From Nitrososphaera sp. (GTDB lineage Archaea > Thermoproteota > Nitrososphaeria > Nitrososphaerales > Nitrososphaeraceae): a stretch of 64,000 bases of DNA. Below are positions 1 to 64,000 of the stretch, piece by piece. The stretch lies in the NCBI GenBank assembly GCA_039938515.1, contig JBDUUL010000017.1, positions 1 to 64,000 of the forward strand. The letters are read 5' to 3'. The first letter of the stretch is position 1; each line of letters opens with the position of its first letter. The position numbers and the translations under genes are program-made. The notes beneath the pieces were generated by a model. The model was not told the origin of the DNA. It was given only the letters and a program-made list of their open reading frames with translations, and did not search any database.

Positions 1-208
1 CTCCGTCGTTTGTTATTGTCACGTCGCCCAGAGTATCCACAAGCATCTTGTCCATTCCTCTTGGTCCAAGGCTTGTCTTGACTATCTCGGCAACCAGCTT
101 TGCGGCTGTTATGTTATTCTTTTGCGCGTCTCGACCCTTGTTCTCTTTGGTCCCTTCCTTCAGAATCAAAACTGGCATTCCGCCAGCGGTTGTTTGAATT
201 GATGCCAC
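1..208 (-). CDS. thsA: Thermosome (group II chaperonin) subunit, N-terminal part
   Basis: The gene runs off the left edge, so only the first 69 codons are visible. Thermosomes are cytosolic double-ring ATP-driven folding chaperones. The visible part carries the family's N-terminal signature: a [11 protein letters not shown] block, then a segment ending in [12 protein letters not shown], which is the nucleotide-binding P-loop region of group II chaperonins, and the following TITNDG motif. The start is GTG at 208, because the reading frame continues from it into the conserved block and a GGTGA sequence lies a few bases upstream. The ATG three bases earlier is in another frame. Which paralogue (alpha, beta or gamma) cannot be told from this fragment. 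Confidence 0.93.
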
Positions 209-249
209 TCATCTGTCACCTATAGAATAATTACATGAATCTAATACAG

Positions 250-262
250 TCTTTTATATTTT
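250..262 (-). promoter_or_regulatory. TATA box of the thermosome gene
   Basis: On the minus strand an A/T-rich ATATAAAAG block lies about 45 bp upstream of the GTG start. This fits an archaeal TATA element with a short leader that includes the GGTGA ribosome site. Confidence 0.45.
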
Positions 263-276
263 GTCGTATTTCCGAA

Positions 277-702
277 CTAGCCCTCTAGCTGTTTTTGCTT
301 TTCGGCGAACTTGGCCCTGAAGCGCGGGACGTTGATTATAAAGCGCTCATGCTTGCCCTCGCCCACTTTTTCGATATTGTCCCGCGCAGAGACCTCGAAC
401 ATGACACGCCTGCCGTCTACAGAGACTATTCTTGCAGCCAAGTGCACCTTGGCTCCAACCGGCGTAGCGGCAAGGTGAACAATGTTAACAATAGTCCCAA
501 CGGAATCCCAATCGCGGTCGGGAATGACCTGCTCCTTGAGGAGCAGTCTGCAAGTCTCTTCCATCTCTGATATCATTGAAGGGGTTGAAAGGACATTTTC
601 GCCTTCCCACAAAAAGCTTGTAGTCTGGTTAGAGTCAACCGTAATGGTTCTTTCCTTCAGTGCACCGATTTTAGCCGCAGCGGCTTCAGACGAAAACTCC
701 AT
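277..702 (-). CDS. Hotdog-fold thioesterase-like protein
   Basis: A 141-residue protein whose middle part (WEGENVLSTPSMISEMEETC, then HLAATPVGAKV) matches the fluoroacetyl-CoA thioesterase-like branch of the hotdog superfamily. These are small cytosolic enzymes that hydrolyse acyl-CoA thioesters. The conserved His and the Thr-Pro-x-Gly turn of the family are visible around residues 76-85. The substrate cannot be inferred. The ATG at 702 is preferred over an in-frame GTG three bases upstream. It stands alone between the thermosome gene and a zinc-finger gene, both on the same strand. Confidence 0.75.
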   Translation of the reverse strand: MEFSSEAAAAKIGALKERTITVDSNQTTSFLWEGENVLSTPSMISEMEETCRLLLKEQVIPDRDWDSVGTIVNIVHLAATPVGAKVHLAARIVSVDGRRVMFEVSARDNIEKVGEGKHERFIINVPRFRAKFAEKQKQLEG

Positions 703-768
703 CACATTTTATGAAATATGCTGTTTATTTAAATAATCCAGGCGCCGGCCCGCTAGCATTTCGGAAGG

Positions 769-984
769 TCAGAACTTGTGCCTCCTGGCATCGACCTTCT
801 TTTCCTTCTCCTCTCGCTCGTGGTGAAGCCGGTCTTTTTCATGAATGAAAAGCTTGCCACACATCCTGCACTTGACTACATGGTGCTTGTGCGAGTCTCT
901 CTCGTGCAGGACCAGCTCGTCATAGCTTCCAAAGTTCTTGTGGCAGTAATCGCATTCGGTCTGCTCGCGGTGGAATAGACCCAT
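769..984 (-). CDS. Small C2H2 zinc-finger protein
   Basis: A 71-residue protein with two CxxC...H zinc fingers: CDYCHKNFGSYDELVLHERDSH at residues 12-33, and a second CRMCGKLF...H finger immediately after. The tail is highly charged (REEKEKKVDARR). C2H2 proteins of this size recur in Thaumarchaeota and are thought to bind nucleic acid or partner proteins, but no specific role is known to me. The start ATG lies just downstream of an A-rich stretch. It is one of five tiny zinc proteins in the window. Confidence 0.75.
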   Translation of the reverse strand: MGLFHREQTECDYCHKNFGSYDELVLHERDSHKHHVVKCRMCGKLFIHEKDRLHHEREEKEKKVDARRHKF

Positions 985-1106
985 TATGAAACCACAAAAG
1001 CCAAGAGTTGGCTATAAAGATGATTGCCAGCCTGCCCGCACTGTGTAAGAATTACACAAAAAGGATTGAGGATTGCAAAATTAAAAAGAAAGGATAAGAG
1101 CCGTTC

Positions 1107-1235
1107 TCAGCGACTGCGTCTCAATCCTGAGATGATGGCGTAGATCAGTCCGACGCTCAGACCAAATGTTAAGGGGATCCATACGCCAAACGCAGCCGGC
1201 TCGATGGTTTGCTGAATCAGATTACCAAACGGCAT
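1107..1235 (-). CDS. Possible 42-residue single-span membrane protein
   Basis: A short ORF beginning MPFGNLIQQ, with one hydrophobic helix (residues about 15-36, WIPLTFGLSVGLIYAIISGL) and a basic RRSR tail. This is the shape of a small inner-membrane or complex-associated subunit. It sits alone in a gap that is otherwise empty. A GTG at 1247 is an alternative start. No strong ribosome site is visible, so the call rests on the helix plus positive C-terminus pattern. I do not recognise a family. Confidence 0.4.
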   Translation of the reverse strand: MPFGNLIQQTIEPAAFGVWIPLTFGLSVGLIYAIISGLRRSR

Positions 1236-1341
1236 TACCAGAATCACTGCAAGCTGCTATATTAGATTTTCTGCAGGGCATCTCGAGTTGATGCCAGATA
1301 TACATTAAATTACCCTGAGCGGTCAAGTGGCTTTACTACCA

Positions 1342-1620
1342 ATGAAAATGCAGAAGGAAATGCGCAAGTTCTGCCCGAAATGCAAGACCCACACTGTGCA
1401 GTCTGTCGCCCTGTACAAAAAGGGAAAGGACCGGACTGTGGCAGAAGGTGCGCGCAGGCACGCCGAGGACAAGAAAGGATACGGTGGTCAGAAATTTCCG
1501 GAGCTCAAGAGGACTGCCAAGACCACAAAAAAGATGACCTTGAGGTATACTTGCAAGACGTGCCAGAGAAAGACAATGAAGCAGGGCCAAAGAATACGCA
1601 AGCTGGAGATTGGTGCCTAG
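1342..1620 (+). CDS. rpl44e: 50S ribosomal protein eL42 (L44e)
   Basis: This is the zinc-ribbon ribosomal protein L44e/L36a of the large subunit, which sits near the E site. The visible hallmarks are CPKCKTHT near the N-terminus, a basic centre with KKGYGGQKFPELKR, and a second CKTCQRKTM pair closing the zinc ribbon. The ATG at 1342 gives the usual family N-terminus (MKMQKEMRKFCPKC); the in-frame GTG at 1327 would add five residues. It forms a two-gene unit with eS27, whose TTG start follows 3 bp after this stop. In many archaea aIF2-alpha follows this pair, but here it does not. Confidence 0.95.
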   Translation: MKMQKEMRKFCPKCKTHTVQSVALYKKGKDRTVAEGARRHAEDKKGYGGQKFPELKRTAKTTKKMTLRYTCKTCQRKTMKQGQRIRKLEIGA

Positions 1621-1623
1621 AAC

Positions 1624-1821
1624 TTGAGGCGGGAGATTATCTCAATACCAAAGCCTCGCAGCAACTTTGTAAACGTCCAGTGTGAAAAGTGCGGAGAACA
1701 GGCGATCATATTCACCCACACCACGCAGGACATTCCGTGCAAAAAGTGCGGCGAACCACTTGCACAGCGATCTGGCTCAAAGGCTCTCATTTTCGGCAAG
1801 GTTCTCGGGTCTCTCGACTAG
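1624..1821 (+). CDS. rps27e: 30S ribosomal protein eS27 (S27e)
   Basis: A 65-residue small-subunit protein with the family's C4 zinc finger: CEKCGEQAI, then CKKCGEPL, followed by the conserved GSKALI turn. The start is a TTG three bases after the eL42 stop, giving translation coupling. Its last 45 bp overlap the 3' end of the convergent cobY gene, so the final 14 codons of each protein share DNA. Confidence 0.94.
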   Translation: MRREIISIPKPRSNFVNVQCEKCGEQAIIFTHTTQDIPCKKCGEPLAQRSGSKALIFGKVLGSLD

Positions 1822-2442
1822 GAGCCTTCCGGCCAAATCCAGTTCAGCTATTGTATTCACGTTCACCGCCACTCCGACCTCGTCAATTAGAACGTAGGTC
1901 TCACCTATCATTTTGCCTACTTCGGCCGGAATGAGCGACGTATCAAAGAGCGTTATTCCAGAGTGGCAGCAAGTATTCTCCTCCCCATCTTCAAATCTCT
2001 TCAAAATAACGCTTGGGGTCAGCCCAAGCTTTTGCACATAATCCAGGCTGCAAACCGCCGAGGTTGCAGGAGACTTTTTTTCGGAGAGCCTGCTGACTAG
2101 AGAGTCTACAAGTTTGCCGTCCAGAAGGCAAATGTCAGCAGGGACAACCATAACAAGCTGGTCCCTGCACGTTCTCAGGAACTCTGCGAGATCTCTCGAG
2201 TATCCTTTGCCAGCAGTTTCAAAGTATTCTTGTCCTATGCTCTCTACGTGCCGTCTTGTCGCGGGGGTATTTGGAGAGACTATTGCAACCAGCCGCTCAA
2301 ACCTGCCTGAGCTCTTCATCGCCGCAAGAACCCTGTCGACCATCGCGATGCCCTCAAGCTCTAGCAGCGGCTTTTCGCAGGATGCAAGATCTGCAGACCT
2401 CACTCTGGTGCCAAGGCCGCCACACATCACTGCGCCTATCAA
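1777..2442 (-). CDS. cobY: GTP:adenosylcobinamide-phosphate guanylyltransferase
   Basis: CobY is the archaeal, MobA-like enzyme that activates adenosylcobinamide-phosphate with GTP, forming AdoCbi-GDP for nucleotide-loop assembly. The nucleotidyltransferase signature GGLGTR lies at residues 8-13, followed by the EKPLLEL metal/nucleotide loop and a VVPADICLL segment. The preferred start is TTG at 2442, because it overlaps the stop of cobS (TTGA) and yields the family's short N-terminus. A GTG at 2460 would add six residues. It is the last gene of the cobalamin operon. The 3' end overlaps eS27 convergently by 45 bp. A MobA-type role is less likely given the operon. Confidence 0.85.
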   Translation of the reverse strand: MIGAVMCGGLGTRVRSADLASCEKPLLELEGIAMVDRVLAAMKSSGRFERLVAIVSPNTPATRRHVESIGQEYFETAGKGYSRDLAEFLRTCRDQLVMVVPADICLLDGKLVDSLVSRLSEKKSPATSAVCSLDYVQKLGLTPSVILKRFEDGEENTCCHSGITLFDTSLIPAEVGKMIGETYVLIDEVGVAVNVNTIAELDLAGRLLVERPENLAENESL

Positions 2443-3242
2443 ATCCCAATCGGAACCCACGAGAAAATTACAATGAGCGAAGAAAGCCTGGCCAGTTCGT
2501 TTGACGCTCCAAGCACGTCACCGGAAATCCCGCCAAAGCTCCTGTCGGACGCGTACTTGACCACAGCGGCGACCGCAAGAGAGACGAGGACCGCCGCAAG
2601 TCCTCCCGCCCCGGCCGCAAACCAGACGATCGGAATTGTTATCGCTGTCGCAGCCACGACCTTGCGCGCGTCCTTCATGGCAGCGGTAAAAGGAGAGCTA
2701 AATCCCTGCCAGGCCGAAAGACCCCTGCCGGCAAGGACGACCATGACGTACTTCGCTATCACCTCTGCCGCGACGATGGCAGTAAAAATCCTAAAACCCG
2801 CGGGCCAGGAGGGGTTTGCGCTGCCGCTCGAATAGAACACGGAGATCATGCCCGCAAAATACAGTACAAGCGCCGCTACACCTGCCGAACCCACTGCAGG
2901 GTCGAGCATTGCCTTTCTTTTGACATCCTTGCCGCCTTTTGCCATCAGCCCGTCGGCAAAGTCTGCTAGCGCGTCGGTGTGATGAACCCCCGTCAGGATA
3001 ACAAGCAGTGCGGTCACGAGAAGGCCGACTATGAGCGGATGCAAGAACAGCGCTGCCTCAAAGCCCGCAGCACCGACCAGTAAGCCGATGACCGCCCCTG
3101 CGACAGGAAACAGGTGCATGTTCCGGGCAACATAGTAGATGTCGTGCGCAGAGCCTTCGATCGCCTGCCCCGCCCGGGCCACCGGCAGGATTGTCAGAAA
3201 AGCAACGACTGACTGGACCGGCTTTAAAATACTCATTCGCAT
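2439..3242 (-). CDS. cobS: Adenosylcobinamide-GDP ribazoletransferase (cobalamin synthase)
   Basis: CobS is the integral membrane enzyme that joins AdoCbi-GDP with alpha-ribazole(-phosphate) in the last assembly step of cobalamin. Recognisable features are FLTILPV near the N-terminus, the acidic GVHHTDALADFADGLMA loop (about residues 85-101), which is the family's metal-binding signature, the KAMLDPAVGSAGV segment, and the C-terminal GGISGDVLGA motif. It has about seven hydrophobic segments. It starts 1 bp after the cbiB stop and its own stop overlaps the cobY start, so the three genes are clearly cotranscribed. Confidence 0.93.
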   Translation of the reverse strand: MRMSILKPVQSVVAFLTILPVARAGQAIEGSAHDIYYVARNMHLFPVAGAVIGLLVGAAGFEAALFLHPLIVGLLVTALLVILTGVHHTDALADFADGLMAKGGKDVKRKAMLDPAVGSAGVAALVLYFAGMISVFYSSGSANPSWPAGFRIFTAIVAAEVIAKYVMVVLAGRGLSAWQGFSSPFTAAMKDARKVVAATAITIPIVWFAAGAGGLAAVLVSLAVAAVVKYASDRSFGGISGDVLGASNELARLSSLIVIFSWVPIGI

Positions 3243-3243
3243 C

Positions 3244-4203
3244 TCAGGAGAAGAGTACGCCCCACCAGCCCGCGTAATAAAGCACGAACATTAACGGAAG
3301 CGAGAAGGCAAAGCAAAACAACACGGTCGTCAGCTTCATGATGGCGATGGCTGCATTGCATTTTTCAAGCGTCGCGGGTTCTTGGCCATCGCCCAGCGAA
3401 TAGTGATCTATCTTTTCAAGCCTTATCCGGAGCGCGCCGGCCATGGATGCCATTGGAAAGCCAGCATTTGGACTCGCAGTGTTCCTATGATCCCTTGCCA
3501 TTACGTACAGCGAGTTCTTCCAGTCCGCGCCAAGAATCCTCGCAGAGACTACCATCAACAGCGCAGTTATCCTTGCCGGCACATAATTTGCCGCGGTGTC
3601 AAGCCACGCAGACAACCAGCCGATTCTTGAATAATACTCGTCCTTGTAGCCGACCATCGAATCTAGCGTATTGATTGTCCTGTATGCCAGAGCGCCGGCC
3701 CCTCCAAACAGGGTAAAGTAAAAGATTGGCCCGCAAATCCCGTCCACGGTGCTTTCCCCGATGCACTCTATTGTTGCGGAAAGTATGTGGCCTTCGTCGA
3801 GATTGCGAGTATCCCTTCGCACAATCATCGAAAGGTTATTCCGCGCGCCGGCGAGATCGCCATTTTTCAGAGCCTCCATTATCGCCCCGGCGTGCCTTTC
3901 CATTCCGCGCACGGCAATTGCGACTTTCAGCACTAGGGCCGAAGAAACGACAAATGCAATGCCCCCTGCATAAATGTAGACGCCTTCCAGAACAAAATAC
4001 GTTCCCGTACTGACGAGCCCAACTACCAGTACAGCAAACAATGCCCCGCGTAGCCGTTCACGGTGTTTTGCCTTGAGCCGCGGCACAAGACGCCCAACCA
4101 GCGCGCCAATCCAAGCGACCGGATGGAACTTGTTTGGCGGGTCGCCAAACGCCCAGTCCAGACCAAGCGCTCCAAAGAGCGAAGCGCCTGCCAGGACAAA
4201 CAT
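3244..4203 (-). CDS. cbiB: Adenosylcobinamide-phosphate synthase (CbiB/CobD)
   Basis: This membrane enzyme condenses adenosylcobyric acid with (R)-1-amino-2-propanol phosphate or a related linker. The N-terminal GLDWAFGDPPNKFHPVAW motif, the MIVRRDTRNLD block and the central STVDGICGPIFYF segment are family hallmarks. There are about five hydrophobic stretches. At 319 residues the length is normal. It lies between cbiP (14 bp upstream) and cobS (1 bp downstream) in the cobalamin operon. Confidence 0.93.
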   Translation of the reverse strand: MFVLAGASLFGALGLDWAFGDPPNKFHPVAWIGALVGRLVPRLKAKHRERLRGALFAVLVVGLVSTGTYFVLEGVYIYAGGIAFVVSSALVLKVAIAVRGMERHAGAIMEALKNGDLAGARNNLSMIVRRDTRNLDEGHILSATIECIGESTVDGICGPIFYFTLFGGAGALAYRTINTLDSMVGYKDEYYSRIGWLSAWLDTAANYVPARITALLMVVSARILGADWKNSLYVMARDHRNTASPNAGFPMASMAGALRIRLEKIDHYSLGDGQEPATLEKCNAAIAIMKLTTVLFCFAFSLPLMFVLYYAGWWGVLFS

Positions 4204-4217
4204 GTTGCCGTCCGGCG

Positions 4218-5078
4218 TCAGAGCCCGGCAGCCTCCGTAATCTTGTCAATGCGAGCATTGTCCTGGACCAGCTTGGCGACAAGTTGTATCTGCCATGCCC
4301 AGAATTCGCGCGGAGTATTGCCCTCGGATTCTCTACTCCTGCTTGAGCCAAGCGAGTCCTCGTCTGGAAGGTTGATGGTCGCCCAGGGGATCACGCCAAG
4401 AACCCGCTTTCTTGTTAATTTCTCGATATGCTTTATGGCAGGCTCCAGAAGCGATGCGTCGCCTCGGAATTTGTTAATCAAAAAGCCCTTTACGAGCTTT
4501 CTGTCAGCCGGTCCCAGAAGCTGCATGGTGCCGGCAATGCTGGCAAAGCAGCCGCCCCGCTCAATGTCTGCGACTATTATGACAGGAATTTCACCGGCCT
4601 TGTGTGCAAGGAGCATGTTGGCAATGTCGTATCTTGCAATGTTGACTTCTGCAGGCGAGCCGGCGCCCTCTATAACGACAAGGTCGTTTTCCCTGCGCAA
4701 GCTCTCAAGCGCCCGCAGGGCTGTCTTGAGGCCGGTCTGAAGTGCAAACTTTTCATAGTATTCCTTGGCATGCATCTCGGAGTAGAACTTGCCGTCAAGT
4801 ATGACCGAGCTCCTATACTCTCCGAGGGGCTTTAGCAGAATGGGGTTCATTCTCGAATCCGGCTCTTTCTTTGCCGCCTCTGCCTGTATCGCCTGCGCAA
4901 GCGCGATTTTGCGACCAGACGAGGTGGTGAATAAATTCGATGACATGTTTTGCGCCTTGAACGGTGCAACCCTCAGGCCGCGGTCTGCAAATATCCTGCA
5001 GAGCGCTGTGACAAGCGTGCTCTTGCCTGCGGCAGAAGAGGTGCCCTGAACCATCAAAGTACGAGCCAGCTTAACCAT
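4218..5078 (-). CDS. cbiP: Cobyric acid synthase, amidotransferase domain missing
   Basis: The N-terminal ATP-dependent domain of CbiP/CobQ is intact: P-loop GTSSAAGKST (residues 12-21), KAQNMSSNL, the NPILLKP block, the VVIEGAGSPAEVN motif and the IINKFRGD-type segment, ending at the conserved PDEDSLG. Full-length CbiP (about 480-500 residues) then has a class I glutamine amidotransferase-like domain. Here only about 45 more residues follow. They end in a helix (LVQDNARIDKITEA) that resembles the extreme C-terminus of normal CbiP, as if the GATase core had been cut out. No room for the domain exists before cbiB (14 bp). It may amidate with free ammonia or a separate GATase, or be inactive. 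It overlaps the upstream gene by 8 bp. Confidence 0.85.
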   Translation of the reverse strand: MVKLARTLMVQGTSSAAGKSTLVTALCRIFADRGLRVAPFKAQNMSSNLFTTSSGRKIALAQAIQAEAAKKEPDSRMNPILLKPLGEYRSSVILDGKFYSEMHAKEYYEKFALQTGLKTALRALESLRRENDLVVIEGAGSPAEVNIARYDIANMLLAHKAGEIPVIIVADIERGGCFASIAGTMQLLGPADRKLVKGFLINKFRGDASLLEPAIKHIEKLTRKRVLGVIPWATINLPDEDSLGSSRSRESEGNTPREFWAWQIQLVAKLVQDNARIDKITEAAGL

Positions 5079-6201
5079 CGGCGCCGTGCTCCATCTTGCG
5101 CAGGGACTTTAGCAGTTCGACGTTTTGCTCATGGCTCTTGACAGCAACCCTGATGTAGCCGTCTCCCATGCCAGCAAAGGTGCTGCAATCCCTTACCAGG
5201 ACTCCTGTCTTCTTGAGCAGTCTGTCCCTGAATTTTGATCCACTAGAATGCACCGGCGACAGACCAACGAGGAAGAAATTTGCCTCAGACGGCATGGGAT
5301 GATAGCTCCCCAAGCCGCCAGATTCGAAGATTTTTCTCATGTAACTTCTTTCCCTTGATATTAATGCGCGTGCACTCGCAAGGTATTTTCTGGCGGACTG
5401 AAGCGCGGCTACTCCGGCAGCCTGCGCGAGCCCGTTTACATTCCAGTGAATCCGCTTTGCATCAAGCCTCTCCGCGGTTTTCACATTTGATATGCTGTAC
5501 CCAAGCCGGAGTCCGGCGAGGGCGAAAGACTTTGTCATGGACCTGAGGACGACTAGGTTTGCAAACTCTCCAGTCCTGCCAGAAAAACTGACCTGTGGCC
5601 TGCTGGATAGTTCGATAAAGCATTCGTCGAGCAGGACCATCGTACCCGGCAGTTCAGAAAGGATTCGCTCGATATCCTTTGGGGGTAAGGTCTGGCCTGT
5701 AGGGTTGTTCGGGTTACACAGAAACAGTGCACTTGCTCCCCTGGCTGCTGAAAGTATGGCCTCTGGGTCAAGCTCAAATGAGCCATCGGAAGTCCGCTCC
5801 AAGGGCACTGGTACAACTACGGCTCCTGTCCTCCTTGATGCCAGTTCGTACTCGCAAAAAGTGGGCGCGGGAACCAGCACCTTCCCCCGTACGAATGTCT
5901 GGGCGAACCAGTGGATAAGTTCTATCGCGCCGTTGCCGATACACAGCTGGTCTTCATTTACGCCGCCAAGGTATTTGCAGAGGCTTGCACGTAGCTGCTT
6001 GCACTGCGGGTCAGGGTACTCTGACGCAAGTTCGCCGGCCCTTTTGCGGATTGCCTCAATGGCTGCCGGAGGTGCACCCAGTGGGCTGACGCTCGAGCTG
6101 AAATCCAGCCTGACAAGGTCCCTGTCGACAGAGTATGCCCCGCCGTGCACGCACTGGGCATCTTCGTGCCGCTTTTGGACCGCAAGCATCTCCTCGCGCA
6201 C
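5071..6201 (-). CDS. cobD: Threonine-phosphate decarboxylase-like PLP enzyme
   Basis: A fold-type I aminotransferase of the histidinol-phosphate aminotransferase/CobC-CobD group. It begins with HGGAYS and FSSSVSPLG, which favour the L-threonine-O-3-phosphate decarboxylase branch supplying aminopropanol phosphate for cobalamin. Downstream come CNPNNPTGQ, the LLDECFIEL PLP-ring Asp segment, and the PLP lysine in SMTKSFALAGLRLGY. At 376 residues the length is normal. It is the promoter-proximal gene of the cobalamin operon and its 3' end overlaps cbiP by 8 bp. A HisC role is possible on sequence alone; the operon argues against it. A TTCTAAATACC element upstream on the minus strand may be the operon's TATA box. 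Confidence 0.82.
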   Translation of the reverse strand: MREEMLAVQKRHEDAQCVHGGAYSVDRDLVRLDFSSSVSPLGAPPAAIEAIRKRAGELASEYPDPQCKQLRASLCKYLGGVNEDQLCIGNGAIELIHWFAQTFVRGKVLVPAPTFCEYELASRRTGAVVVPVPLERTSDGSFELDPEAILSAARGASALFLCNPNNPTGQTLPPKDIERILSELPGTMVLLDECFIELSSRPQVSFSGRTGEFANLVVLRSMTKSFALAGLRLGYSISNVKTAERLDAKRIHWNVNGLAQAAGVAALQSARKYLASARALISRERSYMRKIFESGGLGSYHPMPSEANFFLVGLSPVHSSGSKFRDRLLKKTGVLVRDCSTFAGMGDGYIRVAVKSHEQNVELLKSLRKMEHGADG

Positions 6202-6336
6202 TGGGTACTTGGCACGGTATTTAGAATTTGTCCAAAGAAATGGCCATTTCTCTTTGCTCAGGATTATCGCGCGTCAGTGTCGGGGGGCAAAAAGGATTAT
6301 TACCTCGACGGGGACTCTGCTGCGAGGGAATAAAGA

Positions 6337-7413
6337 ATGCTCAAGGTTGCAGTTATCGGCGCAACCGGCGCCGTGGGCCAGGAGTTCATTGTGGCCCTGA
6401 ACAAGCACAAGTGGTTTCAGCTAGCTCAGATAGCCGCCTCGGAAAAGTCTGCAGGCAAAAAATACATCGACGCAATCAGGGATCCCAACTCGGGCATCCT
6501 GCGGTGGCACAACCGCGAAGACGTGCCGGATTATGCCCGGGACATGGTCGTCAGCAAGGCAAGCGAGATAAACCCGGAAAAGTTCGACCTTGTCTTCACC
6601 GCAATCGAGTCTGACGATGCTCAGGCAATCGAGCCCAAGATTGCCAAGACCACGCCGGTAATTAGCACCGCAGCTGCATTTAGGTATGAAAGCGACGTGC
6701 CAATCCTGATACCCGGCATAAACGACAGCCACGCCGAGCTCTTGAACATCCAGCGCAAGAACCGGAGCTGGAAGGGGTTTATCGCCCCGCTTCCAAACTG
6801 CACCACCACCGGGATGGCAATAACACTCAAGCCTATACTTGACAAGTTTGGAATCAAGAGGGTGTTCATGACATCCATGCAGGCGCTGTCCGGTGCAGGC
6901 CGGTCCCCCGGCGTGATCGCTCTTGACATAATGGACAACGTTATTCCGTACATTCCTAAAGAGGAAGAGAAGGTGCAAAGGGAGACAAAGAAGATCCTTG
7001 GCGGAATGGACTCTACGGAAATAACTCCGGCGGACTTTAAGGTCAGCTGCACCTGCACCCGGGTGCCGGTAATCGACGGCCACACCGAGTCCGTGTTTGT
7101 CGAGACAGTCAAGACAGCCGAACCGGAGGACGTAAAGAAGGAAATGCTGAGGTTCTCAAAGAACGTCTCTATAAAGAACCTGCCGGCTGCCCCGAAAGAC
7201 TATATCATTGTGCACGATGACCCGACAAGGCCCCAGCCGAGGATAGACCGCGAGATTAACGACGGCATGACTACTGTGGTAGGCAGGCTGAGAAAGGACA
7301 CCGCTTTTGACAGCGGCATCAAGTACGTCCTGCTCTCGCACAACGAGAAGATGGGATCTGCAAGGGGCGCCGTGCTTTTGGCAGAAATGCTCAAGGAAAA
7401 GGGCGTTCTCTAA
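6337..7413 (+). CDS. asd: Aspartate-semialdehyde dehydrogenase family protein
   Basis: An NAD(P)-dependent dehydrogenase of the archaeal/fungal Asd branch: nucleotide loop GATGAVGQEF (residues 8-17), catalytic Cys in PLPNCTTTGM, then SGAGRSPGV and the C-terminal GRLRKDTAFDSGIKYVLLSHN motif. Asd makes aspartate semialdehyde for threonine, methionine and lysine; a threonine synthase gene lies 14 kb away. Malonyl/succinyl-CoA reductases of the 3-hydroxypropionate/4-hydroxybutyrate cycle in Sulfolobales derive from this same branch, so that role is a live alternative in an autotrophic thaumarchaeon. GAGGGAAT lies just ahead of the ATG start. It is divergent from the cobalamin operon. Confidence 0.88.
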   Translation: MLKVAVIGATGAVGQEFIVALNKHKWFQLAQIAASEKSAGKKYIDAIRDPNSGILRWHNREDVPDYARDMVVSKASEINPEKFDLVFTAIESDDAQAIEPKIAKTTPVISTAAAFRYESDVPILIPGINDSHAELLNIQRKNRSWKGFIAPLPNCTTTGMAITLKPILDKFGIKRVFMTSMQALSGAGRSPGVIALDIMDNVIPYIPKEEEKVQRETKKILGGMDSTEITPADFKVSCTCTRVPVIDGHTESVFVETVKTAEPEDVKKEMLRFSKNVSIKNLPAAPKDYIIVHDDPTRPQPRIDREINDGMTTVVGRLRKDTAFDSGIKYVLLSHNEKMGSARGAVLLAEMLKEKGVL

Positions 7414-7490
7414 TTCCTTTTATTATGTCTGCACATTTTTGTAATTAATCTTTATTAACCCCTAAAAACAAATTATGTCTGGTCGTAAGA

Positions 7491-7955
7491 TTGGGAAAAA
7501 TTGATGATTTGGACATCAGAATTCTGGGCGAACTTGCAAGGGACGCCAGTATTTCAGTTCCCAAGCTCTCAAAAAAGATAAACGTCAACTCTTCAGTCGT
7601 CTACAGCAGGATAAAGCGCCTTGTAAAGAGGGGGCTTATCAAAAAGTTTACGATCATCATAAACGACGAAGCGCTTGGCTTTAACGTCAAGGCCCTGACG
7701 GGCATAAACATGGACTCAAAGCTCCGCGACAACGTGCTGAGCGAGCTGTTCAAGATTCCGGAGGTAAGGGAGGTTGCAGAAGTTACCGGCCGGTTCGACG
7801 TTCTGGTCACAATGAACGCCAGGTCTCTCGAGGAGATGCATCAGCTAATATCAGAAAAGATAGGGCGCATAGAGGGAGTGCAGAAAACCGAGACCTTTAT
7901 CGAAATGAGAAAGACTGCGCGCGAGCTGGCATATCCTGCCTCGATTTCAAAGTGA
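7491..7955 (+). CDS. Lrp/AsnC-family transcriptional regulator
   Basis: A 154-residue protein with an N-terminal winged helix-turn-helix (LDIRILGELARDASISVPKL, then SSVVYSRIKRLVKRGLIKKF) and a C-terminal RAM ligand-binding domain containing VREVAEVTGRFDVLV. Lrp proteins form octamers that sense amino acids or related metabolites. The TTG start at 7491 is chosen because no ATG/GTG lies in frame between it and an upstream stop. A TTTATTAA element about 40 bp upstream may be the TATA box. It follows asd, which may hint at amino-acid control, but no target is shown. Confidence 0.9.
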   Translation: MGKIDDLDIRILGELARDASISVPKLSKKINVNSSVVYSRIKRLVKRGLIKKFTIIINDEALGFNVKALTGINMDSKLRDNVLSELFKIPEVREVAEVTGRFDVLVTMNARSLEEMHQLISEKIGRIEGVQKTETFIEMRKTARELAYPASISK

Positions 7956-7975
7956 CCGTGCAGCCTATTAGGCTG

Positions 7976-8016
7976 AAAAAAAAAGAAAAAAAGAGCAGGC
8001 CAGAACCTTTCCTGCT
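7976..8016 (-). terminator. Hairpin plus poly-T terminator on the minus strand
   Basis: Reading the minus strand, a 6-bp stem (AGCAGG at 8016-8011 pairing with CCTGCT at 7999-7994) is followed at once by a long T tract (plus-strand A run 7976-7992). It lies 8 bp beyond the final stop (8026-8024) of the interrupted minus-strand ORF. A second small palindrome (CAGCCT-ATT-AGGCTG, 7961-7975) adjoins it. Confidence 0.5.
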
Positions 8017-8023
8017 ATTTCTT

Positions 8024-8401
8024 TTATTGGGCCGGCGCGATTACCTGCACGTTCAGAGCAGCTGGAACGCCGTTAAGAGGAACCTCTGCCTAGTGGCAGT
8101 CTGAGTTTCCAAAAAGCACGAACGATGCGCCGGCGTCTGCATTGGTGAGTGGCACGTCATAGTTTCCGAGTTGCTGGGTGATAGTCCGGCCAGATACGCT
8201 CAGTTTGAACGATGGGCCTGTTTGAGATGCGAGACACAGGATTGTATTGCCATGCGAGTCCGTTGTCGGCAGGATCATTGCAGTGCAGGCCTTTGATCGA
8301 TGCGGTGGCCAAGGCTGAAGCTTTGTACACTTTCTAGCGTGCGCCTGACGGCCTTCGAAAGCACGGGGGTGTGAGATATATATAACAATCACGCGCTGCA
8401 A
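8024..8401 (-). pseudogene. ORF interrupted by an in-frame TAG
   Basis: A minus-strand reading frame runs from about 8401 to a TAG at 8092-8090 and then stays open in the same frame for another 21 codons (AEVPLNGVPAALNVQVIAPAQ, shown here as the second half only) to a TAA at 8026-8024. The segment before the TAG (YDVPLTNADAGASFVLFG...) looks like real protein, and a hairpin/T-tract terminator sits right after the distal TAA rather than the TAG. This suggests a once-longer secreted or structural protein broken by a nonsense mutation. The N-terminal half overlaps the ctaB promoter and is poor coding sequence, so the true start is unknown. I do not recognise the family. Confidence 0.35.
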
Positions 8402-8418
8402 ATCTTGACTGCAGCGAT

Positions 8419-9315
8419 TTGACGATACCTAGGCACGAGCTCAGTTCGGGTAACAGGGTCAAGAACTACTACGAGCTCACAAAGCCCAAGATCTGGTATC
8501 TATTGGTCTTTACTGCCTTTGGCTCCGCCCTGACCGCATCATTTCTCTTTCATGCCCCTATCAGCCCGGTCACCTGGGCTCTGCTTATCGGTGGAGTAGC
8601 CGCCGGTTCGGCTGCCGCTGATACGCTTACCGGTTACAACGACCGGGACATTGACGCTATTATGGACCGGACGCGGGACAGGCCGATACCGTCCGGGAGA
8701 ATATCTCCCCAAAACGCTCTGGCGTTTGGCCTGGTCCTGGCCGGAATCTCGCTGGTGTTCGCGTGGTTTATCAACATCTGGGCCTTTGCGCTGATGGCCT
8801 TTGGGCTGTTTGACAACATCATCGTATACAGCAAGTGGCTCAAGCGCAGGAGCCAGACAAACATCATTCTAGGCGGCTTTTCAGGGGGCGCACCGGCAAT
8901 GATAGGCTACGTGGCCGTCACGACACAGCATCCGGAAATCGGGCTAGTCATGGCAGGACTGGTCTTTCTCTGGATCCCAACGCACATCTGGAGCCTTGCC
9001 CTTCACGTAAAGAAGGATTACACTAAGGCCGGCGTTCCGATGCTCCCAGTAGTCTCATCCGAAAAAAGCTCCGTCAGGGTGATTGCGGGCACTACGCTAA
9101 TGATGGTCGTCTTTAGCATTCTGCCCTTCTTCTTCAACCAGTTCGGCCTCATCTACCTGCTCACCGCGGGGGTGTTTGGAGCTGTAATGATAGCCCTCTC
9201 CGTCTGGCTGCTAGTCCGTCCAAGCGAACGCGCATCATGGACCGTCTTTAAATTTTCAAGCCCGTATCTCACGGCGCTGTTTATCGCCTTCATGGTTGAC
9301 GCGTTTTTCAAATAG
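8419..9315 (+). CDS. ctaB: Protoheme IX farnesyltransferase (heme O synthase)
   Basis: A UbiA-family prenyltransferase that attaches a farnesyl chain to heme b, making heme O for heme-copper oxidases. The two metal/prenyl-pyrophosphate motifs are visible: NDRDIDAIMDRTRDRP (near residue 75) and the second loop with HVKKDYTKAGVPMLP. About seven to nine membrane spans follow the conserved N-terminal ELTKPKIWYLL. The TTG at 8419 lies about 40 bp after a TATATATAAC element, suggesting a short or absent leader. It supports the terminal oxidase genes elsewhere, including those at 33.7-36.3 kb. It converges with nep1, 5 bp apart. Confidence 0.93.
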   Translation: MTIPRHELSSGNRVKNYYELTKPKIWYLLVFTAFGSALTASFLFHAPISPVTWALLIGGVAAGSAAADTLTGYNDRDIDAIMDRTRDRPIPSGRISPQNALAFGLVLAGISLVFAWFINIWAFALMAFGLFDNIIVYSKWLKRRSQTNIILGGFSGGAPAMIGYVAVTTQHPEIGLVMAGLVFLWIPTHIWSLALHVKKDYTKAGVPMLPVVSSEKSSVRVIAGTTLMMVVFSILPFFFNQFGLIYLLTAGVFGAVMIALSVWLLVRPSERASWTVFKFSSPYLTALFIAFMVDAFFK

Positions 9316-9320
9316 CGAAT

Positions 9321-10028
9321 TTACTCTGCTTCGTCAACTTCAAGCGCCTTCTCGCATTCGTAGATTACCCTTGCAATGACGACGTGAGCCTCAAGGCCGT
9401 AATCGCTTATCGAGAATGTAAAATTAAACTTGGAGCTAGTCTTCTCTGAAAAGTGGCCACGTGGAAAGCCGCCGACTACTACTGCGCAGCCCGATTTTCC
9501 TGCGCTGTCCTCTTCCTCCCCTGCAGCGAGGCGTCCCGCCACGTCCTCCGCGGTGGTCCTGGTGCCGGCAGTTGAAAGGCCGAGAACCTGCACCGCGCCG
9601 ATTGAATTAATGAGGCTCACAAGCGGCATGTCGTGTAATTTCAAAAGCACATTACCGTCTGCCTCGACAACCTTGTGACGGAAAAGGTCCATCATGAGGC
9701 CCTCAAAGCGAAAGTAGGATTTCGGAAGCCTCAGGTCAGGGCCGATGCTGACGACCTTGTCAGTTGCCGTGTGCACATAGACGTTCAACATGCCCGAAAG
9801 GTACAGGGGCGTTGACAGGGCCTCCATGAGTGCAAAGTGGACGATGTCCGGACGGCCGCGTTTTTCCGCCCCTTCCAGGCCTTTCATTGCAGCATGGTGG
9901 TAGCTCCGGTCAAGCAGCGTTTCGGCAGGACGCACGCCGAGGCGCTCGGCATGGCTCCTTACAGACGGGTGGCGAGTAATGCTGGCCGGGACTACTTCCA
10001 GCGCTGACTCGGCCAGTACAAGTGAAAT
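9321..10028 (-). CDS. nep1: rRNA pseudouridine N1-methyltransferase Nep1
   Basis: A SPOUT-class methyltransferase that modifies the hypermodified pseudouridine in helix 35 of 16S rRNA and helps small-subunit assembly. Family motifs: LDRSYHHAAM, KRGRPDIVHFALMEAL, LPKSYFRFEGLMMDL and VVGGFPRGHF. Homology clearly extends upstream of the first canonical start (GTG at 9935) to SLVLAESALEVVP, yet no ATG, GTG or TTG exists in frame between 9935 and the stop at 10058. Given the TATA box at 10056-10064, transcription should begin near 10030, so I place the start at ATT 10028 (ATC 10043 is an alternative). A sequence error is the other explanation. Confidence 0.88.
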   Translation of the reverse strand: MSLVLAESALEVVPASITRHPSVRSHAERLGVRPAETLLDRSYHHAAMKGLEGAEKRGRPDIVHFALMEALSTPLYLSGMLNVYVHTATDKVVSIGPDLRLPKSYFRFEGLMMDLFRHKVVEADGNVLLKLHDMPLVSLINSIGAVQVLGLSTAGTRTTAEDVAGRLAAGEEEDSAGKSGCAVVVGGFPRGHFSEKTSSKFNFTFSISDYGLEAHVVIARVIYECEKALEVDEAE

Positions 10029-10055
10029 AGTCGTGCCGTGGATCTGCGCAGGCGC

Positions 10056-10064
10056 CTATATATT
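10056..10064 (-). promoter_or_regulatory. TATA box of nep1
   Basis: The minus strand reads AATATATAG. The expected start point 25-27 nt downstream falls at about 10030-10033, next to the ATT codon at 10028, implying a leaderless transcript. Confidence 0.5.
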
Positions 10065-10092
10065 GCAGGTACTTTTTTGCATGCCAACGTGG

Positions 10093-10509
10093 TCAAGAAG
10101 GTTCGGCAGATTGGGAACTTGCCCTTGACTTTCTTGCGTGCACAAGTTCCCTGAGGTGGTTGACATCTCTCGCAAGCTCACCGTCAGCATCCTCCTTTTG
10201 CCCGCTTGCAACAATGACTTCGCCGGGCCCAAACTTTGTTGCGCCAACATGAACCGGGACTTTGCTGTTCAAGACCTCAGCTATAAAGGCAAACGTCGCT
10301 GGATAGCCGGCCTCCTGCTCGTAGACGTACGTAGTCGTGCCCATGTTCGACAGCGCCTGAGGTTTCAAAGGCAGGACAAAATCCTGCGATGATATCATGT
10401 CTATCAGCTGATCCGCTAGGCGTCCGCGATTTGGATCTCTCGACGCCTTGGCACTTGCATACTCTCTTGAACGCTCTTCCAGGCCTGCAAACCAAGACGG
10501 ACCGGCCAT
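10093..10509 (-). CDS. Conserved-looking hypothetical protein
   Basis: A 138-residue cytosolic protein. An N-terminal helical part (WFAGLEERSREYASAKASRD) leads into a mixed alpha/beta centre (FVLPLKPQALSNMGTTTYVYEQEAG, quoted in part) and a charged C-terminal helix rich in Arg/Glu/Asp. No signal peptide, membrane span or metal motif is visible. The ATG start and codon use are ordinary. I do not recognise a family. It lies upstream of nep1 on the same strand, but nep1 has its own TATA box. Confidence 0.65.
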   Translation of the reverse strand: MAGPSWFAGLEERSREYASAKASRDPNRGRLADQLIDMISSQDFVLPLKPQALSNMGTTTYVYEQEAGYPATFAFIAEVLNSKVPVHVGATKFGPGEVIVASGQKEDADGELARDVNHLRELVHARKSRASSQSAEPS

Positions 10510-10603
10510 TTCTTACCTGATAACCAGCCGCATGCTAGATAACCATTCGCACGTATCATCGCTAATTTTATGAGCCGCAGTGATTCTAGGGATCAAAACC
10601 GCT

Positions 10604-10933
10604 TTGAAGAAGAAAAGCAGCAGGGCGAGGCGCATCGCACAGGAGCGCGTCGAGATACTTGTCAACCATGCCCGCAGGGAGCAGGACACCGAGCTTGCCG
10701 AGAGGCAGGCTGCTACGGCTAGGAAAATAGCAATGCGCGTCAGAATCAGGATTCCTTACGAGCATAGGCAGCTCTTTTGCAAAAAATGCAAGAGGCTCAT
10801 AGTGCCGGGCAGAACTTCAAGGGTGCGTATAGGCCGCACCCGCGTCAAGGCTATCAGGATCACCTGCCTTCGCTGCGGCCACATTTACCGAAAGCTTGTA
10901 CAAGCGCGCCAGCCTTCAGGAAATCTGCGATAA
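10604..10933 (+). CDS. rnp4: Ribonuclease P protein component 4 (Rpp21)
   Basis: This small zinc protein of archaeal/eukaryal RNase P pairs with Rpp29 and helps the RNA catalyse 5' processing of tRNA precursors. Visible features are the N-terminal helices (RRIAQERVEILVNHA), the first zinc pair FCKKCKRLIVPG, the basic RVRIGRTRVKAIRITC strand and the second pair CLRCGH. The TTG at 10604 gives the usual family start (MKKKSSRARRIAQERV). The GTG at 10580 is an alternative, but a TATA-like TAATTTTATG at about 10562 would place the transcript start after it. Confidence 0.9.
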   Translation: MKKKSSRARRIAQERVEILVNHARREQDTELAERQAATARKIAMRVRIRIPYEHRQLFCKKCKRLIVPGRTSRVRIGRTRVKAIRITCLRCGHIYRKLVQARQPSGNLR

Positions 10934-11043
10934 TCTTTCACAGAAACATATGTTATTGGTTTTTCCACTAGAGTGCCTGAAGCGATCGGGAGAGTAGTTA
11001 CACAACATTCTTCTAGAAGAGGCCGATTTATTAATAAAGCAAA

Positions 11044-11226
11044 ATGGTCGCGCGCTACCAGATAAAGTGCAAGAACTGTGGCCACGTTTACCCGTCGTCT
11101 ATCAACGTATCGGATAAGGGTGCAGATCTCGACAAGCTCTTGCGGCGGAGCAGGGTCAAATGCCCGAAATGCAGTAAAATCTACCTGTACTCGGAAAGCG
11201 ACTATCTCGTCCCACCGGGCATCTAG
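11044..11226 (+). CDS. Small zinc-ribbon protein
   Basis: A 60-residue protein with CKNCGHVYP at the N-terminus and CPKCSKIYLY in the C-terminal half, forming one treble-clef or zinc-ribbon unit separated by a charged helix (DKGADLDKLLRRSR). It follows the RNase P gene on the same strand, separated by 110 bp with an AT-rich TTTATTAATAAAG just ahead of the ATG. Specific function is unknown; such proteins often bind RNA or act as transcription-factor fragments. Confidence 0.7.
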   Translation: MVARYQIKCKNCGHVYPSSINVSDKGADLDKLLRRSRVKCPKCSKIYLYSESDYLVPPGI

Positions 11227-11233
11227 AAGTTAA

Positions 11234-11439
11234 TCATATATCACGAATAATTCTTAGCGTTGGCAGTTGGCGCGCCACGACACCTGCCACCTCTGCGGGC
11301 AGCCTTGCACAGAGCCGATAATGGTCCGTGACAAGCGCGGCGCTCTCCACAGCTTTTGCTCAGGCGAATGCGAGACAATGTTTTTTTCCGGCTCGTCCAG
11401 CCGAGAATGAACATCCTCTGCATTTGCGCTTATTTTCAA
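11234..11439 (-). pseudogene. Possible frameshifted small ORF
   Basis: On the minus strand, a frame beginning near 11439 (NAEDVHSRLDEPEKNI, then SHSPEQKLWRA) gives way near 11335 to another frame reading ALVTDHYRLCARLPAEVAG and ending with TGA at 11236-11234. Joined, the two halves read as one continuous helical protein of about 68 residues; separately each is unconvincing. A single-base deletion, or chance, explains this. No family is recognised. Confidence 0.22.
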
Positions 11440-12341
11440 ACGAGCTTCATCTGGCTTTGTGCTGCTGTGAACGCCTGCCTGACACGCTCCATTGCCTGCA
11501 GGCTATCCGGCTTTAGGCTCTCGCCTATCATTTGTCTGAATTCCAGGGCGTTCTCTGCAGCGGCTCCTCCGTAGTGGTTGTTAAAGTAAACCCTGACTAT
11601 TCTGATTTCCTGGTTATCAGCGAGCGACAGCACTTTTTGCGCCCAAGGCCTGAGCTCTTGCTCCGTATACCTGTAGTTGTACCAAAAGCCCTTGTTTCTT
11701 CCGTGCAGTCGAATAAACGCGTGGTCCGAAGTAACCACGGGCTCTGACAGGTAGCCCAGCGCGGGGTCGGGAGAGTCTGCCGCTACAGCTGCAACATTGT
11801 ATTGCTTTAGCATCTCCCAGGGCCCTTCTGTGTGCCAAGAGGGGTGCCGGAATTCAACGGCAAGGTCAATATCTGAGGCCGGCAGCCTCTCAAAAAAATC
11901 TTCAACCTGGCGAAAGTTGTCGACGGAAAAGCTAGGCGGAAGCTGGAACAGGATGGCGCCAATCTTCCCTGAATCCTTCAGCGGCGCGATTCTCTGGAGA
12001 AATTCTCCAAAGGCCTGGATGGCCCCCTGCTTGATGTCAAGCCGCATCTTGTGCGTAACTATCTCGGGGACCTTGACTGAAAACTGAAAGCCGGCGGGCG
12101 TTCCAGTTGCCATTCCCTCAAACGTCCCTCTTCCCATCTTGGCATAGAATTTCTCGTAGAATATCGCGTCAAACTCAGCGGTATCAAAATGCTGTGAATA
12201 GTACACAAGCCTCTTCGTCGAAGCGCTGGGATAAAACGTCCCGACCCATCCTCCCCTCTCAAAGCGATCGCCGTAATTCCAGCCCGAGCAGCCTACGATA
12301 GTTCGATTACCGGCCTTTGCAGGATTGCCGTGATGGTTCAA
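11436..12341 (-). CDS. DUF72 (YecE-like) TIM-barrel protein
   Basis: A 301-residue member of the widespread DUF72 family, whose fold is a TIM barrel and whose biochemical role is still unsettled. The signature N-terminus GCSGWNYGD is followed by FYPSASTKRLVYYSQHFDTAEFD (quoted in part), FQFSVKVPE, ILFQLPPSF, AVEFRHPSW and a C-terminal YFNNHYGGAAAENAL. Length is normal. A short ORF ends 19 bp upstream on the same strand. Confidence 0.9.
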   Translation of the reverse strand: MNHHGNPAKAGNRTIVGCSGWNYGDRFERGGWVGTFYPSASTKRLVYYSQHFDTAEFDAIFYEKFYAKMGRGTFEGMATGTPAGFQFSVKVPEIVTHKMRLDIKQGAIQAFGEFLQRIAPLKDSGKIGAILFQLPPSFSVDNFRQVEDFFERLPASDIDLAVEFRHPSWHTEGPWEMLKQYNVAAVAADSPDPALGYLSEPVVTSDHAFIRLHGRNKGFWYNYRYTEQELRPWAQKVLSLADNQEIRIVRVYFNNHYGGAAAENALEFRQMIGESLKPDSLQAMERVRQAFTAAQSQMKLV

Positions 12342-12360
12342 GCTATCCAGTTACGTCCGG

Positions 12361-12621
12361 CTAGTGGGCGAGGCCGCCTGCCTGCCATGCTTGTGTTATC
12401 CTGGACTCTTTTCCACCGGGAGCACCTCTACCGTCCAGCTTTGCAAAGCCCCAATGCTTCCGGTATTCTTGAAGAAATGACTGTTTGATTAGTTCTACCA
12501 GACCCTTGAGCTCTGCTATGTCGTTTAGGTCGTTAAGAAGAATTGAAGAAAAGCCAAGCGACTCTAACTCGCACACTAATACTGTTTTTTCTGCAGACCT
12601 GACTTGGGAAGTCCTTGGCAC
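12361..12621 (-). CDS. Uncertain small hypothetical protein
   Basis: An 86-codon frame ending 19 bp before the DUF72 start on the same strand. The middle (LNDLNDIAELKGLVELIKQS) forms a plausible helix with normal codon use, while the N-terminal 15 residues look non-coding. The GTG at 12576 is a better start. No family recognised; it may be a chance ORF. Confidence 0.3.
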   Translation of the reverse strand: MPRTSQVRSAEKTVLVCELESLGFSSILLNDLNDIAELKGLVELIKQSFLQEYRKHWGFAKLDGRGAPGGKESRITQAWQAGGLAH

Positions 12622-13117
12622 GCACTCTTTAAAGTTGATCTGCTATATACGCATCGCGAATGCCTGCCCCGGCTTTCTGGTGTATTTTTCCGGAGCCAAT
12701 GACACGTCGCGAACGCAGTGACGGCGATAGCTATGCTATAGCGGAATTGTGCCGAACTCGGAATGGCCCATTTCCTGCTTGTGGTCGTCGACATCGGAGC
12801 GGAAAAGAAAAGACGTCCTACACGATGTGCAAAAATAGATCTTGTCTAGTTTCTCTACTTGTGTGGGATTTTTCAAGTTATGCAATTATCATGCTTAAAC
12901 TGGGCTTTACTATAAAATGCCTGTGGTACAGCACTCGTTAACAAAATTCTGAATATACTTTGCATAATTCCGCCTGAAAGTTCACCGCAGCCCGTCTTTG
13001 GGAGCCCACCAGGCGATTTTATCTTACTTGTTATGCACGGCTGGCGGAACTCGGCTGGTTTTGGAAATTACCTTAACAGTTCGCCCCTCTGGCCTCGCAA
13101 GCGGAGATAAAGCAGGC
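12622..13117 (+). other. Intergenic region without a supported gene
   Basis: About 500 bp between the minus-strand genes. Short ORFs on both strands have poor codon use and no recognisable motif. I see no tRNA, strong hairpin or repeat here. The right part must hold the 3' end of the histidine kinase transcript. The left part may hold the promoter of the DUF72 unit. Confidence 0.4.
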
Positions 13118-14929
13118 CTATTTGGGGCTCTCTTGCTCCTTAATGTTCGTCGCCATCGGGATTGTAAAGCAAAAAGTTGCCCCCCTGCCGTCTGGATTGT
13201 TCTCCCCCCATATCTTGCCGCCGTGCGCTTCCACTATGTTCTTTGATATGTAGAGCCCGAGGCCCGTACCAGAGTCTGACTTTGTCGAAAAGCGCGTAAA
13301 GAGCTTGGGGAGGATTTCAGGGTTAATGCCGGTCCCTGTGTCTCTGACCTTCACCAGAATCTGGTCGTCAGCCCCCTCGTTGACAATTTCAGCGCTCACG
13401 GTTATATTCCCGTCGCGCGTGAACTTGATTGCATTTCTGAGAAGGTTTGAAAGCACCTCGAACATTCTGGACTTGTCTGCTTGGACATACAGAGGTTCCG
13501 CCGATTTCTTCTCAAATACGATCTTGACGTTCTGCTCCTTGTCGATAAAGGCCTTGACATCCGCAATTACGTTCTCGATCTTGCTGTTCATCTCAACGAG
13601 CTCCTTGGACAGCTTCATGGACCTGCTCTCTATTCTGGCCGCTTCGAGGAGGTCAGAGGTGAGCCTGCCAAGCCGCTTTGCATTGCGGATAATCATTTCA
13701 AGCTCGGCGCGCGTCACGGTCGTCTGCTCGTTTCCGCCCTCCAGCTCGGACTCGAGGAGTTCCGCGGCCCCCAGAAGCGGCTGAACCGGCGTGCGGAGCT
13801 CATGCGCAGCGATATTGATAAATTCTGTTTGCAGCCTGTCGTGCGTCTGCAGCTCCTCAACTGCAGCCTTTAGGTTGGAGTTAGTCTGCTCCAGCTCCTT
13901 TGTCTTGCGCTCTACCAGGCCCTTCAGGTGATTGTTCCATGAAAGTATAACAACAACCACGCCTACTGCAAGCGCCCCTATTACGATTGTAACTAGATTG
14001 CCAAAAGTTCTCTGCTGGTCGATCAGCGTCTGGACGCTGCCGGCAAAGTTGTGTACAGACGTGACGTAAATAATGCCCAAGTCCTTGCCTTCAATGTGAA
14101 CCGGCTCGTATGCTATTGTGCCCGTCTGGCCTTGGTATGATATATCCTCGGCTCCAGAGCCACCCTGCAGCGAGTTGTGCAGAAATGAGTTAAAGGCCGG
14201 CTTTAGGTCGTCGGGGATCTTGGACTGAACCTCGGAAGCAAAAAAGTTCTTGCCAATTAATGACTGGTCGGTGGAATAAAGCACAACGCCGGCCCGGTCC
14301 ATCATTCCTACGGAGCTTTTCAGGTTAGGCGAGATCTGACTTTCGAGGTACTTTCCGAGCACCTCAAGCCGTATGGCCGCGGCTACCACGCCCTTGAAAT
14401 TTCCACTCTGGTCGAGCAGCGGATACGATATGAATACCCTGGGGATGTTGTCATTTGATACTATCGCCGTACTAAAGTAAATGTCATGCGTCGCCTTCGG
14501 CTGCAGAAAATATGCTCGCTGGCTTAGGTCCGTGCCTTTGTACTGGGAATACTGATCAGGTGTCAGGTTGCTCAGCCATACCAGCGTTCCGTTCTGGTCA
14601 AGCCACTGGTAAAAGTCGGTAATGTCCTGCGTGGTATTCTGCGCTCCCCTCAGCACGGTCTTTGCTCTAGAAATGTCGGCAGGATTGTCAAATGCGGTGC
14701 TTGAAGCAATGACCTTGAGGTTGTTGGTTATGGCTTCGACCTTGTTCGCAAGCACCCTTGACAAGTCGTGGGCCTGGATTGCCGAATAGTTGCGGATGTT
14801 GTCAGCCGCGACCTGTCTTATCTCATTGGTCGTGGAGACAGAGTACTCGTAGCTGGTAATACCGAGCGCGACTGCGGCTCCAGCAACAACTATTAGAATT
14901 GCAAGGTTGCGGCCAGGATAATTCTGCAT
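13118..14929 (-). CDS. Membrane sensor histidine kinase with extracellular Cache-type domain
   Basis: A two-span sensor kinase. Residues about 8-30 form the first membrane helix (LAILIVVAGAAVALGI), an extracytoplasmic region of about 270 residues resembles a dCache/PDC ligand domain (DFYQWLDQNGTLVWLS, YFLQPKATHDIYFSTA), and a second helix (VTIVIGALAVGVVVVIL) precedes the kinase core. Catalytic motifs: H-box INIAAHELRTPVQP, N-box NLLRNAIKF, G1 RDTGTGI, G2 GTGLGLYIS. The ligand is unknown. No response regulator is adjacent. An ATG at 14929 is preferred over the TTG nine bases earlier. Its architecture parallels the second, cytosolic kinase at 41.4-43 kb. Confidence 0.9.
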   Translation of the reverse strand: MQNYPGRNLAILIVVAGAAVALGITSYEYSVSTTNEIRQVAADNIRNYSAIQAHDLSRVLANKVEAITNNLKVIASSTAFDNPADISRAKTVLRGAQNTTQDITDFYQWLDQNGTLVWLSNLTPDQYSQYKGTDLSQRAYFLQPKATHDIYFSTAIVSNDNIPRVFISYPLLDQSGNFKGVVAAAIRLEVLGKYLESQISPNLKSSVGMMDRAGVVLYSTDQSLIGKNFFASEVQSKIPDDLKPAFNSFLHNSLQGGSGAEDISYQGQTGTIAYEPVHIEGKDLGIIYVTSVHNFAGSVQTLIDQQRTFGNLVTIVIGALAVGVVVVILSWNNHLKGLVERKTKELEQTNSNLKAAVEELQTHDRLQTEFINIAAHELRTPVQPLLGAAELLESELEGGNEQTTVTRAELEMIIRNAKRLGRLTSDLLEAARIESRSMKLSKELVEMNSKIENVIADVKAFIDKEQNVKIVFEKKSAEPLYVQADKSRMFEVLSNLLRNAIKFTRDGNITVSAEIVNEGADDQILVKVRDTGTGINPEILPKLFTRFSTKSDSGTGLGLYISKNIVEAHGGKIWGENNPDGRGATFCFTIPMATNIKEQESPK

Positions 14930-15046
14930 CCTCGGCAATGTCTGCTGTTAAACGCCTCGCAGCGGGCAAATAAAGATGTAGGCTATAATGTTATAGAACT
15001 CCTTGCAGTGCCGGCTGGGCTGCATCCGTAAGCCGACTGACGGCAT

Positions 15047-15054
15047 TTTTATAC
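15047..15054 (+). promoter_or_regulatory. TATA box before the nitroreductase leader ORF
   Basis: TTTTATAC lies about 29 bp upstream of a short ORF starting at 15080, and 75 bp upstream of the nitroreductase start. The position predicts a transcript beginning at or near the ATG of the short ORF. Confidence 0.45.
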
Positions 15055-15079
15055 AAGACTGACATCATTCAGCCTTAAA

Positions 15080-15124
15080 ATGCCATCACATACCGCTGCA
15101 TTGATTGCAAGCTGGAGGGCCTGA
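15080..15124 (+). CDS. Possible 14-residue leader ORF of nitroreductase
   Basis: ATG at 15080 opens a 14-codon frame (MPSHTAALIASWRA) ending with TGA at 15122-15124, two bases before the nitroreductase TTG. The ribosome site GGAGGG for the nitroreductase lies inside the last codons. Placement relative to the TATA box suggests leaderless translation of the leader followed by coupled re-initiation. It may also be a chance ORF in a leader. Confidence 0.3.
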   Translation: MPSHTAALIASWRA

Positions 15125-15126
15125 AA

Positions 15127-15711
15127 TTGTCCACTGCAGGCGAGCGCAAGACGGACTTTGCGATAAACAACCTGATTCTGAACAGGTGGTCGCCGAGGTC
15201 AATGACCGGGGAGGAACTGACCGAGAGCGAGCTGATGTCCCTTTTTGAAGCTGCTAGATGGGCGCCTTCTTCGGGAAACGCCCAGCCTTGGCGGTTTATC
15301 TATGCAAAAAAAAGCTCCCCAAGGTGGGGCACCTTTCTAGGGCTGTTAAACGATGGAAACAAGGTCTGGGCCCAGGACGCGGCTGTTCTCGTGGCTGTGG
15401 TCTCGCGCAGGCTAAACGAGGCAACAGGCCAGCCGTCAAGGACGTACCAATTTGATGCAGGGGCCGCCTGGGAAAACCTTGCCTTGGAAGCGTCAGGCAG
15501 ACGACTCGTGGCCCACGGCATGGCCGGTTTTGATTACGAGAGGGCGAGAAAAGAGCTCGGGGTGCCTGACGTTTTTGACGTGATGGCGATGGTCGCAATT
15601 GGCAGGCTCGGACCAAAGGAAAAACTCCCTCAAAAGCTTCAGGAGCGGGATGTTCCAAGCGGCAGAAAGCCTCTTTCTGAAATTGTGATGGAGGACGCCT
15701 TCAGACTTTAA
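15127..15711 (+). CDS. Nitroreductase-family flavoprotein
   Basis: A 194-residue FMN-dependent NAD(P)H oxidoreductase of the nitroreductase superfamily. RWSPRSMTGEELTESEL and FEAARWAPSSGNAQPWRF form the N-terminal FMN-phosphate and dimer-interface motif, and MAMVAIGRLG near the C-terminus is the second flavin contact. Physiological substrate is unknown (quinones, nitro compounds or flavin). The TTG start is set by GGAGGG eight bases upstream. It converges with the HNH-like gene, with 6 bp between stops. Confidence 0.88.
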   Translation: MSTAGERKTDFAINNLILNRWSPRSMTGEELTESELMSLFEAARWAPSSGNAQPWRFIYAKKSSPRWGTFLGLLNDGNKVWAQDAAVLVAVVSRRLNEATGQPSRTYQFDAGAAWENLALEASGRRLVAHGMAGFDYERARKELGVPDVFDVMAMVAIGRLGPKEKLPQKLQERDVPSGRKPLSEIVMEDAFRL

Positions 15712-15717
15712 GCTGCC

Positions 15718-16311
15718 TCACGAAAGCCCCTCTTTGTGAACCGCCGCAAGCCAGTTCTGGGCAATTTCCTGCTGCGCCTGCGAAAGGGAAATTTCGCCTG
15801 CGCAAACGCGTTCATGCAGCAAGTTTTCAAGCTTGTCCTTTTCCTTGAAATTGTCCGTTCCAAAGCCCGACTCGGGCCAGAAGTTGCGCACGTCTTTTGG
15901 CGCGCCGCCAAGCTCCAGCGGTATTAGGTGGTCATATTCATAGTTGCTTGGCGAGTCTGTCAACCCGTATGCCTTCATGGAAGCCAGTTTCATCGGATTT
16001 GTGACGCTAGCAGGCGGCCGGACCGTTTCGGTATATCCAGAAACGCAAATGGTCTGGTGTATGTTTGCCTGGGATATCCGCGGGTCAGCCACACCGGGAG
16101 TGCACCTGGCATCAGGGAGCGACGCATTAACCCAGTGGCACTGGCCAAACGAGTACGTTACGTTAGACGGACCAGCGGGCTGGTTGGAGGCTTGTTGCGA
16201 TGGCGCCGGAACATAAGTTCTGGTAAGATGCTGACTGCTGGCAGACAGGAATGCCATAATTCCAATGGCGACGAGAACTCCGACAACTATTGCCATCCGT
16301 CTTCCGTCCAT
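15718..16311 (-). CDS. Secreted or membrane-anchored HNH-like nuclease
   Basis: A 197-residue protein with an N-terminal membrane anchor or signal (MAIVVGVLVAIGIMAFLSAS), a Pro/Ser/Gln linker, and an extracellular domain whose core YEYDHLIPLELGGAP resembles the DH-centred catalytic half of HNH/His-Me-finger nucleases, followed by NFWPE and a conserved KDKLEN helix. Three cysteines outside (CHW, CTPG, TICVSGY) and one in RVCAGE may form disulfides. Similar secreted proteins occur in soil bacteria, so transfer is possible. Nuclease activity is inferred from the motif only. A role in DNA scavenging is conceivable. Confidence 0.7.
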   Translation of the reverse strand: MDGRRMAIVVGVLVAIGIMAFLSASSQHLTRTYVPAPSQQASNQPAGPSNVTYSFGQCHWVNASLPDARCTPGVADPRISQANIHQTICVSGYTETVRPPASVTNPMKLASMKAYGLTDSPSNYEYDHLIPLELGGAPKDVRNFWPESGFGTDNFKEKDKLENLLHERVCAGEISLSQAQQEIAQNWLAAVHKEGLS

Positions 16312-16403
16312 AACGAGACACCAGTTTAGTCTTCCACCTTTTAATTCAGACGGAGCAAAACATGCGTCTGCAAAAATCTCTTAAAAAAAGAAGAAAAGGG
16401 CGG

Positions 16404-17714
16404 CTAGCCAGTTGTGTTGGCCTGCGGTCTCGTACCCAGCGTTACCGGGATTTCGATACTCTTGCCGTCGCGGAGGATAGTAAAGTGCGCAGTGTCTCCG
16501 ACCACCTTGTGCTCCTCAATGTAAAATATCACGTCCTCTATCCTTTTCACCTGCTGGCCGTCAACTGCGGTGATTATGTCTGCATTTTTGATCTTCTGGG
16601 TGTCGTCGCTGCTTGTCGTCGCGCTGCGAATGCCTGCCTTTGCCGCGGGACCGTTTGGAACCACTTGTGCTACTACCGCGCCCTTGGTGTTATGTGGGAG
16701 GCCCAGGCTGTTTGCGATCTCGGGCGTCATGTTGGTACCAGCGATCCCCACCCACGGGTGGTTGTAAGTCCCGTCCTTTATCAGGACCGCGACTATTCTT
16801 TGAATGCTATTCGAGGGTATTGCAAATCCAATTCCAGAAAAGTCGCCGGTGTTCGACTGGATAGCGGTGTTCATGCCTACTACCTCGCCGTTCGTGTTAA
16901 GAAGAGGGCCGCCAGAGTTTCCGGGGTTAATTGCAGCGTCTGTCTGAATGACGTTTGGAATTGAAAATCCGATGTCCTGGTTTGGAAGCAGCCTGCCTAC
17001 CTGGCTCACGATGCCTGTAGTCATGGTGTCACTAAGGCCGAACGGGTTGCCTATTGCGATGACTTGCTGGCCGACCTCAAGCGCGGAGGAGTTGCCTATT
17101 GGCAGGGCGGGAGAGTTCTCTGAGCTGCTGTTGTATGCAGTGTCGTCTATCTGAAGGACCGCAATGTCGCTGTACTTGTCTGTGCCTATCACCTTGGCGG
17201 TGTAAGTGTTGCCGTCAACAAAGGTTATGTCAACGCTGTTTGTTCCATCGACCACGTGATTGTTTGTAACAATGTGGCCGGCAGAATCATAAACAAATCC
17301 TGACCCGAGTCTTTCAGACTGGCCCTGGAGCGGGTTTCCATTGATAATGATATTTGGATTAGAACTTGTGACCTTGCTGGTAATCTGGACGACAGAGTTG
17401 TTCACATGCTTGAAAAGCGAAATGAGATCCGAATTAGCCTTAGGATTTAACGCGCTGCTATCGGTCCCCGAAGGCGTTGGCTGACTGGATGCAGGCGTGT
17501 TGGAAGGCGCCGTGCTCGGGACCGATAACTGAGTGCCTGTTGAAGCGGATGAGTTGTCCGTGCTAGAATTCTCTTGGCGCGTGAGAAGCTGGGGTACCTG
17601 CGGATTGATGCGCTTCAGGAGGCTGGTAGTGCCCGGCACATAGTACTGTGCGGCGGCAAAAACGGCGACAGCTACAATAACAATGGCTGCTGCTACTGGG
17701 ATTGCCTTGTTCAT
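16404..17714 (-). CDS. htrA: HtrA/Deg-type membrane-anchored serine protease with PDZ domain
   Basis: A 436-residue extracytoplasmic quality-control protease. An N-terminal membrane helix (residues 6-22) leads to a long Ser/Thr/Pro-rich linker (about 45-95), then the trypsin-like domain with the full triad: His153 in TNNHVVD, Asp183 in YSDIAVL and Ser267 in NPGNSGGPL. A single PDZ domain spans about 325-425 (GAVVAQVVPNGPAAKAGI, DIITAVDGQ). One PDZ domain matches DegS-like forms. It stands alone; a 32-bp palindrome lies 73 bp upstream of its start and may control it. Confidence 0.93.
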   Translation of the reverse strand: MNKAIPVAAAIVIVAVAVFAAAQYYVPGTTSLLKRINPQVPQLLTRQENSSTDNSSASTGTQLSVPSTAPSNTPASSQPTPSGTDSSALNPKANSDLISLFKHVNNSVVQITSKVTSSNPNIIINGNPLQGQSERLGSGFVYDSAGHIVTNNHVVDGTNSVDITFVDGNTYTAKVIGTDKYSDIAVLQIDDTAYNSSSENSPALPIGNSSALEVGQQVIAIGNPFGLSDTMTTGIVSQVGRLLPNQDIGFSIPNVIQTDAAINPGNSGGPLLNTNGEVVGMNTAIQSNTGDFSGIGFAIPSNSIQRIVAVLIKDGTYNHPWVGIAGTNMTPEIANSLGLPHNTKGAVVAQVVPNGPAAKAGIRSATTSSDDTQKIKNADIITAVDGQQVKRIEDVIFYIEEHKVVGDTAHFTILRDGKSIEIPVTLGTRPQANTTG

Positions 17715-18216
17715 ACTATAGGGTCACTCCTCTTATGTGGTGACTTTTTGTCTCCGATATAGTGCCTATTTTTGTCTGCTGATTGTGCATATCTGGTAAT
17801 AGATATTGCCAAATATGCTTATAATCCTTTGATTAACAAAGTTACCCGCTCCTGCAAGAATCACCGAAAGATAGGCTATTGTCGAATAGATTTCCGCGCA
17901 TAGCTGCGGCGCAGGCTGGCATTCTCGGCTATGTGACAACAAGCTGGGACAAATTCTAGCAAGCTCACTAAACTCTTTATCTGAAGTCCCCTGCTGATGG
18001 CTATGTTATTTCGCAGACCATGCTTGCGAGGCAGAACTGTCCGTGGGTCTGCTACGGTACCCTGTCGGGTCTCTTGCATGCAAGAGGCTGTTGGACATTT
18101 GCTTGGCAGCAGGTGAGAAAATTGAAGAATTCTCATTTCGCCGAGTCAGCGTGCTAAAAACTCAGAAGTATCAAAACCTAAATACGGCGGAGAAGCGAGC
18201 GGTACTTGGCAATACC
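17715..18216 (+). other. Divergent intergenic region between htrA and the cupredoxin gene
   Basis: About 500 bp with no convincing ORF on either strand. It contains the palindrome at 17787-17818 and, at the right end, a CCTAAATACGG element about 35 bp before the cupredoxin ATG that fits a TATA box. The unusual length for this compact genome leaves space for a non-coding RNA, but I found no clear structure. Confidence 0.4.
17787..17818. promoter_or_regulatory. 32-bp near-perfect palindrome upstream of htrA
   Basis: Two 15-base arms (GCATATCTGGTAATA and TATTGCCAAATATGC) flank a GA centre, with two mismatched pairs, one of which would be G-U in RNA. It lies 73-104 bp before the htrA start, in the range of an operator upstream of the promoter. 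It is not followed by a T tract, which argues against a terminator. Confidence 0.5.
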
Positions 18217-18723
18217 ATGAAAAAGAAGCAGCAGTCGCGCCAGTCCACGGCAAAGGTTACCAAAAAGCGCGTTATAATCTACGGGACTATCGGCGCGATA
18301 ATTGCTGCAATTGCAGTTTCCGCGTACTCTTCATCAGTCCCAGTTAACGTCAACTACCCTGTCTTTGGGTTTGCCAACAACCACTTTATCAGGGCTTCAT
18401 ATAGCCAGACATCCGGCTACGTCTGGGTCAGCGCGTCGTCTGGCAGCGTAAAGGGCATGAGAGGAAGCAACGGCGCCGGAGTGGAAAACCCCACCTACAT
18501 TTTCAACAAGGGGGAGCTAGAGTCGCTCCACATCACAAACGATGATCAGACGACGCATTCGCTGCACAATTTCAACATTAATGAGTTTAACGTGCATACG
18601 GCCAACCTCACGTCATTTGGCTCACAGAGCCAGACTATAACATTCCTTGCAGACAAGACCGGCACCTTCAACTACTACTGCCAGATTCACCCCGAAATGA
18701 AGGGCGAGATCACCATCCAGTAG
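18217..18723 (+). CDS. Membrane-anchored cupredoxin (plastocyanin-like protein)
   Basis: A 168-residue blue-copper protein. A basic N-terminus (KKKQQSRQSTAKVTKKR) precedes one membrane helix (VIIYGTIGAIIAAIAVSAY), so the copper domain faces outside. Type-1 copper ligands are visible: His in TTHSLHNF, and Cys, His and Met in YYCQIHPEMKG. In ammonia-oxidising archaea such proteins are thought to replace cytochrome c as electron shuttles. The ATG at 18217 is chosen because the upstream 58 codons of open frame have poor coding character and a TATA-like element lies about 35 bp upstream. Confidence 0.88.
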   Translation: MKKKQQSRQSTAKVTKKRVIIYGTIGAIIAAIAVSAYSSSVPVNVNYPVFGFANNHFIRASYSQTSGYVWVSASSGSVKGMRGSNGAGVENPTYIFNKGELESLHITNDDQTTHSLHNFNINEFNVHTANLTSFGSQSQTITFLADKTGTFNYYCQIHPEMKGEITIQ

Positions 18724-18750
18724 GCGCCCAACCGGGTTCTAGAATCGCTA

Positions 18751-19029
18751 TTATTTGGTCGTATTTCCGGCCTGCGTGATATTCCTGAGTGAGGGAGGGA
18801 CGTTTAGAAGAGAGGTTGGAACCGGCGGCTGCTTTGGAAGGCCATACTGGTCCCTAAGCTGTGCCTGTTGCTGAACCAGCCGCTCCGAAGAAAAGGTCGG
18901 ACCGATATGCCCAAACCAGATGTAGAGGACTATAACGATAGACAAGCTGATGCCCATCACGAGAATTGAAAGTGCTACGGTTTTCATCGCCGGACCATAG
19001 CCTGAAGGCTGTTCTTCCTTTGGAGCCAT
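18751..19029 (-). CDS. Small single-span membrane protein
   Basis: A 92-residue protein: a short polar N-terminus (MAPKEEQPSGYGP), one strong helix (VALSILVMGISLSIVIVLYIWF) and an outside Pro/Gln-rich tail (LPKQPPVPTSLLNVPP). The ATG at 19029 follows GGAGG by 11 bases; a longer open frame upstream is probably not translated. It converges with the cupredoxin gene (27 bp between stops). No family recognised; a partner or assembly factor for a membrane complex is possible. Confidence 0.6.
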   Translation of the reverse strand: MAPKEEQPSGYGPAMKTVALSILVMGISLSIVIVLYIWFGHIGPTFSSERLVQQQAQLRDQYGLPKQPPVPTSLLNVPPSLRNITQAGNTTK

Positions 19030-19180
19030 TAGCCCGTTGCCTCCGCAAGAAACACAGCCACAAAAGGCAGTTGCATTTCCCGTTCTATCAGGGGACGCCT
19101 GTTCTAATAAAAACCTGTCGTGAGAATTGCCGTGGGAAAGGTACCAACACAAATATCCTCCGGAGTCTCTTCCAAAGCTG

Positions 19181-20440
19181 ATGGCCACTATGCCTGTTAC
19201 CACTTATACGGATCTCAAGATTCGGCACGCGGACACACATCCATCGGAGACAGTGCTTGTGATGCAAGGCGGGGGATCGCTTGGCGCATACGAGTGCGGA
19301 GTGTACAAAACGCTATGCAACCACGGCCTCACATTTGACATTGTCGCCGGAACCTCGATCGGGGCCATCAACGCCGGGATTATTGTCGGCGCAAAAAAGG
19401 GAGTCGAGCCGGCCGCCGCGCTTGAGAACTTTTGGCTTGAGGTTGCCGACACCGTCACTCCGTCGTTTGCCTCAGATTATTATCGCGCGCTCTTTGCCGC
19501 GGGGCGCTCTGCCATGTATGGAAATTCTAAAGTTTTCGCCCCATGGTGGCTCGACCCAAAGTCCAACGGCAGCAGAACATCGAACGGTGGCGGCAGGGTT
19601 TTTTCAACTGTCTTTGACCCGGCGGCGCTATACCAGGACCCCGCGGCCATAAAGTCGCCGTACCTTTACAGCATTGACCCGCTAAAAAAAACGCTCCGCG
19701 AGTACATTGACTTTGAAAAGTTTTCCTTCGGTGGTGGAAACCACGCCCGGCCCAGGCTGATTGTCACATCCACTGACATCAAGACAAGCGAGGCAATAGT
19801 GTTTGACAGCCTCTACACTAAAATCGACGCCGACCACCTTGTTGCGTGCGCAGGCTTTCCATTCTACGGCATCGCATGGACAGAAAAGGACGGCAAGTAT
19901 CTATGGGACGGAAGCCTGCTGTCAAACACTCCCCTGCGCGAAGTCATCGACGCCTCGCCAAAGCGCGATAAAAAGGTCTACATTGTTAGCCTTTTCCCGC
20001 ACATTCAGGAGCGGCTGCCGGAAAACATCGCCGACAGCTGGCACAGGGCCCGTGACATCATGCATACAGACAGGACTGACCAGGACGTCAAGATGTCAAA
20101 GGCAGTCACGAAATATCTGCTTCTGCTAAAAGAAATGCATGACATTTTGGCAAATGCCAAGCTTGAAGGTGAGCTTGAGAAGAGGTTTCTGGCTGTAGAG
20201 CCAAAGTACCACAAGATTGCTGACGAGCGGGGCGCCATCATCTCGGACATTGTCAAGATAGAGCGCTCCGAGGACGTCCACTTTATTTTCGAAGACGCGG
20301 ATTTCTCGGTCGCAACGATAAAGAAGTTGATAATGCAGGGCGAACAGGACGCGGAGAAGGCGCTGGCAGAGCACCAGCGATCAAAGGAGCTCCAGGCCGT
20401 GAAGGACAGGATCGAGAAGGGCGGAAAGCCGGCGGGCTGA
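19181..20440 (+). CDS. Patatin-like phospholipase
   Basis: A 419-residue patatin-family acyl hydrolase. The oxyanion loop GGGSLGAYECGV, the nucleophile elbow GTSIGAINAG (catalytic Ser) and the catalytic Asp in WDGSLLSNTPL are all present, so the Ser-Asp dyad is intact. Patatins hydrolyse phospholipids or other acyl esters; with archaeal ether lipids the natural substrate is unclear. The C-terminal 120 residues are charged and helical. The ATG at 19181 is preferred over in-frame starts upstream, because an ACAAATATCC element about 35 bp before it could be the TATA box. Confidence 0.9.
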   Translation: MATMPVTTYTDLKIRHADTHPSETVLVMQGGGSLGAYECGVYKTLCNHGLTFDIVAGTSIGAINAGIIVGAKKGVEPAAALENFWLEVADTVTPSFASDYYRALFAAGRSAMYGNSKVFAPWWLDPKSNGSRTSNGGGRVFSTVFDPAALYQDPAAIKSPYLYSIDPLKKTLREYIDFEKFSFGGGNHARPRLIVTSTDIKTSEAIVFDSLYTKIDADHLVACAGFPFYGIAWTEKDGKYLWDGSLLSNTPLREVIDASPKRDKKVYIVSLFPHIQERLPENIADSWHRARDIMHTDRTDQDVKMSKAVTKYLLLLKEMHDILANAKLEGELEKRFLAVEPKYHKIADERGAIISDIVKIERSEDVHFIFEDADFSVATIKKLIMQGEQDAEKALAEHQRSKELQAVKDRIEKGGKPAG

Positions 20441-20561
20441 TTGCTTGCAGTGGAAAGAAAGGGGTATAGCTCCAGCTAATTGTCACAGCTCAAGCTAACT
20501 TGTTACGGGCAACGCATACAAATACCCCTTTGACCATAACGTGCTGGTACCGGCGATTCTC

Positions 20562-20894
20562 ATGAACACGAAGGCTTTGGGTGAAATAGACTTTTCAAAG
20601 AGAAATGGGATAATCCCAGTCATAGTACAGGACAGGCAGACCAAGGACGTCCTGATGCTTGGATACGCAAACAAGGAGGCACTTCACAACACCGTCAAGT
20701 CGGGCAATGCGTGGTTCTGGAGCACTTCAAGAAACAAACTCTGGATGAAGGGGGAGGAGTCGGGCAATGTCCAGCCGGTCAGGGAGATCCTCGTTGACTG
20801 CGATTCCGACGCGCTGCTTTATGTCGTAGAATCGGAGAAGCCTGTGTGCCACACTGGCAACCGATCATGCTTCCATAATATATTGCAGGAATGA
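20562..20894 (+). CDS. hisI: Phosphoribosyl-AMP cyclohydrolase
   Basis: HisI opens the purine ring of phosphoribosyl-AMP in the third step of histidine synthesis. Family motifs: GIIPVIVQDRQTKDVLMLGYANKEAL (quoted in part), SGNAWFWSTSRNKLW, GEESGN, then the zinc-binding DCDSDALL and CHTGNRSCF. At 110 residues it is a stand-alone HisI without the HisE pyrophosphohydrolase domain. An in-frame GTG at 20541 would add seven residues; a CAAATACC TATA-like element favours the ATG. No other his gene is adjacent. Confidence 0.93.
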   Translation: MNTKALGEIDFSKRNGIIPVIVQDRQTKDVLMLGYANKEALHNTVKSGNAWFWSTSRNKLWMKGEESGNVQPVREILVDCDSDALLYVVESEKPVCHTGNRSCFHNILQE

Positions 20895-20959
20895 CTCGAT
20901 TATGTGTCGAAGAAGCTAACTTGGAAGGCAAAGTTGTAATTTCCATATAGTTTTTGGAG

Positions 20960-21005
20960 TTTAGTACTGCAAAATAACGTGCCTGAAAAATTTAGTAATA
21001 CTAAA
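20960..21005. promoter_or_regulatory. TTTAGTA half-site and palindrome upstream of thrC
   Basis: A 15-bp palindrome, TTTAGTA-A-TACTAAA, lies at 20991-21005, and a further TTTAGTA copy at 20960-20966, 31 bp upstream (about three helical turns). Such phased half-sites are typical of dimeric archaeal regulators such as Lrp proteins. They lie 57-102 bp before thrC. Confidence 0.4.
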
Positions 21006-21061
21006 ATTGCTATCAGTGATGTTTTAATTACCTACTATTAGCTGTTGAGTGGAAAAAAGTC

Positions 21062-22279
21062 ATGGGAAGTATCAGGACGCTGAAATGCAGAGAATGTGGC
21101 AAGGAGTACGGGCCTCAATTTCGATATGTCTGCGAGGACTGCTTTGGTCCTCTTGACGTAATGTACGACGCCCCGCCCCTGACCCGACACTCCTTTGATT
21201 TAAGAGAAAAGACGTACTGGCGATATTTTGAGCTCCTGCCCATCGCGGACAGGTCAAACATAGTGAGCCTCAACGCAGGCCTTACCCCGCTGCAAACGGC
21301 GGACAGGCTAGGAAAGGAGCTCGGGCTCGGCTCTCTCTATGTAAAGAACGATTCTGTGAACCCGACTTTCTCGTTCAAGGACAGGCCGGCGGGAGTAGCG
21401 GTGTCTCGCGCAAAGGAGACTGGACTCAAGTCGGTCGGCTGCGCGTCAACAGGCAACCTCGCAGCAGCTACTGCTGCGCATGCCGCCAAAGCCGGACTAC
21501 CCTGCTATATCTTTGCGCCTTCAGACATCGAGCACGTCAAGATTGCTCAGGCTCTTTCATACGGAGCAGAATTTGTCGCTGTCGAAGGAACTTACGACGA
21601 CGCCAACCGCATCGCGTCGATAATAGGCGATTCAAAGGGCATAGGCGTCGTCAACATAAACATGAGGCCCTACTATGTGGAGGGCTCAAAGACGCTTGCC
21701 TACGAGGTGGCAGAGCAGCTTGGCTGGGAGATCCCCGATACGCTGATAGTGCCGGTCGGAAGCGGCGCCATGCTCAATGCGATCTGCAAGGGCTTTGAAG
21801 AGCTCGAGTCGCTTGGGCTCGTGCAGGGCGTCAAGGACCTGAGGATAGTAGCGGCGCAGCCCCACGGCTGCGCGCCGGTGGTCGACGCCTTCAAGCGCCA
21901 CAGCGACGAGATAGTGCCAGTCGAGCGCCCGGAAACAATTGCAAAGAGTCTGGCAATAGGCGATCCAGGAGACGGCATCTATGTATTGCGCAGGCTCAAG
22001 CAGTATAACGGAATCGCAGAGGAAGCGGTGGACGCAGAGATAGTCGATGGCATATTGCTGCTTTCCAAGACCGAGGGAATTTTCACCGAGCCGGCTGGAG
22101 GGGTTTCGATTGCCGTGCTTCGCAAGCTGGCCGAGGAGGGCAAAATCGACAGAGATGAAAAAGTTGTCTGCTATGTCACCGGCAACGGGCTCAAGGCCAC
22201 CGAGGCAATAGTTGGAATGCTGCCCAAGCTAACAGCAGTCAAGCCTGACGTGGCGCAAGTGTCGGCAATGATTCGATAG
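21062..22279 (+). CDS. thrC: Threonine synthase
   Basis: A 405-residue PLP enzyme converting O-phosphohomoserine to threonine. An N-terminal zinc-ribbon-like part (CRECGKEY, CEDCFGPLD) is typical of archaeal ThrC. The catalytic domain shows the PLP lysine in TFSFKDRPAGV, the phosphate-binding CASTGNLAAATAAHAAKAGL (quoted as family landmark) and VPVGSGAML. The substrate pool could include aspartate semialdehyde from the 6.3-kb asd gene. The next gene begins 14 bp downstream, so the two are probably cotranscribed. Confidence 0.94.
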   Translation: MGSIRTLKCRECGKEYGPQFRYVCEDCFGPLDVMYDAPPLTRHSFDLREKTYWRYFELLPIADRSNIVSLNAGLTPLQTADRLGKELGLGSLYVKNDSVNPTFSFKDRPAGVAVSRAKETGLKSVGCASTGNLAAATAAHAAKAGLPCYIFAPSDIEHVKIAQALSYGAEFVAVEGTYDDANRIASIIGDSKGIGVVNINMRPYYVEGSKTLAYEVAEQLGWEIPDTLIVPVGSGAMLNAICKGFEELESLGLVQGVKDLRIVAAQPHGCAPVVDAFKRHSDEIVPVERPETIAKSLAIGDPGDGIYVLRRLKQYNGIAEEAVDAEIVDGILLLSKTEGIFTEPAGGVSIAVLRKLAEEGKIDRDEKVVCYVTGNGLKATEAIVGMLPKLTAVKPDVAQVSAMIR

Positions 22280-22293
22280 GAGAGTGGGAGATA

Positions 22294-23628
22294 TTGGCCA
22301 AAGTGGAATTTACAGTCCCGTCTGTTCTAAACAAGGGCCAGGGAGAAAAAAAGCTGTCACTTGAGGCGGCTGACCTTCAGGAGGCATTCACCAAGGTCTC
22401 GGACCAGATGGGTGAGGACTTTAAGCGCCGGGTCTTTGACCTAAACGGCAAGCCGCGGTCGCTTATCAACATATACATCAACGGCAAGAACATGCGCTTT
22501 GGCGGCGGCATGGCGGCGCAGCTAAAGGACGGAGACACAGTCTACATCCTGCCCGCCGTCGCGGGCGGCGCAGAGCTGACAAGCGATGAATTGCAGCGGT
22601 ATTCGCGGCAGGTCATGCTTGAAGAAATAGGCTTTGATGGAATGGAAAAGATAAGGTCTGCCAAGGTCTGCGTTGTGGGGGCAGGCGGCATCGGCAACCC
22701 CGTGATAACGCAACTTGCCGCAATGGGCGTTGGCAAGATCCGCGTCGTGGACAGGGACGTCATTGAAGTCACAAACCTGCACAGGCAGCACCTTTACACC
22801 GACGACGACATTGGCCGGGTCAAGGTCGAGGCGGCGGCTGAAAGACTGCGCAAGCTCAACCCTACTGTGGAGATAGAACCCGTGCCTACTTCGGTCACAA
22901 AATATACCGCCGAGGGCATAGTCAAGGGATTTGACATTGTTATCGACGCGCTTGACAGCGTGGACGCAAGGTATGCGCTCAACGACGCGTGCATCAAGTT
23001 CAACATCCCGCTGATTTATGCCGGCGCGCTCGGGATGCTGGGCTCCGCGACAACCATTCTGCCAAACAAGTCCGCATGCCTGCGCTGCATATTTCCTGCG
23101 CTAAACGAGGACGACATGCCTGCCTGCAGCACCGAGGGCGTCCACCCGTCGATACTCTACATCGTATCCGGCGTCCAGGTGTCCGAGGCAGTCAAGATAA
23201 TCACCGGCCAGCAGCCTTCGCTCGTAAACAAACTGCTTTACATCGACCTGAACGAGCTTTCCTTTGAGCGCGTGCAGATGTTCCGACAGGAGGAGGATTG
23301 TCCAGCGTGCGGCAGCGGTGCAAAGACGCCGCAGGTCGCGGCCAAGGAGCTGATAATAGAGGAGCTGTGCGGCAGAGACAGGGGCAAGCGCACCTGGACC
23401 GTTACGCCCACTGATCCAGTTCCTGTTAACCTTGTGGGAATTATCAAAAATGCCGAGTCGCTCGGCTATCAGGTCAGGACGCGCGGCAGCCTGGGCATAA
23501 CGGCAACCAACTCGGGCAAGCTCCTTTCCGTGAGCTTTCTATCAAGCGGCGCGGCCACCATTGTGGGCGCAAAGGACGAGGAAGATGCTGTCAGCATCTA
23601 CAAGACCTTTGTAAACAGCTCCTCCTGA
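22294..23628 (+). CDS. Fused MoaD/ThiS-like and MoeB/ThiF-like (E1) protein
   Basis: A 444-residue fusion. Residues 1-92 form a ubiquitin-like sulfur-carrier domain (VYILPAVAGG) ending in Gly-Gly at 91-92, but the peptide chain continues. Residues about 97-340 form the E1-like adenylating enzyme: RYSRQVML, GAGGIGNP nucleotide loop (129-136), NLHRQHLY, two zinc CxxC pairs (CLRC, CPAC) and a possible catalytic Cys in MPACSTEG. Residues 350-444 form an extra C-terminal domain. E1-like enzymes activate carrier C-termini for sulfur transfer or archaeal protein conjugation. In the fusion the Gly-Gly is internal, so it needs proteolysis or has lost the carrier role. It starts with TTG, 14 bp after thrC. 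Confidence 0.87.
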   Translation: MAKVEFTVPSVLNKGQGEKKLSLEAADLQEAFTKVSDQMGEDFKRRVFDLNGKPRSLINIYINGKNMRFGGGMAAQLKDGDTVYILPAVAGGAELTSDELQRYSRQVMLEEIGFDGMEKIRSAKVCVVGAGGIGNPVITQLAAMGVGKIRVVDRDVIEVTNLHRQHLYTDDDIGRVKVEAAAERLRKLNPTVEIEPVPTSVTKYTAEGIVKGFDIVIDALDSVDARYALNDACIKFNIPLIYAGALGMLGSATTILPNKSACLRCIFPALNEDDMPACSTEGVHPSILYIVSGVQVSEAVKIITGQQPSLVNKLLYIDLNELSFERVQMFRQEEDCPACGSGAKTPQVAAKELIIEELCGRDRGKRTWTVTPTDPVPVNLVGIIKNAESLGYQVRTRGSLGITATNSGKLLSVSFLSSGAATIVGAKDEEDAVSIYKTFVNSSS

Positions 23629-23701
23629 CCGAACCCCCGACCTTTTCTCTTGAATAATGTTGGTCTGGGCTAATATGCGATATTTTCCACAAAGTCAGCT
23701 C

Positions 23702-23869
23702 ATGCCTAGAGGAGTAAAAAAAGGGCTATCGACGCAAAAGTTCGATAGATGCGTCTCAAAGGTAAAGAGCAAAGGCTCTGCAAAGAACGCATACGCAGTC
23801 TGCAATGCCACAATGAGCGGCAAGTCCAAGACCAGACGAAAAAAGAGCAGCCGGAGCAAGAGCCGCTAG
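23702..23869 (+). CDS. Small basic protein
   Basis: A 55-residue Lys/Arg/Ser-rich protein (MPRGVKKGLSTQKFDRCVSK, then KGSAKNAYAVCNATMSG, ending in a very basic tail). The FDRCVSKV...AYAVC pattern with two cysteines is reminiscent of small phage-like or nucleic-acid-binding proteins, but I do not recognise a defined family. The start at 23702 is preferred over the ATG at 23657. A hairpin with T tract follows the stop. Confidence 0.6.
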   Translation: MPRGVKKGLSTQKFDRCVSKVKSKGSAKNAYAVCNATMSGKSKTRRKKSSRSKSR

Positions 23870-23891
23870 CGTTAGTCTCCCCGGCTTTTTT
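23861..23891 (+). terminator. Terminator after the small basic protein
   Basis: AGCCG (23861-23865, overlapping the end of the coding sequence) pairs with CGGCT (23882-23886), followed by a run of six T and further T-rich sequence to about 23903. Confidence 0.45.
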
Positions 23892-24123
23892 CTTGTCCTT
23901 TCTGTTGCTGCCTAATCTAGCTAAAAAACGGATATTTGCCAAGGATTAAGAAATCAAAACTGCGTGCGATTCCACCCGGCGTTCCTTCGCCGATGTTTGG
24001 CATTACAACTATCTGACGCCTTTAGTGTTCGGCAATGGCTTTCCATGGCTACACTGCGGTGCTTCTATAATCAGGCAACGATTCGACTGTTTAATCCCTG
24101 AAGTGTTGTACTTATTCCGCCGA

Positions 24124-24672
24124 CTACAGCTTTTCCCGTAGGCTGATGGTCTCGTTGTTTGCGTCGTATTTTAGCACCAATCCATGCCTGCCCCACTCTA
24201 TGAACCAGCCAAAATCGTTCATGGCGTCTCCATCACTGCTAGAACCCGCGGTTGAATTTTCGCTTGCCACAAAGTCCAAGAGCTCGTCCTTTGACAGGTC
24301 ACGCTTGCCGGATTTCTTTACTGCGTCGGTAAATTTCTTGAAAGCGTCCAGACCAAGCACCATTTCACGGAGCATCTTCTTTTTCACCCGCGGACTTGCG
24401 GCGATAAAGAGGTGCCCCTTGTCGGTAAGCGAAACGTCTCCTGACTCGACCCGCAACAATCCAAGCATCTCGCCGGCTTCGACGATTGGCAAAAGGTCGT
24501 CAAGCTCAAGCCCCTGCTTGAGCGCGATGCCCGCGAGATCTGATTTGCTGCCCGCGTCGTCCAGCTTTTCAAGGAAGCCCTGCAGCTTTCCATAATGAGT
24601 TTTCGGTATGTTCATGTCTGTTTTTTGCTTTGCAGGCATCATGAGCGCCAGCAGACCATTTAAGTTTTCCAA
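24124..24672 (-). CDS. AAA-associated C-terminal domain protein of an ABC importer
   Basis: A 182-residue protein resembling the AAA_assoc_C domain normally fused to the C-terminus of nitrate/sulfonate/taurine-type ABC ATPases. Features: a winged-helix-like core (LAGIALKQGLELDDLLPIVE, then GLLRVESGDVSLTDKG) and the following FIAASPRVKKKMLREMV helix. Here it is a separate gene starting 13 bp after the ATPase gene, so it probably works as a free regulatory subunit. It completes a three-gene operon: permease, ATPase, associated domain. Confidence 0.72.
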   Translation of the reverse strand: MENLNGLLALMMPAKQKTDMNIPKTHYGKLQGFLEKLDDAGSKSDLAGIALKQGLELDDLLPIVEAGEMLGLLRVESGDVSLTDKGHLFIAASPRVKKKMLREMVLGLDAFKKFTDAVKKSGKRDLSKDELLDFVASENSTAGSSSDGDAMNDFGWFIEWGRHGLVLKYDANNETISLREKL

Positions 24673-24685
24673 TATCCAACTGGCG

Positions 24686-25555
24686 TCAGGTTATCATCGT
24701 GGTTATCCTGTCCACGTACTCGTAGAGCGACTTGTCACGCTTCTCCCGTGGCCGGGGTAGGTCAATGTGAAGGTCATGCATTATCATGCCGGGCCGGGGG
24801 CTCATTATGATGACCCTGTCTGACATGTACACGGCCTCCTCAATGTTGTGCGTGACCAGTATTACTACTTCAGGCGTCGTGAACTTGTTGCTCCACAGCT
24901 TTAGAATTTCTTCCCGCAAAGACTCCGCGGTCAGAGGGTCAAGCGCGGAAAACGGCTCGTCCATCAGCAGTATCTCCGGGTCGGTGACAAGGGCTCTTGC
25001 GATCCCCACCCGCTGCTTCATGCCGCCGGACAGCTCTCTTGGATACGCGTCCTCAAAACCGTCCAGCCCAACTTCCTGAATTATTCTAAGGCTTTTTTCA
25101 TGCCGCTGCTCCTTTGTAATATGGAGTGATTCTAGGCCAAACTCGACATTTTCCATAACCGTGAGCCAGGGGAACAGGCCGAAGGACTGGAATACCATGG
25201 CCATGAACGGGTTGACCTTGCCTGACATCTTTTCGCCCTTAAATATCACGTCTCCGCTGCTTGGCGAGTCAAGCCCCATGATTATGCGCAATAGCGAGGA
25301 CTTGCCCGAGCCGGAAGGACCGACGATCGACATGAACTCGTTCGTGTTGACTGATAGGTTGATGTCTTTGAGGATGGTCAGTGTCTTGGCGTGCTGCGAG
25401 CTCCCGGAGACGTACTGCTTTGAGACGTTGCGCACCTCAAGTATTGGGCTTGCCGACGCTGGAAGCGAAGGATTCGCAAACGGGTCAAGCGACTTTCTGT
25501 CAATGGCATTGTCTGAAGGCACATTATCGAAACCATTTTCCCTCCGACTTGCCAA
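24686..25555 (-). CDS. NitT/TauT-family ABC transporter ATP-binding protein
   Basis: A 289-residue nucleotide-binding subunit of the nitrate/sulfonate/taurine importer class. Walker A GPSGSGKSS, Q-loop MVFQSFGLFPW, signature ELSGGMKQRVGIARAL, Walker B ILLMDEPFSALDPLT and switch His in VTHNIEEAVY are all intact. About 40 residues of low-complexity N-terminus precede the domain. It energises the fused permease upstream (65 bp away). No periplasmic-type binding protein is encoded nearby, so the substrate (an anion such as nitrate, sulfonate or bicarbonate-like) is open. Confidence 0.92.
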   Translation of the reverse strand: MASRRENGFDNVPSDNAIDRKSLDPFANPSLPASASPILEVRNVSKQYVSGSSQHAKTLTILKDINLSVNTNEFMSIVGPSGSGKSSLLRIIMGLDSPSSGDVIFKGEKMSGKVNPFMAMVFQSFGLFPWLTVMENVEFGLESLHITKEQRHEKSLRIIQEVGLDGFEDAYPRELSGGMKQRVGIARALVTDPEILLMDEPFSALDPLTAESLREEILKLWSNKFTTPEVVILVTHNIEEAVYMSDRVIIMSPRPGMIMHDLHIDLPRPREKRDKSLYEYVDRITTMIT

Positions 25556-25620
25556 GAAAAGACGCGCCCCTGAAAATCATCCCGACGGCATCCCCTGCAT
25601 AAATCTAGCTGTTGTAGTGA

Positions 25621-27567
25621 TTAACCGCTCATGCTGTACTTCTGGATAACTTTGCGGTAGATTCTCCTCCATACTAGGTTGTTGACAAGTACAATTACTG
25701 TTACCATGACTGACACTATCATGAGAATGAGTACGGTGTTGCCGAGGCTGTAGGCTGCAGTATCCAGGAGCGACCCCAAGCCCAGAACAGAGTATGTCTT
25801 GCTGCCATAAACAAGGTATTCCGAAACAATCAGGGCATTCCATCCCCCTCCCCACGCAGTAATGCTCCCGGTCACAAGCGAGGGGAAGATTGAGGGAAAC
25901 AATACCCGCCGCCTGTACTGCGATTTTGAACACCTAAAGGCAGCTGCAGCCTCCTCAAGGTCGCCGGATATCGAGCGGACGCCTCCTATCAGGTTGAAGA
26001 GCATGTACCACTGCATTCCGGTAAGTATCAGAAGTATCGACGGAAACTCCAGACCGCCTGGAATTACGTTGACAAGTACCGCCATGAAGGGAAAGAAGGC
26101 AGTCGCCGGAATGGACGCGAACGTCTGAATGACTGACATGGTCCGCGGGAAATTCTTGCCCCTCGCAATCTTGATTGCCACAGGAATCGTCCATGCGAGC
26201 GTAATTAGGTAGGCAGCCGCGAGCCGGAGGTACGAGAAGAGGAGAGCCGTCGGGATTTCGGAAACCGCCTTCGCAGTGGCCGGATCTTCAAACAGGGATG
26301 CGTACATTTTGTATAATCCCGCCAGCGATTGGGCAATCTTGTCAATCTCTGTAAGTACCAAAAGGGCGACACCAGCCGTGACTACGGCAACCACGGCCTT
26401 TCTATAATGCCGGAGGCGGCCGGCACCAACAAAGTCTAGGGAGCGATGCATCCTGCTGAACAGCTTTTGCTCAAATCGATAAATAGAGGATGAGGTCTTC
26501 TCAACGAACGCAAGCGACCTATCTCGCAGCACTACCTGCCGCGGGTTTTTCACGAGGACATCCGCAAGGCTTGCAACCGGAAAGAAGACCCTGCTGATAG
26601 TATGCCTGCCTGCAGAAGAAAGGGAAAGGTTGAGGTGGAGCGCTTGGGTGTGAGTAGCGGTTTCTGACGAAGAAGAGTACTCGTACCTAAACCTGTTGGC
26701 AAATGCCTCGAGCGGCCGCCAGAACACTACGTCTATCATCAGGATTATCGCAATAAGCGTGCCAAGCCCGGCAAAGGCTAGCAAGTACTGGCCCTCTGAT
26801 ACGGCGGAACCGAGCAGGCTCCCGAGGCCCGGCAAAGTGTAGGTCTTTGAGCCGAGTGAAATTATCTCCGCAGCGGTAAGAAAATACCAGCCCGCCGACC
26901 ATGACAGGATGCTGTTGTAAATCAATTTGGAGGTGGCAGCAGGGATGTATAGCCGGCGCAACAAGAGTGCGGGGTTTGCACGGAAGGCCCTCGATGTTTC
27001 CTTCAAGTCAGCCGGTATCAGCAGCACTGATTCATACACCGAAAAAATCATGTTCCACACCATGCTGGAAAATATGAGAAATATCGCGGCAAACTCTATT
27101 CCCGCTTGACTTCCGTTAAAGATTGCAATGAAAAATGCAATTGCGACCGGGAAGAATCCCAGTATCGGGATGGACTGAAATATGTCGATAATGGGGATGA
27201 TAATCTTTGCTGCACGAGGCCTCGTACCAGCGGTGATACCGATTGCCAGGGCGACAATAAAGGAAAGGCCGAGAGCTGCAAACATCCTGTAGACCGAGGC
27301 AATGGAATCAAAGACAAGAGTCGAAATGTTCGGGGAAGCGCCGGTTTGTGTCGAATCATCTGCGAATGCGTTTGTAGGGCATGCCAAAAACGAGATCGTG
27401 ATAAGAACCAGCGCGGCGGCAGGCAAGACTGGCTTCAATAGGTAAGAAGGAAAGGCCTGCCTAGCTACCACGGCATTGCTCTGGATGTACCCTTCCAAAT
27501 GTTTTTGCAAGGTGACGAAAGAATGTTTTACGCAAAGCCCTGGGTTTTGCGCGAAACTAGTACTCAA
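25621..27567 (-). CDS. Double-length ABC permease (two fused NitT/TauT-type domains)
   Basis: A 648-residue membrane protein built of two tandem BPD-type permease domains. The first (about 80-300) has DIFQSIPILGFFPVA and the EAA-like loop DLKETSRAFRANPALLLRRL (quoted in part); the second (about 420-640) has the parallel FASIPATAFFPFMAV and DLEEAAAAFRCSKSQ. Each ends with the same SKTYxxxGLGSLL block, showing internal duplication. The N-terminus has a signal-like helix ending at NAFADD. A GTG at 27471 is an alternative start, since the TTG at 27567 leaves only 39 bp to a divergent gene. A single chain can thus supply both halves of the channel. Confidence 0.9.
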   Translation of the reverse strand: MSTSFAQNPGLCVKHSFVTLQKHLEGYIQSNAVVARQAFPSYLLKPVLPAAALVLITISFLACPTNAFADDSTQTGASPNISTLVFDSIASVYRMFAALGLSFIVALAIGITAGTRPRAAKIIIPIIDIFQSIPILGFFPVAIAFFIAIFNGSQAGIEFAAIFLIFSSMVWNMIFSVYESVLLIPADLKETSRAFRANPALLLRRLYIPAATSKLIYNSILSWSAGWYFLTAAEIISLGSKTYTLPGLGSLLGSAVSEGQYLLAFAGLGTLIAIILMIDVVFWRPLEAFANRFRYEYSSSSETATHTQALHLNLSLSSAGRHTISRVFFPVASLADVLVKNPRQVVLRDRSLAFVEKTSSSIYRFEQKLFSRMHRSLDFVGAGRLRHYRKAVVAVVTAGVALLVLTEIDKIAQSLAGLYKMYASLFEDPATAKAVSEIPTALLFSYLRLAAAYLITLAWTIPVAIKIARGKNFPRTMSVIQTFASIPATAFFPFMAVLVNVIPGGLEFPSILLILTGMQWYMLFNLIGGVRSISGDLEEAAAAFRCSKSQYRRRVLFPSIFPSLVTGSITAWGGGWNALIVSEYLVYGSKTYSVLGLGSLLDTAAYSLGNTVLILMIVSVMVTVIVLVNNLVWRRIYRKVIQKYSMSG

Positions 27568-27606
27568 ACCACTAAACCTGATTGGTGCCGGCGATGTGTT
27601 TGGTCA

Positions 27607-27993
27607 ATGAACGACCGAAAGAATGCGGGAAACAATGATTGCAAGAACCTAATGAACGAAACAAGGGCAAACCCCCAGTATGTCGATGCAGGCCCGGACG
27701 ATGTCTATCCCGGCGAAGTCTTTGATTCGTCGAAATACGATGCCATGAGGGATTTGACCGAAGGTTCAACCATCGACCTGGCAGACGCGCCAATTCTCAG
27801 GAGCTCTTCTCAGACCGTCGATCCTCGGATGGTCAGCAATACCGGTGTGGAAGCTACCAAAATGGCCACATCCAACCCGCCAGCAAGGATTAGCCCAATG
27901 GTGACGGAAGAGCGCGCCAGGACCATCAGACAGGCAAACGAAGAGATTCATGACAACAGACTTGCGGCCGAGTGGACGAAGGAAAGCTCGTAA
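27607..27993 (+). CDS. Hydrophilic hypothetical protein
   Basis: A 128-residue soluble, acidic, low-hydrophobicity protein (NPQYVDAGPDDVYPGEVFDS, later MVTEERARTIRQANEEIHDN) that looks partly disordered with a C-terminal helix. The ATG at 27607 is preferred over upstream in-frame starts that overlap the divergent permease gene. I do not recognise a family. Confidence 0.55.
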   Translation: MNDRKNAGNNDCKNLMNETRANPQYVDAGPDDVYPGEVFDSSKYDAMRDLTEGSTIDLADAPILRSSSQTVDPRMVSNTGVEATKMATSNPPARISPMVTEERARTIRQANEEIHDNRLAAEWTKESS

Positions 27994-28052
27994 GCCTGCG
28001 AAAGGCGTCTATCCACAACTGCGAGCTGCTATTGCAGGACACTTTCCCACCT

Positions 28053-28499
28053 CTATCTGAAACTTATCGCAGTCCCAAGCGAGCGATATCGCTTGTAGTC
28101 GTCGGATAATATCTTTGAAAGGTTCTTTGCTATGTCGGTAACCGAAATGACGCCCGCCATTGTTCCGTCGTCTTCGACAAGCACAATCCGCTTTACTTTG
28201 TTCTTTACCATCATATTGGCAACAGTGTCAACTGAATCGTATGTTTTGGCCGTTATCACGGGCGAGGTCATTATTTCTCCTGCAGGAGTCTCGTCGGCGC
28301 GCTTTTTTGATTTCGCCACAAGCCTGAGTATGTCACGTTCAGTGACTATTCCCTCGGGTCTGCCGCCGCTGTCTACGACAACCACGGAGCCCACTTTGTT
28401 CTTGAGCATGACCTTGACCGCGTCAAGAGCTGTGGGCGTAAAATTTCCACGCAACGTGATGACGCCTTTAGGCGACATAATTTCGCTGACTGCGCTCAT
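28053..28499 (-). CDS. Two-CBS-domain protein
   Basis: A 148-residue stand-alone Bateman module: CBS1 with VMLKNKVGSVVVVDSGGRPEGIVTERDI (quoted in part) and CBS2 with MMVKNKVKRIVLVEDDGTMAGVISVTDI (quoted in part). CBS pairs sense adenine nucleotides such as AMP, ATP or SAM and regulate partners. The partner is not obvious; the kdp operon lies 650 bp away on the other strand. It has a TTTATTTTG element just upstream of the ATG. Confidence 0.9.
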   Translation of the reverse strand: MSAVSEIMSPKGVITLRGNFTPTALDAVKVMLKNKVGSVVVVDSGGRPEGIVTERDILRLVAKSKKRADETPAGEIMTSPVITAKTYDSVDTVANMMVKNKVKRIVLVEDDGTMAGVISVTDIAKNLSKILSDDYKRYRSLGTAISFR

Positions 28500-29149
28500 T
28501 ATCGCAAAATAAATTCACGGCAGAAATAAAGCTCTCGGTAAAGAGTATAATGTCGGATCTTTTCATCCGCGCAGGCTCGTGGCTCAAAATTAGGATGCGT
28601 AAATCAGTATAATTAGATGCAAAGGCTGAGGCTTTTATCAATCTGCTTCCAGCACCAGTGAAAAGGCTGGCGGCCAGGCTAACATTGTGCAATTCCTGCC
28701 GAATTCCACAAGCTCCTCGTCCGGACTGACGTCTTGTCAAAGATAGTTTCAATCCAAGTGATAAAACGCCCAAGATGTCAGTTTTTATGTATTTTTTGCA
28801 TTAGTCGAATACCTGCCGCATTCGACTTTGATGAGCAAAACCGGGCATTCAAATTGGTACAGAAAAAATGCCACAATCGTCGAAATTCTTCAAAACAGCC
28901 AACCCTGCCATCGGACTGACGAAGTTGAGCGTGATTTTCGTCAAGAAGGCGAACTGTCAGTCAAAATCAAAAGCAAGTTTACTATCACTTCTTTTTGACT
29001 GATGCAAAACGAGAAGAGAAATTAATGCATGTTGTAAATATGAATGCAAACGGTGTAATATAGTAAATTAATTGCGTTTTTCGGAAAAGCGATGATTTAA
29101 ATCTATAGTGGGTGATGCAATGCCGCGATTCGGTGTAGAGTGACCGTAT
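28500..29149 (+). other. Long regulatory intergenic region before kdp
   Basis: About 650 bp, between divergent genes, without a convincing ORF. It is AT-richer than its surroundings. It contains a 9-bp inverted repeat (28958-28966 and 28993-29001) and two GGACTGACG copies (about 28724 and 28913). A GATTTAAATC element at about 29093 is the likely kdp TATA box. The size suggests multi-site regulation of potassium uptake or an unannotated RNA. Confidence 0.45.
28958..29001. promoter_or_regulatory. Inverted repeat upstream of kdpA
   Basis: CAGTCAAAA (28958-28966) and TTTTGACTG (28993-29001) are perfect inverted 9-mers separated by 26 bp, about 150 bp before kdpA. They could bind a dimeric regulator, since no kdpD/kdpE genes are present here. 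Confidence 0.4.
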
Positions 29150-30775
29150 GTGGAACCTATAATCCAGTTGATCGCCGCAATCGGCGGGACGCTCGGACTG
29201 TCTGTGCTCTTCGGCCTGTACATGGCAAGAATGATCTCGTACGAATCTAGGCCTATTGAAAGAACCCTTGCCAAGGTCGAGAGCGGCTTTTACAGGCTGA
29301 TTGGAATTGATGCGACCAAAGGAATGACCTGGAAGCGCTACTTCATTGCAATATTGGTTACGGATGTTTCCGCCGGCGTCATACTGTTTCTGATCCTAAC
29401 TTTTCAAAATTATTTGCCAACTGCGACGCCGGGAATCGCAGGACTGGCCCCCGATCTGGCGTTTCACACCGCTGTCTCGTTTATGACAAACACCGACCTG
29501 CAGCATTACAATGGAGATCAACAGCTCACCGTATTTTCGCAGATGGTGGGGCTCACCTTTCTGATGTTTATCGCGCCCGCAACTGCAATTTCCTCCGGAT
29601 TTGCTTTTATCCGCGCGTTTATTCGAAGGAATTTCGGCCTCGGAAACTTTTACGTGGATATGATAAGGGTGACAGTCACCCTTCTGCTTCCGGTTTCGTT
29701 CATCTCGTCTCTCATACTGATTTATGCTGGAGTTCCGCAGACGCTGCAGCCCTCACTTTCGTTTAATGACCTTGAGGGAAAGCCGCAAACAATTACGATG
29801 GGTCCAGTCGGGTCGCTGGAATCGATAAAGGAACTTGGCCATAACGGCGGCGGTTATTTTGGCGCAAATTCTGCACATCCATTCGAGAATCCTAACGGCC
29901 TTACAAACGTGTACGAGATTATGCTGATTCTTGTCATTCCACTGGCATTCCCCATAGCATATGGAAAACTCGTCGGCTGGGGTAGAGGGATCTCAATTCT
30001 CATCACCATGCTTATTGGCTTCGGCTTGATGCTGGGCATCGCATTCTACCAACCCAGTGGCCCCACAGGACTTGACACGCGGTTTGGCAATTTCGGAAGT
30101 GTCCTTTTCAACGTGGCATCGGTTGCGACGAATACCGGGGCAGTCGCATCAGCCCTAACAGGAATGTCTCCCGCTGCCGTAACTTCGCTGTTCCTTGGTA
30201 TGTTCGTTCAGGCAATACCGGGTGCTGCTGGCGTCGGGATGATGACCATGATGATGTACGTAATCCTGAGTCTCTTCATTGTTGGCCTGATGGTTGGCAA
30301 GACTCCTGAATTCATGAGCATGAAGATTAGCTCAAAGGACGTTAAACTCGCGGTCTTTATCTTTCTATTACATCCCGCGCTCATCCTGATTCCGACGGCG
30401 CTTGCGTTTACTACAGGAAACGCGCAGGCAGTCACAAGCTCGCCCAACAACAAAGTCTCGGCAATTGCGTACACCGAAGTGCTTTACGAATTTACATCGT
30501 CTGCTGCAAATAATGGCTCCGACTACCTTGGAACAAGCGCGAACACTCTGTTCTTCAACTGGTCCACGGGGCTGGTGATGTTCATAGGCAGATTTGCGCC
30601 GCTGGGACTAATGATGGCACTTGCCGGATCATTTACAACAAAGGAAAGGAAAGAAGCCCCCGAGCCAATCAAGACACAGGGGCCGCTGTTCATAACCGTC
30701 CTGCTAATCATGACGTTTCTTCTGACAGCACTTACCTTCTTCCCATTCATCGTGATAGGGCCGTTTTCGCTGTGA
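29150..30775 (+). CDS. kdpA: K+-transporting ATPase subunit KdpA
   Basis: KdpA is the channel-like, K+-selective subunit of the KdpFABC pump, a member of the superfamily of K+ transporters. It has about ten spans in 541 residues. Selectivity-loop segments are recognisable: TNTDLQHYNGDQ, the GHNGGGYFGANSAHPFENP block (quoted in part), and the VATNTGAVASAL and SAANNGSDYLG loops. A GTG start at 29150 follows a GAGTGA sequence. It is the first gene of kdpABC, here without the usual upstream kdpF. Confidence 0.95.
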   Translation: MEPIIQLIAAIGGTLGLSVLFGLYMARMISYESRPIERTLAKVESGFYRLIGIDATKGMTWKRYFIAILVTDVSAGVILFLILTFQNYLPTATPGIAGLAPDLAFHTAVSFMTNTDLQHYNGDQQLTVFSQMVGLTFLMFIAPATAISSGFAFIRAFIRRNFGLGNFYVDMIRVTVTLLLPVSFISSLILIYAGVPQTLQPSLSFNDLEGKPQTITMGPVGSLESIKELGHNGGGYFGANSAHPFENPNGLTNVYEIMLILVIPLAFPIAYGKLVGWGRGISILITMLIGFGLMLGIAFYQPSGPTGLDTRFGNFGSVLFNVASVATNTGAVASALTGMSPAAVTSLFLGMFVQAIPGAAGVGMMTMMMYVILSLFIVGLMVGKTPEFMSMKISSKDVKLAVFIFLLHPALILIPTALAFTTGNAQAVTSSPNNKVSAIAYTEVLYEFTSSAANNGSDYLGTSANTLFFNWSTGLVMFIGRFAPLGLMMALAGSFTTKERKEAPEPIKTQGPLFITVLLIMTFLLTALTFFPFIVIGPFSL

Positions 30776-30785
30776 GGGGTTGGGA

Positions 30786-32990
30786 GTGAGCAGGAATATG
30801 GATCAGCAAAAACAGGAAAAAAATGGCATGACAGCCCAGAGAAGATCTGTCATAGACCCGTCGGTTCTAATTGATTCAATTCTAAAGCTGGACCCGAGGT
30901 ATCTGGCAAAGAACAACCCGGTAATGTTTGCAGTAGAGATGGTATTCTTTCTTATTCTTGGAATCACCGCTTTCCCAGACGTCTCTCCCAAGTTTGTCAC
31001 TGAGAGCCAGACTCTGTATGCTGAAGTGGCTGTAATACTAATTCTGACTGTCTGGTTTGCGACATTTTCAGAATCACTTTCTGAAGCTCAGGCAAGGGCA
31101 AGGGTCGACTCGCTCAGAAGCCTGGAAAAAGAGGTGACGACGCGAAAGCTGGTAAACGGCAAGGAGGTTATGGTGACATCAACTACGCTCAAACCAGGCG
31201 ACGAGGTAAAGGTGTTTGCTGGAGAAATAATTCCCCGAGATGGTCTTGTTGCTGAAGGCAAGGCGTTCATTGACGAATCCATGATGACTGGAGAATCAAA
31301 TCCTGTCTTCAAGGAAAAGGGCGACCATGTGCTTGGCGGCACAAGGGTAGCAAGCGACAGCATTATCGTCGAGATTACTGCCGAGGCAGGGCGAAGTTTT
31401 CTCGACGATATGGTAAGACTTATCGAGAGCGCAACAAGGCCCAAGACACAAAATGAAATCGCGCTTACTATCCTTCTCTCCGGCCTCTCGCTGATATTCA
31501 TTATGGTCATTGGCAGTCTGCCATTCATGGCCAACTACCTTGGCTACACCATGGACGTCGCGATGCTAGTCACGCTATTAGTTGCGCTCATGCCTACAAC
31601 CATCGGTGGGTTGCTTCCCGCAATAGGGGTCGCTGGAATAACGCGGCTTGGAAAAGACAACATCGTTGCAAAATCCGGCAAAGGCATTGAAGCCGCGGGA
31701 GACTGCGACGTGCTGATACTGGACAAAACGGGCACTATCACCGAAGGGAGCAGGGGTGCAATTGCCTTTGTGCCGCTGGAAAAGTACTCAGAAGAAGATG
31801 TGGGACAGGCCGCCTTTGCTGCCTCAATCCATGACACGACCCATGAGGGTAAAACGACCGTTGATCTTGCGGAGCAGAAAAAGTTTGTTCCTATAAACGC
31901 GATGGAAAATCTGTTAACCGCAAAGTCAATCGAGTTTACGGCAGAAACTGGCTACAGCGGGATTGAGATTATCCCTGTCAGAAAGGGGGCAATGCTAAGC
32001 AAGGAGCACAGCGAAGCGGTAGCATCCGTCAATAGAGCTATTGGAAATGGAGTCAATACAAACCAGGATTCAGCATGCAAGGTCAACGGGATGATCCAGC
32101 AGCTCGCAGACCTAAATGCTGGTGGAAGAATTCTCAAGGGATCTGTTGATTCCGTTTTGCCGCTCGTCAAGAACGTCAACGAAGCGGAAGTGAGGTGGAA
32201 GGCGCAAGAAATCTCCAAGTTTGGCGGGACTCCATTGCTGGTAGCCGTGGGACAGGAGGCAATTGGCCTGGTCTCGCTGAAAGACCAGCTCAAGGAGAAC
32301 ATCAAGAAGAAACTTGACGAGGTGCGGGCCACTGGCATTGCAACTGTAATGATTACCGGCGACAACAGGCTTGCGGCGCAGGTCATCGCCAAGGAGGCGG
32401 GTGTGGACGAGGTGATGGCCGAGGCAAAGCCAACCGACAAACTCAGGCGAGTCCAAGAAGAGCAGGTAAAGGGCCATGTCATTGGGATGGTTGGCGATGG
32501 CACCAACGACGCGCCCGCGCTCGCAAAGGCCGACGTGGGACTTGCAATGAACAGCGGAACCTCGGCCGCAAAAGAAGCAGCAAACATGGTGGACTTGGAC
32601 TCCGACCCGTCAAAGATCCTCAAAGTAGTAAAGCTGGGAAAACAGCTGCTCATGACGCGCGGCGCTATCACCACTTTTAGCATCGCCAATGACGTTGCCA
32701 AATATTTTGCAGTCCTTCCTGCAATGTTCAGCGCATCAAACCCAAAGATGCAGGCTTTAAACATAATGCAGCTTCATAGTCCCGAGACCGCAATACTGTC
32801 AACGCTAATCTTTAACGCAATAATCATCCCCGCGCTTATCCCGCTTTCACTCCGGGGCGTCAAGTTCAAGCCGGAACCACCTCAAAAGACCTTTGTCAAG
32901 AACATGGTAATTTACGGGCTCGGCGGAATAGTGCTGCCTTTTGTTGCGATAAAGGGCATAGACCTTGTGCTCTCGGCATTTATGAGGTGA
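30786..32990 (+). CDS. kdpB: K+-transporting P-type ATPase subunit KdpB
   Basis: The catalytic P-type ATPase subunit that energises KdpA. The phosphorylated Asp is at about residue 313 in LDKTGTITEG; the actuator motif MMTGESNPV, the ITGDN nucleotide loop and the MVGDGTNDAPAL hinge are all present. At about 734 residues it is longer than common bacterial KdpB (about 680-690); extra sequence lies in the nucleotide-binding domain (around KSIEFTAETGYSG to SVDSVLPLV). The GTG at 30786 is chosen because GAGGGG lies six bases upstream; TTG 30780 and ATG 30798 are alternatives. It follows kdpA by 10 bp. Confidence 0.95.
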   Translation: MSRNMDQQKQEKNGMTAQRRSVIDPSVLIDSILKLDPRYLAKNNPVMFAVEMVFFLILGITAFPDVSPKFVTESQTLYAEVAVILILTVWFATFSESLSEAQARARVDSLRSLEKEVTTRKLVNGKEVMVTSTTLKPGDEVKVFAGEIIPRDGLVAEGKAFIDESMMTGESNPVFKEKGDHVLGGTRVASDSIIVEITAEAGRSFLDDMVRLIESATRPKTQNEIALTILLSGLSLIFIMVIGSLPFMANYLGYTMDVAMLVTLLVALMPTTIGGLLPAIGVAGITRLGKDNIVAKSGKGIEAAGDCDVLILDKTGTITEGSRGAIAFVPLEKYSEEDVGQAAFAASIHDTTHEGKTTVDLAEQKKFVPINAMENLLTAKSIEFTAETGYSGIEIIPVRKGAMLSKEHSEAVASVNRAIGNGVNTNQDSACKVNGMIQQLADLNAGGRILKGSVDSVLPLVKNVNEAEVRWKAQEISKFGGTPLLVAVGQEAIGLVSLKDQLKENIKKKLDEVRATGIATVMITGDNRLAAQVIAKEAGVDEVMAEAKPTDKLRRVQEEQVKGHVIGMVGDGTNDAPALAKADVGLAMNSGTSAAKEAANMVDLDSDPSKILKVVKLGKQLLMTRGAITTFSIANDVAKYFAVLPAMFSASNPKMQALNIMQLHSPETAILSTLIFNAIIIPALIPLSLRGVKFKPEPPQKTFVKNMVIYGLGGIVLPFVAIKGIDLVLSAFMR

Positions 32991-32996
32991 TAATAG

Positions 32997-33482
32997 CTGG
33001 CAAAACAAAACAAGTACTGGGAAATTTTTGCCCCCGCGATCAAGGTCGTGATTCTCATGCTGGTTCTGACCGGCATTGCATATCCGCTCAGTCTACTTGT
33101 CATCGGGCAGGAGGCGATGCCTACAATGGCAAACGGGAACATTATCAACCTAAACGGCAAGCCTATCGGTTCGTCGCTAATTGGGGAGAACTTTACCTCG
33201 CCAAAATTCTTCCATTCAAGAGCGCCTTCGGATTCGGCGTCAGGAGTGGACCCAGACATTACTCCTAATGACGCATACTCACAAGTTCAGAATGTAAGCC
33301 AGGCCACGGGAATCCCTGTCAATCCGATAAAGACGCTGATAAGATTGAACATCGAGGAGAACAAGTCGCAAAACCTGGCGGCCTTTGCGCCTGACTACGT
33401 TAACGTGCTCCAGCTCAACCTTGACCTGATGGACCAGTACCCACAGCAGTATGGGGAATTCCTGAACAGCACGCAGAAGTGA
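32997..33482 (+). CDS. kdpC: K+-transporting ATPase subunit KdpC, apparent CTG start
   Basis: KdpC is the single-span chaperone-like subunit of the Kdp pump. The TGIAYPLSLLVIG helix and the conserved GKPIGSSLIGENFTSPKFFHSR block (quoted in part) with PDITPNDAYSQ identify it. The C-terminal DYVNVLQLNLDL is typical. The first canonical start (GTG 33048) would begin in the middle of the membrane helix. In frame, CTG at 32997 follows a strong GAGGTGA ribosome site at optimal spacing of six bases, directly after a TAG in the same frame. I therefore propose CTG initiation, giving 161 residues. Confidence 0.9.
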   Translation: MAKQNKYWEIFAPAIKVVILMLVLTGIAYPLSLLVIGQEAMPTMANGNIINLNGKPIGSSLIGENFTSPKFFHSRAPSDSASGVDPDITPNDAYSQVQNVSQATGIPVNPIKTLIRLNIEENKSQNLAAFAPDYVNVLQLNLDLMDQYPQQYGEFLNSTQK

Positions 33483-33484
33483 TA

Positions 33485-33586
33485 TTGTTGGATTCAGAAA
33501 TAATAGCAGCATTCATTCTTACGCTTGCCGTGTCGGCCGCGGCCCTGACGTATTCGCTTCTAAAGGCTGAAGACCAGCCCAAATAG
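33485..33586 (+). CDS. kdpF: KdpF-like microprotein
   Basis: A 33-residue ORF starting two bases after the kdpC stop: a short acidic N-terminus (MLDSEIIA), one membrane helix (AAFILTLAVSAAALTYSLL) and KAEDQPK. This copies KdpF in size, topology and the Y-x-L-L-x-x-E pattern at the helix end. KdpF stabilises the KdpABC complex and is normally encoded before kdpA; here it would be last in the operon. TTG at 33485 or 33488 is the start. The identification rests on pattern and position, not on a database match. Confidence 0.6.
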   Translation: MLDSEIIAAFILTLAVSAAALTYSLLKAEDQPK

Positions 33587-33654
33587 CCGAGAATGGTCGA
33601 TCCTGCAGGTTCTGATAACCAGCCAAGGCCAGAATGCTTATTCTGCCAGCGGCT

Positions 33655-35529
33655 TTATGCCGCTTCAGAGTTTGTTTTTTGCCGGGTAGAAACTTCCGAA
33701 GATTCAGCCTGACCAATCCAGTTCTGCGCTGCGCTCCCAGCCGTTCCTGATGGGTAAGAGTTTTGTTGTCTGGCATCCAGCGGTGATGAAGGTTCTCCGA
33801 TTGTCGTCTCGCCTAACGCGCTCTTTCTTGACCTTGCAAGCGTTCCAAAGAAATTGTAAACAAATACTAGCTGCGCAAAGCCTACTGTTAACGCAAAGAA
33901 CAGCAACCATGGCAGCGCCCATGAGAACTCGTCAGGGACTACTGCCTCCCTTCGGATAAAGCCTGCAAACCCAAGATAGGTAAACATCAGGGCAAGGCCA
34001 AACCCTCCAAAGACGGTCAGTCCGAGATGTATATAACCGAGTCCTGGGCTTAGACGCCTCTTTGTAAGGGCAGGAACGACGGAGTAGATTATTCCAAGGC
34101 CAAGTAGCACGCTTCCCATCAGGAGCACAAGGTGGATGTGCCCGACGACATTTAGCGTGTTATGTAGGTACGCATTCGTGCCCCACCACCCAGTCTCCAC
34201 TCCCGTAAAGCCCCCAAAAGCCCAGCCCGCTATTCCGGCCACAATAAACACCGAGGTGATGTTCCACCTTATTCTTGACCTAAAGATGTACATCATTATT
34301 GTCATGATGGTCAATCCTGACGGAAACACTATGCCAAAACTCGATATCTGCGAAAGCGTCTGGAGCCACACAGGATTTGGCAGGTCCTGGTACAGGTGGT
34401 GTGAAAAGACTCCCATTGTAAACATAAAATAAAACGGCCATGGTCTGTACGCCCATCTGTCATACGGCACTATTTTCCTTGCATACCTGGGGATGAAATA
34501 GTAGGCTGCTCCAAGGAACGAAAAGAGCGTAAAGTATACTATCGGGTGACCAAAAAACCACCATGCGTCCTTTGTGAGAAGCCAGTTTATCTGAAAATTT
34601 GGATTCATGAGATAGGAATACCCGTTGGCAAGCTGGATAAAGAGGCCAATGTTTCCTAGCAGCTGGACAAGCGAGTTTACGAAAATTCCGACGACAACAA
34701 TTGATACTGCGGGCACGTGTCTCCTTTTTTGAATCGGGAGCCACGCCGAAATTCCAAGAACCGACGCCCAGCGAACAGCTGACGGGATATTTACCGAGTC
34801 CAGATAGTCCGGCGAGCCATGATCAGCGCCTGTGTCGGAAAGAGGGACGCTTTCTCTAGGTCCTGCCTGGCGCAGTTCTGCAGGCGAACTGGAAGCAGTA
34901 GTCGTTGCCTTGTGGCGAGAGCTGTAGTCCTCCTCGCTGCGCTGCACGCCGGCCGCAATCTTGCCAGTTAGCACAGTTGCAATTACGTCTAGCGAGAACA
35001 GCGTCAAGGAAATTCCAATGAGGGTGTCTGCTGCCAGAAAAATTGCAGCGGCTAGGGTGGACCAGCCTCCGTTGCCCGGATGAAAGGGCAGGGGCATAAG
35101 GTCATACCATCCTCCTCCAAAGAGCATGACTCCTGACAGGATAAGCAATATCGCCCCGGAATTCATCGTGATAAACGACCAGACTGCCACCTTCATGCTC
35201 CTTAGCGGCTTTTTCGCAAACTTGCTGAGGAGATAGTAGCTCAGCCCGAGGACAAGCATCGACGCAAACCCAAAGAACATGAGCTGACCGTGAACGGTAA
35301 GAGCGGCATAGAAAACGCCGGCGGTCTGTTGCGCATTGCCCGAAGCAAGCAAGACCTTTGACTGGATCACGCGCATTACTATCGCAAGCGAACCGGCGAT
35401 GACAAAGTAAATAATCGCCGAGACGATAAACATCGTGACAAGATTGGAAAGCTCTTTTGTGATCTCGTAGCGCGGAATCGGACTCTCTTCATCTTTGTAT
35501 TTTTCACTTTTCCGGTCAAGGCTCGCCAT
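33655..35529 (-). CDS. coxA: Heme-copper oxygen reductase subunit I (B-type, ba3-like)
   Basis: The catalytic subunit of a terminal oxidase that reduces O2 to water and pumps protons. Low-spin heme and binuclear-centre ligands are visible: His80 (TVHGQLMFFGF), CuB His328 and the cross-linked Tyr332 in GHPIVYF, the His377-His378 pair in FSHHLY, and His464/His466 in VVGHIHLV. HPIVY instead of HPEVY points to the B family. An unusual hydrophilic stretch, residues about 195-250, rich in Ser/Thr/Ala, interrupts the membrane core, and the C-terminus has about 60 polar residues. The ATG at 35529 is fixed by GGAGG seven bases upstream. It follows subunit II by 16 bp. Confidence 0.92.
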   Translation of the reverse strand: MASLDRKSEKYKDEESPIPRYEITKELSNLVTMFIVSAIIYFVIAGSLAIVMRVIQSKVLLASGNAQQTAGVFYAALTVHGQLMFFGFASMLVLGLSYYLLSKFAKKPLRSMKVAVWSFITMNSGAILLILSGVMLFGGGWYDLMPLPFHPGNGGWSTLAAAIFLAADTLIGISLTLFSLDVIATVLTGKIAAGVQRSEEDYSSRHKATTTASSSPAELRQAGPRESVPLSDTGADHGSPDYLDSVNIPSAVRWASVLGISAWLPIQKRRHVPAVSIVVVGIFVNSLVQLLGNIGLFIQLANGYSYLMNPNFQINWLLTKDAWWFFGHPIVYFTLFSFLGAAYYFIPRYARKIVPYDRWAYRPWPFYFMFTMGVFSHHLYQDLPNPVWLQTLSQISSFGIVFPSGLTIMTIMMYIFRSRIRWNITSVFIVAGIAGWAFGGFTGVETGWWGTNAYLHNTLNVVGHIHLVLLMGSVLLGLGIIYSVVPALTKRRLSPGLGYIHLGLTVFGGFGLALMFTYLGFAGFIRREAVVPDEFSWALPWLLFFALTVGFAQLVFVYNFFGTLARSRKSALGETTIGEPSSPLDARQQNSYPSGTAGSAAQNWIGQAESSEVSTRQKTNSEAA

Positions 35530-35545
35530 TGCTATTCCTCCACTT

Positions 35546-36304
35546 TCAAGAAGCGTAGATGGTAACCTGCGAGACCATGAAGGGGTGGTTCCAGCCGCAG
35601 TACTCAAGACATCTTATCGTATATGTGCCCGGCTTTGTGAAAGTGTAGTAGGCAACATTGTCAAATCCCGGAACTACTTGCATCTGCATCAGCGGGCTAT
35701 CCATGCTCTTGTTGCTTGCAAGCACCGAAAAACCATGGTTGACGTCGATGGATCTTGCAACGAACTTGACTGTCTCATTTACCTTGACATGAACCTGCTT
35801 TGCAGCTCCGTTAGGGCCTGTGGCCTGTTCAAAGGCGCTTGCGCCGGCATGCGCCGGTTTTGCCTCGGCAGCTGGCGTCTGCTGCGACCAAGTCGGACCG
35901 GTGCCGTAGCCTCCATCCTCTAGCATCCAGAACCACTGACCTGCCGTAACGTATACTGTGTGGACATGCGAAGGGTCAGACATTGCCTCCGAGTATGCAG
36001 CCGGGGGCATCCATGGGAGCCCGAGAGTCCAGAGCCACACGAGCATCCCTGCAACGAATATGGCCCAGTACCTCTCCGCGTGGTACTTGTTGAGCTTGTA
36101 CTTTAACGAGTTCTCTCCCTGCAGCGCGGCGTGCTTTGTAGACAGCGCAACATAGACAAAGAAACCGGTTGCCAGAATAATCGCTGTTGTCAGAACTTGA
36201 ACCAGCCAGGGAACGCCGTACCCCCAGTCTGCCGCAAGACGAACGTTTGCAAAAGCATTTTGCGCCAAGCTTGTAGCGGCGAAAACAAGGTGATCAAATA
36301 CCAT
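35546..36304 (-). CDS. coxB: Heme-copper oxidase subunit II with CuA site
   Basis: A 252-residue electron-entry subunit. Two membrane helices (about 31-54 and 79-98) are followed by an outside cupredoxin-fold domain with a complete CuA site: His in DVNHGFSV and the CLEYCGWNHPFM cluster (two Cys, His, Met and the bridging Glu position). An alanine/proline-rich insert (AAEAKPAHAGASA) sits inside the domain. CuA presence means its donor is a soluble-type carrier such as a cupredoxin, not a quinol. It is cotranscribed with subunit I and diverges from the cupredoxin-quinoprotein gene. Confidence 0.93.
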   Translation of the reverse strand: MVFDHLVFAATSLAQNAFANVRLAADWGYGVPWLVQVLTTAIILATGFFVYVALSTKHAALQGENSLKYKLNKYHAERYWAIFVAGMLVWLWTLGLPWMPPAAYSEAMSDPSHVHTVYVTAGQWFWMLEDGGYGTGPTWSQQTPAAEAKPAHAGASAFEQATGPNGAAKQVHVKVNETVKFVARSIDVNHGFSVLASNKSMDSPLMQMQVVPGFDNVAYYTFTKPGTYTIRCLEYCGWNHPFMVSQVTIYAS

Positions 36305-36583
36305 TCAGCAAACCACCGCTGACCAATTCAAAAAACGCGGTGCGCCTTTGTATTAACGAATTTGCAACCAATATTCTATGGGTTGCTTACCAAACAGCCG
36401 TACTTGTCGCGCTGAAAGTGTCGGGTTTTCAGCGTCTCCTAAAGGATGGCCATGTCAGGGAAAGTATTATACCGAAAACTTACACAGAACAAGAACGTAC
36501 GAAAACTAACAATAACAACGGTTTGCTATGCGTTAATACTTTAAGAGACGAGCTTTGTTGTGGTTTCTCTTTCTTCACAGGTC

Positions 36584-39343
36584 ATGCTTGGAATCGGCAT
36601 TGCATTGGCCGCAGCAGCTATTGCTTCAATATTTGTCACCACTGCTGCAGGACAGAATCAGAATTCTGGCGGCCAGCAGCAGCCCCGATCATCCGGATCA
36701 GGGGGACAGACTCAGACTTCCTCGAGTTCCAACTCTTCTCAGTCGAGCTCAGGCAGCGGAGCGACATCCACGATAACGATCGTGCAGGGCGCGGCCTCGC
36801 AGCAGGGCCAAAAGTCCTACGACCCAGATCCGGCAAATGTTCAACCCGGTTCAAAGGTGACATGGCAGAACAAGGATTCTGCCCCACACACCGCGACAGC
36901 CGATGATAACTCGTTTGATACGGGCACTATACAGCCCGGAGCCACAGGTCAGGCCATGATAAAAAGTCAGGGCAAGATTCCCTATCATTGCACTATTCAT
37001 CCGTTTATGCATGGAACACTGCAAGCCGGCCAGGGTGGCGGGAGCGGCGGCAACAACAGTTCGACCACATCCGCAGCCCAGCAAGGAGACTCGTCATCTT
37101 CTAGTACGTCAGGCAATACTTCTGGCAGCGTCCAAGCCGGGGGATCCGGCTCTTCAGTCGTCCAGGCTCTGAAGCAGACAGACGACTCCCTTGTCAAGGC
37201 ACTTCAGCTGTCACTCCAGCAGATGGGCAGCGGAGGAGCTTCCGCAAGCCAGCAGCCATCGCAAACTGGCGCCTCTTCCAATCAGTCTACAACTTCAGCA
37301 GCATCGCAGGGTAACCAGAGTTCTGCAGGCTCGCAGCAGTCAGGCGGCAGTACAAGCACCATCGAGATACCACAGGGGGCTGTCTCTGCAAAGAGTGGCG
37401 GCTATTACGCACCTGCCTCCGCCAAGGTCTCAGCCGGGAAGGTGACATGGGACAACAAGGACAGCGTTCCCCACACCGCGACAGCCGACGACAACTCGTT
37501 TGACACCGGGACAATAGAGCCCGGGGCCTCCGGCTCGGCAACGATAAAGGCTGCTGCGGGCAGCGGATCCATATCCTACCACTGCACCATCCATCCGTGG
37601 ATGAAGGCAACGCTCACGCTCGGTGCAGGCGGTACGAACGGTTCGGGCAGCAATAATCAGACCTCCACTTCGTCAGCCTCGGGCGGACAGCAGAACCAGA
37701 CAATGAGAAAAACCGCAACCGTTTACACCCTGGTCCCGCCGGCAGCATCTACCTCGTTTGGTACTGAACCCGAGCACAAGAACGACTGGGTGACAACCTA
37801 CCACGATATCTATGGCACAAGGTCGAGTCAGCAGACAATCATTGGAAAGGATAACGTCAACCAGCTTCAGGCAAAGTGGATTTTCCACAGCGATTTCCCG
37901 ATCGAAAGCCCCGCGCTGATTGTCGGTGACAGGGCGTATGCGATAGACAATGCAATGCGCGTCTTTGCAATCGACATGAGCAACGGCTCTAACCTGTGGA
38001 TGTTCGACCCCGGCGTGGCAGGCCAGCAGAGCCAGCAGCTTCCACGGGGTACGTTTGCCCACGGCATAACTTACGACAACGGAGTCATTTTCGCCCCGAC
38101 AGGAGCTAATGCCACAGTGGTGGCGCTAAACGCAACAGACGGCAAACTCATGTGGCAATCGGCGGCCATAGGTGATCCTACCTTGGGCTACAGGGAGCCT
38201 GCGCCTCCTATAGTCTGGAAGAACTATGTGATAGCTGGTTCCGCACTTGGAGACGAGCCTCCCTTTGGCGCTCTACAAGGCAGGATCGTAGCGCTAAACA
38301 GGACCAATGGAGACGTGATCTGGAACATGTCGACCACCGCAGGTGCATGGGTCCACGGCGACAATTCCACAAAGAACGGAGGATCTATGGTATGGTCGGG
38401 CGGTTCACTTGACCCGCACAGCGGCATACTCTACATCCCAACCGGCAATTCCTCTCCAGACTTTAACGACACTGGCAGGCCGCGTCCGAACAACTATACC
38501 AGCTCCATTATTGCAGTCGACGTCAAGAGCGGACACATGCTCTGGGCAACGCCGTTTGTAACAGACGACACTCACGACTGGGATACGGCTTGGGGCACGA
38601 GCATAGCCAATGTAACGGCACTAAACAGCACGAGCGGGCTAAATTCGAGCGAGCAGCTGGTCATGGGACAGACCAAGCGCGGCGACCTCTTTGCACTTGA
38701 CTCAAGCAATGGAAAGGTTGTGTGGAATGACACGGTGGGCGTGAAGTACAATATCGATGCCAAGCCGTCAGCGCAGGGCAGCGGAACTGTTTGGCCGGGG
38801 ACTCAGTACGGAGTGGAAGCATACCATGCAAATGACAACAGCACGGTTTACGCGGCCGTAAGCAACATGGGCTTTAACTTTTTTGTCCACGGCTCAAGCG
38901 GGAACGTCGTACCGGCCTTTGACTCGATAAAGAACGGGGTGGGGAACGGGACAATAACTGCCGTGGACATGGCCACAGGCAAAATAAAGTGGGTGCACCC
39001 GACGGACTTTCCGACGTGGGCTTCCCCCGCGGTTAGCAACGGAGTTGTCTTTTCCGGCCACATTACAGCCACGGGAACACCCTATTCGTACAACGACTTT
39101 GGCGCGCCTTCCAAAACGCCACTGAACCCGTCAGGTGTCGTGATAGCACTTGACAAGGATACGGGCAAGGAGCTGTGGGAGTTCAACGTTGGTGCGCCTC
39201 TCGGAGTCGGCGGGCCATCTCTCGGACACGGGATGCTGCTGGTGACAACCGGAAGTCCGGCCGAAGTCGAGGCTAACAAGGGAGGAGACATTGTAGCCTT
39301 CGGGCTGCCGTCCACGAGTCAGACTACAACCGCCAGCAAGTAA
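36584..39343 (+). CDS. Secreted double-cupredoxin/PQQ-type beta-propeller fusion
   Basis: A 919-residue extracytoplasmic protein. Signal/anchor helix (MLGIGIALAAAAIAS), Ser/Gly/Gln-rich linkers (about 25-60, 145-255 and 348-378), and two cupredoxin domains with full type-1 copper ligands: His102/Cys136/His139/Met142 and His297/Cys334/His337/Met340. Residues about 385-915 form a quinoprotein dehydrogenase-like propeller (DWVTTYHDIYGTR, VVALNATDGKLMW, repeated D-x-x-[NT]-G-x-x-x-W blades, GNSSPDFNDTG and THDWDTAW near 662, matching the catalytic-Asp region of PQQ alcohol dehydrogenases). The vicinal Cys pair of methanol dehydrogenases is absent. The substrate and whether PQQ is bound are unknown. 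The ATG fits the signal helix; GTG 36560 is an alternative. Confidence 0.85.
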   Translation: MLGIGIALAAAAIASIFVTTAAGQNQNSGGQQQPRSSGSGGQTQTSSSSNSSQSSSGSGATSTITIVQGAASQQGQKSYDPDPANVQPGSKVTWQNKDSAPHTATADDNSFDTGTIQPGATGQAMIKSQGKIPYHCTIHPFMHGTLQAGQGGGSGGNNSSTTSAAQQGDSSSSSTSGNTSGSVQAGGSGSSVVQALKQTDDSLVKALQLSLQQMGSGGASASQQPSQTGASSNQSTTSAASQGNQSSAGSQQSGGSTSTIEIPQGAVSAKSGGYYAPASAKVSAGKVTWDNKDSVPHTATADDNSFDTGTIEPGASGSATIKAAAGSGSISYHCTIHPWMKATLTLGAGGTNGSGSNNQTSTSSASGGQQNQTMRKTATVYTLVPPAASTSFGTEPEHKNDWVTTYHDIYGTRSSQQTIIGKDNVNQLQAKWIFHSDFPIESPALIVGDRAYAIDNAMRVFAIDMSNGSNLWMFDPGVAGQQSQQLPRGTFAHGITYDNGVIFAPTGANATVVALNATDGKLMWQSAAIGDPTLGYREPAPPIVWKNYVIAGSALGDEPPFGALQGRIVALNRTNGDVIWNMSTTAGAWVHGDNSTKNGGSMVWSGGSLDPHSGILYIPTGNSSPDFNDTGRPRPNNYTSSIIAVDVKSGHMLWATPFVTDDTHDWDTAWGTSIANVTALNSTSGLNSSEQLVMGQTKRGDLFALDSSNGKVVWNDTVGVKYNIDAKPSAQGSGTVWPGTQYGVEAYHANDNSTVYAAVSNMGFNFFVHGSSGNVVPAFDSIKNGVGNGTITAVDMATGKIKWVHPTDFPTWASPAVSNGVVFSGHITATGTPYSYNDFGAPSKTPLNPSGVVIALDKDTGKELWEFNVGAPLGVGGPSLGHGMLLVTTGSPAEVEANKGGDIVAFGLPSTSQTTTASK

Positions 39344-39351
39344 CAGGAAAC

Positions 39352-39388
39352 GGGGAGCTTCCGCGCAGGAAGCCCCCTGTCTTTTTTT
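39352..39388 (+). terminator. Strong hairpin/T-tract terminator after the quinoprotein gene
   Basis: GGGGAGCTTCC pairs with GGAAGCCCCC across a five-base loop, followed after TGTC by seven consecutive T. It begins 9 bp after the stop codon. Confidence 0.75.
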
Positions 39389-39565
39389 CTCGACATGCAT
39401 CAGAAAACAGGGCAATGAGTTTTTGCGGATTTTGGTCAGGCTCTGCCGAGTCTTGTTAACGAAAAATTTGCTAGAACTGTACTATTATAGAAAATACCTG
39501 CAACAAAACGTGGAAAAAGATGAAAACCTACTATAGTTTTATACCCGATAACACTTGTTCAAACA

Positions 39566-40717
39566 ATGGATACGAAAAATATTCTCACCCCGTCAATAAT
39601 GGTCGTGCTGGCCGTGTCGCTTTTGCTAGCTCCGGCCGCCGGTAGCGGCGGCAGCCAGAACGCGGCAGCCTCAGTAGGCGGCACCCAGAAGAGCAACGCA
39701 GTGGGAGTCTTTGCATGGATATTTGACTGGAATCCCGCATCAGGGATGTGGCTCAAAATCTATAACGAAAAACTCGCCCATCCAACGGTCCCGACGTTTA
39801 TCGCGATGAATCCTGCCAATGGGGTAGGAGCAAACAAGGTTTCAGGCTTTGTGAGCGATATCTCGCTTGAACACAAGGCCGGCGTCAAGGTCTTGGGCTA
39901 CGTCTATACAGACTATGCAAACAGGTCGCTTGCTTCCGCGGAGAACGAGACCTATTACTACAAGACATGGTATAACGTCGACGGTATAGTATACGACGAG
40001 ATGAACAATCACAATACCACCGCGGTAATGAACTATTACAGGAACCTCACTGCCTACGACCTGTCACTCGGATTGAAGTACTCTTTTGGAAATCCGGGCG
40101 ATCCAGTTCCGCGAAACATGGAAGGGATAATGAATACCACCTTTGCGTACGAAGGCTCTACCATACCGTCTGAGAGCACGCTGAAGAGCGCAACCTACTA
40201 TCCGACCTACAACAAGTCAAACTTTGCCTTTGTGGCTTACAACCAGAGTTCCACCACCGCTCCTTCAGTCAGCGCCATCAATGCAACTGCAAAGTACGTT
40301 TCTGCAATGTGGATTACGGATGGAAAGGTATACACGAAAAGTCCGAGCAATCCGTACGACCAAATCCCTACATGGGCTGATGTTGTCTTTACAACGCTGG
40401 ACCAGAACTGGGACACATCGGGCGCTCCAGCCAAGACCGGCTTTAGCCAATCAGATTCTCAGGTAACCTTCCTTGCCGAGAATCGGAGGACGTACGACCA
40501 GATTGCAGGGGCCCAAATCAGAATTGTCAACAGCAGTGGCTATTCCCTCACTTATTCCGACCCGCAGGCAGTTCAGATAAGGTCTGGCGATACCTATACT
40601 ATCACCGCACTGAACGTTTCTGGCTATACGTTTGATCACTGGTCAACGGGCGCGACATCACAGACAATTTCGGGAGTGTTTGGTGGAGACAGAGTTATTG
40701 CTGCCTTTTACAGGTGA
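39566..40717 (+). CDS. Secreted spherulin-4 family protein with C-terminal repeat domain
   Basis: A 383-residue exported protein. A signal peptide (ILTPSIMVVLAVSLLLAPAAG) leads to a TIM-barrel-like domain (about 45-280) of the spherulin-4 family: FIAMNPANGVG, AGVKVLGYVYTDYANR, then WYNVDGIVYDEM with the acidic residues expected of a glycosidase site. A fungal member, Sph3, is a GH135 enzyme cleaving galactosaminogalactan, so an exopolysaccharide hydrolase is plausible. The C-terminal 90 residues (SGYTFDHWSTGATSQTI) resemble a bacterial-repeat (InlB/BACON-like) beta domain. A TTTTATACC TATA box lies just upstream. Confidence 0.8.
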   Translation: MDTKNILTPSIMVVLAVSLLLAPAAGSGGSQNAAASVGGTQKSNAVGVFAWIFDWNPASGMWLKIYNEKLAHPTVPTFIAMNPANGVGANKVSGFVSDISLEHKAGVKVLGYVYTDYANRSLASAENETYYYKTWYNVDGIVYDEMNNHNTTAVMNYYRNLTAYDLSLGLKYSFGNPGDPVPRNMEGIMNTTFAYEGSTIPSESTLKSATYYPTYNKSNFAFVAYNQSSTTAPSVSAINATAKYVSAMWITDGKVYTKSPSNPYDQIPTWADVVFTTLDQNWDTSGAPAKTGFSQSDSQVTFLAENRRTYDQIAGAQIRIVNSSGYSLTYSDPQAVQIRSGDTYTITALNVSGYTFDHWSTGATSQTISGVFGGDRVIAAFYR

Positions 40718-40876
40718 GTGTAGACCACTTCTCCCCCTATTTTCTTTTGAAAGAATTTGATCTTGGTACTGGGGCAGTCAATTGGCGTTTGGCCATGTAT
40801 CGCCAATCTACATGACGTAATTTCGTATCCCGCGACACAGACCGATGTCTGCTAAGAATTTAGAGTGCAGGTTAAG

Positions 40877-40973
40877 CGGGCCCGGTGGGCTTCGGTCCCA
40901 CGACAACTGGCTTCGGAGGCGTGTACTTCTTTATTCAAGAATCAGCACCCTGTCCTGACTAGGCGACGGGCCC
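40877..40973 (-). tRNA. trnR: tRNA-Arg (CCG) with a 22-nt intron at position 29/30
   Basis: Minus-strand cloverleaf: acceptor GGGCCCG/CGGGCCC with discriminator G; U8; D arm GCCT...GGGT with A14, G18G19 and A21; T arm GTGGG/CCCAC. Removing plus-strand 40921-40942 (22 nt) restores a perfect anticodon stem CTGGC/GCCAG around the loop CTCCGAA, giving anticodon CCG. The removed RNA has its own TTCTT/AAGAA hairpin, in keeping with a bulge-helix-bulge intron. Without removal the anticodon stem has an A-C mismatch and a huge loop. The T loop reads ACCGAAG instead of TTCGAAT, so the universally common T54-T55 are missing. A TATA box lies 22-33 bp upstream. Confidence 0.85.
40921..40942 (-). other. 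Predicted non-canonical tRNA intron
   Basis: The 22-nt insert falls between positions 29 and 30 in the anticodon stem rather than at the usual 37/38. Its ends can form the two bulges of a bulge-helix-bulge around the TTCTT/AAGAA helix. Cleavage would need the archaeal tRNA splicing endonuclease. Confidence 0.65.
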
Positions 40974-40994
40974 TTTCCGTTACAATATCAAAGC

Positions 40995-41006
40995 AGTATA
41001 TGAAAT
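40995..41006 (-). promoter_or_regulatory. TATA box of tRNA-Arg
   Basis: The minus strand reads ATTTCATATACT, centred about 27 bp upstream of the mature tRNA 5' end, as expected for an archaeal tRNA gene. Confidence 0.45.
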
Positions 41007-41082
41007 ATTGGAATTCTAATCTGCATGGAGCAACACGAGAGAAAACGATTATCAACCTATAATGCGATGCTGCATATAGGAA

Positions 41083-41352
41083 TTGAGAAGGTCCATCGTT
41101 CTTGCAGGGATTGCAATTGTCGCCATCGCCAAGATTTTAATTGTAAAATACCTGTTTTTTGACCAGCCTGCATATGAGAAATGCCTCGCGGGCAACTCAC
41201 CGCCGGGCACGATTTCAGGCCAGCTGCTGGTCTCGTGCGGCCAAGACCCGATTCTCACGTTGATAATTGGCTGGGTGGTTGTCGCTGTCGGCGCTGTAGT
41301 ACTTATCATGGGCTTGAGGGCTGACAGCATCCCAAGGTCGAGGTACGTCTAA
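41083..41352 (+). CDS. Small two-span membrane protein
   Basis: An 89-residue protein with two helices (IVLAGIAIVAIAKILIV and LIIGWVVVAVGAVVLIM) joined by a loop with two cysteines (KCLAGNSPPG, VSCGQDP) that would face outside and could form a disulfide. The start is TTG at 41083. It is convergent with the histidine kinase gene that follows. Family not recognised. Confidence 0.6.
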   Translation: MRRSIVLAGIAIVAIAKILIVKYLFFDQPAYEKCLAGNSPPGTISGQLLVSCGQDPILTLIIGWVVVAVGAVVLIMGLRADSIPRSRYV

Positions 41353-41388
41353 TGCTATCCTTCTGTAAATAATGATGAGTTTTGACTA

Positions 41389-43044
41389 TCAATACGGGAT
41401 TGTAAAACTAAAAGTCGCTCCCTTTCCGTCAGCATTATTAGAGGCTGACAGCGTCCCGCCGTGAGCCTCAACTATGTGCTTTGCAACGTACAGGCCAACC
41501 CCTGTGCCGCTTTGAGTCGAAGTTTCCCCCACTGCCTTTGACGCAAATATCTCAAAAAGCTGCGGAAACATGGAAGGGTCTATCCCCGGCCCCGTATCTC
41601 TGATGGTAACTACAACACGACTTGGATTTTCAGCGCGGCTCGCCGTTACCTCGACGGTGCCCTCATCGGTAAACTTGATCGCGTTTCCAAGCAGGTTGTA
41701 GAGAACCTGGGATATCTTGTCCCTGTCAGCGTTAATCACGATTTTTTCCTTTGGCTCGTAAACCACCGTGAGGCTTTTCGCCGACGCCGCAACCTGATGA
41801 ACGCTATCGTTGACAATATCGCCAATTACAGAGGATAGTTCGAATTCTGTCCTGTTCAGATGCAGCAGGCTGCGCTCAACTCTGGAAACTGTTAGCAGGT
41901 TTTCTGTAAGCCTCTGCAGCCTCTCTGCGTTTCTGGCTATCATTTCCAGCGCATTCTTGGCCGAGTCAATGTCAAGCTTGCCCGAATCAAGCTCCATCTT
42001 TAGCAGCTCGACCCTTCCAATAATGGGCTGGACGGGGGTCCGCAGCTCATGCGCTGCTATATTGATAAACTTCTTCTCGGCCTGCTGCTGGGCCTCAAGC
42101 TGCTTGTACAGCTCGCTCTGGTTCCATAGGGAATCGAAAAAGGACACCAGGCTGCTGATACTGCGCCTGCTGTTGGAATACACGCTGACTCCTATTGCGT
42201 CCGAGTACATTTCAGAAGCCGGGTGGACGAGTTCCGAACTAAGAAAATGCGAACGGTCAATTATCATTATTCCCGATTGAGCTTCTGCTGCGTCGAGCAC
42301 TTTTACGCCTGGTTCTGAAACTAGATTCTCAACTATTGCTGAATTGAGCTGGCTGACCGGGACTATGATCCGAACCTCCGCCCCATTTCTGGCAGCTGCT
42401 TTCAGGGTGTCAAGCACGCCCAGGTTCTCCATCCTGAGCAGCGATTTTGAGTTTGGCAGCCTGAAGAGGACTTCCCTTTTGGCAGACCGGGAAAGCTGAA
42501 GAATCAGCTCGCTGGCTTTCTCTGTGTCGTAGATAACCTCGAACTGCTCCTGCTCGACTCCCTGCTGTATCTCGCTGATGCGCTGTTCTGCAGGAATAGA
42601 TTTGCGCCAGAGGGTCTGGAAAAGGTATTCGTGCTGTTCAACGATTGATTTTACGGTGCTGTGAATTACTTCCGGCACAGGGGCGGCCTCTCTCGGCACA
42701 ACGGCAGTCGCAAGGTATTCGCCTTCGTTTACTGCAAAGTTTCCCTTGATGCCGTCAAGGTGACGCAGCTCGGCATACTTTTGCAGCTCCTGGCAGTATT
42801 CTATGTTGTCCTTCGTAACTTCTGTAATGTATTGGTACTTTACGCCCCTTGCGTGCATGGCAACCATTGCGTCTTTGAGTTCCTTGACGCCGATAGAGAC
42901 GGAAGGAGCAAGCGAGTCAGCGCACACGTGGAGCATGTGCCGGCTATTGGAAGCGAGCCCGATTATGGCTTGAATGGTCGCCTGCTCCCCGTGAAGCACC
43001 ACGGTCTGCTCGTTATCTGGCTGAAGCAAGGCGACACCTAGCAA
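41389..43044 (-). CDS. Cytosolic sensor histidine kinase with TrmB-like sensor domains
   Basis: A 551-residue soluble kinase without membrane spans. The N-terminal about 310 residues contain two alpha/beta sensor modules (SNSRHMLHVCADSLAPS; RSAKREVLFRLPNSKSLL; GAEVRIIVPVS) resembling the phospholipase-D-like/TrmB effector fold. The kinase core follows: H-box INIAAHELRTPVQP, N-box NLLGNAIKF, G1 RDTGPGIDP, G2 GTGVGLYVAKHIVEAHGG. The core is closely similar to that of the 13.1-kb kinase, so the two are paralogues with exchanged sensors. No receiver gene adjoins. Signal unknown. Confidence 0.88.
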   Translation of the reverse strand: MLGVALLQPDNEQTVVLHGEQATIQAIIGLASNSRHMLHVCADSLAPSVSIGVKELKDAMVAMHARGVKYQYITEVTKDNIEYCQELQKYAELRHLDGIKGNFAVNEGEYLATAVVPREAAPVPEVIHSTVKSIVEQHEYLFQTLWRKSIPAEQRISEIQQGVEQEQFEVIYDTEKASELILQLSRSAKREVLFRLPNSKSLLRMENLGVLDTLKAAARNGAEVRIIVPVSQLNSAIVENLVSEPGVKVLDAAEAQSGIMIIDRSHFLSSELVHPASEMYSDAIGVSVYSNSRRSISSLVSFFDSLWNQSELYKQLEAQQQAEKKFINIAAHELRTPVQPIIGRVELLKMELDSGKLDIDSAKNALEMIARNAERLQRLTENLLTVSRVERSLLHLNRTEFELSSVIGDIVNDSVHQVAASAKSLTVVYEPKEKIVINADRDKISQVLYNLLGNAIKFTDEGTVEVTASRAENPSRVVVTIRDTGPGIDPSMFPQLFEIFASKAVGETSTQSGTGVGLYVAKHIVEAHGGTLSASNNADGKGATFSFTIPY

Positions 43045-43255
43045 GTCTTGCTCGAGTAATATAAAATCTCGAGGCTCTCAGCTCCGTTGCCATGTCAGCG
43101 GGGGCGCCAGCCAAAAATGCGGATATACAATTTACAGAATAACTACGAATAATGGCAAAATCCACACAAATCTATTGCTCAGTGCTGTTAGGATTGTCAG
43201 TTTATGGCAGGCTAATACAAAAGTTATTTATCTTTGGAACGCCTAGTAGAGATGC

Positions 43256-43771
43256 ATGTACGCCAAGGTCTGCAATGTAGAAATTCTTCCCAGTTACATT
43301 CAGGAAGTAAGCGTCGGCGACCTGTTGACGATACAGGCTTTGATAACAAACCCTCTTGACTGGCAGCACTTTTATGAAAAGCTCTCCGTAATCGAAAAAG
43401 GGGAGAGGACCGATTTTACCGTCATTACCCCGGAGGGAGACAGGATTATCGGCTTTGGCAACGTTACCGAATTTGAGAGGTGGAGCGACAGGGGCAAGTA
43501 CGGATTTAAAATCAAGATTGACATAACAAAGCAAAAGTCACTTACTGACAGGCGGATAAGGGGCCCCCACAAGCTAAAGGCAGAGGTCAGGGATGAGAAA
43601 ATGCCGCAAAAGCCAAAAGTTATCCCCGAAATTGTATCGCCGGCCCAGAAGTCAATAAAGCCGCGGGTGTTTGACAAGGACATGTCTGCCAAGGACATGA
43701 CGGCATTCAAGGAGCTGCTCGAGGGCTCGCTTGGACTGGACATCTCGTCCTCGGCGCCTGCCTCGACCTGA
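43256..43771 (+). CDS. Hypothetical protein with N-terminal beta domain
   Basis: A 171-residue soluble protein. The first about 95 residues (VEILPSYIQEVSVGDLLTIQ, FTVITPEGDRIIGFGNVTEF) look like a beta-sandwich, whereas the C-terminal 70 residues are basic, proline-containing and probably flexible (KMPQKPKVIPEIVSPAQKS). The ATG at 43256 follows a TTATTTATC element by about 25 bp, suggesting a leaderless transcript. Family not recognised. Upstream of the polysaccharide genes on the same strand. Confidence 0.55.
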   Translation: MYAKVCNVEILPSYIQEVSVGDLLTIQALITNPLDWQHFYEKLSVIEKGERTDFTVITPEGDRIIGFGNVTEFERWSDRGKYGFKIKIDITKQKSLTDRRIRGPHKLKAEVRDEKMPQKPKVIPEIVSPAQKSIKPRVFDKDMSAKDMTAFKELLEGSLGLDISSSAPAST

Positions 43772-43910
43772 AAGTCCTGTCCAGTAAAAGGCAGAGGTGG
43801 CCCTAGCACACAACATACCAGATAAAGGAATACGTAGATTTTTCGCAAGTTTTTAGCCAAAATCATGGAAATATTTATCAGCGCGGGTCTAACTCTCAGC
43901 TCGGTAATCT

Positions 43911-45284
43911 TTGAATTCTGATAGACTATCAAAACCAGCGTTTTTCGCGCTCGCTGGGCTGTGGGTCATTATCGTGTATTACACAATTGTCCCATGGCTC
44001 TTGCACGTGACACTTACCAGCAACAGCCCGATCGACCTGTCCGGACTCACGTGGGTCTTTGTGTCGCTCTCGCTGACAGGAACCGCGATGTGGTTCTTCA
44101 TGCAGGTCGCCTATTTGTTTGTGAAGAACCGCTCAATCCAAGAGCACGCGGCCATGATCAGGGACAAGCGCTATACCCAACTGCCGCTTGTCAGCATCAT
44201 TATTCCTGCCCGAAACGAGGAGGCGGTTATCAAGAGAACAATCGCATCCTGCCTTGCGCAAACCTTCGGCAACCTTGAGGTGATTGTAGTATGCCACAAT
44301 TGCAGCGACGGGACCTTCCAGCAAGCTCAGTCGCAGGACCCTCGCGTCTTTCCCTATGATTTCAGGACTGACGAGGCGGGCAAGGGCTTGGCGCTGAATT
44401 TCGGGGTGTCCAAAGCAAAGGGGGAATACATTCTGGTGCTAGACTCGGATGGAATCATGAACCCGGATTTTACCACAAACGCACTGCCGTACTTTGACAA
44501 AGGGTTTGCAGCCGTTCAGGGCAAAATAGTCGCAAGCAACCGCGAGTACAACCGGAACACAAAGCTGCTCGCGCTTGAGGGCGATCTCTACTCGACGCCG
44601 TTTATGACCGTGAGAAGTTTGATTGAAAAGCGCGCCCCCCTCGGAGGCACGGGGCTTGTGATAAGCAGGGATGCGCTGATGCGCGCGGGCGGATTCAAAA
44701 ACGCCCTCATAGACGACTTTGAGCTTTCATTCAGGTTCTTTCGGTTCGGCGAACGGATAGCGTTTGCCCCACTCTGCATAGTGTATGACGAGAAGCCCCC
44801 AAAGCTGGACCTTATCATAAGGCAGCGCTCGCGGTGGGTAAAGGGGCACTTTGACCTGCTAAAGGAGAAGGTCCCGGAGTCAAGGGACTTGTTTGGCAAC
44901 ATCTACTGGCTCAACCCCATCTTCATGCTTGCAGGGCTTGCGTCTCTGGCCGTCATGTCGACCGCAATACTATCTTACATCTTTCTCGGCCAGATGCCTT
45001 TCAAGTTCTCATTCCTTCCAATAGTCGCCTGGATAGTGCTGACGCTTAGCAGCATGGCGCTCCAGATCTTTCTCTTGACCAAGGAGCTTGGAATCAGGGG
45101 GCTAAGGTATGCTGGCTACGTTGCACTGCTCGCAGTCTACTCCAACTACTGGTACGTTTCGCTTGTCAAGTCGTTCTTTGTAAAGTCGTGGGCGACGACC
45201 AAGACATCGCACGGTTTTGTCAGTGAAAAGGACCTTCAGAGCATCATTGTCGACAAAACCGGCTCGGAAAAGGAGGCAGCTTAA
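43911..45284 (+). CDS. Membrane processive glycosyltransferase (GT2)
   Basis: A 457-residue GT2 enzyme of the cellulose/poly-GlcNAc/hyaluronan synthase type. Two N-terminal helices, then the catalytic domain with SIIIPARNEE, VLDSDG (the metal-binding D-x-D), the DDFELSFR acid pair and QRSRW (the Q-x-x-R-W product-binding motif of processive enzymes), followed by three or more C-terminal spans. It probably polymerises and exports a sugar polymer. Its stop overlaps spacing with wecB (TAA directly before ATG), so the UDP-ManNAc/GlcNAc epimerase likely supplies or balances its donor. Confidence 0.88.
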   Translation: MNSDRLSKPAFFALAGLWVIIVYYTIVPWLLHVTLTSNSPIDLSGLTWVFVSLSLTGTAMWFFMQVAYLFVKNRSIQEHAAMIRDKRYTQLPLVSIIIPARNEEAVIKRTIASCLAQTFGNLEVIVVCHNCSDGTFQQAQSQDPRVFPYDFRTDEAGKGLALNFGVSKAKGEYILVLDSDGIMNPDFTTNALPYFDKGFAAVQGKIVASNREYNRNTKLLALEGDLYSTPFMTVRSLIEKRAPLGGTGLVISRDALMRAGGFKNALIDDFELSFRFFRFGERIAFAPLCIVYDEKPPKLDLIIRQRSRWVKGHFDLLKEKVPESRDLFGNIYWLNPIFMLAGLASLAVMSTAILSYIFLGQMPFKFSFLPIVAWIVLTLSSMALQIFLLTKELGIRGLRYAGYVALLAVYSNYWYVSLVKSFFVKSWATTKTSHGFVSEKDLQSIIVDKTGSEKEAA

Positions 45285-46409
45285 ATGCAGTCGAGAAAGG
45301 AAACCAGCAGGCCCCATCGCGCGGGCAGCGGGCAAGAGCTCGAACAGTACGACATCATGACAATCGCCGGCACCCGCCCGGAAGTCATAAAGCTCTCCGA
45401 GTTTGTAAAACACTTTGGCGAAGAAAACCACTGCTACGTCTACACCGGCCAGCACTTTTCCTTGAACCTGAGCGACATATTCTTTTCAGAGCTCGGCTCG
45501 TCCTCGGACATCAACCTTGACTGCAGGTCGTCTGATGTGGATCAAATTGCTTCGCGCCTTGATAACCTGTTCCGCACGGCCAGGCCTTCGGTTGTAGTAG
45601 TATATGGAGACACAAACTCTACGCTTGCAGGCGCAATGGCGGCCAAGAAGAACAACATAACACTTGTCCACATAGAGGCGGGATTGCGCAGTTTCGATCT
45701 CCGGATGCCGGAAGAGCGGAACAGGCTGCAGGTAGACCGGCTCTCTGACCATCTTTTGTGCCCTACCAGTCTGTCGGCAGAGTTTCTAAAATTCGAAGGG
45801 ATAAGGCGAAACGTCGAGGTGACGGGCAACCTAGTGGTTGATGTCAGCGAAAAGTTCTCACGCTGCAGAGGCAAAGGTTCGGCCATAAAGCTCCGGGACT
45901 TTATCCTGCTGACACTTCACCGGGCCGAAACGGTCGATGACAAAGATGTGCTGTCGCTTGTAATGAGCGAACTAGGCTCGATAGACGAGAACATTGTGTT
46001 TCCAATCCATCCGCGCACAAAAAAGAACCTGGACCATTTCGGGATTTCCGTGCCGCCAAACGTAAGCATGATAGTTCCCCAGGGCTACCTTGATTTTCTC
46101 GATCTCTTGACGAGTTGCAAGCTGGCACTGACTGACAGCGGAGGAGTGCAGGAGGAAGCATGTATTCTGGGCAAGCCCTGCATCACGCTACGGCACACGA
46201 CCGAAAGGTGGGAGACAATTCTCATTGGAGCCAACAAGCTGTACCCACTGTTGCAAAACGGCCGCGGCCAGCTGAAGGACTATGTCTCGGAAATGAAAAG
46301 CAAAAGATTCGACCGGCATCCATACGGAGAGAATGTCACTGTAAGGACAGTCGAATCGGTCAAGAAAATCCTTGACGGCCAGAAAAGATCCTCTGCGCCC
46401 CGGCCATGA
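45285..46409 (+). CDS. wecB: UDP-N-acetylglucosamine 2-epimerase
   Basis: A non-hydrolysing epimerase interconverting UDP-GlcNAc and UDP-ManNAc. Family motifs: IAGTRPEVIKLSEF, YTGQH, YGDTNST, HIEAGLRSFDLRMPEERNR (quoted in part), TLHRAETV, PIHPRT, TDSGGVQEEA and the final TTERWE. At 374 residues it is normal in length apart from about 20 extra N-terminal residues. It begins immediately after the glycosyltransferase stop, forming a tight exopolysaccharide pair. Confidence 0.93.
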   Translation: MQSRKETSRPHRAGSGQELEQYDIMTIAGTRPEVIKLSEFVKHFGEENHCYVYTGQHFSLNLSDIFFSELGSSSDINLDCRSSDVDQIASRLDNLFRTARPSVVVVYGDTNSTLAGAMAAKKNNITLVHIEAGLRSFDLRMPEERNRLQVDRLSDHLLCPTSLSAEFLKFEGIRRNVEVTGNLVVDVSEKFSRCRGKGSAIKLRDFILLTLHRAETVDDKDVLSLVMSELGSIDENIVFPIHPRTKKNLDHFGISVPPNVSMIVPQGYLDFLDLLTSCKLALTDSGGVQEEACILGKPCITLRHTTERWETILIGANKLYPLLQNGRGQLKDYVSEMKSKRFDRHPYGENVTVRTVESVKKILDGQKRSSAPRP

Positions 46410-46545
46410 ACTTGTTTGCACAAAGGAACCTGACCAACGTGTCCTCAACCGCCACGACCGCCTCAGGGAAAAACGGTTCCACTGGAAATCAATATGCAGA
46501 TAGACAAGCTCCTTGATACACTTTTAAGCCGCCGTCAAGTTCGCG

Positions 46546-47286
46546 GTGCAGTTGGACTCTGCGCTCCGGGTTTTTGCCGTCGACATCGACGGCACGCTCA
46601 CCGAAAACGGCGGTGGCGCGATTCATCTGGGAGCGCTGTCCAAACTGCGCTATCTTGAGAGGCTCGGGCACAAGGTCGTCTATGTCACCGGCAGGTCTTC
46701 CATTGAAGCGTACGTCCTTGCGGTGTTTGGCGGAACCACAAAAGTCGCAGTAGGCGAGAACGGAGGCGCAATTACGGTCGCTCCGCAGGACCACAAGCTG
46801 CTTGCAAGCAAGGAAAAATGCGAGGCAGGCTACCAGCTTTTGAAAAAGTCGCTTGATGGCGTCCAGATAAAGCCCGTCTTTCCAAGAATGACCGAGGTGG
46901 TCTTGCTGCGGACCTTTGACCTGGCCGAGGCGCAGAGAATTCTTGACGAGAATCATCTGGACCTTTACATGTCTGACAGCAAGTATGCATTTCACATTAA
47001 CGAAAAGGGCGTCGACAAGGGGTTCGGGCTAAAGAGCGCTTTGGAGCTTTTGGATGCAGAGCAGGAGCGGACCATCGCCATAGGCGACAGTGAAACGGAT
47101 ATCCCTATGTTCCGAGAGTGCGGCGTCAGCATTGCACTGGGACACTCCGAAAAACCTGTCAAGGACGCGGCCACTCATGTAGTGAGCGGCGGAGCCGGAC
47201 ACGGACTTGTAGAAGCCATCGACTATGTCGCGCTCAAATATCTCGGCGCAAGCACACTCAAACAGGAAAACGCGGCGCCGACATGA
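46546..47286 (+). CDS. pgp: Archaeal phosphoglycolate phosphatase-type HAD hydrolase
   Basis: A 246-residue HAD (Cof/IIB subclass) phosphatase like the thermoplasmal phosphoglycolate phosphatase. Motif I VDIDGTLTENG, motif II YVTGRS, motif III lysine in KGFGLKSAL, and motif IV IGDSETDIPMF are intact, with a cap domain (GENGGAI). It would remove 2-phosphoglycolate formed by DNA repair or side reactions. The GTG start is about 20 bp after a CTTTTAAG TATA box (46521-46528), so leaderless. Its stop overlaps the argS start (ATGA). Confidence 0.85.
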   Translation: MQLDSALRVFAVDIDGTLTENGGGAIHLGALSKLRYLERLGHKVVYVTGRSSIEAYVLAVFGGTTKVAVGENGGAITVAPQDHKLLASKEKCEAGYQLLKKSLDGVQIKPVFPRMTEVVLLRTFDLAEAQRILDENHLDLYMSDSKYAFHINEKGVDKGFGLKSALELLDAEQERTIAIGDSETDIPMFRECGVSIALGHSEKPVKDAATHVVSGGAGHGLVEAIDYVALKYLGASTLKQENAAPT

Positions 47287-49187
47287 CCTTTCGACTTGTC
47301 GTTTCGGAAATCCGCGATGCCGTGTCAGATTCTCTTGCGGAGCTGGGCTTTCCTGCAGTGCCTTTTGACGTCTCGGAGCCCCCACGGAAGGAATTTGGCG
47401 ACATAACCTGCAACGTCGCCTTTTTGCTCGGCAAGCAGCTAAAGAATGCGCCCCCAAAAATTGCGGCGCAGATAATCGACAGGTTAAGGGCGCGGCAGAA
47501 GCCTGATTCTTTCGTAAAATCCATCGAGCCCCACCCTGCAGGCTACATCAATTTCCGCATAGAATTTGCCAAGCTGTCAGAGACAACGGTTTCAAAGGTT
47601 CTGGCAGAAGGCCTTGCCTACGGCAGGTACGACTCTGGAGACAAATCGCAGATTGTAATCGAGCACACGAGCGTCAACCCGAACAAGGCGCTCCATGTCG
47701 GCCACATGCGAAACGTCATCCTCGGCGATTCGCTCTACAGGATAATGAAAGCCGCCAACCATCCTGTCACGGTGCTAAATTACGTCGACGACTCGGGTCT
47801 TCAGGTCGCAGACATTGTCGTGGGGTTCAGGTTTGCAGGCTTTGCCACCCAGCCGCCCGACCCGTCGACCAAGTTCGACAAGTACTGCGGCGACGAGGTT
47901 TACGTAAAGGTAAACGAACTCTATACAAAAAATCCCGAGTTAGCAGAAAAACGCAAGGTGGTGCTCAGGGAAATCGAGGAGGGCAGGTCGGAGCTGGCGC
48001 AGTTTGCGGCGTCCGTCACCACAAAGGTCCTCCGGGACCAGCTGCAGACCTGCTGGCGAATGAAGGCACGCTACGACCTGCTCAACTTTGAATCGCAGAT
48101 CGTGCACTCGCGCCTGTGGCAGCAGTCGTTTGAACTCATGAAAGAAAACGGGCTGGTCAGACTGGAAACCGAAGGCAAGAACGCGGGCTGCTGGGTAATT
48201 GAGGCCGAGGGAGAGGAGGACAAGGTCGTCGTCCGAAGCGACGGGACTGCCACCTACATAGCAAAGGACATACCCTACGCCGCATGGAAGATCGGGCTTG
48301 TCGCCGACCCATTTTCGTACAACGAATTTGCGCGGCAGTGGGATGGCTCGGTGCTTATGCAGACAACGCTTGCTGATGGCGTTGAGGATTATCCGCGCTT
48401 TTCCGGCGGCAATAAGGTGATAACGCTTATCGATTCAAGGCAGGCCCGGCTCCAGAGGATAATCTCCCAAGTACTCTCAAAGATGGGCGCACAGGGAAGG
48501 GAGTACCTTCACCTTGGGTATGAGGCCGTGACGCTCTCTGCCGACACGGCAAGGTCGCTTGGGATAGAGATAGGCGACAGGCAGTTCATGCACATGTCCG
48601 GCAGAAAGGGTGTCTATGTAAACGCCGACTTTGTACTTGACATGCTGCACGCAAAGGCCTACGAGGAAGTCAGGGCGAGAAACCCCGAGTTTTCAGACCG
48701 CCAGCTGCACGACATCGCGGAGCAGATTGCAGTCTCTGCTGTCAGGTACAACCTGACAAAGCAGGATTTGGACAAGATTATCACTTTTGACATTAAAGAG
48801 TCGCTGAGCCTTGAAGGTGACACCGGGCCCTACATGCAGTACGCTTACGCCCGCGCCCAGCGAATAATCGAAAAGTCTGGCGCCGAGGTCACGGTAAACA
48901 AGTCACTTTCACTTCTTGTCCTTGAGCGCGAGGCGGAGCTTGTCAAAGAGATTTCAAAACTTGACATGGTGGTGGAGGAGGCCGCCCGCTCGCTGAGCCC
49001 AAAATCAATCGCCCGGTATGCCTATTCTCTTGCGACTGCATTTAACCTCTTTTACGAGCACGTGCAGGTGCTCAGGGAGCCGGACAAAGAGCTCTTGATG
49101 GCGCGCCTGGCACTTGTCAAGGCATTTGGCATCGCGCTGAAAAATGCACTCGAGCTTCTTGGAGTTTCCGCACTTGAGCGGATGTAA
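47283..49187 (+). CDS. argS: Arginyl-tRNA synthetase
   Basis: A 634-residue class I synthetase charging tRNA-Arg. It has the N-terminal Add-1 domain, the HIGH motif as HVGH (138-141, preceded by HTSVNPNKAL), the degenerate KMSKS region as MSGRKGV, and the all-alpha C-terminal anticodon domain with DLDKIITFDI and TGPYMQYAYARAQRI. The ATG at 47283 overlaps the phosphatase stop; the longer open frame upstream belongs to a different protein. Note the intron-bearing tRNA-Arg 6 kb away. Confidence 0.95.
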   Translation: MTFRLVVSEIRDAVSDSLAELGFPAVPFDVSEPPRKEFGDITCNVAFLLGKQLKNAPPKIAAQIIDRLRARQKPDSFVKSIEPHPAGYINFRIEFAKLSETTVSKVLAEGLAYGRYDSGDKSQIVIEHTSVNPNKALHVGHMRNVILGDSLYRIMKAANHPVTVLNYVDDSGLQVADIVVGFRFAGFATQPPDPSTKFDKYCGDEVYVKVNELYTKNPELAEKRKVVLREIEEGRSELAQFAASVTTKVLRDQLQTCWRMKARYDLLNFESQIVHSRLWQQSFELMKENGLVRLETEGKNAGCWVIEAEGEEDKVVVRSDGTATYIAKDIPYAAWKIGLVADPFSYNEFARQWDGSVLMQTTLADGVEDYPRFSGGNKVITLIDSRQARLQRIISQVLSKMGAQGREYLHLGYEAVTLSADTARSLGIEIGDRQFMHMSGRKGVYVNADFVLDMLHAKAYEEVRARNPEFSDRQLHDIAEQIAVSAVRYNLTKQDLDKIITFDIKESLSLEGDTGPYMQYAYARAQRIIEKSGAEVTVNKSLSLLVLEREAELVKEISKLDMVVEEAARSLSPKSIARYAYSLATAFNLFYEHVQVLREPDKELLMARLALVKAFGIALKNALELLGVSALERM

Positions 49188-49250
49188 GCCTTGCCATAGC
49201 CGGGGTATTGATTTTTATCACGCAAGCCGGGCAGAACACCACAAACGCAT

Positions 49251-50117
49251 TTGAAAATCGAGGAAGGCTCGTATGTCTTGTTGTTTCACACTGCTCGAAA
49301 AAAGTGGCTTGCCAAGGTAACGCAGGACAAGAGGCTGCACACTCACCTTGGCATAATCGACATTTCTTCAACTATAGGGATGGAGTACGGCTCGGCAATC
49401 CAGACGACTGAGGGCAAGCGGATATTCCTCATAGAGCCGACGGTTCATGACTTTATCATGAAATCAGAGAGACGCACGCAGATCCTCTACCCGAAGGACC
49501 TTGGATACATTGCGGCTAGGGCAGGGCTCAAGAATGGATCGAAGGTTCTGGAGATTGGAACAGGCAGCGGTGCGGCCGCCACGTTTATGGCCAGCATCGT
49601 CAAGCCCCAGGGGCACATTTACACCTTTGACGTCAACCCCGACTTTATGGAGATGGCAAGGAGGAACATCGACAAGGCAGGCATGGCAGATTTCGTGACG
49701 CTTCACCTGCACGACCCCCACCTAGGAGTGCAAGTCCGCGAGGCGGATCTTGCGCTCGTCGACCTCGGCGACCCTTGGACGGTCCTCGATCAGGTCCATG
49801 TGGCGCTCAAGGGAAGTGGAGCGTTTGTAGCCATTTGCCCCACCATGAACCAGATAGAAAAGACCGCGACCGAGCTCAAGAAAAGCGGGTACACGGACGT
49901 TGAATGCATAGAACTGATGATACGAAACATCGAGGCAAGGGAGGGCATGACCCGGCCTTCGATGAGAATGATAGGCCACACGACGTATCTTGTATTTGCG
50001 AGGAAGGTAAATGAGAAGGATGGATGGCCCGTTGCCGGGCAGAGCGATGCCTCTGCTCAGACGGAGATGGAGCAGGAAGGCGAAGACGCCGGCGAACTGG
50101 ATAGTCCCGAGAACTAG
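49251..50117 (+). CDS. trmI: tRNA (adenine-57/58-N1)-methyltransferase TrmI
   Basis: A 288-residue AdoMet-dependent methyltransferase that makes m1A in the T loop of archaeal tRNAs. The N-terminal small beta domain ends with the RTQILYPKDLGYI block; the Rossmann fold shows VLEIGTGSGAAA (AdoMet loop), FDVNPDFMEMARRNI and the catalytic-region LVDLGDPW. The family C-terminus (FARK) is followed by an unusual acidic tail of about 30 residues. TTG start, 63 bp after argS. Confidence 0.92.
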   Translation: MKIEEGSYVLLFHTARKKWLAKVTQDKRLHTHLGIIDISSTIGMEYGSAIQTTEGKRIFLIEPTVHDFIMKSERRTQILYPKDLGYIAARAGLKNGSKVLEIGTGSGAAATFMASIVKPQGHIYTFDVNPDFMEMARRNIDKAGMADFVTLHLHDPHLGVQVREADLALVDLGDPWTVLDQVHVALKGSGAFVAICPTMNQIEKTATELKKSGYTDVECIELMIRNIEAREGMTRPSMRMIGHTTYLVFARKVNEKDGWPVAGQSDASAQTEMEQEGEDAGELDSPEN

Positions 50118-50191
50118 CCTGCCAGTACTTTGGCCAAAGCCGCCAGCTTTTACGAAATCAGTGCGTCATTTCCTTTTGGGCGCAGTGCTTT

Positions 50192-50428
50192 TTATCTGAA
50201 ATACGACTTTTGTTCAGCGCGTTCGTGCTCAACGTGGCTCTCCGCTCTGCTTTCTGAGCGATAAGTCCTGTATCCAAGGGCAACAAGTCCCACTCCAAAG
50301 GCCGTAAACATCAGGGAGACCGGATATATCGAAGCGAATATGGGGTTTACGGCACCGGCCACAAGGAACAGAAATGAAAAAAACAGAAACGCCGCGCCTG
50401 CAACTGTCTCGCCGTTTAGCCTGCCCAA
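50192..50428 (-). CDS. Small two-span membrane protein
   Basis: A 78-residue protein with two helices (AGAAFLFFSFLFLVAGAV and YPVSLMFTAFGVGLVALGY) and a charged C-terminal tail (ESRAESHVEHERAEQKS). TTG start. It lies downstream of the DUF192 gene on the same strand, 76 bp away. Function unknown. Confidence 0.6.
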   Translation of the reverse strand: MGRLNGETVAGAAFLFFSFLFLVAGAVNPIFASIYPVSLMFTAFGVGLVALGYRTYRSESRAESHVEHERAEQKSYFR

Positions 50429-50504
50429 ATCAGATTCGTTTCAAAGGCATGCCGGATTACTATATAGCCTGTAGGTCTACAGTGCCACGCGCTGCATTGC
50501 AATC

Positions 50505-51062
50505 CTAGCTGCGGGTCAGGTTGAACGCGATACGCGTTCCCTCCCTTACCGAGTGCCTGTCGGAAAAGCCAGCAGTAGTCTCTAGCACGTACATTGACTT
50601 TTGAGATGCGTCGTGGGTAGGGCACATAAGGTCGCTTCCAGTGCAGGGGGGCAGGCTGTGCTCGATATGGATAACCGTCTTGTTGGCGTCAAGCCAGATT
50701 ATATCGATTGGAAACTTCATACCCTTCATCCAGAATGCATGGTCGCCCTCTTCGGGGAACGGGAAGAGCATCCCCTGGTTTTCAGCCATGGAGCTCCTGA
50801 CATCAAGCCCAGTCTCCTTCTGCGATTCTGTCTCTGCTATCGCCGCAACTAGAGTAAAGTTGTTGACAGTCACGTTGGCCTTGGTGTAGTTTGCCGTGGG
50901 GTCTGCCGGCGCCGAGGCATTTCCGGCCGTCTTTGAAATCGCGCTGGCACCTATCGGAGGCAGGTGCCGCTCGCCGGGAACAAATGCGAAGATAGATGCA
51001 AAGACCACTGCTATCGTAGAGGCGGCTGCAACTGCAATGATCACAATGGTGGTAGAACGCAA
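50505..51062 (-). CDS. Exported DUF192 protein
   Basis: A 185-residue protein with an N-terminal signal or anchor helix (TTIVIIAVAAASTIAVVFASI), a short linker and a DUF192 domain: AETESQKETGLDVRSSM, GMLFPF, FWMKGMKFPIDIIWLD and VLETTAGF. The family's function is unsettled; members are usually exported small beta proteins. Two Cys (PPCTGSDLMC) may form a disulfide. TTG start. It follows the TrmB regulator on the same strand (39 bp). Confidence 0.85.
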   Translation of the reverse strand: MRSTTIVIIAVAAASTIAVVFASIFAFVPGERHLPPIGASAISKTAGNASAPADPTANYTKANVTVNNFTLVAAIAETESQKETGLDVRSSMAENQGMLFPFPEEGDHAFWMKGMKFPIDIIWLDANKTVIHIEHSLPPCTGSDLMCPTHDASQKSMYVLETTAGFSDRHSVREGTRIAFNLTRS

Positions 51063-51101
51063 TTACTGGAGATGCCTTGGGCGCAATTGCTATTTTAGCG
51101 T

Positions 51102-52349
51102 TCAGACCTGCGCTGGAGGAGCCAGAGGAGGCGCCTTTGCCAGCTTCAGGTGGATTGCCTGGGATGCTGAGGCATGGGAGCCCGCCAGCTGCATGAGCCG
51201 CGGCTCGCAGCCGAGCCGCTTGAAATACGCCGAAAGCAAGAGTGCCCACGGCAGCATGTGCTTCCTGTCCTCACGCGGCTGAAGGCTCAGGGTGTTGTTT
51301 GTCTTGTCCTGCTTGAGCCATCCGGTGCAGGTCAGTTTTAGCGCGGAATCCACCGCAGAGATCATTTCAGCCGGATTTATCTCAGACAGCCTCAGCTCGT
51401 ACTTGCGCTCCATAATGTCGGCAAGTTCGTCGGGCATCTCCTTGCCGGCTATCGCATATTCGAGCATCGTTGCCGACAGGCCGTTTTCCACTGCCCGTGC
51501 AAGCGCCACCGCCCTGGCAGCCGTCGCGGGCTGCGTGTCCAGCAAGAACCCAACCTCAGCCGCGGCATTCCAGGACTCTTCAAAGCCTCTAAGCTGGCCA
51601 AGCCCGTACGAATCCGTCGAGGAAAACAACGCGGCCTTGCCGTTGCTGCTGTCAACGGAAACCATCTGGACCGAATCAATCGCAATCAGGTTTGAGCTAA
51701 AGTTGCCGCCGCGAAGCTCGATGTTGTCCGGGAGCGAGAATATGTACTCGCTGCCTACGCACTGCGAGGAGAGCATGAACCTGACGTGCACGCCATTCGT
51801 AAGCGCCCGCACTAGCGCAGGCCTGCACTGGGAGACCAGCCTGATCCCCCAGTCGTCAAGGGCTGCCGAAACAGAATCCCTTGCAGCTGAAATCAGCTCC
51901 GCAATCTTGGCAAGCGCCGACTGGGCGTCGAGGATAAAGTACCTGCGCTCTTCGGAGCCCTTTGGCCTCTGGCCCTCGTCGTTTATCTTTTGAAGCTGCT
52001 CAACCAGCTGGCGCATGTTCTTTAGCCTGCGCTCGTGCAGTCCGACAATCTCACCAAAAGCCTCCTCGGGAGGTATGGCACTGCAAATGAGGGGCTTTTG
52101 CTTTGAAACCACAGCGAGCCTCTTTTTCTCGAGCTTTTTGAGAGTCTGGTAAATCTTGGTGCGCGGAAGGTTGGCATAGTATGCTATCTCGCTTGCGGCA
52201 AGCGAGCCCTTGCCTATCATGGTAAGGTATGCCCTGGCCTCGTATTTTGAGAGGCCAAACTCCTCAAGGCTTCCTGTCAGGTCTCCCGAGTCGTCTCGGC
52301 GAGATACCGTCCGGTCATCCCTTGCGGTGTTAATCGGCTTGTTAGTCAA
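51102..52349 (-). CDS. TrmB-family transcriptional regulator
   Basis: A 415-residue regulator. Winged helix at about 28-95 (FGLSKYEARAYLTMIGKG; PRTKIYQTLKKLEKKRLA) with the TrmB-type coiled coil (LHERRLKNMRQLVEQLQKIN), then a PLD-like effector domain (about 125-260: ARDSVSAALDDWGIRLV) and a C-terminal helical extension of about 150 residues. TrmB proteins sense sugars or other metabolites. Thaumarchaeota carry many; target unknown here. TTG start. It is divergent from the Cdv genes, with about 230 bp between. Confidence 0.88.
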   Translation of the reverse strand: MTNKPINTARDDRTVSRRDDSGDLTGSLEEFGLSKYEARAYLTMIGKGSLAASEIAYYANLPRTKIYQTLKKLEKKRLAVVSKQKPLICSAIPPEEAFGEIVGLHERRLKNMRQLVEQLQKINDEGQRPKGSEERRYFILDAQSALAKIAELISAARDSVSAALDDWGIRLVSQCRPALVRALTNGVHVRFMLSSQCVGSEYIFSLPDNIELRGGNFSSNLIAIDSVQMVSVDSSNGKAALFSSTDSYGLGQLRGFEESWNAAAEVGFLLDTQPATAARAVALARAVENGLSATMLEYAIAGKEMPDELADIMERKYELRLSEINPAEMISAVDSALKLTCTGWLKQDKTNNTLSLQPREDRKHMLPWALLLSAYFKRLGCEPRLMQLAGSHASASQAIHLKLAKAPPLAPPAQV

Positions 52350-52583
52350 TCGTTCCCTTCCTCCTGGGACATTGTTAGCACTGGCGCGAGCATGATTTTA
52401 CTACTACAGCCTATGACACGCGGAGGAGCAAAGGTAAAACGGTGTGTCAAATTGATTGCGTCAAAGTTTGAAAAAATATCAAGCTGTCACCGCGCCCCCC
52501 TGTTACCGCGGTTACCCGCATTCCAAGCACGCCGCGGATATTATCCTGCACTTTTGCAGGTCTGGCAGGAGGATTAAACGCAA

Positions 52584-53261
52584 ATGACAACATCAAAGTG
52601 GGTCAAGTCAGACGATGTGCTTACCGGTGAAGATAATCTCAGTGGCAGAACGGATGGAAATGGGATAGATATTCCGGCCGCAGGCAAGGCCGGCGGGCCG
52701 CTCAAGCCGCGGCTCGATGCCGTCCAGCGCAAGATAGAGCTTCAGGTCCAGCGCCTCGACGAGCTTCACAAGGGAATGAAGGCCCGGGACGACGAATCAG
52801 TGAGGAGGCTCGTGTCGTCAATCAAGGAAAATAACGTCCAAAGTTCAGCCGTCCTTTCGACGGATCTGGCCAAAGGCCGGCAGGCAAGCAGGGTGATCGC
52901 TCTTTCGAAAATTTCACTTGAAAAGCTCGCGGCTCGGCTTGGGACTGTCTCCGACTTTGGCGATCTGGTCGTGGTAATCAGCCCTGCGATGTCAGTCGTC
53001 AAGAACCTCCGCTCGTCGCTAATTTCACACTTGCCTGAAATGGAGCAGGACTTTGGGGCAATCGCAGAACTTCTGAGCGGCATACTGGTCGACGCGGGAC
53101 AGGTAGGCGGGTTTACAATCAATTTTGAAAGTGCAAACGAGGAGGGAGTCAGGCTCATAGACGAGGCTTCCCATATCGTAGACCAGCAAATGAAGGAGGA
53201 GTTTTCGGGCATACCTGACGTGCCGGGGCTCGGGCTGCCTTCTGTCTCCGGGCTTGCCTGA
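52584..53261 (+). CDS. cdvB: ESCRT-III-like cell division protein CdvB
   Basis: A 225-residue Snf7-fold protein: a long basic helical hairpin (LKPRLDAVQRKIELQVQRLD, then SVRRLVSSIKENN and ALSKISLEKLAARL), followed by acidic helices (LPEMEQDFGAIAELLSGIL) that close the fold. The C-terminus has GIPDVPGLGLP, a proline-rich stretch like the MIM2 element that binds the MIT domain of CdvC. It lacks an obvious CdvA-binding winged helix. GGAGG lies eleven bases before the ATG. It is followed by a second ESCRT-III gene and cdvC. Polymers of CdvB constrict the division neck. Confidence 0.88.
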   Translation: MTTSKWVKSDDVLTGEDNLSGRTDGNGIDIPAAGKAGGPLKPRLDAVQRKIELQVQRLDELHKGMKARDDESVRRLVSSIKENNVQSSAVLSTDLAKGRQASRVIALSKISLEKLAARLGTVSDFGDLVVVISPAMSVVKNLRSSLISHLPEMEQDFGAIAELLSGILVDAGQVGGFTINFESANEEGVRLIDEASHIVDQQMKEEFSGIPDVPGLGLPSVSGLA

Positions 53262-53375
53262 CCTGAAAGCAGTTGGACCCAAGCTAGCCGGCCTAGTCCA
53301 ACTACCCAACAACTTTTAGCCGCTCACCTTTTTGTCGCTTTATCCCGAAACTGCATTGTAAGTCAGAGACTAGAT

Positions 53376-53969
53376 TTGCTTTTTGGTAGCCACGGCAATA
53401 GCAGTTCAGGCGTCAGAAGGAACGCCACCTTTAGCGAAAGGGCTAACACGGCCCTTGCAAACCTTCAGCGGAACAGCTATGCCATGAGCGTACTTCGGGG
53501 CCGGCTGGAGTCAAAGCTGAGCCACGCGGCCTCAAGCACCCGCGCAAGTCCGGACTCGCCCGAGCTGGCAAAGATGCTCGAGCTTGTGAAAAGCGGCGAG
53601 CTCTTGCTCAATGAAATGGCTGCAAAGGTAGAATCCGCGCGGGTCCTTGAGGAGTTTATGGTAATCCTTGACGCCGCCGCAGCGTCGGTCAGCGAAATCA
53701 CCGTAGACATGGAAAAGATGGTGCCAACGGCTGAAAAGGCTCTGCAGGAAATGCACGACGCAATTATCAAGACCACTATAGGCGAGCCTCATTCTGCTGA
53801 GCAGGAGAAAGAGCGGCAGAACATAATGCAAGAGGCCGCGACGGCGGGTGCTTCTGATAGCCTCGAGCAGGTTGCCAGTCTGGAGAAACAAGGCCAAGCA
53901 GGCTTGGCTGAAACCCGCGATGACCCGACTCCGGACGCCGGAAGGGAAGAGGAGCCGCTGCCGGCATAG
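53376..53969 (+). CDS. Second ESCRT-III-like protein (CdvB paralogue)
   Basis: A 197-residue helical protein: SERANTALANLQRNSYAMSVLRGRLESKL (quoted in part) forms the first long helix, SGELLLNEMAAKVESARVLE and the following ILDAAAASVSEI region the core, and the C-terminal 60 residues are acidic and probably disordered (DDPTPDAGREEEPLPA). Position between cdvB and cdvC and the Snf7-like pattern support the call. It has no clear MIM motif except the final EEPLP. TTG start after a CTTTATCCC TATA-like element. Confidence 0.75.
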   Translation: MLFGSHGNSSSGVRRNATFSERANTALANLQRNSYAMSVLRGRLESKLSHAASSTRASPDSPELAKMLELVKSGELLLNEMAAKVESARVLEEFMVILDAAAASVSEITVDMEKMVPTAEKALQEMHDAIIKTTIGEPHSAEQEKERQNIMQEAATAGASDSLEQVASLEKQGQAGLAETRDDPTPDAGREEEPLPA

Positions 53970-54060
53970 AAATGGTTCAACTAATTTTGCCCGTTACGCA
54001 AGTTAGGTTTACACCCGGGTAATTCAAACGTCAATCGGACTTGACGCATGGTCTCTGATT

Positions 54061-55293
54061 ATGAGTCTCGCACCGCAGGAACTAGAAAATAGCGCTAGCA
54101 AGTATGCAGCCGAGGCAATCCGGCTGGATTCACAAGGTTCTCGAGGAAACGCAATACAGTCTTATCAGCGCGCAATCGACGCCTTGGTAAAACTCGTGCA
54201 GATTTACCCTGACTATAAACTCAACAAGGTCTACATGGAGCGAGCAAGCGCCTACAAGGAAAGAATCAAGGCGCTGCAGCTTTCGCACGGCATTGAGGAC
54301 GAAAGGCCAACCATAAACTCCATCGACTCTGCGAGACACGAGCCCGCAAACGGCAACGGCAAGGTTGCAGGCTCCGCGGCAGGCCAGGCAAAATCAGGAG
54401 GCGTCGAAACCCTGAAGAACGACTTTGACGAGCTTGTCATGAAGGAGAAGCCCAAGGTTTCGTGGGACGAGGTAATCGGCCTTGAAGACGCCAAGCGTGC
54501 AATAAGAGAGTCTATCGTATACCCGATGAAGAGGGCGGACCTCTTTCCGCTGGGATGGCCGCGCGGAATTCTCCTTTACGGCCCGCCGGGATGCGGCAAG
54601 ACACTGCTAGCAGCGGCGGCTGCGGCGGAAATTGACGGCTACTTTATCAACGTCGACGCCGCATCAATGATGAGCAAGTGGCTCGGCGAAGCAGAGAAGA
54701 ACATTTCAAAGCTGTTTGGCATGGCGCGCAAACTAAACGAAAACGAGAGCGCGCCGGTGCTCTTGTTTATCGACGAGATTGATTCGCTTCTTGGGACAAG
54801 AAACAGCGAGGTCGGAGGCGAGGTGAGGGTAAAGAACCAGTTCCTTACCGAGATGGACGGAATAAACGGCAAGTCAAAGGAATCGCAGCTGTACGTGATC
54901 GGCGCGACCAACAAACCATGGAGCCTTGAAGCAGGCTTTCTGCGCCGGTTCCAGAAGCGCATCTATGTCACGCTTCCAGACAGCGCATCGCGAACCAACC
55001 TCTTCAACCAGTATACCCGACCTCTCAATATCGAAGGGGCCCTCAAGGTAGAGGAACTTGCAAAGATTAGCGAGAGCTACAGCGCAAGCGACATCAAGGA
55101 CATCTGCCAGTCTGTGCAACTCCGAGTGGTAAACGAGCTTTTCGAGAGCGGCAAGGCGATGGAGAACGGTACCAACCCGCGGCCTATCACCATGATTGAC
55201 TTTAAGGAAACGATGAAGGTGAGAAAGCCAAGCGTCGGCGTGGAAATGCTTCGGAGTTACATGCGCTGGAGTGACCAGTTCAAGGCCCTCTGA
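54061..55293 (+). CDS. cdvC: Vps4-like AAA ATPase CdvC
   Basis: A 410-residue ATPase that disassembles ESCRT-III polymers during division. MIT domain at residues 5-75 (ENSASKYAAEAIRLDSQG), a flexible linker, then one AAA module: Walker A GPPGCGKT (174-181), pore loop KWLGE, Walker B LLFIDEID (235-241), sensor 1 GATNKPW and arginine-finger RRF. The C-terminal helix is of Vps4 type. It is the last gene of the cluster. cdvA is not present in the window. Confidence 0.95.
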   Translation: MSLAPQELENSASKYAAEAIRLDSQGSRGNAIQSYQRAIDALVKLVQIYPDYKLNKVYMERASAYKERIKALQLSHGIEDERPTINSIDSARHEPANGNGKVAGSAAGQAKSGGVETLKNDFDELVMKEKPKVSWDEVIGLEDAKRAIRESIVYPMKRADLFPLGWPRGILLYGPPGCGKTLLAAAAAAEIDGYFINVDAASMMSKWLGEAEKNISKLFGMARKLNENESAPVLLFIDEIDSLLGTRNSEVGGEVRVKNQFLTEMDGINGKSKESQLYVIGATNKPWSLEAGFLRRFQKRIYVTLPDSASRTNLFNQYTRPLNIEGALKVEELAKISESYSASDIKDICQSVQLRVVNELFESGKAMENGTNPRPITMIDFKETMKVRKPSVGVEMLRSYMRWSDQFKAL

Positions 55294-55337
55294 GCCCAAA
55301 TTTCTTATCCCGACTCGCGAGGCCTGATTAGTGAAAT

Positions 55338-55391
55338 CGCCCTGCCAGAAGCGGAATCTGATTCTGGCGATAGACGTTGGTTGGCAGGGCG
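55338..55391. repeat. Competing inverted repeats between cdvC and ppa
   Basis: CGCCCTGCCA (55338-55347) is perfectly complementary to TGGCAGGGCG (55382-55391). Nested within, GCCAGAA (55344-55350) is perfectly complementary to TTCTGGC (55362-55368) and shares four bases with the outer stem, so the two helices partly exclude each other. It sits between convergent genes, where it may act as a two-way terminator; a GCTTAAAAG element at about 55454-55462 on the minus strand could alternatively drive a small RNA through it. Confidence 0.5.
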
Positions 55392-55508
55392 GTTAGAGGT
55401 TACGGGTTGATGTGGTCGGTCGTTCTGGGCACCAGTCATAACACATGAGAGACTTTTAAGCCTCGTCGATCTTTGGTCTATCAGGCGATTCTAGGGCCGG
55501 TCAGAAAT

Positions 55509-56057
55509 CTACTTGCCTGATTCTTCTTCGTTGCGATAGCGCTCTATTGCCTCGCTAATCTTCTTCTTGGCAGTCGCGCTTCCAGACCAGCCTGTCACCT
55601 TGACCCACTTGTCCTTTTCAAGTTCCTTGTAGTGTTCAAAAAAGTGCTTTATCCGGTCCTGGATGTGCTGCGGGACGTCGCCGATATCCTTGACGCCGGA
55701 AAAAGCTGGATCCACCTTTGAAACCGGAACTGCAACCACTTTGGCATCCTCTCCCTCCTCGTCTGCCGTAAGAAGAACGCCCACGGGATTTGCCCTAATA
55801 ACTGCTGAAGGGACTACGGGATCCTCGCCAAGCACAAGGACGTCGACCGGATCTCCGTCCTTTTCCCTTGTCTGGGGAACAAAGCCATAGTTGCAAGGGT
55901 AAAACATTGCGGTGAATAGTTTGCGGTCAACGAAAAGTGCCCCTGTCGAGTCGTCTATCTCGTACTTTATGTTGCTGCCCTTTGGGATCTCTATTACCAC
56001 ATTAATCTCATCGGGCGGGTTCTTGCCTGGTTTGAGGGAGCGTACTAGCGAGGTCAA
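55509..56057 (-). CDS. ppa: Inorganic pyrophosphatase (family I)
   Basis: A 182-residue soluble Mg2+-dependent pyrophosphatase. Family motifs: [25 protein letters not shown], the catalytic [12 protein letters not shown], and [15 protein letters not shown]. It drives biosynthetic reactions such as tRNA charging (ileS lies beside it). Normal length. GTG/ATG start region at 56057. A possible small zinc-ribbon gene lies 62 bp upstream on the same strand. Confidence 0.95.
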
Positions 56058-56119
56058 ATATTACGGCATTTGCTCGCTGGTTAAAATATAAGCCTATTGG
56101 GCGTCTCGCCAGGGCAGCG

Positions 56120-56263
56120 CTATAGCCTGTCGTATGATCCGCACGCATTGCAAAACCTGACCCTGACCTCCTTTTCTTGGACTATCCGTATGTTGAAGAT
56201 AATCTCGTCCGAGCCGCAGACCCTGCACGATTCGTGGCGCAGGTGGGTAACAGCGACGCTCAA
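56120..56263 (-). CDS. Small zinc-ribbon protein
   Basis: A 47-residue ORF starting with TTG at 56263: CRVCGSDE and, 21 residues later, CNACGSYDRL give a complete C4 zinc ribbon with a beta-rich middle (IIFNIRIVQEKEVRVRF). A GGGGG stretch precedes the start. The wider open frame upstream lacks coding character. It lies upstream of ppa on the same strand. The clean zinc motif makes it more likely real than chance. Confidence 0.55.
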   Translation of the reverse strand: MSVAVTHLRHESCRVCGSDEIIFNIRIVQEKEVRVRFCNACGSYDRL

Positions 56264-56453
56264 GATTTGCCCCCGCAAATGTGGGCCGCCCCGCTCCCGA
56301 GCTGCGACGAATCCATCATTGGAGCTGAATATTCTAGAACATTTTATTAAACAATCTCCTGCTCTTCGCCACAAAACATCAAAAATCCATCACCCCAATG
56401 GTCGGCATTTCCAAGCCAAAAACATAAACGCAGGAAAAATCGTCTCAGCCGCG

Positions 56454-59400
56454 TTGATTAAATTCAGCCCCAAGTTTGATGCCAAGGCAATGGAGACCGA
56501 GGTAAGGTCGTACCTTGGCGGACTTGAACTGAGGGCACTTCTTGAAAACGAGCTTGCATCAAGCAAGCCGGTCGGGTTTATCGAGGGGCCGCCTACAATG
56601 AACGGCGAGCCCCACGCCGGTCACCTCCGCGGCCGGATTATCAAGGATCTCTGGTACAGATTCAGGACGCTGCAAAAGGCCCGGGTGGTATTCAGGGCCG
56701 GCTGGGATACCCAGGGCCTGCCCGTCGAGCTGGCTGCAGAGAAGGAGCTTGGATTGGCCGGCAGCAAGTCGGAGAATATTTCGAGGGTCGGGGAAGAAAA
56801 AATCGTCGAAACATGCAAGCGCCTTATCCAGGCAAATAACGAGAAGTGGGTCAGCATGGACAGGCTTCTTGGGATGTCATTTAACTACGAAAAGGCATAC
56901 TGGACCTTTCGCGACAGCTACATCGAGCGAGAGTGGAAGTACCTGAAAAGCGCATGGGAAAACGGCGTGCTCAAGGAGTGGTTCAGGGTCGTGGCGTATT
57001 GCCCGTCATGCCAGACATCGCTCAGCAATGCCGAGGTAAACCAGGGCTACGAGACCGTCGAGGATCCGTCATTTTATTACAAGGTCAGGCTGTCAGACGA
57101 GGACGCATACCTCGTTGTCTGGACCACCATGCCATTTACCATAGTGACGGACGAGATGGTGGGAGTCAACCCGGAGGCGGAGTACAGCTACGTGAGGATT
57201 CCGGGTTTGGGGGAGACATGGATTGTAGGCTCTGACCGGCTGCAGGAACTGATGAAGGAGCTGCGAGTGGAAGACTATCAGGCCATAAGGACAATCAAGG
57301 GGGGCGAGCTGGACGGCAGGCACTACGTTCACCCGCTTTTGAACATGATCCCCGGCTTGGCCGAGCTCGCGGAAAAGGGGTCGGTGCACTTTGTTGTCGC
57401 GGAAGAGTTTGTGGATACGGCGACGGGAAGTGGTCTCGTGCACCTGTCGCCGGCGAACGGCGAAGAGGACTTTGAGATTGCGACAAAGAGGGGCGCCCCA
57501 ATCTTTGTGCCGATAGACGACAGGGTCATGTTTACAGAAAAGGCCGGCGAGGCCTTCAAGAATATGTTCGTCCGCGACGCTGACCCCAAGGTGGTTCAGG
57601 CAATGAAGGAGGCTGGGGCATCTGTAAAGCTCGGAAAGATAAAACACCAGTACCCCACGTGCTGGAGGTCGCACCACAAAGTGGTATGGCTTGCAAGAAG
57701 GGAGTATTTCTACATCATTGACAATCTCGGCGAAAAGCCGCTGGAGGCTGCGCAGGATGTCGAGTACTTTTTTGAGCAGCCGAAAAACCGGTTTACGGAA
57801 ATAATACGCGAACGTCACCCATGGTGCATCTCGCGCGAACGGGTCTGGGGCACGCCGCTTCCGGTATGGTCGTGCGGCAAGTGCGGCCACAAGAGCCCGC
57901 TTTTTTCGCGCCAGGAAATCGTCAAAAAGGCATCAGAACTTCCGGACGGGCCCGACTTTGAGCTCCACCGGCCGTGGATAGACAGGATAAAAATTCCCTG
58001 CGAAAAATGCGGTGCGCAGATGAGCCGCGAACCCTTTGTGCTTGACACATGGCACAACAGCGGGGCTGCGCCGTACTCTTCGCTCTCTGACCAAGAGTTT
58101 GCGGAACTGGTGCCTGCAGAGTTTCTCACCGAGGGCATCGACCAGACGAGGGGATGGGCGTACACGCTGCTGATGGAAAACGTAATCCTGAGAAATTCCG
58201 GCCAGGCGCCGTTTCGCTCGTTTCTCTTTCAGGGCCACGTGCTTGACGAAAAAGGCAACAAGATGAGCAAGAGCCTCGGAAACGTGCTGGACGCGCGGTC
58301 GCTTCTCATGGACAATCCCGTCGACCTTGTCCGGCTGTACTTTATGTGGAAATCCTCGCCGATAGAGTCGCTCAACTTCAGCCTCGATGAGATGAAGACA
58401 CGCCCGTACCAGATCCTAAGCACGCTCCACAACCTCCACGTGTATCTTGAGCAGAACAGCGCCTTTGACGGTTTTGACCCCGCGCTTCATACCGTTCAAT
58501 GGGCGCAAGAGAAAGACGCGCTGGGTGAAACGGAAAAGTGGCTGCTCTCAAAGCTTCAGGGACTTGTCGAGTCAGTCACAGTGTCCTTTGCCCGTTGCCG
58601 GTTTCACGAAGGCGCAAAGGCTATTGATGAATTCATTATCAACACGGTGAGCCAGACGTACGTCCCGCTCTCGCGAAATACAATCTGGGACGACAGCGCC
58701 GAGGGCCTCGACAGGCGCCTTGCCATCTATTCGGTAATGGCCCATGTCTTGAAAAAGATCGATATCGTGCTTCACCCACTCGCCCCTTTTACCAGCGAGT
58801 ATCTTTACCTCGCAGCATCTTTCATCGGGTCGCAGGAAAAGGGCAAGAAGAAGAGCATACTGCTTGAAGACTGGCCCTTGGTGGAGCAGAAATACCAGAA
58901 CCCCGAGCTGGAGCAGGCGTTTGAGACCCTGCGGGAGGCCGTATCGCTGGCAAACGCAGCCAGAAACCTTGCCGGACTCAAGAGGCGGTGGCCCGTAAGT
59001 GAAATCCTCATTTGCGGGACAGGCCTCGGGCTGCTTGAAAGACTAAGCGGAGTTTCCGAGGCTTTGAAGAACCAGCTAAATGCTGAGCAGTACAGTCTGG
59101 TGGAGATCCCGACGGCGTCGCAGCTTGAAAAGGTCGCCGGCCTACTGAACAGCAAACTGCCCGCGCAAGTCACGATATCGCTTATCCGGAAAAACGTGGC
59201 CCCAAGGGTGAAGGCGGACATTGGCAAGGTCTCAGAGGCCTTTGAGCACGCCGACAGGTCGGTTATCCTGCAGTCCCTTGCCTCTACAGGCACGTTCACG
59301 CTCGACTACGGGAACGGAGACCCGGCCTCCAAGTCAACTGAGCTTTCGGCGTCTGACCTTGACATAGCCTACAGGGCATCCGAGGGGTACGCTTCGTCAG

Positions 59401-59714
59401 AGCGCGGGGGACTGGTCGTGTTTGTCTCGACCAAAAGAGACCGTGAGCTGTCGGCAAAAGGGCTGCTCCGTGACCTCGCAAGGCAGATGCAGCAGCTGCG
59501 CAAGGAGCGCGGCTACAACCCCACTGAAGTTCTCGGAACAGCCTATGCCGCGGGGCTTTCAGACGACGAAATAGGCATGCTAAATCCTCTCAAAGACCAG
59601 CTAAAGTACCTCGTGCGCGTAAAGCAGGTAGTTCTGGGCGGTGATGCGGCCCAAAACGCCAGCTATAAGGAAATAGAGCTCGACGGAAAGGAATTTCGCA
59701 TTTCAGTCGAGTAG
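56454..59714 (+). CDS. ileS: Isoleucyl-tRNA synthetase
   Basis: A 1086-residue class I synthetase with editing. HIGH-region PTMNGEPHAGH, the CP1 editing domain (WTTMPFTIVTDEMV; GSGLVHLSPANGEEDF), the WCISRERVWGTPLPVW block, two zinc CxxC pairs (CGKCGHKS, CEKCGAQ) and KMSKSLGN are present. The TTG at 56454 yields the family's N-terminus (IKFSPKFDAKA); the open frame further upstream shows no conserved sequence and overlaps the opposite zinc-ribbon ORF. An ACATAAACG element about 30 bp upstream may be its TATA box. Confidence 0.95.
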   Translation: MIKFSPKFDAKAMETEVRSYLGGLELRALLENELASSKPVGFIEGPPTMNGEPHAGHLRGRIIKDLWYRFRTLQKARVVFRAGWDTQGLPVELAAEKELGLAGSKSENISRVGEEKIVETCKRLIQANNEKWVSMDRLLGMSFNYEKAYWTFRDSYIEREWKYLKSAWENGVLKEWFRVVAYCPSCQTSLSNAEVNQGYETVEDPSFYYKVRLSDEDAYLVVWTTMPFTIVTDEMVGVNPEAEYSYVRIPGLGETWIVGSDRLQELMKELRVEDYQAIRTIKGGELDGRHYVHPLLNMIPGLAELAEKGSVHFVVAEEFVDTATGSGLVHLSPANGEEDFEIATKRGAPIFVPIDDRVMFTEKAGEAFKNMFVRDADPKVVQAMKEAGASVKLGKIKHQYPTCWRSHHKVVWLARREYFYIIDNLGEKPLEAAQDVEYFFEQPKNRFTEIIRERHPWCISRERVWGTPLPVWSCGKCGHKSPLFSRQEIVKKASELPDGPDFELHRPWIDRIKIPCEKCGAQMSREPFVLDTWHNSGAAPYSSLSDQEFAELVPAEFLTEGIDQTRGWAYTLLMENVILRNSGQAPFRSFLFQGHVLDEKGNKMSKSLGNVLDARSLLMDNPVDLVRLYFMWKSSPIESLNFSLDEMKTRPYQILSTLHNLHVYLEQNSAFDGFDPALHTVQWAQEKDALGETEKWLLSKLQGLVESVTVSFARCRFHEGAKAIDEFIINTVSQTYVPLSRNTIWDDSAEGLDRRLAIYSVMAHVLKKIDIVLHPLAPFTSEYLYLAASFIGSQEKGKKKSILLEDWPLVEQKYQNPELEQAFETLREAVSLANAARNLAGLKRRWPVSEILICGTGLGLLERLSGVSEALKNQLNAEQYSLVEIPTASQLEKVAGLLNSKLPAQVTISLIRKNVAPRVKADIGKVSEAFEHADRSVILQSLASTGTFTLDYGNGDPASKSTELSASDLDIAYRASEGYASSERGGLVVFVSTKRDRELSAKGLLRDLARQMQQLRKERGYNPTEVLGTAYAAGLSDDEIGMLNPLKDQLKYLVRVKQVVLGGDAAQNASYKEIELDGKEFRISVE

Positions 59715-59797
59715 TCATTTTTTACCAATTGGCGCGCAAAATTCCTGCCAAATTGTAATATGGTTCCATTTTCGCTTGACAAGACGGGGAGCATGAA

Positions 59798-59831
59798 TCA
59801 AATCCTACACCTACTGTAAAGTAGGATTTGA
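59798..59831. repeat. 11-bp perfect inverted repeat downstream of ileS
   Basis: TCAAATCCTAC (59798-59808) and GTAGGATTTGA (59821-59831) flank a 12-base loop. It lies 84 bp after ileS and 35 bp before the CTAAATACG TATA-like box of the next gene, so it may be an operator or an mRNA-end hairpin. No T tract follows. Confidence 0.5.
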
Positions 59832-59898
59832 CATGCAAGTCAACAATTGTCGGCATACTGGTCTAAATACGCCTTTTCGCCTATGTCCGTGAAGAAAC

Positions 59899-60234
59899 TT
59901 GTCAAACAAGCAGGTCACACTTGATAGCTGCGTGAGCAGCAGACTAAGAGACCGGCTTCGCAAGGCTTCGATAATTGCAAGCAGGACCGGCACGCCAGTC
60001 GTGCTTTACCGGAACACCATCGAGGAGGTGGACCACGCGGCGGAGGAAGAAATTGCAACAGTCAATGAGCAGTACGTCGTAGTCCAGGTGATTACCCACG
60101 GCGGATTCATCCCTCCAAATTTTCAGCAGCAGTTCGTCTTTACGCTTGACAAGTTTCCGGAGTGGATTATGAACCGCAGCAACGAGCTTGTAGCCCGGTG
60201 TCTGGAGACTCTGGACGAGCAGATAATCGATTAA
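59899..60234 (+). CDS. Conserved-looking hypothetical protein
   Basis: A 111-residue soluble protein (SRLRDRLRKASIIASRTGTP, then EEEIATVNEQYVVVQVITHG and a C-terminal helix). The mixed alpha/beta pattern and a nearby TATA box (about 59864-59872) support expression. No catalytic or metal motif is obvious, and I do not recognise the family. The start is TTG at 59899. A 48-residue ORF follows 34 bp downstream. Confidence 0.6.
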   Translation: MSNKQVTLDSCVSSRLRDRLRKASIIASRTGTPVVLYRNTIEEVDHAAEEEIATVNEQYVVVQVITHGGFIPPNFQQQFVFTLDKFPEWIMNRSNELVARCLETLDEQIID

Positions 60235-60268
60235 ATTTAAAATAGGCACTCAGGGTAGCCCTTCTGAA

Positions 60269-60415
60269 ATGGTCAAGTTTGACGGCATCAAGGGACAGGA
60301 GCTACTCGACGTGGAGGAGCGCAAAGGCGAGCTGACCCTGATCTTCAAGGACAACCGCTATCTGTTTGTCAAAGTTCAGGACGGCAAGCTGGTATGCGAC
60401 TCGGTCCCGGAGTAG
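60269..60415 (+). CDS. 48-residue hypothetical protein
   Basis: ATG at 60269 opens a frame (MVKFDGIKGQELLDVEERKG, then LIFKDNRYLFVKVQDGKLV) with alternating beta-strand pattern and normal codon use, ending at TAG 60413-60415. A TTAAATTTAAAATAG element about 30 bp upstream would give a leaderless transcript beginning at the ATG. It lies 11 bp before the convergent phosphatase stop. Likely a small beta-hairpin protein of unknown role. Confidence 0.6.
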   Translation: MVKFDGIKGQELLDVEERKGELTLIFKDNRYLFVKVQDGKLVCDSVPE

Positions 60416-60426
60416 GGATATCCTAC

Positions 60427-60942
60427 TCAGGCACTGGGCTTTGGCTTGCCATTTAGGAATTTTTCATACATGGCTACAGCCATCTCTTGCGTCTCGGACT
60501 GAACAGAGCCCGGGCGCATTGACCTGAGTTTTGAAATCGCCTGCTCCGCGCCAATGCCCTCGGTCTTGACAAGGTATGCAGCAAGCACCACTCCGGTTCT
60601 TCCCTTTCCGGCAGCGCAGTGCACCATGACCGGCCTGCCCGCGCTAATCTCTGATTGGATGAAATTCACCGCGTCGTCAAGCTCGTCCAAGGTCGGCGCT
60701 CCAAAATCCTCAACGGCAAGGTGTTTGTAAGTTATGCCGTCGTTAAACCAGTCTTCGGGAAGCGGTACCTCCCTTACAGTAACAATTGCCTTCACGCCCT
60801 GACTGATAACCCAGTTGAACTCCTCGTGCGTAACAGGCAGCCCGCAGCCCGCGAGCTTTTCGTCAACCACCCAGCTGAAATTGGTGGGTCTGTCAGCCAC
60901 CCTGCCATGAAACCATCTGTAAGCGTCTCCAATACGCGTCAA
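60427..60942 (-). CDS. Dual-specificity/tyrosine protein phosphatase
   Basis: A 171-residue cysteine phosphatase with the P-loop VHCAAGKGRTGVV (C-x5-R signature), a general-acid Asp in the preceding VEDFGAP loop, and the N-terminal WFHGRVADRP, NFSWVVDEKLAG segment typical of archaeal atypical DSPs. It may dephosphorylate proteins or small phosphate compounds. Stand-alone, convergent with the 48-residue ORF. Confidence 0.88.
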   Translation of the reverse strand: MTRIGDAYRWFHGRVADRPTNFSWVVDEKLAGCGLPVTHEEFNWVISQGVKAIVTVREVPLPEDWFNDGITYKHLAVEDFGAPTLDELDDAVNFIQSEISAGRPVMVHCAAGKGRTGVVLAAYLVKTEGIGAEQAISKLRSMRPGSVQSETQEMAVAMYEKFLNGKPKPSA

Positions 60943-61037
60943 GTATTCTATTCTGATGTTTGGGTTATACTGTTAATTAATGATGCCTACGCGGATTTAG
61001 CAAAAGCCAGATATGCCACTCTGGCGCTATTAATGGT

Positions 61038-61220
61038 GTGCTTGATGCCAGGTGTCCGGAATGCGGCAAGCGCGCAAAGGTAAACGACGGGATGTCGGAA
61101 GTAAAGTGCGAATACTGCGGCTTTCAAGCAACGTACGACGAGTATATTGAAATAATGAAATCAAAGGCAGAGAGTATGGCGGATGACTTTCATCTAAGCT
61201 GGGACAAGCGGCCCTTCTAG
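61038..61220 (+). CDS. Small zinc-ribbon protein
   Basis: A 60-residue protein starting with GTG: CPECGKRAKV and CEYCGFQATYDEY form a C4 zinc ribbon, followed by a charged helix (IEIMKSKAESMADDF) and a WDKRPF tail. Convergent with another zinc-ribbon gene 2 bp away. Function unknown. Confidence 0.7.
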   Translation: MLDARCPECGKRAKVNDGMSEVKCEYCGFQATYDEYIEIMKSKAESMADDFHLSWDKRPF

Positions 61221-61222
61221 TA

Positions 61223-61354
61223 TTACCAGAAACTGCCCTTGTCCGAGCAGGTCAGCTCGGCGCCGCAATTCCTGCAGCGCAAATGGCATGTTTGAATCTC
61301 GGCCATCTCAAAGCCGCAACGGGGGCACTCTATTCTGCTCTTCTGTTCAGCCAA
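61223..61354 (-). CDS. 43-residue zinc-binding protein
   Basis: TTG at 61354 opens a short gene with CPRCGFEMAEIQTCHLRCRNC (quoted without flanks) and a terminal TCSDKGSFW. Six cysteines in C-x2-C, C, C-x2-C, C spacing and the SDKG-[aromatic]-W ending recall a recurrent archaeal small zinc-finger family. It is too short for ordinary gene finding. Both strands carry tiny zinc proteins here, tail to tail. Confidence 0.65.
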   Translation of the reverse strand: MAEQKSRIECPRCGFEMAEIQTCHLRCRNCGAELTCSDKGSFW

Positions 61355-61460
61355 TATGCGGAATATCGCGCAGGGTTGCTATTAACTGATTCTTGCGGCT
61401 GGAAATAGGAGACGCCACACGCAAAGGTTAATTAAACGTAAAAACCCGGCAGATTTTTGC

Positions 61461-61862
61461 TTGGCCCAATTCAAGCTGATCATATCCGATACCAAGGGAG
61501 GCAGCATAACGCAGGAACTCAAGGACAGAGCGGCGCAGCCTCTTATCGGCTCTCGAATTGGGGGAATAGTTGACGCCTCGATTATTGGCGTTGCCGGGGG
61601 CAAGCTCAAGGTCACCGGCGGTAGCGACAAATCCGGGACACCCATGCGTGCAGATGTCCACGGCGGCGTCAAAAAATACGTCCTTCTCTCAAATGGAGTT
61701 GGAAACAGGGCAACCGGTCGGGTGAGAAAACTCGTTCGGGGCAACATGGTGACTGAGGAAATTTACCAGCTCAACTGCCTGCTCGTCGAGGGCAAACTTC
61801 CAGAGAAGCCGGCCGCAGAAGCTGCTCCGGCTGCAGAAGAGGCACCAAAGGCCAAAAAGTAA
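61461..61862 (+). CDS. rps6e: 30S ribosomal protein eS6 (S6e)
   Basis: A 133-residue small-subunit protein. FKLIISDTKGGSI, the KVTGGSDKSGTPMR block and RKLVRGNMVTEEIYQLN are family signatures. The C-terminus carries an Ala/Glu/Lys-rich tail (AAEAAPAAEEAPKAKK). TTG start. It is followed by aIF2-gamma, the usual archaeal order. Confidence 0.95.
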   Translation: MAQFKLIISDTKGGSITQELKDRAAQPLIGSRIGGIVDASIIGVAGGKLKVTGGSDKSGTPMRADVHGGVKKYVLLSNGVGNRATGRVRKLVRGNMVTEEIYQLNCLLVEGKLPEKPAAEAAPAAEEAPKAKK

Positions 61863-61972
61863 TTTTCCAGATCCGAAGAAATAGCGGATGAATCTCTCGG
61901 TTTTTTGAATCGCGATGATTCTCTCGTTCCTTAGATTCATATGCTTGTAAAATAGTCGATGATTTTATCGCG

Positions 61973-63235
61973 ATGCATTGGAAGGAGACGCTGCCGGAAT
62001 GGTACATCAAAGAATACGGGTTTCAGCCATGCATTAACATCGGAACCTCCGGCCATGTCGACCACGGCAAGACAACGCTCGTAGAGGCCATAACCGGGGT
62101 CTGGACGAGCGCACATAGCGAGGAATTGCGCCGAGGCATCACAATCAAGGTTGGTTATGCCGATGCTGCATTTTACAAGTGCCCGCAATGCCCCGCGCCG
62201 CTCTGCTATAGCACGCAACCCACTTGCGCCAACTGTGGCGGCAAGAGCGATCTCTTGCGCGTAGTTAGTTTTGTCGATTCCCCAGGACACGAGTCGCTTA
62301 TGGCAAACATGCTGTCCGGCGCCGCCCTTATGGACGGAGCAATTCTTGTGATGGCTGCGAATGAAAAGGTCCCGCAGCCGCAGACGCGAGAGCACTTGCT
62401 GGCTCTTTCGGTGCTTGGGATAAAACAGATAGTCCTGGTTCAGAACAAGGTCGACCTGACAGAATATTCAGAAGCGATTGACAACTATAATCAGATCAAA
62501 GACTTTGTCAAAGGTAGCGTTGCAGAGAACGCGCCCGTAATCCCGATTTCTGCCCAGCACAAGCTAAACATAGACTCGCTTATCGAGGCGATAGAAACCA
62601 GTATCAAAACACCCGCGCGGGCGAAAAACGCGCAGCCAATAATGCACGTATTGCGATCGTTTGACATCAACAAGCCTGGCACGGCTGTAAAGCAGATAAA
62701 GGGCGGCATTATCGGCGGGGCCCTTGTGCAGGGAGAGTTCAAGTTAGGCGACGAGATAGAAATCCGGCCCGGGCTCCATGACGAGAAGAAGGGCAGGTTC
62801 GAGCCGGTCACGTCGCATATTGCGACGCTTGGCACAGGCGCAGGCCTTGTCGAGTCAGTAAAGCCTGGCGGCCTCGTTGCGATCGGCACAAAATTGGATC
62901 CAGCACTGACAAAGAGCGATTCGCTTATTGGCTCTGTTGTAGGCAAGCCTGGAACACTCCCGAAAGACGTCGACGATGTCACGGTAGAGATTCATCTTTT
63001 TGATACCGCGGTAGGCACACAAGAACTTGTGAGGGTCGAGCCAGTAAAGGCAAAAGAGCCGCTGCGGCTCAACATAGGGACAGCGGCTGCAGCCGGCCTT
63101 GTTACAAACGTCCGCGACGGCAAGATGGAAGTCAAGCTCAAAAAGCCTGTCTCGCTCATGCCGGAAAGCAGGGTCGCAATCAGCAGGAGAATTGCGGACC
63201 GCTGGCGTCTTATCGGGTCGGGAATCGCGGTCTAG
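61973..63235 (+). CDS. eif2g: Translation initiation factor aIF2, gamma subunit
   Basis: A 420-residue GTPase that brings Met-tRNAi to the ribosome. G1 GHVDHGKT (28-35), a zinc knuckle (CPQC, CANC), G3 VDSPGHE, G4 NKVD, switch-1 RRGITIKVGYAD, and C-terminal domains II and III (GTAAAAGLVTNVRDGKMEV) are all present. ATG start; about 15 residues precede the G domain. Lies between eS6 and a PIN gene as in many archaea. Confidence 0.96.
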   Translation: MHWKETLPEWYIKEYGFQPCINIGTSGHVDHGKTTLVEAITGVWTSAHSEELRRGITIKVGYADAAFYKCPQCPAPLCYSTQPTCANCGGKSDLLRVVSFVDSPGHESLMANMLSGAALMDGAILVMAANEKVPQPQTREHLLALSVLGIKQIVLVQNKVDLTEYSEAIDNYNQIKDFVKGSVAENAPVIPISAQHKLNIDSLIEAIETSIKTPARAKNAQPIMHVLRSFDINKPGTAVKQIKGGIIGGALVQGEFKLGDEIEIRPGLHDEKKGRFEPVTSHIATLGTGAGLVESVKPGGLVAIGTKLDPALTKSDSLIGSVVGKPGTLPKDVDDVTVEIHLFDTAVGTQELVRVEPVKAKEPLRLNIGTAAAAGLVTNVRDGKMEVKLKKPVSLMPESRVAISRRIADRWRLIGSGIAV

Positions 63236-63262
63236 TTTACATGGCGCCTCGACGATGATTTA

Positions 63263-63661
63263 ATGCGGGTACTCTGCGACACTAGCTTTTTGATGGTCCT
63301 TGCAGCCAAGCCGCTAAAGCAGGTCACCAGGGTCGAGTCGCAGCTTGGCAGAATTGACATCATTGTTCCGGACATTGTCGTAGAAGAGCTGGACCGGCTC
63401 CACAAAAAGGCGGGCCCAAAGCGGTCAATGATTGCCAAGACCGCGGCGGAACTCTGCAGGGCAAGGTTCCAGATCGTTTCGCTGCCAAAGGCTGCACACG
63501 TCGACGACTCGATCATCGACTACGCCGTTTCAAATAACTGCGCCGTCGCGACGATTGATACGAACCTTCGAAGGCGTCTTATATCAAACCGTGTACTCGT
63601 GCTGACTCTGAGCAGCGACCGCCTGCTGATAGCAAACCCTCAGCAAGATGATCATCTTTAA
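63263..63661 (+). CDS. PIN-domain ribonuclease-like protein (Fcf1-type)
   Basis: A 132-residue PIN domain with the four acidic positions: Asp in LCDTSFLM, Glu in VVEELDRL, Asp in DDSIIDYAV and Asp in TIDTNLRRRL. The linkage to aIF2-gamma is common in archaea and points to rRNA or tRNA processing rather than a toxin; no antitoxin gene adjoins. ATG start 27 bp after eif2g. Confidence 0.88.
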   Translation: MRVLCDTSFLMVLAAKPLKQVTRVESQLGRIDIIVPDIVVEELDRLHKKAGPKRSMIAKTAAELCRARFQIVSLPKAAHVDDSIIDYAVSNNCAVATIDTNLRRRLISNRVLVLTLSSDRLLIANPQQDDHL

Positions 63662-63697
63662 ATTTTCAGCAGACAGGTACAGTTGAGGCAGGTTTAG

Positions 63698-64000
63698 ATG
63701 TACAAACACGGCGGAATATCATTTCAATGGACTGGCCATGATGGCTTCAAGATAATCGCAGAAGGCAAGACTGTGTATATCGACCCGTACCGGCTTGGTT
63801 CTAGACATCACAAGAAAAGCGACGCGGACCTCATACTTGTTTCCCACAATCACTTTGATCACCTGAGCGTCGAGGACCTGAAGCACGTGGTAAAGCACGA
63901 CAATTCCACTGTAATTGTCAGCGCGAAAGAAGGCGTCGAGCAGCTTCAAAAGGCCAACCTTGGTGCGGAGGTTAAAGGAGTGGCCCCCGGCGACCGGCTG
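63698..64000 (+). CDS. Metal-dependent hydrolase, beta-lactamase fold (UPF0173-like), partial
   Basis: The first 101 codons of a metallo-beta-lactamase superfamily protein that runs off the right edge. GISFQWTGHDGFKI, VYIDPYRLG and the metal motif SHNHFDHLS are visible, typical of the UlaG/UPF0173 branch. Substrate unknown. A TTTAAATTTTC TATA element lies about 35 bp upstream of the ATG at 63698. Confidence 0.85.
   Translation, partial: MYKHGGISFQWTGHDGFKIIAEGKTVYIDPYRLGSRHHKKSDADLILVSHNHFDHLSVEDLKHVVKHDNSTVIVSAKEGVEQLQKANLGAEVKGVAPGDRL

Follow-up and report, generated by a model that had tools for sequence, protein, structure and literature searches.

The window, a 64,000-nt stretch of a Nitrososphaera sp. 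genome, carries a two-gene B-type oxidase that diverges from a gene for a 927-aa fusion protein. This module had been assigned to 36305-40717 in the initial annotation. The features proved real, but the interval was off: the fusion ORF (36560-39343, +) lies inside it, the oxidase pair (33655-36304, -) lies outside it, and its last gene, of the Spherulin4 family, was rejected as a module member, as related loci have no counterpart. The features and the evidence for them are as follows:

33655..35607, - strand: oxidase subunit I (COX1), B-type (HPIVY); Pfam, PDB matches, motif
35546..36304, - strand: oxidase subunit II (COX2), two N-terminal hydrophobic segments and CuA domain; Pfam, PDB matches, motif, hydropathy
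35576..35611, - strand: CuA ligand motif CLEYCGWNHPFM in COX2; motif search
36305..36559, no strand: divergent intergenic region common to oxidase and fusion; ORF list
36560..39343, + strand: fusion protein, N-terminal hydrophobic segment, two cupredoxins and PQQ-type propeller; ORF list, Pfam, NCBIfam
36584..36655, + strand: N-terminal signal peptide or membrane anchor; residues 1-32 form a hydropathy peak, helix 2-14 in full-length model
36758..37027, + strand: cupredoxin domain 1 (His, Cys-Thr-Ile-His-Pro-Phe-Met); Pfam, ligand alignment, model
37028..37348, + strand: linker 1, disordered, Ser/Gly/Gln-rich, ~107 aa; composition, mostly pLDDT <35
37349..37621, + strand: cupredoxin domain 2 (His, Cys-Thr-Ile-His-Pro-Trp-Met); ligand alignment, identity comparison, model
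37622..37762, + strand: linker 2, disordered, ~47 aa; composition, full-length model
37763..39313, + strand: quinoprotein alcohol dehydrogenase-type beta-propeller; PF01011, AF2, Foldseek
38252..38254, + strand: Asp565, slot of metal-binding Glu177 of methanol dehydrogenase (GSALGD versus GNGGAE); sequence alignment only
38447..38449, + strand: Asn630, equivalent of metal ligand Asn261; alignments
38576..38584, + strand: Asp673-Trp-Asp675, catalytic Asp and additional Asp of the lanthanide-type D-x-D motif; alignments
39566..40717: Spherulin4-family protein gene; Pfam

As the TTG start listed for COX1 overlaps COX2, its real start is probably the ATG near 35529. Coordinates of the signal or anchor segment were counted from an in-frame ATG, the listed GTG start of the fusion being 36560. 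Promoter scans of the divergent region returned nothing above chance and no consensus site stood out. A recent foreign island was rejected on the basis of GC and GC3 values matching those of the surroundings, and the plasmid and viral collections searched held no match to the locus. An epimerase gene lies downstream of the module.

COX1 carries HPIVY without the A-type Glu and has the Thermus thermophilus ba3 oxidase as its best solved relative, so the 'B-type' label is correct. The CuA site of COX2 is complete (CLEYCGWNHPFM plus the His of an upstream HGF), with ba3 CuA chains among its best PDB matches. The ba3 oxidase of T. thermophilus is supplied by cytochrome c, whereas the donor here is probably a cupredoxin. 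Since this genome of an ammonia oxidiser (amoA) encodes its own A-type oxidase, the B-type enzyme is a second oxidase.

Domains and putative active site of the fusion protein

The ligand set His...Cys-x2-His-x2-Met is complete in both cupredoxins (APHTAT/HCTIHPFM in domain 1, VPHTAT/HCTIHPWM in domain 2). Pfam searches of the fusion (Cupredoxin_1, 2.6e-11; PQQ PF01011, 2.4e-45; PQQ_2 also matched) revealed no cytochrome c domain, cupredoxins standing in its place. The initial annotation was therefore borne out in describing one protein with two complete type-1 copper domains and a quinoprotein propeller, divergent from a B-type oxidase with a full CuA site in subunit II. The two domains are 66% identical, and their nearest matches are one another and the lone cupredoxin of the related oxidase loci (58-63% identity). 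Domain 1 is folded in the full-length model (mostly pLDDT 66-90; overall pTM 0.55), in which the linkers are disordered and no usable packing interface between copper domains and propeller was seen. The further claim that no soluble carrier would be needed goes beyond this model, as long disordered linkers would allow tethered electron transfer without proving it. Many other cupredoxins are encoded in the genome.

The propeller scored 155.8 bits against PF01011, above the curated cut-off of 26.7, and 165 bits against the NCBIfam methanol/ethanol family TIGR03075, below the cut-off of 480; its second-best NCBIfam match was TIGR04528, an 'acido-empty-quinoprotein' family. Its AF2 model (pTM 0.87) matched lanthanide-dependent PedH and quinohemoprotein alcohol dehydrogenases (TM ~0.73-0.75 in Foldseek), with PedH (6zcv, E 1e-31) the best PDB match by fold and by sequence.

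Alignments recovered the residues of the PQQ-alcohol dehydrogenase family, namely the catalytic Asp673, the metal ligand Asn630, the stacking Trp612 and Lys706 near the base, as well as Asn769 and Trp820. By sequence, Asp565 falls in the Glu177 slot, which is variable among relatives and is not kept even in the nearest one (L117). Two residues past the catalytic Asp stands Asp675 (D-W-D), as in lanthanide-dependent PQQ dehydrogenases (meaning of the motif taken from PMC11996626 and PMC7300363). Active-site retention exceeds that of a Nitrosocosmicus-type clade, in which the metal-ligand Asn is Ser. As regards the cofactor pocket that had been proposed for checking, the fold is of PQQ-alcohol dehydrogenase type and most metal and catalytic positions are kept, but the Cys-Cys pair (vicinal disulfide) and the Arg109-type PQQ contact are absent, LPRGTFAHG replacing CC...NRG. 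Archaeal HMT enzymes likewise have no vicinal disulfide (PMC7300363).

With regard to cofactor supply, which the initial annotation had proposed to follow through pqq genes, the outcome was negative: profile searches of the genome (99.84% complete) placed none of pqqB, pqqC and pqqE over the cut-off. PqqE is a weak marker, as a PqqC-bearing genome of heterotrophic-Thaumarchaeota type (G049, the single one checked) also fell below the PqqE cut-off. Bacteria that make no PQQ themselves are documented to scavenge it (PMC12124388), and uptake from outside is possible for the host of the fusion.

Distribution across Nitrososphaeraceae and beyond

Among 70 Nitrososphaeraceae genomes the conserved unit was this B-type oxidase with a cupredoxin gene, divergent or adjacent in several genera, and without the propeller. 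The same gene order recurs among homologues from other genera, which rules out chance as the origin of the arrangement. Propeller homologues were found in 28/70 genomes, in most of them far from any oxidase, and only two genomes had a propeller beside the B-type oxidase: at the present locus it is part of the fusion, in G020 it has a gene of its own. The order in G020 is COX1-COX2, divergent from a two-cupredoxin gene that is followed by the propeller gene. Its COX1 lies outside the clade of the window's COX1, and the propellers of the two genomes are not sisters; the propeller was therefore recruited twice, or else the layout is ancestral.

Inner-clade propellers (~50% identity or more) co-occurred with this B-type oxidase in 6/7 genomes, against eight genomes with the oxidase but lacking such a propeller (Fisher p = 1.4e-4, uncorrected for kinship), but with all homologues counted the association was not significant (p = 0.065). 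The nearest propeller (G087) sits on a 3.7-kb contig where no oxidase was seen. Searches of 17 congeners, many of them incomplete, found neither propeller nor B-type oxidase. Outside the family, close homologues fused to a cupredoxin occur in Methanothrix and Methanomicrobiales MAGs (one such sequence, L079, carries mch-like and TFB genes), with no oxidase beside the gene.

The missing archaeal hydroxylamine-oxidising enzyme was rejected as the identity of the propeller, as the propeller is absent from the 17 congeners searched and present in only 28/70 family genomes, whereas ammonia oxidation is general in Nitrososphaeraceae.

A candidate respiratory side-route and its alternatives

We suggest, with roughly an even chance of being right, that the fusion is a quinoprotein dehydrogenase of the periplasm whose tethered copper relays supply the B-type oxidase. 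It would be the copper analogue of the quinohemoprotein dehydrogenases, its copper domains filling the position that cytochrome c has in the bacterial enzymes. The extracytoplasmic fusion, with its two type-1 copper domains covalently carried on long flexible linkers, would use PQQ and a metal to oxidise a small organic substrate, be it an alcohol, an aldehyde or a sugar. That metal would probably be a lanthanide, given the D-x-D motif, and PQQ would be taken up from the surroundings. Electrons would pass from the propeller through the tethered cupredoxins to CuA of the divergently encoded oxidase, and this branch would supplement respiration through the A-type oxidase. The self-contained chain proposed earlier gains from the fold, the kept metal and catalytic positions, the oxidase-cupredoxin linkage and the four unfused parts in G020, but loses from the propeller being an optional add-on beside the oxidase (two genomes), from PqqB, PqqC and PqqE going undetected, from the missing Cys-Cys pair and PQQ-binding Arg, and from the methanogen homologues, which are fused in a like manner but have no oxidase.

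Placed beside a spare oxidase, the fusion suggests a rare side-branch through which a soil ammonia-oxidising archaeon could respire organic molecules, and it bears on whether such archaea gain energy from organic compounds. PQQ-dehydrogenases of some ammonia oxidisers have been suggested as an alternative energy source (PMC10640624, PMC6657660), with no defined acceptor. The present layout, in which the quinoprotein carries its own copper domains and faces a second oxidase, points to a carrier and an acceptor and makes the question directly testable. Only tentatively, and doubting that every part will hold, do we extend this to an ammonia-independent branch in which a lanthanide/PQQ dehydrogenase with built-in copper relays uses PQQ from soil neighbours and is wired to the B-type oxidase; if true, such a branch would parallel the quinohemoprotein dehydrogenases on a copper basis and would give mixotrophy a concrete route.

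A doubtful but serious alternative is a PQQ-free propeller scaffold serving to present the two cupredoxins to, or dock them on, a B-type oxidase fed from a quinol or cupredoxin pool, the fusion being an elaborate cupredoxin donor. The undetected PqqB/C/E, the loss of the PQQ-clamping Arg and Cys-Cys, the TIGR04528 match, the conservation of oxidase and cupredoxin without the propeller and the relatives in anaerobic methanogens all point this way. However, the inner clade selectively keeps the catalytic Asp, DxD, Asn, Trp and Lys, which is unexpected in a dead scaffold, and scavenging by bacterial non-producers weakens the argument from PQQ synthesis.

It is unlikely that the fusion is instead an extracellular electron-uptake protein, whose propeller and cupredoxins would draw on metals, humics or partner cells and hand the electrons to the oxidase here and to other carriers in methanogens. 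The cupredoxin-fused methanogen homologues fit such uptake, as does the up-regulation of PQQ-domain and cupredoxin genes during direct interspecies electron transfer in Methanosarcina barkeri, whose genome has no PQQ biosynthesis genes (PMC6315138). Yet those genes may not be orthologous to the fusion, dehydrogenase-type catalytic residues are kept, and no extracellular conduit proteins were identified here. Least probable is that the two are neighbours by chance, the fusion passing its electrons to the canonical A-type oxidase or into a soluble pool while the B-type oxidase serves independently (for example at low oxygen), as propellers far from oxidases and the many further cupredoxins would permit, since its cupredoxins are closest to the one specific to B-type loci, G020 holds the same four parts together and the 17 congeners searched lack both propeller and B-type oxidase.

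The dehydrogenase reading is best compared with type II quinohemoprotein alcohol dehydrogenases (1kv9, 1yiq, 1kb0), which share the propeller family, are among the top structural matches and likewise have a covalently joined carrier. That carrier is one C-terminal cytochrome c rather than two N-terminal cupredoxins on long linkers, and the Cys-Cys pair is missing from the fusion, which would work like these enzymes without being one. Lanthanide-dependent PedH and XoxF share the D-x-D motif and fold, but the propeller is ~21% identical, with no Cys-Cys and with Asp for Glu. Comparable too are PQQ-dehydrogenases of heterotrophic marine and terrestrial Thaumarchaeota, which the available parts of PMC7300363 and PMC10640624 present as secreted archaeal proteins without Cys-Cys, some with DxD, and with proposed blue copper acceptors; the two compared with the propeller were 26-31% identical, and G049 has pqqC, which did not pass the cut-off in the fusion's genome. 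Those same parts report PQQ-dehydrogenases in some ammonia oxidisers and describe neither a cupredoxin fusion nor a pairing with a B-type oxidase. Blue copper proteins adjoin coxAB, as here, in clusters of ammonia-oxidising archaea and Angelarchaeales (PMC9038741), which have no quinoprotein propeller and another oxidase type. The A-type oxidase operon of the present genome also ends with a two-cupredoxin gene.

The fusion and the divergent oxidase

The window genome (2.56 Mb, 99.84% complete) carries archaeal amoA, which makes the host an ammonia oxidiser. Its fusion gene and oxidase genes are arranged as follows.

36560–39343 (+): fusion ORF (927 aa), hydrophobic at its N-terminus, followed by two cupredoxin domains and then a propeller (PF01011/PF13360)
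36304 down to 33655 (−): COX2 (35546–36304) and COX1 (33655–35607), in the opposite direction to the fusion

As the initial annotation had stated, one protein combines two complete type-1 copper domains with a quinoprotein-like propeller: PF01011/PF13360 were matched, and all four copper ligands were present at each cupredoxin site. The divergent oxidase was likewise confirmed as B-type with full CuA, based on an HPIVY motif in COX1, ba3 as nearest solved relative and a complete CuA motif in COX2. The other oxidase, on a separate contig (C14), displayed the A-type signature HPEVY, making the window oxidase a second terminal oxidase of the genome; the A-type operon includes a two-cupredoxin gene.

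The layout of the fusion resembles that of quinohemoprotein dehydrogenases, with copper domains where cytochrome c sits in the latter. Electrons would pass from substrate to PQQ, copper, CuA and then oxygen, and the linkers (~ 107 and ~ 47 residues), predicted to be disordered, are consistent with swinging tethers from propeller to CuA. PQQ-dehydrogenases were previously reported for ammonia-oxidising archaea (PMC10640624, PMC6657660), and cupredoxins adjoining coxAB are known (PMC9038741). A search of the open-access literature revealed no earlier description of the fusion, nor of a B-type oxidase paired with it.

Among neighbouring genes, kdpABC potassium-transport genes (29150–33482, +) adjoin the oxidase, convergent with COX1. 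A secreted Spherulin4-family protein (39566–40717, +), possibly a glycan-acting surface protein, has a weak C-terminal Flg_new_2-like repeat under that family's cut-off and was excluded from the oxidase module. A histidine kinase (41389–43044, −) shows a weak PLD-like match, below the Pfam cut-off, within the N-terminal half of the protein, which is an unusual pairing.

Putative cofactor site and PQQ supply

Best profile alignments of the propeller were to PedH and quinohemoprotein ADHs, which were also the structural matches of its AF2 model (pLDDT 80, pTM 0.87). Judging from alignment, the catalytic Asp673 is retained along with Asp675, Asn630, Trp612, Lys706, Asn769 and Trp820, and Asp673 and Asp675 would form a lanthanide-type D-x-D. 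Slots are named by methanol dehydrogenase residue numbers (Glu177, Arg109): the Glu177 slot is apparently occupied by Asp565, and neither the Arg109 contact nor the vicinal Cys pair was present in the sequence alignment. HMT enzymes also do without this Cys pair (PMC7300363). In the Nitrosocosmicus-type propeller clade, the Asn630 position is Ser and the Asp565 position mostly Gly.

The search for pqq genes, proposed initially as a check, was negative in the window genome: PqqC was not found by profile search (31 bits versus a cut-off of 240), PqqB had no match, and PqqE fell below cut-off in every genome tested, including heterotroph-like G049, in which PqqC was matched strongly. If PQQ is used by this host, it must be either taken up, as practised by many bacteria (PMC12124388), or produced via an unrecognised route. 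A complete congener genome (G014:C1:1099933–1102380) has two neighbouring PqqE-like radical SAM genes (~ 120–130 bits, below cut-off).

Linkage of oxidase, cupredoxin and propeller

Propeller homologues were detected in 28 of 70 Nitrososphaeraceae genomes and B-type COX1 (E ≤ 1e-30) in 14, with nine genomes carrying the two together; searches of the 17 other members of the genus, many available as incomplete drafts, recovered neither. The oxidase was divergent from at least one cupredoxin gene in G028, G025, G024, G073, G021 and G074 (the G024 contig holds only part of COX2, and COX2 was not found beside COX1 in G025), and the more distant G043 and G057 had a single COX2-COX1-cupredoxin run, which identifies oxidase plus cupredoxin as the conserved unit. 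Just two of the 70 genomes have a propeller at the oxidase locus: the window genome, as part of the fusion, and G020 (Centralia_MAG_167, L050/L078), where a two-cupredoxin gene and then a separate propeller gene diverge from COX1-COX2. Co-occurrence with the oxidase gave p = 0.065 for all propeller homologues; inner-clade propellers (~ 50% identity or more) co-occurred with it above expectation (p = 1.4e-4, with the clade defined post hoc and kinship uncorrected).

G069 (L164–L167) carries four propeller paralogues, one with a fused cupredoxin, and a separate B-type oxidase. COX1 of G025 (L104:7725–10079) is a 785 aa open frame with a long C-terminal extension, in which the hydrophobic stretch AQLFWAIPLVRQWGKVWYFIGIVGT is duplicated.

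Fusions elsewhere and origin

A single cupredoxin is fused to a propeller in G073 (L082), G069 (L164) and a Methanothrix MAG (L079), and lies C-terminal to the propeller in a Methanomicrobiales MAG (L080). The L079 contig is probably of true methanogen origin, since methenyl-H4MPT cyclohydrolase and TFB genes (named by eye) adjoin the fusion. Cupredoxin-propeller joining is therefore recurrent and not bound to oxygen respiration, which weakens the initially proposed link between propeller and oxidase. The fusions in methanogen MAGs also motivate an alternative, in which the propeller and its cupredoxins would take electrons from metals, humics or partner cells instead of an organic substrate; this recalls Methanosarcina barkeri, in which direct interspecies electron transfer is accompanied by up-regulation of genes for PQQ-domain proteins and cupredoxins (PMC6315138). 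The fusion of the Methanothrix MAG, an anaerobic methanogen (L079:9581–11557), has a lipobox-like LSGC and is ~ 50% identical to the window propeller.

Window COX1 sits in a clade (98/98) whose members have one cupredoxin wherever any was seen; G020 COX1 falls outside it, and G087, not G020, is sister to the window propeller. Either a propeller was recruited twice to such a locus, or an old four-gene layout was widely lost. The two cupredoxins of the fusion share 66% identity with one another and 58–63% with the lone cupredoxins of G025, G073 and G024, although the cupredoxin tree is poorly resolved; these identities fit a history in which the cupredoxin native to the locus was duplicated and then joined to a propeller.
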